A DNA stretch of 28,869 nt from Bacteroidales bacterium (GTDB taxonomy: Bacteria > Bacteroidota > Bacteroidia > Bacteroidales > UBA10428), in the NCBI GenBank assembly GCA_016926235.1, contig JAFGOZ010000217.1, positions 1 to 28,869 of the forward strand, read 5' to 3'. Both the position numbers and the translations under genes were made by a program. The notes beneath the pieces are model-generated. The model did not search any database, had not been told where the DNA came from, and was given only the letters and a program-made list of their open reading frames with translations. Shown piece by piece: positions 1 to 28,869 of the stretch (position 1 is the stretch's first letter; the number at the start of each line of letters is the position of its first letter).

Positions 1-135
1 AACGGGACTTAGAAACATTTTCTAACACAATGTTTACCAATATGTCGTCCCTACGGGACTGTCCCGTTAGGGACAAAATATTGGTAGTAGCACAAAAATG
101 ACCTGCGGTCATTAAAGTCCCGTAGGGACGGCATA
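1..135. repeat. Dispersed palindromic repeat, left copy
   Basis: This block is built from short hairpins. GTCCCTACGGGAC at 47-59 has 5-bp arms. AAACATT at 13-19 pairs with AATGTTT at 29-35. The arm ACCAATATGTCGTCCCTAC (from 36) pairs imperfectly with the stretch ending ATATTGGT at about 85. A further copy of the arm lies at 116-135 (AGTCCCGTAGGGACGGCATA). Positions 1-60 recur at 28810-28869 with a single mismatch. No coding potential was seen. It follows the 3' end of sucB (minus strand). It looks like a REP/MITE-type dispersed repeat rather than a gene; no transposase was seen in the window. Confidence 0.8.
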
Positions 136-192
136 TAAATAAAGGCATTTCATAATTTCATAAAATATTTAATCGGACAGTAGTGATTTATT

Positions 193-1392
193 TTATAAGT
201 CGAGTAAAAGTTTTTCAAGATCGTTACCAATTATCATTGTTACAGGTTTCTCAATAAATTCTTTTACTTTAACTAAAAATCCTACTGAATCACGTCCATC
301 GATTATCCGGTGATCATAGGATAAAGCGAGGTACATCATTGGGCATATTTCAACTTTTCCCTTTATTGCTACAGGCCTTTCCTGTATGGTATGCATTCCA
401 AGAATTGCAGATTGGGGTGGATTAAGGATAGGAGTGGAAAGTAAGGAGCCAAAAATGCCTCCATTGGTAATAGTAAAGGTTCCTCCTGTCATTTCATCAA
501 TACTAAGCCTGTTTTTCCTTGCTTTATCTGCAAGATTTGCAATGGATTTTTCAATTTCAGCCAGGCTTAAGTTTTCTGCATTTCTGATTACCGGGACAGT
601 CAATCCTTTGTCTGTTTGAACGGCGATTGAAATATCATAATACAATGGGGTAACAATGTCTTCTCCGTCAATCATTGAATTTATCATGGGAAATACCTTA
701 AGAGCCTTGGTCACTGCTTTGGTAAAGAAAGACATGAAACCCAGTTTTACACCATGCTTTGCAATGAATTGTTCCTGGTATGTTTTTCGCAAATGGATTA
801 TTTCACTCATATCTGCCTCATTGAATGTAGTTAGCATAGCTGTTTCATTCTTAACAGCAATCAGGCGTGCACTCAACTTTTTACGAAGGGCTGACATTTT
901 AATTCTGGTTTCCCTTCCTGATGTTTTTCTTCCATTTGAAGTTTGAATAATCGATTCAATATCCTCTTTTCCAATTCGCTTAGAATGAGTTTTAATATTG
1001 CTTATTGACAGATTATACTCTTCCATAATCTTTTTTGCAACAGGAGTAACTTTTACATGTTCATTATCAGGTATAACAACAGTTTTTGATAGCGTTTCTT
1101 CTGAAATTCCTTTTTCAGGAGTAGGAGTAGGTTTCTTAAAATTATCAGGTACTGAAGCTTCTGTATCAATTGTGCAGGCTATGGTGCCTACTTTTATTGT
1201 TTCGGAGGCATTTATGAGAATTTTAATTGCACCATTTTCAGGGGAAATCAATGGAAGAGTGGCTTTATCCGATTCCACTTCGGCTACTTCCTGGTCTTTC
1301 TCAACATAGCTGCCATCATTAACCAGCCAGGTTGCTAATGTGACCTCAGTTATTGATTCACCGGGGCTTGGTATTTTTATTTCAATTATCAT
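193..1392 (-). CDS. sucB: 2-oxoglutarate dehydrogenase E2, dihydrolipoyl succinyltransferase
   Basis: This is the cytoplasmic E2 core of the 2-oxoglutarate dehydrogenase complex. It moves the succinyl group from E1 to CoA through a swinging lipoyl arm. Domains in order: an N-terminal lipoyl domain (about residues 2-78) with the lipoylated lysine K43 in ESDKATLPL; a proline/threonine-rich linker; an E1/E3-binding domain (about 113-150, VTPVAKKIMEEYNL); and a catalytic acyltransferase domain (about 165-399) with the active-site motif HRIIDG (H361, D365). At 399 residues it is full length for the family. The first ATG gives a lipoyl domain starting correctly at IEIKIPSPGES. It lies 33 nt downstream of sucA on the same strand, so the two are almost certainly co-transcribed. 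The substrate preference (succinyl rather than another acyl group) is inferred mainly from the sucA neighbour. No E3 (lpd) gene is in the window. Confidence 0.93.
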   Translation of the reverse strand: MIIEIKIPSPGESITEVTLATWLVNDGSYVEKDQEVAEVESDKATLPLISPENGAIKILINASETIKVGTIACTIDTEASVPDNFKKPTPTPEKGISEETLSKTVVIPDNEHVKVTPVAKKIMEEYNLSISNIKTHSKRIGKEDIESIIQTSNGRKTSGRETRIKMSALRKKLSARLIAVKNETAMLTTFNEADMSEIIHLRKTYQEQFIAKHGVKLGFMSFFTKAVTKALKVFPMINSMIDGEDIVTPLYYDISIAVQTDKGLTVPVIRNAENLSLAEIEKSIANLADKARKNRLSIDEMTGGTFTITNGGIFGSLLSTPILNPPQSAILGMHTIQERPVAIKGKVEICPMMYLALSYDHRIIDGRDSVGFLVKVKEFIEKPVTMIIGNDLEKLLLDL

Positions 1393-1425
1393 AATATCAT
1401 TTTTTTATGATTGAAATAGTCCAGA

Positions 1426-4260
1426 TTATTCAATCCCACCATTCTCATTTTTTTCTTCGAAATAATTATGTGTTTTAAGAATTTCTTCTCGTGATTTTCC
1501 AACTACACATTGTAATCCACAATACTTCAGTTTTCTCTCGCAGGTACATTTTCTGAAAACTTTGCGTATTATCTCTTTTTGTCCCAAAGTATGAAGTTTT
1601 GCCAGACCAACTGCCGGGCTTCCGCTTGCAATACGCGTTACAGGTACAAGTTCACATATTCCTTTGAATTTATTCTGGAGATAATACCATGCGCCCATGT
1701 TTTCAGGTTCTTCCTGTACCCAGAGATGTAAAAGTGCATATTTGTATTTCTTAACTACTTCTGTTATCTGTTTTTCAGGAAACGGATGCAGTTGTTCAAT
1801 CCTTACCAGGGCAATATCGTTAGCATTGTTTTCTTCTTTTTCTTCCAACAGGTCATAATAAATCTTTCCCGAACAAAATACAACCCTTCTTACTTCATTT
1901 GTGTTTGTATCCTTGTCGTCAATAACTTCCTGAAATCTGCCATGTGATAATTCGTTTATGGATGAAACACATTTGCGATGACGTAATAAACTTTTTGGCG
2001 TAAAAACAATCAGGGGAACGCGGAAATCTCTTTTTATTTGTCTGCGTAAAAGATGAAAGAAGTTAGCCGGGGTTGTGCAGTTTGTTATTTGCATATTGTT
2101 TCGCGCTGCAAGCATCAGAAAACGTTCAATGCGGGCACTTGAATGTTCAGGCCCCTGACCTTCATACCCATGAGGAAGGAACAGTACAAGGCCATTCATT
2201 AAACCCCATTTTTCCTCGGCAGAGCTTATATACTGATCGATAATTACCTGTGCTACATTTGCAAAATCGCCAAATTGTGCTTCCCATATTACCAGATCAT
2301 TGGGATTTGCAAGTGCATAACCATATTCAAAACCCAGAACACCATATTCTGATAAATGGGAATTGAAAACATAAGGGGAGTTTTGCTTGTGGCCAATGCC
2401 GCTAAGAGAGCAGTATTTTTGATCAGTATCTTCAATCACGTGGGCCATATGCCTGTGTGAAAAAGTTCCCCGTACACTATCCTGACCGCTTAATCTTATA
2501 GAAACACCTTCATAAAGTAATGTGGCATATGCAAGCAATTCTCCTAATGCCCAGTCGACCAGGTTGTTTTTTACCATGTTCTTACGATCTTCAATAAGTT
2601 TAATGGTTTTAGAGAAAAAGTTTTTATCTGTAGGGAGGTAGTTTATTTTATCAGCGAGATGTTTTAAGGTTTTTACAGAAACTGATGTTTCTGGCGATTT
2701 AACGAAGTCTTTGTCGTGTGAATATCGAAAGCCTTTCCAATCCTCGATTAAAAATCGTTTAATATAAACTTTTTCTATTGTCTTGGAAATTTCAAATTTT
2801 TCTTCAAGTATCTCATCAAAGTTTTGGTTTATGTCTTGTATTTCTTCAGCAGAATATATTCCATTTTCAATCAGATGCTTTGCGTAAATATCTCTCGGAT
2901 TTGGATGCTTAGCTATAGTTTTATAAAGAGTTGGCTGTGTAAAACGAGGTTCATCTCCTTCATTATGACCGTGTTTTCGATAACAAAGCAAGTCAATGAA
3001 TACATCCGAATGGAATTCTTGCCGATATTCCATTGCAAGGTGAATTACAAAAATAAGTGCCTCCAGATCATCTCCGTTTACGTGAAAAATAGGTGCTTTG
3101 ATTACTTTTCCGATATCCGTGCAGTACGTACTGGATCGGGCTTCAAGGTAGTTGGTTGTAAACCCGACCTGGTTATTTATAATAAAATGAATGGTCCCGC
3201 CTGTTTTGTACCCATCCAGTTCAGACATTTGTATAACCTCATAAACAACTCCCTGGCCTGCAATTGCTGCATCTCCATGAATAATTACAGGAGCCAGTTT
3301 ATTATAATTTCCATTGTATTTGTGATCGATTTTTCCTCGTGAAATACCTTGAATGACAGGTGCTACAGCCTCCAGGTGGGAAGGATTGGGGGCAAGGTTG
3401 AGCCGGACTTTTCTGCCGCTATCAGTGGTAATAGTATTTCCATAACCCAGGTGATATTTTACATCTCCCAGCGAGATATTATCCTCATACTGGTCGGCAA
3501 CAAACTCTTTAAAGATGTTTTCATAAGGTTTTTGTAAAACATTTCCCAATACATTCAGCCTGCCTCTATGTGACATTCCAATAATAAACTCTTCTATGCC
3601 AAGTTCGGCACCCTTTGATATGGCTGCATCTAATGCTGGTATAAGGTTTTCAGCTCCTTCAAGGCTGAAACGCTTTTGTCCGGTAAATTTTTTATGTATA
3701 AAAAGTTCAAAACCAACTGCCATTTTAAGGTGGAAGTAGAAATGCTTTTTTTCTTCAGAAGTATAATGAGGGGTATTTTTTGTGCTTTCCATTTTTTGTT
3801 GAAGCCAGGCTATTTTTTCAGGTCTTCGAATAAAATGATACTCTGCTCCAATGGATTGACAATAGGTCTGTTCCAGGTGGCTGATGATCTCTTTTAATGT
3901 GACTGAACCGATCCCAATTTCATTTCCTGCATGAAATGTAGAATCCAGGTCTTCTTTGATTAATCCGTAATTTTCAATACCAAGGGTGGGAGAGTAGCTC
4001 CTGCGCGTTCTTACCGGATTTGTTTTTGTGAACAGATGTCCCCTTCTTCTATAACCATTTATTAGGTTAATGACCTTAAATTCTTTATCGAAGACTTCAC
4101 TATGTATTCCTTTATCTGGAAAATGTTTTATAGCAAAATCAAATCCTCTAAAAAAATCCTGCCAGGATTTATCTACCTGTTCCGGATCATTCAGGTATCT
4201 TTTATATAAATCCTCGATATATCCGGGATCCGCATGACCTAAAAAAGATGATTCTGCCAT
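1426..4260 (-). CDS. sucA: 2-oxoglutarate dehydrogenase E1 component
   Basis: This is the thiamine-diphosphate-dependent E1 that decarboxylates 2-oxoglutarate and passes succinyl to the lipoyl arm of SucB. The N-terminal E1 segment (MAESSFLGHADPGYIEDLY) is typical. The ThDP/Mg site is seen as HGDAAIAGQG followed by INNQVGFTTN. The transketolase-like half carries GQDSVRGTFSHRH and LPHGYEGQGPEHSSAR, both classic for this family. I start it at 4260. The open frame extends 16 codons further (to 4308), but MAESSFLG is the conserved family N-terminus. This gives 944 residues. Oddity: after the normal end of the fold there is a tail of about 40 residues with C905, C907, C914 and C918 (CTCERKLKYCGLQC), not found in the E. 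coli enzyme. An AT-rich dyad at 4302-4322 lies just upstream. First gene of a sucA-sucB pair. Confidence 0.94.
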   Translation of the reverse strand: MAESSFLGHADPGYIEDLYKRYLNDPEQVDKSWQDFFRGFDFAIKHFPDKGIHSEVFDKEFKVINLINGYRRRGHLFTKTNPVRTRRSYSPTLGIENYGLIKEDLDSTFHAGNEIGIGSVTLKEIISHLEQTYCQSIGAEYHFIRRPEKIAWLQQKMESTKNTPHYTSEEKKHFYFHLKMAVGFELFIHKKFTGQKRFSLEGAENLIPALDAAISKGAELGIEEFIIGMSHRGRLNVLGNVLQKPYENIFKEFVADQYEDNISLGDVKYHLGYGNTITTDSGRKVRLNLAPNPSHLEAVAPVIQGISRGKIDHKYNGNYNKLAPVIIHGDAAIAGQGVVYEVIQMSELDGYKTGGTIHFIINNQVGFTTNYLEARSSTYCTDIGKVIKAPIFHVNGDDLEALIFVIHLAMEYRQEFHSDVFIDLLCYRKHGHNEGDEPRFTQPTLYKTIAKHPNPRDIYAKHLIENGIYSAEEIQDINQNFDEILEEKFEISKTIEKVYIKRFLIEDWKGFRYSHDKDFVKSPETSVSVKTLKHLADKINYLPTDKNFFSKTIKLIEDRKNMVKNNLVDWALGELLAYATLLYEGVSIRLSGQDSVRGTFSHRHMAHVIEDTDQKYCSLSGIGHKQNSPYVFNSHLSEYGVLGFEYGYALANPNDLVIWEAQFGDFANVAQVIIDQYISSAEEKWGLMNGLVLFLPHGYEGQGPEHSSARIERFLMLAARNNMQITNCTTPANFFHLLRRQIKRDFRVPLIVFTPKSLLRHRKCVSSINELSHGRFQEVIDDKDTNTNEVRRVVFCSGKIYYDLLEEKEENNANDIALVRIEQLHPFPEKQITEVVKKYKYALLHLWVQEEPENMGAWYYLQNKFKGICELVPVTRIASGSPAVGLAKLHTLGQKEIIRKVFRKCTCERKLKYCGLQCVVGKSREEILKTHNYFEEKNENGGIE

Positions 4261-4301
4261 AAAAACTGTTAACTTTTTATGTGGATTTATAAATATAAAC
4301 A

Positions 4302-4322
4302 AAATCAAATGATTTTTGATTT
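4302..4322. promoter_or_regulatory. AT-rich dyad upstream of sucA
   Basis: AAATCAAA and TTTGATTT form a perfect 8-bp inverted repeat separated by TGATT. It begins 42 nt upstream of the sucA start, on the promoter side. The position suggests an operator or transcript hairpin, but no regulator is known from this sequence and no TAnnTTTG box was found beside it. Confidence 0.3.
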
Positions 4323-4366
4323 GTTTGGTTGGATAACAAAGAGGGTGGGGAAAATGTTTAGTCAGC

Positions 4367-4419
4367 GAATTGGTCCACTAATTACAAGAATTGCATTCGT
4401 CCACCAATTACACGAATTG
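4367..4419. repeat. Short tandem imperfect repeat (GAATTG units)
   Basis: Three successive units begin with GAATTG at 4367, 4388 and 4414. The first two continue with closely similar stretches (GGTCCACTAATTACAA and CGTCCACCAATTACAC). It lies in the gap between sucA and the dihydroorotate-dehydrogenase-like gene, and no coding frame was seen. The units are only partly conserved, so this is probably a decayed intergenic repeat. Confidence 0.6.
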
Positions 4420-4502
4420 TACTAATGAAAAGACTATACCAGGAAATATTGTTTTATTGGAAAGGGAAGAGTTTAATTCAACAAATAACTCAAAATGTGT
4501 TG

Positions 4503-4548
4503 ATTGCTACTGCTACTGCTACTGCTACTGCTACTGCCACTGCTACTA
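4503..4548. repeat. (AGTAGC)n microsatellite at a gene end
   Basis: About seven copies of the 6-nt unit GCTACT (AGTAGC on the minus strand), with one GCCACT variant. The array runs directly into the TAG stop of the neighbouring minus-strand flavoprotein gene. In that gene's frame the array reads TAG CAG TGG CAG TAG and so on, so it supplies a series of in-frame back-up stops. A 6-nt unit cannot cause frameshift phase variation. Confidence 0.85.
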
Positions 4549-5544
4549 ACTTATCCCGCTATAATACTTCATAAACTGCATACGTTCGTACACAGCAGGA
4601 TTTTTGCTGCGATCATGACTCATTTTACCCATGAACTGGTCAATATAGTTGTAACGGTTAACCTCCATCCAATCCTCAAGTTCGGTAAGCATTTTCTGAA
4701 TCTGGCCAAGCCCGTTTTTGTAAAGTGTGGATACAACCTGAACTGCGTTTGCACCCGCAAGAAGTTGTTTTATCACTCCTTTCCCATCATGAATGCCAGT
4801 GGAGGCTGCCAGGTCACATTTTATCCTGTCGGACATAAGTGCGATCCAGCGTAAAGAATGAGTAATTTCATCTGGAGAACTGTATTTGTTGGCCGGTATA
4901 ATTTCATATTTATCAATATCTATATCCGGGCTGAAAAACCTATTGAAAAGAACTATGCCATTTACACCTGTTTGTGAAAGAATTTGGATGAATTCTCCCA
5001 GGTTTGAAAAGAACCAGCTAATTTTAATGGAAACAGGTATTTTAACTTCTTTTAGGACTTTTTCAATAATCTCAAAATATATTTTAAGATTTGCTTCATG
5101 GCTCAATGAGAGATCTGAAGGGAGGTTGAAAATATTCAGTTCAATTGCGTCGGCTCCTGCTTCTTCCACTTTTTTTGCAAAACTTGTCCACTCAGTTGCA
5201 GAAAAGCAGTTAATGCTGGCTATTACAGGAATTAATATTTCCTGTTTAGCATCTTTTATTAGTTGAATATAATTACTAATGCTATCTTGCCTGATGTGAT
5301 GGTCAATATAATCAAAAGTTTCTGAATATTTGGAATATGTTAGTTCGTCTTCTTCGGTATCTTTTAGCATCTTTTTTACATCCAACCGTATTTGCTCTTC
5401 AAAAAGCGATTTCAATACCACTGCCCCGGCGCCATTTTTTTCAATTTCTTTTATTCCGGCTACAGAATCGGTAAGTCCTGAGCTACCAACAATAATCGGA
5501 TTTCTTAAAATAAGTCCTAAATATTTTGTGGTTAAATCTGCCAT
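4546..5544 (-). CDS. Dihydroorotate dehydrogenase-like flavoprotein
   Basis: A 332-residue FMN TIM-barrel protein of the dihydroorotate dehydrogenase-like family, probably cytoplasmic. The start (MADLTTKYLGLILRNPIIVG) matches the class 1 dihydroorotate dehydrogenase N-terminus. The phosphate-binding end of the barrel is visible as ASTGIHDGKGV and GANAVQVVSTLY. The catalytic loop has changed: true class 1 enzymes read ELNLSCPN or similar, while this protein reads ELNIFNLP at 135-142. N137 is kept, but asparagine (N140) stands where the catalytic cysteine should be. It is therefore unlikely to be a normal PyrD, and the substrate is unknown. It sits 87 nt downstream of nfnB and upstream of sucA on the same strand, beside NfnA, which is itself a PyrK-like subunit. 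Whether the three cooperate is not shown by the sequence. Confidence 0.8.
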   Translation of the reverse strand: MADLTTKYLGLILRNPIIVGSSGLTDSVAGIKEIEKNGAGAVVLKSLFEEQIRLDVKKMLKDTEEDELTYSKYSETFDYIDHHIRQDSISNYIQLIKDAKQEILIPVIASINCFSATEWTSFAKKVEEAGADAIELNIFNLPSDLSLSHEANLKIYFEIIEKVLKEVKIPVSIKISWFFSNLGEFIQILSQTGVNGIVLFNRFFSPDIDIDKYEIIPANKYSSPDEITHSLRWIALMSDRIKCDLAASTGIHDGKGVIKQLLAGANAVQVVSTLYKNGLGQIQKMLTELEDWMEVNRYNYIDQFMGKMSHDRSKNPAVYERMQFMKYYSGIS

Positions 5545-5631
5545 GCTATTTGTTTATGATAAAATTATGCAATTATTTTATTAAAATCCAGTCAATTAAT
5601 AATAATTAACGCGCTTTTCACGTAAAATTAT

Positions 5632-7119
5632 TTACTTTTTTAATACGGTTTCTTCAATGTACTTATGAATACCGGCAGCAGCTCTTCTTCCGTCTCCCAT
5701 AGCAAGTATAACGGTTGCCCCGCCTCTAACAATATCTCCACCTGCAAATATATCGGGGATGCTGCTTTGCATGGTTTCCTTATTGACTATGATGGTTCCC
5801 CATTTTGACATTTCAAGTTGAGGAAGACAACTTGGAATTAGAGGGTTTGGAGAAACTCCTACAGCAACAACCACAGTGTCTACTTCAATATCATATTCAG
5901 AACCTTCTATTGGCACAGGCCTTCTTCTTCCTGAACTATCAGGTTCACCCAATTCCATTCGTTGAATTCTCATTTTATTTACCCGCCCCTTTGAATCGGC
6001 GAAATACTCCACAGGATTGTTGAGGTTCATAAACTCAATACCTTCCTCCTGGGCATGCTTAATTTCTTCAACACGGGCAGGCATTTCTTCAATGGATCGC
6101 CGATAAATAATCATAGATCTTTCAGCACCAAGTCTTTTTGATGTCCTCACGGCATCCATAGCTGTATTGCCCCCGCCAATTACTGCTACCTTTTTCCCAC
6201 TGATAACGGGGGTGTCATAATCTGACTTTGAAGCTCCCATCAGGTTTACACGCGTTAGATATTCGTTGGATGAAAATATGCCAACATAGTTTTCGCCCGG
6301 AATATTCATAAAATTAGGTAAGCCGGCACCACTTCCTATAAAGAAGGCTTTATATCCTTCAGCTCTCAGGTCTTTAAAACTGGCTGTTTTCCCAACTACG
6401 AAGTTGGTGCGGAATTCAACCCCCATCTTTTTTAAAATGTCAATTTCAACATCTACCATATCGTTTGGAAGACGGAACTCAGGAATTCCATATTTTAGTA
6501 CGCCCCCAATTTGATGCAATGCTTCAAATACTGTAACGCTGTATCCCCATTTAATAAGATCACCGGCAACAGCTAATCCTGCAGGTCCGGAGCCTATTAC
6601 TCCTATTTTTATACCGTTTCTTTCTTTTATTTCAGGAACCGAAATTTTTCCACTATTGCGCTCATAGTCGGCTGCGAATCTTTCAAGGTTTCCAATAGCC
6701 ACTGGTTCGAGGTTCATCTTTTGTTTGTAAAAGCATTGACTTTCACATTGTACTTCCTGTGGGCATACTCGTCCACAAACAGCCGGAAGAGCATTGGTTT
6801 CTTTGAGAACTTTAGCTGCTTCCGGAAAATTGCCTTGTTCAATCCGTTTGATGAATTTAGGAATGTTGATTCCAACAGGACATCCTGTTATGCATGTTGG
6901 ATTTGCACAGTCAATACATCTTTTGGCTTCATTTAATGCTTGCTCTTCTGACAGGCCAATGTTTACTTCCATATGGTTTTTGTTTCTCGCATTGGGATCA
7001 TTCTCAGGCATATGAACACGGGGAATACTTGTGCGTTCTTTAGCTTTCATGGTTTTTCGGAGTTCAGCTCTCCAATCCTGTTCTCTTTCCTGTTTTAGTA
7101 TCTCTTCAGTAAAAGACAT
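5632..7119 (-). CDS. nfnB: NADH-dependent ferredoxin:NADP+ oxidoreductase, large subunit (GltD-like)
   Basis: A 495-residue GltD-type flavoprotein. With its small subunit it is best explained as NfnAB, the bifurcating enzyme linking NADH, NADPH and reduced ferredoxin in the cytoplasm. The N-terminal part carries two cysteine groups for [4Fe-4S] clusters: C68, C71, C76, C80 and C115, C119, C125, C129. A GxGxxG FAD site follows (IGVIGSGPAGLAVAGDL, about residue 171). An NADP-binding Rossmann segment (KVAVIGGGNTAMDAVR) and the FAD-closing motif DIFAGGDIVRGGATVILAMG come next. The gene starts 1 nt after the nfnA stop, which implies translational coupling. The alternative, a glutamate synthase small subunit, is less likely: there is no large GltB gene here and the partner is PyrK/NfnA-like. 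Confidence 0.85.
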   Translation of the reverse strand: MSFTEEILKQEREQDWRAELRKTMKAKERTSIPRVHMPENDPNARNKNHMEVNIGLSEEQALNEAKRCIDCANPTCITGCPVGINIPKFIKRIEQGNFPEAAKVLKETNALPAVCGRVCPQEVQCESQCFYKQKMNLEPVAIGNLERFAADYERNSGKISVPEIKERNGIKIGVIGSGPAGLAVAGDLIKWGYSVTVFEALHQIGGVLKYGIPEFRLPNDMVDVEIDILKKMGVEFRTNFVVGKTASFKDLRAEGYKAFFIGSGAGLPNFMNIPGENYVGIFSSNEYLTRVNLMGASKSDYDTPVISGKKVAVIGGGNTAMDAVRTSKRLGAERSMIIYRRSIEEMPARVEEIKHAQEEGIEFMNLNNPVEYFADSKGRVNKMRIQRMELGEPDSSGRRRPVPIEGSEYDIEVDTVVVAVGVSPNPLIPSCLPQLEMSKWGTIIVNKETMQSSIPDIFAGGDIVRGGATVILAMGDGRRAAAGIHKYIEETVLKK

Positions 7120-7120
7120 A

Positions 7121-7954
7121 TTATACTGTTTTAAGTTCTTTCAAATAATTTTCGTAAGCTATATTTTCTTCATCTCTGTATGCACCAAGTCTCATAAGCA
7201 TTTCTTCAAAATCGACTTTATGAGCATCGAATTCAGGCCCGTCAACGCATACAAACCTGGTTTTGCCGTCAACAGTAACCCGGCATGCCCCGCACATCCC
7301 GGTGCCATCAACCATAATTGTGTTTAAACTGGCTATAGTGGGAATGTTATACTTTTTAGTGGTAAGTGATGCAAATTTCATCATTACTGCTGGTCCAATA
7401 ACGACAGCATGATCTATCTTTTTTGATTTTATTACTTCTTCCATTCCTTCGGTCACCAATCCCTTTTTACCGTATGAACCATCATCGGTCATCACTATCA
7501 GTTCATCCGAATGCTGCTTCATTTGTTCTTCCAAAATAATTAAATCTTTTGAACGGGCAGCCAGAATGGTCGTTACATGGTTTCCTGCTTTTTTAAGAGC
7601 TTCAACAATAGGATATAGCGGAGCAATACCTACACCACCACCAGCACATAAAACATTACCATAATTTTCAATTTCAGTTGCTAATCCTAAAGGACCTACT
7701 ACATCTGTAACTTCATCTCCAACATTCAGGCTGGTAATTTTATGTGAAGTAACTCCAACTCTCTGAATAATCAGGGTTATTGTACCTTTCTCAGTATCTG
7801 CATCAGCAATAGTAAGAGGAATTCGTTCTCCTTTGTCACCAATCTTTACAATTACAAAGTGTCCGGCTTTTCTGTTTTTAGCAATTTCTTTTGCATCAAT
7901 TACCAACTTGTATACATTTTCCGAAAATTTTTCTTTTACTACTATTTTGCTCAT
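7121..7954 (-). CDS. nfnA: NADH-dependent ferredoxin:NADP+ oxidoreductase, small subunit (PyrK-like)
   Basis: A 277-residue subunit with a ferredoxin-NADP-reductase fold, binding FAD and NAD(H) in its N-terminal two-thirds and one [2Fe-2S] cluster near the C-terminus. A flavin/NAD segment is visible as VLCAGGGVGIAPLYPI (101-116). The cluster region reads DGTGMCGACR then RFVCVDGPEFD, giving C221, C224 and C236, with D216 nearby. NfnA subunits are known for an unusual aspartate cluster ligand, and D216 is a possible counterpart (inferred). The first ATG gives a standard start. It is the first gene of nfnA-nfnB and is divergent from pntAA. A perfect TACATTTG box lies 37 nt upstream of the start. 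Older names for this family include sulfide dehydrogenase subunit; NfnA is preferred because of the gene pair. Confidence 0.85.
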   Translation of the reverse strand: MSKIVVKEKFSENVYKLVIDAKEIAKNRKAGHFVIVKIGDKGERIPLTIADADTEKGTITLIIQRVGVTSHKITSLNVGDEVTDVVGPLGLATEIENYGNVLCAGGGVGIAPLYPIVEALKKAGNHVTTILAARSKDLIILEEQMKQHSDELIVMTDDGSYGKKGLVTEGMEEVIKSKKIDHAVVIGPAVMMKFASLTTKKYNIPTIASLNTIMVDGTGMCGACRVTVDGKTRFVCVDGPEFDAHKVDFEEMLMRLGAYRDEENIAYENYLKELKTV

Positions 7955-7990
7955 TTACAATGAATTAATATTTATTGGAAGAAAATTTGT

Positions 7991-7998
7991 CAAATGTA
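7991..7998 (-). promoter_or_regulatory. Candidate -7 box for nfnAB
   Basis: On the minus strand this reads TACATTTG, an exact match to the Bacteroidota -7 consensus TAnnTTTG. It is placed to give a leader of roughly 30 nt for nfnA. A TTTG at 8008-8011 is too close to be a proper -33 element, and none was seen at the usual spacing, so support rests on the -7 box and its position. Confidence 0.4.
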
Positions 7999-8145
7999 GA
8001 AAAAAAACAAAAAAATCCGGAATTACCCCTAATATATATTATGAATTTATATCCAATCTAAATAATTAATTGTTGATTTAAAAAAAATGACGGGGGTGTT
8101 TATTGAAATTGAACTATTGTTAAAGTCACATTAAACATTTTTATT

Positions 8146-8154
8146 TATCTTTTG
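8146..8154 (+). promoter_or_regulatory. Candidate -7 box for the pnt operon
   Basis: TATCTTTTG resembles the Bacteroidota -7 box with one extra T, about 55 nt upstream of pntAA. The only TTG upstream (8117-8119) is spaced too far for a standard -33 element, so this is a weak call. Confidence 0.25.
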
Positions 8155-8186
8155 TTAAAGAAGGTGTAAAAACAAAAATACTAACC

Positions 8187-8210
8187 ATGAAAACTAAACT
8201 GCAAAGATGA
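8187..8210 (+). CDS. Possible 7-codon leader ORF before pntAA
   Basis: ATG AAA ACT AAA CTG CAA AGA TGA encodes MKTKLQR. Its stop codon overlaps the pntAA start in the arrangement ATGA. Such an overlap can couple re-initiation of translation to the downstream gene. Nothing in the peptide suggests a ribosome-arrest motif, and an ORF this short may arise by chance. Confidence 0.25.
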   Translation: MKTKLQR

Positions 8211-9337
8211 AATTAGGTATTTTAAAAGAGCCGGATTTTGAGAACCGGGTGGCTCTGTTACCCGAAGGGGTTGAGATTTTATTAAAAAAGAAATTGGAAA
8301 TAATAGTAGAAGAAGGAGCCGGGGAAAGAGCATTTGCAACGGATAAGGATTATTCTGATATTGGTGCCAGGGTAGCTGACAGGTCTCAGGTTGTTAAGGA
8401 ATCAGAAGTTATTTTAACAATTAATCCTCCAAAAGATTTGAAAGATATTGGATTAAAAGAAAACCAGGTACTGCTTTCAGTTGTAAATCCATTTCTAAGC
8501 AAGGAGGTTGTTGAAATTCTAAAAACCAATGGCATTACAACTTTTAGCATGGACCTTGTGCCGCGCATTACCAGGGCCCAGGCAATGGATGTCCTTTCAT
8601 CTATGGCAACTATTGCCGGATACAAGGCCGTATTGGATGCTGCGATGGCTTTACCAAAGTTTTTCCCTATGTTTATGTCTGCCGCTGGAACGATTAAACC
8701 GGCCAAAGTTCTTATATTAGGAGCAGGTGTTGCAGGTCTGCAGGCCATTGCGGTTTCACGCAAATTAGGGGCAGTGGTTGAGGTATTCGATGTACGCTCA
8801 GCTGTAAAGGAAGAAGTGAAAAGTCTGGGAGGAAAATTCATTGAAGTAGAGGGGGCTCTCGAAGATGCGGCTGCCGGTGGTTATGCAGTTGAACAATCTG
8901 AGGAATTTAAAAAGAAGCAAGCACAAGCAATTCACGATCACGCCATAGCATCAGATGTCGTTATCTGTACTGCTCAAATTCCTGGAAGGGAAGCACCACT
9001 TTTGTTACGAAAGACCACTGTAGAGCAAATGAAACATGGGGCCGTAATTGTCGATCTGGCAGCAAGTACAGGAGGTAATTGTGAATTAACGGAGAATGGG
9101 AAAGAAATCATGGTAAATGGAGTGAAAATTTTGGGAAAATCTGATTATCCTTCAGATATGCCATCAGATGCAAGTAAAATGTTTGGCAGAAACCTGATAA
9201 ATTTTATTTCATTATTAAAAGATGATCAGGGGAATCTGAACCTGAATTTTGACGATGAAATTGTACAGGGTACTTGTCTGACACATAATGGGGAGGTTAT
9301 TCATCCTCGGGTAAAAGAATTTTTAAACAAAAAATAA
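8207..9337 (+). CDS. pntAA: NAD(P) transhydrogenase alpha subunit part 1, NAD(H)-binding domain
   Basis: This is domain I of the proton-translocating transhydrogenase, which transfers hydride between NADH and NADP+ at the inner membrane using the proton gradient. The protein is soluble, 376 residues, and typical of the split-alpha type. It starts MKLGILKEPDFENRVAL, as the alanine-dehydrogenase/PNT family does. The NAD-binding Rossmann motif is ILGAGVAGLQAIAVSRKLGA (about 168-187). The RQD-loop residues occur in RITRAQAMDVLSS. The C-terminal GKSDYPSDMPSDASKMFGRN is also family-typical. It is the first gene of pntAA-pntAB-pntB, with 9 nt to pntAB. A short upstream ORF overlaps its start. Confidence 0.95.
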   Translation: MKLGILKEPDFENRVALLPEGVEILLKKKLEIIVEEGAGERAFATDKDYSDIGARVADRSQVVKESEVILTINPPKDLKDIGLKENQVLLSVVNPFLSKEVVEILKTNGITTFSMDLVPRITRAQAMDVLSSMATIAGYKAVLDAAMALPKFFPMFMSAAGTIKPAKVLILGAGVAGLQAIAVSRKLGAVVEVFDVRSAVKEEVKSLGGKFIEVEGALEDAAAGGYAVEQSEEFKKKQAQAIHDHAIASDVVICTAQIPGREAPLLLRKTTVEQMKHGAVIVDLAASTGGNCELTENGKEIMVNGVKILGKSDYPSDMPSDASKMFGRNLINFISLLKDDQGNLNLNFDDEIVQGTCLTHNGEVIHPRVKEFLNKK

Positions 9338-9346
9338 CACATTATC

Positions 9347-9667
9347 ATGGAAGAAGTACTGTTTTTTTTCTATAGCTACAAAGAGCCCATATTTATTATA
9401 GCATTGTCAGTTTTTCTGGGCATTGAGGTAATTGCGCATGTGCCTTCTGTATTGCATACACCTCTTATGTCAGGGGCAAATGCTATAAGTGGCGTAATTA
9501 TAATAGGAGGTATAATACTTGTAGGTCATGCAGACGTGTCAAAGCTTTCATTGCATCTGATTTTGGGAATACTGGCAGTTTTCTTTGGTACATTAAATGT
9601 GGCCGGAGGTTTTGTCGTTACGGACCGCATGCTTGAAATGTTCAAGAAAAGGAAGGCGAAGAACTAA
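9347..9667 (+). CDS. pntAB: NAD(P) transhydrogenase alpha subunit part 2, membrane domain
   Basis: A 106-residue membrane protein supplying part of domain II, the proton channel, in split-alpha transhydrogenases. Three hydrophobic helices are visible: about residues 14-32 (PIFIIALSVFLGIEVIAHV), 44-62 (ANAISGVIIIGGIILVGHA) and 68-90. The phrase EVIAHVPSVLHTPLMSGANA is strongly conserved in the family. The length and position between pntAA (9 nt) and pntB fit exactly. The tail is lysine-rich (FKKRKAKN), consistent with the cytoplasmic side. Confidence 0.93.
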   Translation: MEEVLFFFYSYKEPIFIIALSVFLGIEVIAHVPSVLHTPLMSGANAISGVIIIGGIILVGHADVSKLSLHLILGILAVFFGTLNVAGGFVVTDRMLEMFKKRKAKN

Positions 9668-9696
9668 AGGTTAAATCATTGTAATTGAATCAGATT

Positions 9697-11121
9697 ATGG
9701 AAAATACACTTCAAAATTTAGGAGTTACAGCCGATGCGGTGATACTTGAATTTAGTTATCTTTTAGCTGCAATATTATTTGTAATAGGATTAAAACGATT
9801 GAGCCATCCGGAAACAGCTAAAAAGGGGAACTTGTGGGCAGCAGCCGGAATGATGCTAGCCATGATCACCACGTTGGTTCTACACAGGGATGCGCATACG
9901 GGACAACTAATACAACCAGTTAATATTATTATCATTGTTGCAACCATATCTGTTGGAACTATTACTGGTGCAATAATAGCCCGAAAGGTAAAAATGACAG
10001 CAATGCCTCAATTGGTATCGTTTTACAATGCTACCGGAGGCCTGGCTTCAGCTCTTGTTGCTTTAATGGAGTTTTCAAATCCGGCTAATGACTCCCGCTT
10101 AGTGACTTTATTGGGACTGGCCATTGGTAGTATTGCCTTTAGTGGAAGTATGATTGCTTATGGAAAACTGGATGGTAAGGTGGGAGATATTTTTGCTGGT
10201 TTTATGAAATATCTGAATATGCTTCTTTTGGTCATTGTTGTGGCAATAATAGTGTATATCCTTTTGGATAAACTTCCATTCGATCAGCAAAAAATACTTG
10301 TATATATTCTGTTCGGAATAACACTGATTTACGGAGTAACTTTTGTTATGCCCATTGGAGGAGCCGATATGCCGGTTGTAATTTCTTTATTAAATGCTTT
10401 TACTGGTATTGCTGCTGCAATGGCAGGTTTTATATATAAAAACCAGGCTATGATACTGGGTGGTATTTTTGTCGGAGCTGCAGGTATGATCCTTACAGTA
10501 CTCATGTGTAAAGCAATGAACCGGTCATTATTTAATGTTATCGTTGGTTCTTTTGGGGGTGGAGGTACTGTTGTAGATAAAGAAAAGGGAATAATCAAGG
10601 AGATATCATTAAGTGATGCAGGTGTACTTTTAACTTATACACAAAAAGTAGTGATAGTTCCTGGTTATGGATTGGCTGCAGCACAGGCTCAACATATCTG
10701 TGCTGAAATGGCAAAGCTTCTGGAAGATAAAGGAGTGGAGGTTAAATTTGCCATCCACCCGGTGGCAGGACGTATGCCCGGCCATATGAATGTGCTTTTG
10801 GCTGAGGCAGATGTTCCTTACGAAAAACTGGTGGAAATGGATGATATAAATCCTAAGTTACCAGACACGGATGTTGTAATAATTATTGGAGCAAACGACG
10901 TTATAAATCCGGCTGCAGAAGATGATCCGTCAAGCCCGATATATGGCATGCCTATTATTAAAGCACATACTGCAAAAAATATAATAGTGATGAAAAGAGG
11001 GATGGGCATGGGATATGCAGCAATTGAAAACTACCTGTTTTATAATGATAAGACACGTATGTTATTTGGAAATGCGAAAGATACATTACAAAAACTGGTA
11101 GGAGAAATTAAGAATTTGTAA
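9697..11121 (+). CDS. pntB: NAD(P) transhydrogenase beta subunit
   Basis: This subunit carries the rest of the membrane proton channel and the NADP(H)-binding domain III. The N-terminal half (about residues 15-270) is a run of hydrophobic helices. The C-terminal domain has the NADP site VVIVPGYGLAAAQAQH, then HPVAGRMPGHMNVLLAEADV and VIIIGANDVINPAAEDDP, all diagnostic. It ends normally with RMLFGNAKDTLQKLVGEI. I start it at the ATG at 9697 (MENTLQNLGV, 474 residues). A TTG four codons upstream (9685) is also in frame but less likely. Last gene of the pnt operon; no strong terminator was seen downstream. Confidence 0.94.
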   Translation: MENTLQNLGVTADAVILEFSYLLAAILFVIGLKRLSHPETAKKGNLWAAAGMMLAMITTLVLHRDAHTGQLIQPVNIIIIVATISVGTITGAIIARKVKMTAMPQLVSFYNATGGLASALVALMEFSNPANDSRLVTLLGLAIGSIAFSGSMIAYGKLDGKVGDIFAGFMKYLNMLLLVIVVAIIVYILLDKLPFDQQKILVYILFGITLIYGVTFVMPIGGADMPVVISLLNAFTGIAAAMAGFIYKNQAMILGGIFVGAAGMILTVLMCKAMNRSLFNVIVGSFGGGGTVVDKEKGIIKEISLSDAGVLLTYTQKVVIVPGYGLAAAQAQHICAEMAKLLEDKGVEVKFAIHPVAGRMPGHMNVLLAEADVPYEKLVEMDDINPKLPDTDVVIIIGANDVINPAAEDDPSSPIYGMPIIKAHTAKNIIVMKRGMGMGYAAIENYLFYNDKTRMLFGNAKDTLQKLVGEIKNL

Positions 11122-11201
11122 ATATTTATAAAAGTCATTGTTATTAAAAAAGATGATTTTAGGGATATTTTTCTTAAATTGTACTTCCTAACCACGATTA
11201 G

Positions 11202-13028
11202 ATGAAACATAGAGAATATTCATACTGTTTAAGGCTTTTCATAATCATTGGTTTGGTGCAGTTAGGAATAATGGCATCCAAAGCTCAAAGCAAAATTGAT
11301 AGTTTGGAATATGTTTTGGCAAAGGTATATACGGACACAGCATATGCATCTTTGCCATCAATCCTTGACATGCTTGCCGAAGAATACCGTTTTAGAAACC
11401 CTGCAAAAAGCCTTGATTATGCAAATGAGCTCAGGGATGAATCACAGATAAATAATGATCTGAATTATTCTATTCGGGCTTATACACATATTGGTAACAC
11501 TTATAGTGACCTGGGAATTTATTATCTGGCATATGAAAATTATTATAAAGCCCTGGAAATATCAAAAGAATTTGAAGAAAAGGTTAAAATAGCCACTATT
11601 ATTAATGCTATTGGGAATATAAATTATTTGCAGGGACTAAATGATCTTGCACTCGATCATTTTAACCAGGCTTTGGCAGTATTTACTGATTCTGAAGAGA
11701 CAAAACTAAATAATGCACAGCTTGAAGCAATTGCTGGTACTTATTCTAATATTGCCTGGGTTTTTTCGAACAACAATGAATTGGATACTGCAAAGTACCT
11801 TCTGAATAAAGCATTGGATATTAGAAAAAGTATTGGAGATGTGGATAAAATTGGATACTCCTTCATGGAGTTGGGGCATATTGAGATGAGTCAAAATAAA
11901 GATGAAGCAATTACTCTGTTAGAACAAGCCATTAGTTTATTTGAAATTGTAAATGATAATTATAATATTGGGAAATGCCATAAATTTATTGGAGACGTGT
12001 GGTATTTTAAAGAAAATTATGAAAATGCATTGGATAATTATCAAAGGGCACTTGAAATATTTTTGAATGAGGGCAACAGGTTTGAAGTTGTGAATTTGCT
12101 TACTCTTATAAGCAGGTTGTATTTGGGACAGGGCAGGCTGGATGAGGCAAAAAGTATGGCAAACAGGGTACTGGAATTATCAATAAAAAGTAATTTTCTG
12201 ATTCAGCAAAGAGATAATTATAAACTGCTTTCAGAGATATATACTCAGAAAAAAGATTATAAGACGGCATTGGATAATTTTAAGAATTATGCATCACTCT
12301 TGGATTCTATTTATAGTAAGCAGGTAATTCAAACACTTACCAGAATAGAAGTCCTGAACGAAACTGAAATAAGGGAAAGAGAGATAGCTATTCAAAAACT
12401 ATTGCTGTCACGCAAGAATTTCATGTTGATTACCCTTATATCCATAGTCTTTTTAATGGGCATGTTCGTATATTTTTTAGTACGCCGACATGAATTAATA
12501 AAAAAGACATCAAAAGTTATCCAGGAACAGCAGCATAAGATCTATGCCCAACAAAAGTTGATCATGGAGCAGAATGAGGAAAATTTGAAGAAAGAATTGG
12601 CTTTCAAAAATCAGGAAGTCACCTATAAAACGATGAACCTGCTCCAAAGCAACGAGTATTACCTAAAGCTGGTCGAAACTTTGAAAGTGGCGAATAAAGA
12701 GAATAACAATCCCGATATAGAGGATATCATCCGTTCATTGAATGCAAAGATTAAAACAGAAAGCAGTGAAAAAACATGGCAGGAATTTGAGATACTCTTT
12801 ATGCAATTGCACCAGGACTTCTTCGCACGTTTGAATAAAGAATATCCAGATTTAACTACAAATGAAAAACGTTTGTGTTCATTCTTACGATTGAATATGA
12901 CTACAAAGGATATATCTACAATAACCGGGCAGACGATTCGGAGTATAGAAATTGCACGAACCAGGTTACGGAAAAAATTAAATCTGAAACAGGAAGAAAA
13001 CCTGGTTAGTTTTATACTCTCACTATAA
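11202..13028 (+). CDS. TPR-containing membrane regulator with C-terminal LuxR-like HTH
   Basis: A 608-residue protein of a type common in Bacteroidota. It has a cleavable-looking signal peptide (about 1-29, ending MASKAQS). Tetratricopeptide repeats follow at about 45-385, with phrases such as IGNTYSDLGIYYLAYENYYKALEIS. There is one transmembrane helix (about 406-428), a charged coiled-coil stretch (about 430-490), and a C-terminal helix-turn-helix (about 550-605). The last contains LTTNEKRLCSFLRLNMTTKD and ISTITGQTIRSIEIARTRLR, which resemble LuxR/GerE-like DNA-binding domains. It probably senses something in the periplasm through the TPRs and acts on transcription from the membrane. It lies between pntB and the giant surface gene on the same strand, 374 nt before the latter. 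Control of the surface locus is plausible from position only. Confidence 0.75.
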   Translation: MKHREYSYCLRLFIIIGLVQLGIMASKAQSKIDSLEYVLAKVYTDTAYASLPSILDMLAEEYRFRNPAKSLDYANELRDESQINNDLNYSIRAYTHIGNTYSDLGIYYLAYENYYKALEISKEFEEKVKIATIINAIGNINYLQGLNDLALDHFNQALAVFTDSEETKLNNAQLEAIAGTYSNIAWVFSNNNELDTAKYLLNKALDIRKSIGDVDKIGYSFMELGHIEMSQNKDEAITLLEQAISLFEIVNDNYNIGKCHKFIGDVWYFKENYENALDNYQRALEIFLNEGNRFEVVNLLTLISRLYLGQGRLDEAKSMANRVLELSIKSNFLIQQRDNYKLLSEIYTQKKDYKTALDNFKNYASLLDSIYSKQVIQTLTRIEVLNETEIREREIAIQKLLLSRKNFMLITLISIVFLMGMFVYFLVRRHELIKKTSKVIQEQQHKIYAQQKLIMEQNEENLKKELAFKNQEVTYKTMNLLQSNEYYLKLVETLKVANKENNNPDIEDIIRSLNAKIKTESSEKTWQEFEILFMQLHQDFFARLNKEYPDLTTNEKRLCSFLRLNMTTKDISTITGQTIRSIEIARTRLRKKLNLKQEENLVSFILSL

Positions 13029-13402
13029 AGTTATAACAGACAAAAGAGATACTATAGAAGTGAGGTTTACAAGATTATATTCTTTTATCAATAAATTCTT
13101 TGTTTTGGTCAAAAATTGTGATGTTTCATCAAATTAGCCTCCTAAAAGCCTTAATTTTTATAATGAAACTGTAACCTTATATATTGAAAGCAGTATATTA
13201 TCTAGGATGCAGCAGTTAAAACGTTGCGATAAATCACCAATTTATGATGATTTATATCATCTGAAAGCTGGTGTCAGTGAAGAAAAAAATATGCATATTT
13301 AAAAAATAATAAGTATGTTGATCTTGAGAGGTTTAGAGGGTGTATATAAATCCAATTATTTAAAAAAAATAAGAATAGATGCAAGTGATAGTTTTGTGAT
13401 AG
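13029..13402. other. Intergenic region before the giant surface gene
   Basis: 374 nt of AT-rich DNA without a convincing gene. A 62-codon frame at 13315-13503 overlaps the start of the giant gene in another frame and shows no family features. The one regulatory candidate is the TAnnTTTG box at 13389-13396. No clear terminator for the upstream regulator gene was seen. Confidence 0.6.
13389..13396 (+). promoter_or_regulatory. Candidate -7 box for the giant surface gene
   Basis: TAGTTTTG matches TAnnTTTG exactly. It ends only 6 nt before the first ATG of the frame (13403). If it is used, translation should begin further in, at one of the TTG codons between about 13478 and 13530. No -33 TTTG was seen at the normal spacing. 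Confidence 0.3.
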
Positions 13403-16400
13403 ATGGTTGCTTGCTTAAATTGTTTATTTTACCTAAATTTAATAGAAGGATTTACTTACCTGGGATTTGCCAGGAAAGGGAGATTGAGGTGTTTGGGAAT
13501 TGAATTGAAATTGAATTTGGATAGGAGCTTGTCACATAGAATTTTTTTCATAATTCTCCTGATACTGCATTTTGCAGGAGGGGGATTTTTATATTCACAG
13601 GATGGGCCTGGTGGAGTAGGGTCAAATAACGGAAGTTCTGAGCTTACTTTATGGCTTAGAGCTGATAAAAACGTATCCTACGATGCTACCAAAACCATTA
13701 GTGCATGGTCGGATTATAGTGGTTATGGCAATAATTTATCAAGTAGTGCGGAGGCTCCTTCTTTCCTGAGTAATACATTGAATTCACTACCGGTTGTATA
13801 TTTTTCCACTAATGCAATGGGTCTGGAAAGAAGTAATGTTACGGGAAGTGATATATTTTCAGCAGGTACAGGAACAGTATTATGTGTGCTTCGATCTGTT
13901 TCAGGAAATACATTCTTCAACTGGCAAAATACAACCTCTAATAAAGTTGGCCTCGGGCTTTCTTCCGGGGCAGTTCAATTTGACTATCCAAATACTGTTG
14001 CCGGAACCCTAACCGGTACGACTTCTATTATAAGCTCCTATCATTTTATCTCTGCCCTTAAAACGGCTGCCAACCAATATGTTTATGTAGACGGTGATCA
14101 GGATGCCACGCAGGCAAATGCCCTTTCATTGAATACGGCTGTTGACAGCACCTTCTATTTGGGATCGTACAATGCAACCACTTCAAACGGTTGGATTGGA
14201 TATATGGCCGAGTTAATCATTTTCAACACGGAATTAAACTCTGCCGAAAGGGCAATTGTTGAGAATTACCTTAGCGCGAAGTATGCTTTAGCCTTTACTA
14301 CTTCAGGTAATGATTTATATAACGGGGATGCCCCGACTTATAATTACGATTGCTATGTTGTAGGTATTGGAAATGAAAGTGATGGTAACCATACTCTTTC
14401 AAACTCTTCAGGATTTCGCATTAGTGAACAGGGAGGTTCCCTTGGAGTTGGAGAGTATGTGTTTGCAGGTCATAATAATTCTTCAAATACTGTTGTTACA
14501 ACTGACCTTCCGGGGGGCGTACAGCAACGCTGGTCGAAAGACTGGTATGTTGATGTAACTGAGACAGATGGCGTTAATTTGCGTATATCTTTTGATTTTA
14601 GTGAAGGTATTGATGGCGGTACTCCGGGTGATATTTCTGATTATGCCCTGCTATATCGTTCGGGTACATCCGGTAATTATACAGTAGTTACACCTACCGG
14701 TAGCAGCATTGAAAATACAGATCAGGTTTACTTCAATGTGTCCGTTGACGATGGCGATGACGGATTTTATACCCTGGGAACACAGGATATGACAAACAGT
14801 CCCCTGATTGGAGGTCAGACATGGTACACGTATATCACAAACGACTGGAATACATATACAACCTGGACATTGGATCCTGATGGATCACAGCTGATAAACC
14901 CCTATCAACAAGTTCCTGGGGCAGCAGATACTGCTATTGTATTAAATGGTACATTTGTAAATATTGATGCAGACAATGCGACAACTGCAAAGATCGAAAT
15001 TAGAGGAGGGGGAATTGTTACTATTGACGGAACAACTTCAGGACATGATTTTGGAGAAATAATTGGTAGTGGACGAATTCAACTCGAAGAAGACAATTTC
15101 CCGGCTGGCGATACCAGTGATTTTATAACAAGAGGTACTGTTGAGTATATTGGGGGTTCTGATATTACAGTTACGGAAGGCAGAGCATATTATAATTTAA
15201 TAATAAACCTGGACGATGCGAATGATGCGGTTATTTTTACCGACTCGATAATCGTAAATAATGACCTTACAATCCAGAAAGGGGAATTTCAGATAAACGG
15301 GGATGGGACATCATATGATGATGTGGTTTTAACAGTAACGGTTCTTGGAAATATTAGCGTTCAATCAAATGGAAAAATTACGGTGGGAACTGGTAATCCG
15401 ATTGATGCTGCAGGCTATGAAATAGACGGTACTTCTTCCACATTACCTGATGTGATGGGGGATTATCATAAAATGTACCATCAGCTTTATGCATATGGAG
15501 ATATTACCAATAACGGTACTATTCAATTAACCAACCAGTCTCAACCTGATTATATTGATTTCACTGCCACCGGAGCTGTTTCCCTGTATATGATGAATGC
15601 TTCAAACAATACTTTTAATATTTATGGTATTACAAACCTTTATAATTTCATTATAGATAAAGGTACAGACAGAACCTATATATTAACTATATATTCTTCA
15701 AATAGCAGCTATTTTGCTTTATACGGACCTAATGTAATAAGCCGTTTTACTGATCATTTTGTGGCCCCGTTTAATGAGGGCGATTTTGAAATCCGCAAAG
15801 CGCTGTGGATATACCATGGAACCTTAAAACTTACCGGAAATATATTTATCCCGACCCTGAATGAACGGGAGGTATCAGGTGCTTCGTATGATGATACGCA
15901 GCCAACCGATGCTTTGTATTCCGATTTTTGTATTGGCGCCAGCGGGGCTTTATGGATAGCAGGCGACAATGTGAAAGTATCAACAACTGCTGTTACAGGT
16001 GATGTCACTGCAACCGGGATAATTAATACTACTGGTTCACAGGCTTTAGGTCTTAGTGGAAGATTAAGAGTTACAGCAGGTACATTTACATCACGAAATT
16101 CCGGGGGTATATATTATTGGCCGGGTTATTCAGGGGAATTGATTTTAGAAGGAGGTACTATAACCCTTTCCCAGTTAAGAAATACTGGCTATGGTACCGG
16201 CAGGTTTTCATATATCCAGTCAGGAGGTGACTTAATTATCAGGGGTGATGAACCTGTTGGAGATGAAACCAGTGGTGGAGAATATAGCAATGGATACGGG
16301 CTTTTTAACCTGAACAATGGCGATTGTGTGTTCCAGATGTCCGGAGGGGATATTTATATTTATGATAATAATGGGGATGATGAGTTTGACGTGCTCTCGG

Positions 16401-19400
16401 ATGAAGGGAACTATTCCGTAACAGGAGGTAAAGTAACCATGACCCATAATGGCGGGCAAACTGCCAGTATTTATTCCACAGCTAATCTTTGGGATTTGGA
16501 TATTATAAGTGCGAATAGTACTGGTACTTATGAGGTGAACCTTACCACAGATTTAACTGTATCGAATGATCTTTTTATTGATGATTATACTACTTTGGAT
16601 GTTGATAATGGAGGCAGTAATAGTTTAAATATCGGTGGAGATTTAACTATGGGATCGACTGCTGGGACTAATAATGCAGCCTTAACATCGATAGCCTCAA
16701 CTATAAATTTTATCGGGTCAGGAAATTCATTGTTGAATATTACTAATACTGGTAATGCTGATGTCTTTCATGTATTAAATTTAACAATAAACAAGAATAA
16801 CTCTTCTAATTATCTAAGTATTAGAAGCCCTGGAAGAACCGTAAATCCACCTGTAGAAGTAGATAATTTATTGACTGTCTCTGAGGGTATTTTTGATTAT
16901 GGACCATTTCATATGGAAGTAAATGGTGGATTGACCAATGCAGGGATTATGGGTACTGATACGGCTTCTGGGTATATTGAATTAACAGGCAGTAATGCAC
17001 AGTATACGGTTACAACCTCTTCATCGGGTAATCCTTCTTATGGACATATATATTTCAATGATGGGGATGTTGGTGATGAAATGTTACTGGTAAATAATGC
17101 CCGTTTTAAGCAATTAACGATTTATGATGGAGAGATATATATTGATGAATATCTTTTAACAATTGACACCAACCAAGTCATTAATGGTAATCCTGGTGTT
17201 GGGTTTCAAACGGGTAAGATGATTAAGCTATCTGGTGATCATGGAGCAAGAGGGATAAAATTGAATCTCGCTGGGAGTTATACTTCAACATCAAGTATTG
17301 TGTATCCCATAGGAACTGAAGGTGCTACAGATTATTATTCTCCACTGGTGATAACTTTCTCAGGTAATGAAGATATAACAACTGGTTTTATGACTACAAG
17401 AGTTGTAAACAGAGAACATCCAGCCTCTTCAAATAATGTTTATGATAACTATTGGGATACCTATCTTTCTGATGATTTTTCAGTGAGTCCTAATACAAAT
17501 GTTACATACAATTTTTATTCAGGTCTAACATCAAATACAGGTAATGAACAGTATAAATTAACTACTACTTGGATAAACGGTGACGCAACCAGCATTTCTT
17601 CTATTGATCCATTGGATTTTTCTTTAAATTTCGTTACAGGTACTTTTACTGCTGGAACTAACGGATTCTTTAACTCAACAAAAATATTCAATTCCATACA
17701 GACTGGGCCATGGGGTGTAAATAGCACCTGGGATAATAATCCGAGTCCGGGGATAACTGATATTGCGATTATACATACGGGACATACGGTTACTATGGGT
17801 ATGAATCATGATGTTGGAGATTTAACTATAGAAGAAGGAGGAGTTTTAGATATTGTAAGTACTACAGGACATACGATGTATACAGTTAGCGGTTCCGGAA
17901 GAATCAGGATTTCAACAACAACTATCCCAACAGGTAACTTTGATGGTTTTTTAAATAATGATACTGCAATCTGGGAGTATTATGGCACAACCAATTATAC
18001 CATCCCAAATCCTGCTAACTTACCTTATTATCCCAATCTTCTTATTACAGGTTCAAATGGTAAAACCTTACCCAATACAGATTTATTGGTACGTAAAAAT
18101 CTGTACATAGATGGTGAAACAGTTACTGCCAATGCAAATGATGATATTGATGTATACGATAGTGTTATCTTCGACAATGCCGGTATTCTGCGTTTTCCCA
18201 GTACCGGTACCTGTGCTTTAATGGTTGGGAAAACCATAGACATGTCTGGCAGTTCATCGGCCAATACTATCGATGAGAATACCGGGGGAACACCTGGCAC
18301 ATCTCATTCTATCATCCTTGAAGAAGATATCGTGATGAATGATAATGCAGTTATTGATTTATATGGAGGGACAAGAAAAATCAACTTGTATTTCCGGGGC
18401 GATGGAAACTCACAAATAACAAGTTCAGCAGCCACGATTGCATTTAATAACCTTTACATAGAAAAGGACACACTTACTGATACTGTTACTATTAGCAATG
18501 ATTTTACACTTACAGATGATACAGACAGGGCATTGCACCTTACTTCCGGAACCCTTATCCTGGATAATTCCAATATCGATATTTCCCTTACTTCCGGAGA
18601 TGGAGATTTTACTATACCTTCTGCAGGAGAACTGATACTCAGGAATGCCACCTGTAATGTATCAGGGGCATCTACAGGCATATTGTTATATGGCAAACTG
18701 ACACTGGAAAACAGCAGCGAGATGTTGATGAACGATGGTACTAATGAGAACTATATAGAATATAAATCAACCGGGCACTCTGAGATTAATATATCTGATA
18801 ATGCAGTCCTGAATGTAGGTTCACAGATCAGACGGGGGACTATTATGACCGGAGGGGCGCTGAATTATGTCCAAACCGGTGGTACCTTAATAGTAGGTAA
18901 TAATAATGCAGCCCAGACCTCAAGGGCAATGCTTGAAGTACTTAATTCGGGTAGTAATTTTACCTTTACCGGGGGTGATATTTATATTGCAAGGGCTCAA
19001 TCAACCACTTCTCCAGCACTTTATCTTGATCCGGCTACTTCAACCCTTTCATCAGGGCAGACTATAACATTCGGAAATGCTAATACTCCTGCAAGTCAAA
19101 GTATGGGTATCTATTCAGCTATTGACTTACCAAATATTGCGTTAAGTAATGCAGGAGGAAACAATCCTGAAGTTAAGCTTTATTCACTTGCATTAACAAT
19201 TGATACTCTGACGATTGGAAGTGGTACGGGTTTCAGGGCTGATGGCATTGACCTTTCACTTAATGGGGACTTCGTAAATTCCGGTAATTTTTATCATGAT
19301 AATAATATAACAAGTTTTGTTGGAACAGTAAAGCAAAATATTGTTGGAACAACTGCATTCTATGATTTAACTGTAAACAAATCAGATACCCTTGAATTGA

Positions 19401-22333
19401 GTAGTTCAACCGATATTACTGTGGCAGGTGATTTAACCCTTTCTTCAGGAGTGCTGGATGATAATGAAAATAGTATTAACGTTGCCGGTGGTATAACCAA
19501 CTCCTCTGTACATTATAGTCCAAGTTCAAGCGCAGGTGGAATTGTTTGTAATGGTGCATCCAGGCAGGAACTTTATGGTACAGGGACTTTTGGACGGTTT
19601 GAGATCAGCAATCCTTCAGATGCAGCGATGAATAATAACATTACCCTTAATAATTCATTAATACTTACAAATGGCAGCCTGGTTGTCCGGACTCATTTAT
19701 TAACTCTTGGAGCTGATATTCAGCTTTCCGGAACATTTAGTGAAAATAATATGATTATCACCAATGGCGCTGTTAGCGACAATGGAATAAAACGTATGGT
19801 GAACGCTGGAGAGTATTCTTCATTCTTCTTCCCGGTAGGTGTTCCAGGCAAGTATACACCTGTTGAATATATTATTGATACGAACACAATAGCAGGTTCA
19901 ATTACGGTTATTCCTGTTAATAATGTGCATCCAACAGCAACAAGCCCTGATGATGCATTACAATATTACTGGAGAGTAATAAATTCCGGCTTGGGAGGTT
20001 TTACGGGTGTGGTAAACTTTAACTATTTGCAGGAAGATGTATCTGTTACTTCCACAAATCTGGAATCAGACTATATTCCGGCCAGGTTGATCAGCTCGTT
20101 CTGGTCAAAATTTGGCCCGGAAGATGTGGATGATGTGAATAACATCATTGAATTTAACTTTTCCGGCACAGGCGATATTTCAGGAGATTATACCTGCGCT
20201 ATCGATACAGCATTGCCTGATACCGTGCCTGTTTTTACCACGGTAAAAGACGGTGACTGGGACGATGAAAACGTATGGTTCCGGACTGGTGAAATAAATC
20301 CGGGGGACAATGTCCCCGAAAATGGTCCGGATGGCCAGATAGTAGTTATAAATGACAGCATCTATACAAATGGTAACTTAAGGTCTGCATACAGGACTAC
20401 AATTAACCAAGCAGGGAAATTGTATATTGGCACAACGCTGGGACATTATCTCGGGGATGTTGATGGAAGTGGCACCATCCAACTTGATTTTGGAAGACTT
20501 CCTGCCGGACGGTATGAGGATTTCTTTGATTGCAGTGGAGGTACAATTGAATATAGTGGTACAGGAAATTACTACATCTCTGATGAGGGCTCAACGATAA
20601 GGAGATTGATTTTAAGCGGAACAGGAAAACGGATATTCCCTTTACTTGATTTTACCATATGTGATACGTTAAGTATAAGGGGAGCTACTCTCGATAATAC
20701 ATATAATAATGACCAGATAACGATTAATGGTTATCTGGAACGTATTTCAGGAGGTTCATTCCTTAGTGGAACCAGTTCTAATGCACGTTTTGTATTTAGT
20801 GGCAGTGCAGAACAGACCATTGAAGGAAGTTTTACAGGAAATAATGCATTCAACCGTGTAACTTTAAATAATACATCAACAGGGGTAACGTTGAATGATA
20901 CGATTGAGATTCAATCCGTTCTTACACTTACGGATGGAACCATTAATACAACAGATGATAATATTGTATATCTGCCAAATACAGCAAGTGTTTCGCCATC
21001 AGGAGGTTCTTCAGCGTCCTTTATAAATGGTCCTTTGCTTGTCGACCTGGATAATGGCTTTGATTATAACTGGCCTATTGGTGAAGGCACCCGGTTTGGC
21101 CAAATGGGTACACTCGGCATAAGCACTTCAGGAACACAGGGATGGAAAGCCGAATATGTATACGGGAATCCGCATGATGATGGATATGACACTTCCCAAT
21201 ATGATGGAAGTATAGCTGCTGTAAGCCATATGGAATACTGGAAAGTTACAGGCCCTGCAGGTACTGCTGATGTAAGGGTAAGATGGGATGCAACCAGCGA
21301 TATGAATGGATTATCTGTAGGTGATATAAATGATATCGTAATAGCTCAATGGAATGGAACTTTATGGACTGAAGTCGGATCGGATGTTTCAGGAACCGAT
21401 ATTAATGGCACTGTGTCAACCGAGGATGCCACGGCTCCAACTTTTACAGCGGGCCAGGACACTGTATTTACACTTGCTTCTTATGTTTTGCCGGGACCGA
21501 CAGCAGTGATAACCAGTACAGATTTTTATTTGTGTACGAACGAAGCAGGATATATTACCATTGAACTTACCGGAGACCAGCCCTGGTATGTTATTTATGA
21601 AATAAACGGGGCCAATCGTGATACTACTCCTGCAATTGCATCAACACCTTATTTATTGCCTGTTACCGATACAGGTACATATACATTGGCAGGGGTTTGG
21701 GATGCCAATGATCCTTCCGGTGTAACTTCGGGATCATGCCATGTGCAATATTATACCCCTCCCGATGTTGATATTGAGAATGATGATCCGGATGCAAATA
21801 ATATAATATGTGAGGGTGATACTTTAACATTTACTGCAAATGTAATTTCAGGAGTTGTAATTAATTATGAATTTATTCTGGAAGGTGTTGGAACTTTACA
21901 GAGTGGTAGTGAATCAACGTATTCCACAGCAACGCTTACTGACGGTGATGGTGTTTTTGTTGTTGCTACTTCAGATGATGGCTGTTACGATACCAGTAGT
22001 ACGAATTATATTACGGTAAATCCCTATCCGACACCCTTAATCACAGGAGACAGTACAGTTTGTGAGGGTTATACGATAGCCTATACAACACCAAATACGG
22101 GTAATACATTTGTATGGACAATTACGAACGGGTCCCTTATTTCTGATGACGGATTGGGTAATATTATAGTTCAATGGGATGCAGTGGCAGTTCCTTCAGC
22201 TTCGGTTACCGGATATGTTGAGGTTGAAGAAACGATGACAGGTTGTTCAACTAATGATACGCATCAAATAACAATATACAGAAGGCCGAATACTGGTCCC
22301 AATTATCATATACCTAATCCCTGGAGTGAATAA
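13403..22333 (+). CDS. Giant secreted modular surface protein (2976 codons)
   Basis: An uninterrupted 8.9-kb gene for a Ser/Thr/Asn/Gly-rich secreted protein, probably an adhesin or fibre subunit. From the first ATG, the first ~40 residues look non-native. A hydrophobic signal segment lies at about 46-65 (IFFIILLILHFAGGGFLYSQ), so the true start may be a later TTG. Domains: LamG/concanavalin-like (about 78-297); a conserved segment (about 316-465, VVGIGNESDG and RISEQG); then three large super-modules starting near 477, 1432 and 2279. Each opens with a W-rich segment and the pattern GSGxIxL...P.G...DF..GT.EYxG, continues in parallel-beta-helix-like repeats, and closes with a Y..PIG sandwich-like piece (about 1285, 2142, 2553). 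Ig-like domains fill about 2715-2955. It ends in RPNTGPNYHIPNPWSE, shared with the next gene. No type A or B T9SS sorting domain is visible, so its route out and anchoring are inferred to depend on the neighbouring genes. Confidence 0.85.
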   Translation: MVACLNCLFYLNLIEGFTYLGFARKGRLRCLGIELKLNLDRSLSHRIFFIILLILHFAGGGFLYSQDGPGGVGSNNGSSELTLWLRADKNVSYDATKTISAWSDYSGYGNNLSSSAEAPSFLSNTLNSLPVVYFSTNAMGLERSNVTGSDIFSAGTGTVLCVLRSVSGNTFFNWQNTTSNKVGLGLSSGAVQFDYPNTVAGTLTGTTSIISSYHFISALKTAANQYVYVDGDQDATQANALSLNTAVDSTFYLGSYNATTSNGWIGYMAELIIFNTELNSAERAIVENYLSAKYALAFTTSGNDLYNGDAPTYNYDCYVVGIGNESDGNHTLSNSSGFRISEQGGSLGVGEYVFAGHNNSSNTVVTTDLPGGVQQRWSKDWYVDVTETDGVNLRISFDFSEGIDGGTPGDISDYALLYRSGTSGNYTVVTPTGSSIENTDQVYFNVSVDDGDDGFYTLGTQDMTNSPLIGGQTWYTYITNDWNTYTTWTLDPDGSQLINPYQQVPGAADTAIVLNGTFVNIDADNATTAKIEIRGGGIVTIDGTTSGHDFGEIIGSGRIQLEEDNFPAGDTSDFITRGTVEYIGGSDITVTEGRAYYNLIINLDDANDAVIFTDSIIVNNDLTIQKGEFQINGDGTSYDDVVLTVTVLGNISVQSNGKITVGTGNPIDAAGYEIDGTSSTLPDVMGDYHKMYHQLYAYGDITNNGTIQLTNQSQPDYIDFTATGAVSLYMMNASNNTFNIYGITNLYNFIIDKGTDRTYILTIYSSNSSYFALYGPNVISRFTDHFVAPFNEGDFEIRKALWIYHGTLKLTGNIFIPTLNEREVSGASYDDTQPTDALYSDFCIGASGALWIAGDNVKVSTTAVTGDVTATGIINTTGSQALGLSGRLRVTAGTFTSRNSGGIYYWPGYSGELILEGGTITLSQLRNTGYGTGRFSYIQSGGDLIIRGDEPVGDETSGGEYSNGYGLFNLNNGDCVFQMSGGDIYIYDNNGDDEFDVLSDEGNYSVTGGKVTMTHNGGQTASIYSTANLWDLDIISANSTGTYEVNLTTDLTVSNDLFIDDYTTLDVDNGGSNSLNIGGDLTMGSTAGTNNAALTSIASTINFIGSGNSLLNITNTGNADVFHVLNLTINKNNSSNYLSIRSPGRTVNPPVEVDNLLTVSEGIFDYGPFHMEVNGGLTNAGIMGTDTASGYIELTGSNAQYTVTTSSSGNPSYGHIYFNDGDVGDEMLLVNNARFKQLTIYDGEIYIDEYLLTIDTNQVINGNPGVGFQTGKMIKLSGDHGARGIKLNLAGSYTSTSSIVYPIGTEGATDYYSPLVITFSGNEDITTGFMTTRVVNREHPASSNNVYDNYWDTYLSDDFSVSPNTNVTYNFYSGLTSNTGNEQYKLTTTWINGDATSISSIDPLDFSLNFVTGTFTAGTNGFFNSTKIFNSIQTGPWGVNSTWDNNPSPGITDIAIIHTGHTVTMGMNHDVGDLTIEEGGVLDIVSTTGHTMYTVSGSGRIRISTTTIPTGNFDGFLNNDTAIWEYYGTTNYTIPNPANLPYYPNLLITGSNGKTLPNTDLLVRKNLYIDGETVTANANDDIDVYDSVIFDNAGILRFPSTGTCALMVGKTIDMSGSSSANTIDENTGGTPGTSHSIILEEDIVMNDNAVIDLYGGTRKINLYFRGDGNSQITSSAATIAFNNLYIEKDTLTDTVTISNDFTLTDDTDRALHLTSGTLILDNSNIDISLTSGDGDFTIPSAGELILRNATCNVSGASTGILLYGKLTLENSSEMLMNDGTNENYIEYKSTGHSEINISDNAVLNVGSQIRRGTIMTGGALNYVQTGGTLIVGNNNAAQTSRAMLEVLNSGSNFTFTGGDIYIARAQSTTSPALYLDPATSTLSSGQTITFGNANTPASQSMGIYSAIDLPNIALSNAGGNNPEVKLYSLALTIDTLTIGSGTGFRADGIDLSLNGDFVNSGNFYHDNNITSFVGTVKQNIVGTTAFYDLTVNKSDTLELSSSTDITVAGDLTLSSGVLDDNENSINVAGGITNSSVHYSPSSSAGGIVCNGASRQELYGTGTFGRFEISNPSDAAMNNNITLNNSLILTNGSLVVRTHLLTLGADIQLSGTFSENNMIITNGAVSDNGIKRMVNAGEYSSFFFPVGVPGKYTPVEYIIDTNTIAGSITVIPVNNVHPTATSPDDALQYYWRVINSGLGGFTGVVNFNYLQEDVSVTSTNLESDYIPARLISSFWSKFGPEDVDDVNNIIEFNFSGTGDISGDYTCAIDTALPDTVPVFTTVKDGDWDDENVWFRTGEINPGDNVPENGPDGQIVVINDSIYTNGNLRSAYRTTINQAGKLYIGTTLGHYLGDVDGSGTIQLDFGRLPAGRYEDFFDCSGGTIEYSGTGNYYISDEGSTIRRLILSGTGKRIFPLLDFTICDTLSIRGATLDNTYNNDQITINGYLERISGGSFLSGTSSNARFVFSGSAEQTIEGSFTGNNAFNRVTLNNTSTGVTLNDTIEIQSVLTLTDGTINTTDDNIVYLPNTASVSPSGGSSASFINGPLLVDLDNGFDYNWPIGEGTRFGQMGTLGISTSGTQGWKAEYVYGNPHDDGYDTSQYDGSIAAVSHMEYWKVTGPAGTADVRVRWDATSDMNGLSVGDINDIVIAQWNGTLWTEVGSDVSGTDINGTVSTEDATAPTFTAGQDTVFTLASYVLPGPTAVITSTDFYLCTNEAGYITIELTGDQPWYVIYEINGANRDTTPAIASTPYLLPVTDTGTYTLAGVWDANDPSGVTSGSCHVQYYTPPDVDIENDDPDANNIICEGDTLTFTANVISGVVINYEFILEGVGTLQSGSESTYSTATLTDGDGVFVVATSDDGCYDTSSTNYITVNPYPTPLITGDSTVCEGYTIAYTTPNTGNTFVWTITNGSLISDDGLGNIIVQWDAVAVPSASVTGYVEVEETMTGCSTNDTHQITIYRRPNTGPNYHIPNPWSE

Positions 22334-22756
22334 TAGACACGAATGAAGAATAATAAAACATATAAAATCAGTATCAACATTGCCTATTCAATGTTCCTTA
22401 AATCAGGTGCATTGGAGAGTTTACAAAAATCCCTTGATAAGGGGGAAAAAGTTCTTTGGGGCAGGGCAGGGCCTGATGCCTGGACTGGCTTGCCCCCACC
22501 TGGATAGAGTTGTGAAAATAAAGTATAAAAAGTAAAAAAAATAAATGTATGACGAAGGACGAAAGATGCATGACGCTGAGAGGATTGTGGGACAATGAGA
22601 TGAGAGCGTGGATTAGTTTATACTACAACGCCCCTCTCAATACCCACTACCCAACGTCAATCATCAATCGTCAATCGTCAAACAATACAATCCATATCAA
22701 AGAATTACAAGAATTAATTATAAATAACAATTTGTTTAACCTTAATTTTTAAGATT
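22334..22756. other. Intergenic region with dispersed-repeat fragments
   Basis: 423 nt with no convincing gene. It holds a CCCTT-GAT-AAGGG hairpin (22431-22443), then a GC-rich stretch closed by GGGGCA (22458-22463) and TGCCCC (22491-22496). Short word repeats include GACGAAGGACGAAAGATGCA and TCAATCGTCAATCGTCA. Such scraps are common between Bacteroidota genes. The gap separates the giant gene from the next secreted gene, which may therefore have its own promoter, although no TAnnTTTG match was found. Confidence 0.6.
22431..22496. repeat. Hairpin-containing repeat fragment
   Basis: The perfect stem CCCTT/AAGGG (loop GAT) is followed within 15 nt by a longer GC-rich inverted repeat (GGGGCA...TGCCCC). 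On the minus strand the first stem is followed by ATTTTTG. There is no minus-strand gene to terminate here, so a dispersed repeat is more likely than a terminator. Confidence 0.4.
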
Positions 22757-23734
22757 ATGAAAACGAAAAACATCTTTAAAGTGTTGTTAACCTTGGCGAT
22801 AGCTTTGGTTGTGAATGTAAGCCTTATGGCTCAGTATCCACCTTCTCCTTTTGCGTTGTATGATGCAAATGAAACGGTACCAACTGCAATTGACTCTGCT
22901 ACAACTGGTATGACCTTACCATACTATGTTTTGCCAGATGCCTATTATCATCCTAACTATGTAGCATTAGGTCAGCTAACCACTGGATTTCAATGGGACT
23001 GGGAAATAAGTACCAACCCCGGTGGCGCTGCTATAGTTGGTGCAGCTGATACTGCCAACTATGTTGAAGTAACATGGGGTGCAGCTGGTGATTATGTACT
23101 TCGTGTTTCTGAAGTTGCCCCTGCTGCATATGGCGGTTGTGACGGAGATACTACTATAATGAATGTAACCGTATTGCCTGTTCCAACTTTGGGATTTGAA
23201 CCAACAGCAATCGGCTCTTATATTGGTGACAGTATCCAGGTTTGTGAAGGTGATGCACAGTTGACTGATATTGTAACAGTTAACATCACAGGTATTACAC
23301 CGTTTAATTTGATCTGGGATTTTGAGATTGCAACAATGGATGCAACCAATACGAAAGACGAATGGTTTGATACAGATAAAACAACAAACTATGGAGTTCA
23401 AACCTATGCTGTTGAATACACAGCTGCTGCACCGGACTCAGTTACAACAACTGCCTATGACTTGCAAAGACCAGATGACGGAGTTTATGATTGTATTGGA
23501 GGGAAAACCACTGTTTATACATACAGTATTACTGGTGTTAACGGAAGGATTTCCCGTAAATCAGACTATCTGATTAATACTTCTGGCGCTAATGCCGGTT
23601 TTAACTACTGGGATTACCTGGCTGCAAATAATGTAGGAGCAGCAGGTAACACAGCTGATGGTGTTGAAATCATCGTTAACCCAAGACCGGATACCGGACC
23701 TATCTATCATATACCTAACAACTGGGCAGAATAA
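22757..23734 (+). CDS. Secreted Ig-like protein with RPxTGPxYHIPN C-terminal motif
   Basis: A 325-residue secreted protein with a clear signal peptide (MKTKNIFKVLLTLAIALVVN, cleavage near LMAQ, residue 26). The mature protein appears to hold two Ig/PKD-like beta-sandwich domains. The first has FQWDWEIS, then VEVTWG, GDYVLRVSE and GGCDGDT. The second follows the cysteine phrase VCEGDAQLTDIVTVNITG. It ends in RPDTGPIYHIPNNWAE, almost identical to the end of the giant upstream protein. It has no visible T9SS sorting domain. Small size and simple architecture would suit a repeating structural subunit, but that is inference. It stands alone between two long non-coding gaps (423 and 687 nt), so its expression may differ from its neighbours. 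Family not recognised beyond the Ig-like fold. Confidence 0.8.
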   Translation: MKTKNIFKVLLTLAIALVVNVSLMAQYPPSPFALYDANETVPTAIDSATTGMTLPYYVLPDAYYHPNYVALGQLTTGFQWDWEISTNPGGAAIVGAADTANYVEVTWGAAGDYVLRVSEVAPAAYGGCDGDTTIMNVTVLPVPTLGFEPTAIGSYIGDSIQVCEGDAQLTDIVTVNITGITPFNLIWDFEIATMDATNTKDEWFDTDKTTNYGVQTYAVEYTAAAPDSVTTTAYDLQRPDDGVYDCIGGKTTVYTYSITGVNGRISRKSDYLINTSGANAGFNYWDYLAANNVGAAGNTADGVEIIVNPRPDTGPIYHIPNNWAE

Positions 23735-24421
23735 AAATATTCTGTATGCCTTAAAAGGCTGCAATTTCAGCAATGCTGAGGAGGAGCTTAATGGGTAAGG
23801 TATAGATAGATATTAAAGATGTTTGAAACCAGCTTCAGGGATTGGTAAGGTTACAATCCCTGAAGCCTTGGGTTCAAAGCATTGTAAACTCTAAAATTCA
23901 TGGTAGGCGTACCATGAGAGATGTGCCCGGTCCGGTGTTAAATAATGCATGCCAATACTTGTATCAGGTATTGGTTATCCCTTACTTAACATTTGTCGAT
24001 CGGTTTAGATACTTGAGGAAGTCGTTGTTGATTGCCTGGTTAGTAATTCAGGCAAAAGCAATTGGATGGGGTTTATCTTGAAATTAACCGGACTGTAGAC
24101 TTTAATCCATTGTATCCGTTGAGATGCAGGAGGATAAGCTACAGAATAGGGTACGATAGATAAACATATAATGGATTTATAGTTGCGGGTAGTGGGTGAA
24201 AACAGGGTGTTTTGACCCCGACTATCTTACATGCAATGGATTTATTGTATTCTGCCCAAAATGGGTTGGTCCAGACTTCTGAATGTATATATTATATATA
24301 TGTATAACAAATTAGTACAAAATGCAACAAACCATAGCTATGTGGCTAATAACCAATAGTAAATAGCTGGCAGCTGATAGCTGAAAACTATACTAATAGC
24401 TAATGGCTAAATGCGAATAAC
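23735..24421 (+). other. Hairpin-rich intergenic region, candidate structured RNA
   Basis: 687 nt without a convincing gene but with many inverted repeats. GCTTCAGGGATTG/CAATCCCTGAAGC is a perfect 13-bp stem at 23832-23866, extended by outer pairs to 23822-23878. TCATGGTA/TACCATGA lies at 23898-23917, CCAATAC/GTATTGG at 23952-23974 and TTGCCTG/CAGGCAA at 24032-24055. A two-layer stem occupies 24179-24225. AATCCATTG (24104-24112) can pair over a distance with CAATGGATT (24234-24242), enclosing that two-layer stem. The last ~130 nt are AGCT-rich short repeats (TAGCTGGCAGCTGATAGCTG). No U-tract follows the main stem, so it is not a standard terminator. Confidence 0.5.
23822..23878 (+). other. 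Strong long hairpin
   Basis: A perfect 13-bp stem (23832-23844 with 23854-23866, loop GTAAGGTTA) is extended by outer pairs TTTGAAACC/GGTTCAAA with one bulged A. It lies about 90 nt after the stop of the small Ig-like gene. It is the most stable-looking hairpin in the window by eye, and it lacks a trailing T-run. An mRNA 3'-end stabiliser or processing site is a reasonable guess. Confidence 0.6.
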
Positions 24422-25468
24422 ATGGTGCGTAAACACCACATAAAATGGATAGTGACGCTGATACTGGCGCTCATGCTCATGGGGCGGTCATCCGGTCAGG
24501 TAATTGACACGGTATGTCCCGGAGACAGGGGTGTTATGTATGGTGTAACCGGCAGTCCTACATCATTCTTCCACTGGAATGTTGAGGGTGGCCAGATTGT
24601 CCATGATTTTGGTGATACCATCGTAGTAAATTGGGGAACTGACAGGGGGACATATACCATATCTGTAATTGAAGAAAGTCAATACGGATGTTTGGGTACA
24701 GAGCAATTTGCTGATGTAGTAATTTTGGGAGGACCGGATGTGGATATTGGTGTTGATCCGGTATTCTGTCAGGGAGACTCTGAGCTTATTTATGCCTTCG
24801 TAGACGGTAATGTAATTAATTACCAGTGGAGTACAGGAAGTACATCCAGAGAGATTGTTGTTTATTATGCCGGTGAATATTCTATTGAGGTAACTGATGA
24901 TCTTGGTTGTATGGCAAGGGATACTATAGATGTGACAGTAAATCCATTACCTGTATTCAGTGCCGGAATGGACACAACTTTGTGCAGGCTTGAAGGGCTT
25001 GAAATATCGGCGGATAATCCTGATTATATGTATACCTGGACATGTGAGGAATGGGATGCAATTCAAAATGGTCAGTATATTGAGGTATTCCAATCTCATT
25101 ACGACCAGGTGGTTGTAGCTGAGGCTACAGATATAAATAATTGTGTGTCTACAGATACTGTTATTGTTTATCACTGTCCAAACGGATTGTGGGATATAAC
25201 CAACGTATTTTCACCTAACGAGAGTGATAATACAAATAGAACGTGGGAGATTCATGGCTTACAATACTATCCGGAAGCTGAAATTTTGGTGTTCGACAGA
25301 TGGGGAAGATTGGTGTTTAAAGGTTCAGGATTTACCACGGATGATACAGGTTGGGATGGTACGGATCTTGGAGGTAGAAAGCTGCCTATGGATTCATACC
25401 ATTATGTAATCAACTTCAACTCGAAGGATATACCTACTATTACGGGTATTGTAACTATTGTAAGGTAA
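24422..25468 (+). CDS. Ig-like protein with C-terminal gliding/T9SS type B (CHU_C) domain
   Basis: A 348-residue secreted protein. The signal peptide covers about residues 1-26 (WIVTLILALMLMGRSSGQ). Three cysteine-paired Ig-like domains follow: VCPGDRG...YGCLGTEQ, FCQGDSE...LGCMARD and LCRLEGL...NNCVSTD. The last ~90 residues (about 258-348) are the gliding-motility-associated C-terminal domain, with ITNVFSPNESDN, ILVFDRWGRLVFKG, GWDGTDLGGR and YHYVINF. Known proteins with this domain are exported by the type IX system and attached to the cell surface, often with a PorP/SprF-like partner; SprB/SprF of Flavobacterium johnsoniae is the reference case. Such a partner follows here after 16 nt. 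The first Ig domain resembles the last Ig domain of the giant protein and the first of the small one. Likely the anchor or cap of this surface structure. Confidence 0.88.
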   Translation: MVRKHHIKWIVTLILALMLMGRSSGQVIDTVCPGDRGVMYGVTGSPTSFFHWNVEGGQIVHDFGDTIVVNWGTDRGTYTISVIEESQYGCLGTEQFADVVILGGPDVDIGVDPVFCQGDSELIYAFVDGNVINYQWSTGSTSREIVVYYAGEYSIEVTDDLGCMARDTIDVTVNPLPVFSAGMDTTLCRLEGLEISADNPDYMYTWTCEEWDAIQNGQYIEVFQSHYDQVVVAEATDINNCVSTDTVIVYHCPNGLWDITNVFSPNESDNTNRTWEIHGLQYYPEAEILVFDRWGRLVFKGSGFTTDDTGWDGTDLGGRKLPMDSYHYVINFNSKDIPTITGIVTIVR

Positions 25469-25484
25469 TTTAATACAAATAATT

Positions 25485-26534
25485 ATGGAAACAACAATAA
25501 ATAAAAGACCTATTCCGGGGAGATATCCCGGCCAGGTATTTTGGTTGTTTTTCGCATTTATCCTATTGATCTTTATTTTGAATGTAAACGCGCAGATGAC
25601 ACCCTTATTTAGTCAATATACAATGAATGGGTATTTGATTAACCCTGCTATGGCAGGTAGTGAAGGATATACTGCGATAAGCCTTGTTGCACGGGAACAA
25701 TGGATAGGTATGGGGAGTTATAACCAAACACCCAAAATGCAAGCCTTAAGTGCAGAAACAAGGGTGCTGAAGAATAGTTTTATTGCACGGACTCTTTCAA
25801 TAAAGAAAAGAAGGCGTAGAGGATCTAGTAGTGGCAGGGTTGGTTTGGGCACTTATCTGTTTAATGATAAGAATGGACATATAGACAGGTTGGGGATGAA
25901 TTTAACTTATGCTTATCATATTAATTTCAGATATGCACAACTGTCTTTTGGGTTATCGGGTATGTTTTATCAATATAATGTGAACAAGGCTGCATTTATT
26001 CCGTATTCTTCTGATGATATGTTTTTGCAAAGTCTGGATAAAGCATATTTTATGCCAGATGCTACCTTTGGTGTGTATTATCGAAATCCGCAAGTTTATG
26101 CCGGTTTGTCGGCAAACCAGCTTTTTGAAACCAATTTGTACTATCTCTTTGTGGATGATAATTTTCAATATCATCAGGCTGAACGCAATTATATGCTGTT
26201 AGCAGGTTATCAATATGAATTACCAGCCGTAAGAGAAATGACTTTTGAACCGTCTGTACTTATTAAATCGAATGACTATTTCAATTTTCAACTCGATATA
26301 AATACCAAACTTTATTTACGAAAAACTTATTTTACAGGGGTGTCGTACCGAACCGGTAATTATGGTTCCTTTGTTGTGATGAGTGGATTGAAAATTTCGG
26401 ATTTTTATTTTAGTTACTCCTACGATTATAATTTTGGTACAATTCGAAAATTCACCTATGGTTCGCATGAAATTGTTGCAACCTATAAATTTGGAGATAA
26501 TGCCCGTCGATACAGGTGGTTGAACAGGTATTAG
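25485..26534 (+). CDS. PorP/SprF family type IX secretion membrane protein
   Basis: A 349-residue outer-membrane protein of the PorP/SprF family. The N-terminus has a hydrophobic export signal (about 20-37) ending NVNAQ. The family opening follows: TPLFSQYTMNGYLINPAMAG. Alternating aromatic/polar strands run to the end, consistent with a beta-barrel (YFTGVSYRTGNYGSFVVMSG, FYFSYSYDYNFGTIRKFTYG). PorP/SprF proteins work with T9SS cargo bearing type B C-terminal domains; in F. johnsoniae SprF is needed for surface delivery of SprB. The preceding gene encodes exactly such a cargo 16 nt upstream, so the pair is one operon and probably a dedicated cargo-anchor set. Stop at 26532-26534; no clear terminator follows. 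Confidence 0.88.
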   Translation: METTINKRPIPGRYPGQVFWLFFAFILLIFILNVNAQMTPLFSQYTMNGYLINPAMAGSEGYTAISLVAREQWIGMGSYNQTPKMQALSAETRVLKNSFIARTLSIKKRRRRGSSSGRVGLGTYLFNDKNGHIDRLGMNLTYAYHINFRYAQLSFGLSGMFYQYNVNKAAFIPYSSDDMFLQSLDKAYFMPDATFGVYYRNPQVYAGLSANQLFETNLYYLFVDDNFQYHQAERNYMLLAGYQYELPAVREMTFEPSVLIKSNDYFNFQLDINTKLYLRKTYFTGVSYRTGNYGSFVVMSGLKISDFYFSYSYDYNFGTIRKFTYGSHEIVATYKFGDNARRYRWLNRY

Positions 26535-26778
26535 GGTTGGCTTAACTTGTTGAGATTTTAAAATTCAGAAACTTACTTTACCTGGATATAGGATATTTTA
26601 TTCTGAAAAGGGTTAGAGGAAATAAAATTCAACTTAACTAAAATATCAAATGTTAATATTATTTACTTTTCTTTCTCATTTAAAAATTTCTTAGATGTAA
26701 TTCTTGGTTTAGTTTTTTAAATCAAATACTCCTTAAAAGATTACCCAAACAATTGGCAGCATACCACTCGTATAGGGT

Positions 26779-27016
26779 CCCCTCTGTCCCATGGCATCTC
26801 CCTGTTGATGAGACGGCACGGAATGTAGGTTTGTTAAAATTCAAGAGTCTGGTATTTTCATTGATAATACTGTGCTAAAGGTTTAAAAATTAAGATACCC
26901 ATATCATAGCAGGACATTTTAGTTTTATCTTTAGTACGATCCAAACCAATTGGCAGCATACATTTCAATTACTTGTCTCAACTCGGGGAGATGTCCGCCG
27001 CGGCGGACAGAGTGAG
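26779..27016 (+). mobile_element. Left copy of palindrome-ended repeat (candidate MITE)
   Basis: It begins CCCCTCTGTCCCATGGCATC and ends with CTCGGGGAGATGTCC...GGACAGAG, so its two ends are roughly inverted copies (CCCTCTG.C...CATCTCCC versus GGGGAGATG...CAGAG). An internal box CCAAACCAATTGGCAGCATA (from 26941) precedes the right end. The same parts in the same order and orientation recur at 27515-27691, after the nuclease gene. A separate copy of the box stands just outside at 26745-26766. This copy is more decayed than the right one. No transposase is encoded inside. Confidence 0.6.
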
Positions 27017-27044
27017 AGAAGAGAAGTAGTATACGAAAAATGCA

Positions 27045-27052
27045 TATATTTG
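27045..27052 (+). promoter_or_regulatory. Candidate -7 box for the DUF559 nuclease gene
   Basis: TATATTTG matches TAnnTTTG exactly and lies 49 nt before the ATG. No -33 TTTG was found at standard spacing. AT-rich context makes chance matches likely. Confidence 0.3.
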
Positions 27053-27101
27053 TGACTTTCCGATACTTTTTTTGAATCATATATTGTATAAAACATGACG
27101 A

Positions 27102-27503
27102 ATGGATCAAGCCAACAAATCTAACCGATACTTATACAACCCACAACTAACTTACAGAGCAAAAAAATTAAGAAGAAAAGCCACACAAGCTGAAACTTTA
27201 ATGTGGAAATGTGTTTTACGCAATAAGATTATGGGCTGCAAATTTTATCGACAACGGCCTGTATTAAATTATATTGCTGATTTTATGTGCAAGGAACTAA
27301 TGTTAATAATTGAAGTAGACGGTATCACTCATCTTTATGAGGAAACAATAAAGAGAGATAAGGTGAGACAAAAAAGATTAGAAGATGCAGGTTTTAAATT
27401 TCTTAGATTTGAAGATTCAATGGTTATAAATAATTTGGCGCTAACCCAATCTGTAGTTGAACAGGAAATTAAAGCAATTGAAAGTGAAATGGGCATTAAG
27501 TAA
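27102..27503 (+). CDS. DUF559 (Vsr-like) endonuclease-fold protein
   Basis: A 133-residue basic protein of the DUF559 family, related in fold to very-short-patch-repair (Vsr) and PD-(D/E)XK nucleases. Visible family features: AKKLRRKATQAETLMWKCVL near the N-terminus (E31); FYRQRPVLNYIADFMC (R50, D60); LIIEVDGITH (E71, D73, H77); then DKVRQKRLEDAGFKFLRF (R89, R102). D60, E71 and D73 are the likely metal/catalytic residues. At 133 residues it is about normal for the family. The biological substrate of these small proteins is not established. It is closely bracketed by two direct copies of a palindrome-ended repeat, the right one starting 12 nt after its stop. That suggests it moves with, or acts on, those repeats. 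Confidence 0.8.
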   Translation: MDQANKSNRYLYNPQLTYRAKKLRRKATQAETLMWKCVLRNKIMGCKFYRQRPVLNYIADFMCKELMLIIEVDGITHLYEETIKRDKVRQKRLEDAGFKFLRFEDSMVINNLALTQSVVEQEIKAIESEMGIK

Positions 27504-27514
27504 ATTAATTAGTG

Positions 27515-27691
27515 CCCCCTCTGCCCGTGGCATCTCCCCGTTGGGGAGAAGGCATGGAATGAGGGTAAGATGCCAATTGTATCGTTTGGTATTTTAATGA
27601 ATTTTTATCTAAGTCACTATCCAAACAATTTAGCAGCATACCATACTGTTATCTTTCTCCCCTCGGGGAGATGTCGACAGACAGAGGGGGG
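27515..27691 (+). mobile_element. Right copy of palindrome-ended repeat (candidate MITE)
   Basis: The terminal inverted repeats are clear. The left end reads CCCCCTCTGCCCGTGGCATC then TCCCCGTTGGGGAGAAGG. The right end reads CTTTCTCCCCTCGGGGAGAT then GTCGACAGACAGAGGGGGG. Each end itself folds into a CTCCCC/GGGGAG hairpin. The internal box CCAAACAATTTAGCAGCATA (from 27621) matches those at 26941 and 26745. Same orientation as the left copy. About 177 nt, non-coding. Confidence 0.65.
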
Positions 27692-27738
27692 AGCAATGCT
27701 ATAAAGTTAAGAGGTTAATATTGTTAATTTATCTATAA

Positions 27739-27753
27739 AAGCCTTTGGGGCTT
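27739..27753. terminator. Weak bidirectional hairpin, possible terminator
   Basis: AAGCC and GGCTT form a 5-bp stem with loop TTTGG, flanked by AT-rich DNA on both sides. It lies between the convergent nuclease gene and the minus-strand secreted protein gene, where a shared terminator would be expected. The stem is short, so this is tentative. Confidence 0.25.
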
Positions 27754-27876
27754 ATTTAAACAAATTCTACCATTTTGAATCATAAATAATAAAATTTACA
27801 AATCCATAACTTGATAGCATTGGAGGGGGGAGTGAGAGTGAAAATTTTGTTGGCTAAAGCATATGATGGGCCCAGT

Positions 27877-28779
27877 TTAAAACTTTAAATACTTTGGCGT
27901 AGGCATGGTCTGATTTACTTTATGAATTTGATAAGTATATTCTTCCTTATTTATAATATCGCCATTCTCATTGTAATCCGAGCGTTCTACAACATAACCA
28001 TCCCTGTAAAGTTCAATTCTTCTTATATGAATTTTTTTTATAGTTACATCTTTAGTGATCTTTCGCAGATAACCTTTCGGGTTATATTCCCACTGTTCCT
28101 GCATCTTTTGTGTTATTCCATCAGGGGTTTTTTCAATTCGTGATGCGGATATTATTCTGTTCTTATCATCATATACCGGCTTTATCTTATACATCAGGTA
28201 ATCGCAAGGCACGGTTGGTTCTGCTTTTTTACATTTAAACGAAATGATAGTGCCTTTCTCATCATACTTATACTTTTTTGTATACGCTTTACCTCCATTA
28301 ATATATTTTCCTGATTCCATGATTAATTTCCCGTTTTCATCATAAGTAAAAGTCTCGTTCATAAAAGGATATAACTCATCATTTTCATTTACTTTAAATT
28401 GTTCACTTCCAAGCTTTTGTCCATCTGTATTGTATTGGTATTTAACTGCCACTACCAGTCTGTCCGATGCGTCATAACGTTCTTCCCCGGTAAGAATTTT
28501 GCTATTATAAAAATACCATGAATAATAAATAATAGCAGATGGTTTATTTGAAAAACCTACAAGACGTATCAATAGATCATCTTTGGTATATGTTTGTTGT
28601 TCTTTTACATATTTTACTTTTGTTATTATTCCATCATTTTTTTCATATTTATACCAGTTTATTACCTTGAATTCATTTTTTTGAGAATATGTTTTTTGAT
28701 ATATCAGTGATACTGATATAATTAGAAAGAGTAAATATCTTTTGTATTCAAAATTGAGCATTCTTTTATTTAATATCAT
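27877..28779 (-). CDS. Secreted protein with YD-like repeats, function unknown
   Basis: A 300-residue exported protein. A hydrophobic signal segment (RYLLFLIISVSLIYQKTYSQ) precedes the mature part. M7 (28761) is an equally good start to the first ATG. The body is a series of short beta-hairpin units of the YD/MORN-like type, with phrases such as FTYDENGKLIMESGKYINGG, YKYDEKGTIIS, WEYNPKGYLRKI and SDYNENGDIINKEEYTY. Similar repeats occur in Rhs-type wall proteins and in many unassigned Bacteroidota lipoproteins and secreted proteins. There are too few units here for an Rhs shell. No catalytic motif, lipobox or T9SS sorting domain was seen. It is convergent with the DUF559 gene and flanked by repeats on both sides; function not recognised. 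Confidence 0.7.
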   Translation of the reverse strand: MILNKRMLNFEYKRYLLFLIISVSLIYQKTYSQKNEFKVINWYKYEKNDGIITKVKYVKEQQTYTKDDLLIRLVGFSNKPSAIIYYSWYFYNSKILTGEERYDASDRLVVAVKYQYNTDGQKLGSEQFKVNENDELYPFMNETFTYDENGKLIMESGKYINGGKAYTKKYKYDEKGTIISFKCKKAEPTVPCDYLMYKIKPVYDDKNRIISASRIEKTPDGITQKMQEQWEYNPKGYLRKITKDVTIKKIHIRRIELYRDGYVVERSDYNENGDIINKEEYTYQIHKVNQTMPTPKYLKF

Positions 28780-28802
28780 TACTAAACGAGTAAATTATAT
28801 TT

Positions 28803-28869
28803 CGTCCCTAACGGGACTTAGAAACATTTTCTAATACAATGTTTACCAATATGTCGTCCCTACGGGACT
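28803..28869. repeat. Dispersed palindromic repeat, right copy (truncated by window end)
   Basis: It begins with the hairpin GTCCCTAACGGGAC (28804-28817) and continues through AGAAACATTTTCT to GTCGTCCCTACGGGACT at the last base. The final 60 nt equal positions 1-60 except for one base (C at 26, T at 28835). It lies upstream of the minus-strand secreted protein gene. Confidence 0.85.

Follow-up and report, generated by a model that had tools for sequence, protein, structure and literature searches.

A conserved C-terminal peptide on secreted-looking Bacteroidales proteins without a CTD, a candidate donated beta-strand for a CHU_C partner

T9SS type-B (CHU_C) substrates pair with cognate PorP/SprF shuttles, and in the extracts of the literature on these CHU_C-PorP/SprF systems each secreted protein studied bears its own CTD (PMC12618676, PMC9143113). 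The window analysed here, the whole 28,869-nucleotide stretch of DNA from a Bacteroidales bacterium, resembles those systems in that CHU_C and PorP/SprF-like genes are neighbours, but differs from what the extracts describe in that a small and a giant protein have no CTD and end in a tail of about 15 residues (Table 1). We put at roughly 0.58 the probability that this tail is a donated beta-strand, by which tail proteins without a CTD are attached to, and perhaps exported with, a CHU_C partner.

Table 1. Features of the tail-protein locus and its CHU_C-PorP/SprF cassette, in window coordinates.
Feature	Coordinates	Strand	Remarks
Giant ORF	13403-22333	+	2976 codons; Ig/PKD-like domains near the end, without T9SS CTD
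Giant C-terminal tail RPNTGPNYHIPNPWSE	22283-22330	+	Stop codon 22331-22333; client-type tail, N before YH
Small tail protein ORF	22757-23734	+	325 aa; signal peptide by eye, Ig-like strands, tail
Small protein C-terminal tail RPDTGPIYHIPNNWAE	23684-23731	+	TGPIYHI class, at the stop codon
Putative anchor: type-B (CHU_C) T9SS substrate	24422-25468	+	CHU_C domain at residues 258-346
First Ig domain of the putative anchor	about 24497-24751	+	Directly after the signal peptide; predicted to be without the usual first strand
PorP/SprF-family outer-membrane protein	25485-26534	+	PF11751, TIGR03519; presumed cognate carrier of the CHU_C protein

Both window tails end at the stop codon, and 12 of their 16 residues are identical. 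The initial annotation, which had reported an identical peptide on two unrelated proteins, was right that both tails are real and terminal; 'identical' was an overstatement, and 'unrelated' is slightly too strong, as Ig/PKD-like domains are present in the giant and the small protein alike and the two are therefore not wholly unrelated. The combination of TGP.Y with HIPN has no further occurrence in the six frames of the window. Because the database prediction for the giant (P0181) is 2934 aa long, its true start probably lies about 42 codons downstream of 13403, and by eye there is a signal peptide at that predicted start; Pfam and NCBIfam profile searches gave the giant weak Ig_7 and POM152-Ig matches. 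No T9SS sorting domain was found in either protein (Pfam E up to 0.1; NCBIfam E up to 1), and neither has a type A or B CTD (Por_Secre_tail PF18962, CHU_C PF13585/TIGR04131). At the same thresholds the small protein matches no Pfam and no NCBIfam family, the FimA/Mfa1 pilins and fimbrillins included; it has no sequence relative in the PDB up to E 10, and a plasmid collection searched with it gave no match at E 1e-5. The next gene product matches CHU_C (E 1.8e-17) and TIGR04131 (E 7.6e-16), and the one following it PF11751 (PorP_SprF, E 2e-62) and TIGR03519 (E 1.1e-65), which places a PorP/SprF gene close to a C-terminal CHU_C domain. Both profile collections agree with the earlier statement that a sorting domain is absent from the two tail proteins and present on the next gene.

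Searching with the 325-aa protein, we found 59 relatives, giving a family of 60 members with the window's own. The tail forms the C-terminal end of all 60, a count to be read with the fact that candidates were gathered by shared 5-residue words, so that tail-less relatives may be under-represented. It is also the most conserved stretch of the family (information content of 3.6 bits per residue, compared with 1.8 in the rest of the protein), with P311, T313 and H318 invariant across the 60 alignment rows; because of this conservation and its place at the end of every member, the likeness between the two window tails is not due to chance. Usually 3-8 residues follow YHI. The residue before YH is I in 59 of the 60 small tails and mostly Q/E/N/A/S in giant tails, a sequence difference that might point to two separate sockets and weighs against the donated-strand reading. 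Signal peptides, judged by eye, look like ordinary Sec types and often end in AQ; the secreted status of tail proteins stands on this inspection, and many of the giants fetched are cut at the start. In 37 of 38 related Bacteroidota loci a CHU_C gene follows the small gene, and a PorP/SprF gene is present in 35 (in one of these, L004, about 5 kb away), so the linkage to CHU_C and PorP/SprF genes that had been proposed as a check was found. A giant with the tail, or a fragment of one, lies upstream in 18 of the 38 loci. A PKD_6 match was seen in just five of the seven CHU_C proteins scanned, a point against the donated-strand reading.

To follow the tail beyond the cassette we scanned genomes with the pattern TGPxYHI (TGxxYHI in one scan), which is blind to variants such as PGPxHHI and YHL, known solely from loci already in the set. 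In the order-wide sample 28 of 36 matches are C-terminal and lie on secreted-looking proteins, one is internal (L093, in a 1007-aa open frame), and seven fall in no frame or in a 33-aa one; all 15 order-scan genomes with C-terminal tails hold the pair of small and CHU_C genes. The expectation of a C-terminal-only motif tied to secretion is borne out by these order-wide counts. Phylum-wide spread was not seen: 394 genomes besides the centre gave seven matches, against 18 for a reversed control pattern. Four of the seven lie outside any frame of at least 30 aa, those of L118 and L121 are internal, and the one in L120 closes a frame of 42 aa. Internal occurrences (in L093, L118, L121 and a 533-aa protein of L081), wrong-frame matches and the 33-aa frame of L107 were set aside as being at chance level. 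Within the same genomes the tail also ends other secreted-looking proteins, mostly giants of about 3000 aa and often far from the cassette, and the ones scanned all lack a T9SS sorting domain; in 19 further fetched stretches a protein ends in the tail although neither a CHU_C nor a PorP gene is visible there. Carriers differ in kind, including giants, a 467-aa protein (L070) and a 1062-aa protein (L079).

We then compared tails within and between genomes. Tails from one genome agree at 3.29 positions, against 2.25 ± 0.13 when genomes are shuffled (32 genomes, 0 of 20000), and against 2.93 ± 0.11 when shuffling is confined to genomes whose CHU_C proteins are at least 50% identical (9 of 10000). 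For this permutation tails were read by script, L070 and G036 were in and G037 out, and an additional G001 client was counted (L001:16649-18145, ending PGPVHHIPND); a first permutation with hand-typed tails from 31 genomes, leaving out L070, G036 and G037, gave 3.36 against 2.39 ± 0.13. A simple explanation would be that the tail is an ordinary structural C-terminus that completes the protein's own last Ig domain in cis and is conserved for folding alone, and it does follow directly on the small protein's last strand. We regard this as very improbable: the tail is more conserved than the body that it would complete, it occurs on proteins as different as the giants and those of L070 and L079, and tails of different proteins in one genome co-vary.

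Co-variation fits any common receptor, and so also a second alternative, in which the tail itself directs T9SS sorting or processing. It would be a new and very short signal of a third type, in addition to the type A and B CTDs, recognised by the translocon, by a shuttle like PorP or by an enzyme resembling a sortase, and the CHU_C protein would be no more than a neighbour transported along with it. Consistent with such a direct signal, the tail is portable among several kinds of protein, SprA_N is present in 18 of 19 tail genomes tested, and among 36 long proteins that share the giant's last Ig domains 31 have a CTD where the tail stands; the last two observations count for the donated strand as well. 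(The giant search scored the 7986 candidates with most shared words within a limited length range, and P0205 was the sole tail giant of other loci that it returned.) A direct signal would, however, have no need of the small and CHU_C pair that is kept in every order-scan genome with tails, the CTDs known so far are domains some 85 positions long, and in two structural models the small tail lies on the CHU_C protein; we consider this reading unlikely.

The donated-strand reading draws on the sequence of the CHU_C protein's first Ig domain. Internal homologues of this domain have the pattern VxVNPxPxPxI[ST]GxxxVC. In the tail it is VxVNPxPxTGPIYHIPN-stop, and the sequence of the CHU_C proteins picks up again at about Q-x5-C. 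When tail and CHU_C domain were joined, the profile score rose by 2.6 bits, compared with 0.9 for shuffled tails, and 5 of 32 pairs did better than all 40 controls, which lends weak support; the 32 pairs exclude loci without both genes as well as L018 and L034. We also examined two AlphaFold models of relatives' loci (L002 and L031), both artificial single chains in which the stops between neighbouring genes are read through, an arrangement that favours contact, and docking was read from strand assignment, pLDDT and the first and last aligned residues. In the L002 model the tail block 311-320 has a pLDDT of 93 with YHI as a strand, and confidence falls towards the end of the tail (pLDDT 60 for block 321-330); among the 50 structural rows listed, 22 start at the tail (308-312) and continue into the CHU_C Ig domains, four start at the mature CHU_C N-terminus, and none starts in between. 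The L031 model has a strand at 599-602, and among its 50 listed rows 17 start at 588-595, four at 670-672 and none in between; the giant tail is disordered there (block 91-100, pLDDT 35), in a region where the alignment has five rows. By sequence the CHU_C protein's first Ig domain looks short of its first strand, and both models predict that the small tail is ordered as a strand at that place.

A third possibility is that the small proteins form a pilus-like fibre, each passing its tail to the N-terminal domain of its successor, with giants at one end and the CHU_C protein as base. An iterated profile detects a remote likeness between the small and CHU_C N-terminal domains (E 1.6e-27 for the CHU_C protein of the window), and type V pili, which belong to the same bacterial order, are assembled through C-terminal donor strands. 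Yet the aligned ranges of both models put the tail with the CHU_C Ig domain and not with the small N-domain of the same chain, and by eye that N-domain has about 20-25 residues before a conserved TxGTT, compared with about five in CHU_C proteins, and does not appear to be cut short. Neither VIA-align nor Foldseek listed type V pili for the models, an absence that does not exclude such folds. We judge polymerisation to be quite improbable. Among the sorting, docking and polymerisation roles that the initial annotation had offered, docking by a donated strand is the best supported, as a prediction from sequence logic and the two models, and polymerisation gained no positive support.

We propose that an Ig/PKD-like domain lacking its first (A) strand would follow straight on the signal peptide of the CHU_C protein, and that the last 15 or so residues of the small protein would fill this gap, making one Ig domain from two polypeptides; giants and other tail proteins may donate a strand likewise. 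The partner's CHU_C domain would be the sole T9SS signal of the complex and would pass it to the PorP/SprF-like outer-membrane protein, and the CTD-less tail proteins would be held at the cell surface through the CHU_C partner, having possibly left through the T9SS bound to it. More tentatively, and at somewhat less than even odds, this may represent a plug-and-socket branch of the T9SS in which one CHU_C/PorP anchor exports and displays many proteins without secretion domains of their own, each known by a C-terminal beta-strand of about 15 residues that completes a split Ig domain.

T9SS substrates are now recognised by their own CTD, and if the donated-strand proposal is true, CTD-based secretome prediction misses tail proteins, surface proteins of about 3000 residues are T9SS clients in trans, and the T9SS is able to deal with substrates that are split or made of several subunits. 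Many proteins could then share one export signal and one anchor, and a short peptide tag would serve to display proteins through it. We found no description of the tail peptide in the literature searched; a search with tail words matched no paper, and among the matches listed for donor strands, SprB complexes and T9SS co-secretion or hitchhiking there was nothing on such tails. Strand donation would have a second use in Bacteroidales beside type V pili, for which strand exchange between FimA/Mfa1 subunits is described in the extract consulted (PMC7616799).

Several known systems share single elements with the proposed arrangement. Subunits of the Tat hitchhiker PaoABC cross the membrane in complex with a partner, as described in the extract of PMC4273604. 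That system, as far as the extract goes, differs in acting at the inner membrane with unrelated machinery, and hitchhiking in the cassette is inferred. The LPXTG sortase signal consists of LPXTG followed by a transmembrane helix and basic residues; the tail has a similar PxTG near the C-terminus, followed by neither a hydrophobic segment nor a basic end, and a sortase signal of this type was rejected, nothing hydrophobic following the motif and no room being left for a helix. In chaperone-usher pili, donor-strand complementation completes an incomplete Ig fold with a strand from another subunit, which is the likeness to the present case; the donor there is N-terminal, a chaperone and an usher are used, and the proteins and export route are unrelated to those of the cassette. 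The donor strand of type V pili is C-terminal and takes the place of a first strand removed by proteolysis, and the precursors of these pilins are lipoproteins. By comparison, the socket proposed here, a CHU_C T9SS substrate, seems to be made short instead of being shortened by a protease, and giants and other proteins share one tail.

The initial annotation described identical peptides at the ends of the giant protein and the 325-residue small protein; both do lie exactly at the stop codon, but identity extends to 12 of 16 positions. The accompanying observation, that a T9SS sorting domain is absent from these two proteins and present in the product of the third gene, holds. Genes farther upstream in the window encode mainly housekeeping enzymes, in addition to a TPR protein. 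The 687 bases that separate the small and CHU_C genes (23735-24421) are a longer gap than in most relatives; at one related locus, L022, a comparable gap contains a broken frame with another TGPIYHIPNNFNY end.

Genes of the tail-bearing locus in the window and their neighbours
Feature	Position	Strand	Remarks
608-aa TPR protein	11202-13028		directly upstream of giant
Giant protein	13403-22333	+	no T9SS sorting domain; C-terminus RPNTGPNYHIPNPWSE
Small protein, 325 aa	22757-23734	+	no T9SS sorting domain; C-terminus RPDTGPIYHIPNNWAE
Type-B T9SS substrate	24422-25468	+	CHU_C domain
PorP/SprF-family protein	25485-26534	+	
DUF559 (endonuclease-like) gene, 133 aa	27102-27503		

A protein search gave a family of 60 small proteins, counting the window's own, with identities of 27-100%, and all 60 carry the tail at the C-terminus. 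P311, T313 and H318 are invariant, information content is 3.6 bits at each of 14 tail positions compared with a mean of 1.8 in the mature body, and the top-scoring stretches of the protein fall within the tail. The window's small protein has no match in Pfam, NCBIfam or, by sequence, the PDB. Two small-family proteins in tandem precede the CHU_C gene at one locus (L133:7552-10689), and the tail of the second (NTQPIKHIQNIGW) is aberrant.

Scanning genome contigs yielded 38 loci related to the window's cassette of small, CHU_C and PorP/SprF genes. By title, 29 are Bacteroidales and eight other Bacteroidota, and the last is from a named species, Perlabentimonas gracilis (Bacteroidales, Tenuifilaceae). 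CHU_C comes next after the small gene in 37 of the 38, and a PorP gene is present in 35, at about 5 kb distance in L004. L033 has neither and L030 has no PorP, and both run to the end of the contig or stretch; L036 has CHU_C with no PorP in view. Like the window, 18 of the 38 loci have a tail-bearing giant, or the contig-cut end of one, upstream; this count takes in the variant tails of L001, L004 and L006.

Other genes recur near the cassette. A protein of about 300 residues (window 27877-28779, minus strand; L001:13398-14264; L018:5811-6716; L025:1692-2582) is RHS/YD-repeat-like in some copies by weak Pfam matches, and is possibly an additional member of the system. Downstream of PorP at many loci is a TPR protein of about 415-450 residues with GCxDxxxAxxxG..YC at its end (e.g. 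L007:8379-9722 and L001:14289-15536; the Pfam scan covered two such ORFs), whereas the window's 608-residue TPR protein precedes the giant. PorP/SprF genes form a tandem pair at L018:9176-11199 and L034:2331-4533, and the CHU_C proteins of these two loci lack the usual first cysteine (VHAG, not xCxG).

The pattern TGPxYHI matched 36 times, in 22 genomes, in an order-wide sample of 295, and the reversed pattern 11 times. Reading of the loci placed 28 of these matches at a C-terminus, with the stop 3-6 residues on; one is internal to an open frame (L093), and seven are in no frame or in a 33-residue frame (L107). The 28 are spread over 15 genomes, all with the small and CHU_C pair. A phylum-wide sample of 395 genomes gave seven matches outside the genome at the sample's centre compared with 18 for the reversed pattern, and none of the seven is at the end of any protein longer than 42 residues; within the range sampled, the tail is thus a feature of part of Bacteroidales. 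SprA_N, a T9SS translocon domain, was detected in 18 of the 19 tail genomes examined, G017 being the exception.

Further tail-bearing proteins, or clients, were sought with TGxxYHI in the genomes of the 38 loci. The pattern picks up the small protein and more tails, often on separate contigs; when frames were read in 32 fetched stretches, 19 contained tail proteins and showed neither a CHU_C nor a PorP gene, five had the cassette and eight were tail-less. Two of the 19 (L085 and L086) are on the same contig as the cassette, about 10 kb upstream, and the L123 client is about 54 kb from it. Clients of about 3000 residues occur, as do others of 521 (L073), 544 (L086), 467 (L070, TGPLYHI), 1062 (L079, TGPFYHI) and at least 3252 residues (L123, TGSIYHI), and one genome has two long clients (L124). 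Three proteins that end in TEPIYHF, TGPIYHY and TGPIYH surround a single CHU_C gene at L036, and an IgGFc-binding domain (PF17517) is present in one of the three. A Pfam scan of five clients returned Ig_7, PKD_6, G8, weaker matches or nothing, and no sorting domain.

Among 36 listed long relatives of the giant, 31 have a precomputed Por_Secre_tail or CHU_C domain, and P0205, one of the remaining five, closes with a variant tail. These relatives share part of the giant's last 277 residues, and other tail giants are absent among the matches listed, so the comparison shows how such Ig chains usually end rather than how the nearest orthologues do. The top structural matches of the AlphaFold model m858c93a2f94f are Ig chains of the Aureispira grappling hook protein GhpA.

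Internal homologues of the CHU_C protein's first Ig domain start with VxVNPxPxPxI[ST]GxxxVCxG, with 11-14 residues from the P.P linker to the cysteine in 39 of 41. Cassette CHU_C proteins have about five residues between the presumed signal peptide and that cysteine (by a heuristic count, exactly five in 21 of 37, range 1-11, two unassigned), and the tail, VxVNPxPxTGPIYHIPN-stop, looks like the absent linker and first strand. PKD_6 matches the CHU_C N-terminus from profile position 12-14 onward in five of seven proteins scanned; an internal domain at L069 likewise starts at position 11, which makes the late start a weak argument. When tails were joined to CHU_C N-termini and scored against a profile of the 41 internal domains, 32 pairs gained a mean of 2.6 bits (2.0 for 18 giant tails), compared with 0.9 for shuffled tails and -0.15 for interior segments. 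Joined pairs beat 89.5% of controls, and all 40 controls in only five pairs; this sequence-level test is supportive of a split Ig domain but weak.

Tails also co-vary within genomes. YHL replaces YHI in giant and small tails alike at L016 and L017, and in genome G131 the ends are GNNIAK and GNNISK in two long proteins and NNNIAK in the small protein. In G001 the variant PGPxHHIPND is common to two clients and is not found in the small protein; the second, tail-like client (L001:16649-18145, minus strand) ends PAPGPVHHIPND, as in that locus's giant (PEPGPAHHIPND...). Across 32 genomes, residues after YH agree at 3.29 positions within a genome versus 2.25 ± 0.13 when shuffled (0/20000), in agreement with an earlier permutation on 31 genomes with tails typed by hand. 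Restricting the shuffle to genomes linked by CHU_C identity of 45% or 50% gave 2.62 ± 0.13 (0/10000) and 2.93 ± 0.11 (9/10000), so the agreement reflects shared descent in part and not entirely. This fits a single common receptor. A systematic difference persists at the residue preceding YH: 59 of 60 small proteins have I there, giants mostly Q, E, N, A or S, which may reflect two sockets or unequal affinities.

The most economical reading has the tail donating a strand: an Ig domain that lacks its first strand would be presented by the CHU_C protein, and the tail would occupy that place. Because the only secretion signal is the CHU_C domain, this protein and PorP/SprF would serve to display, and probably to export, the tail proteins. 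By default the socket may be occupied by the cassette's small protein, which a client could then replace; alternatively, the small protein may be an obligate partner, with clients binding elsewhere. No description of the tail peptide was found in the literature searched, which left most subscription papers and preprints outside. Type-B sorting domains with cognate PorP/SprF proteins are described as serving secretion and placement of their own proteins (PMC12618676, PMC9143113), and strand exchange is known in type V pili (PMC7616799).
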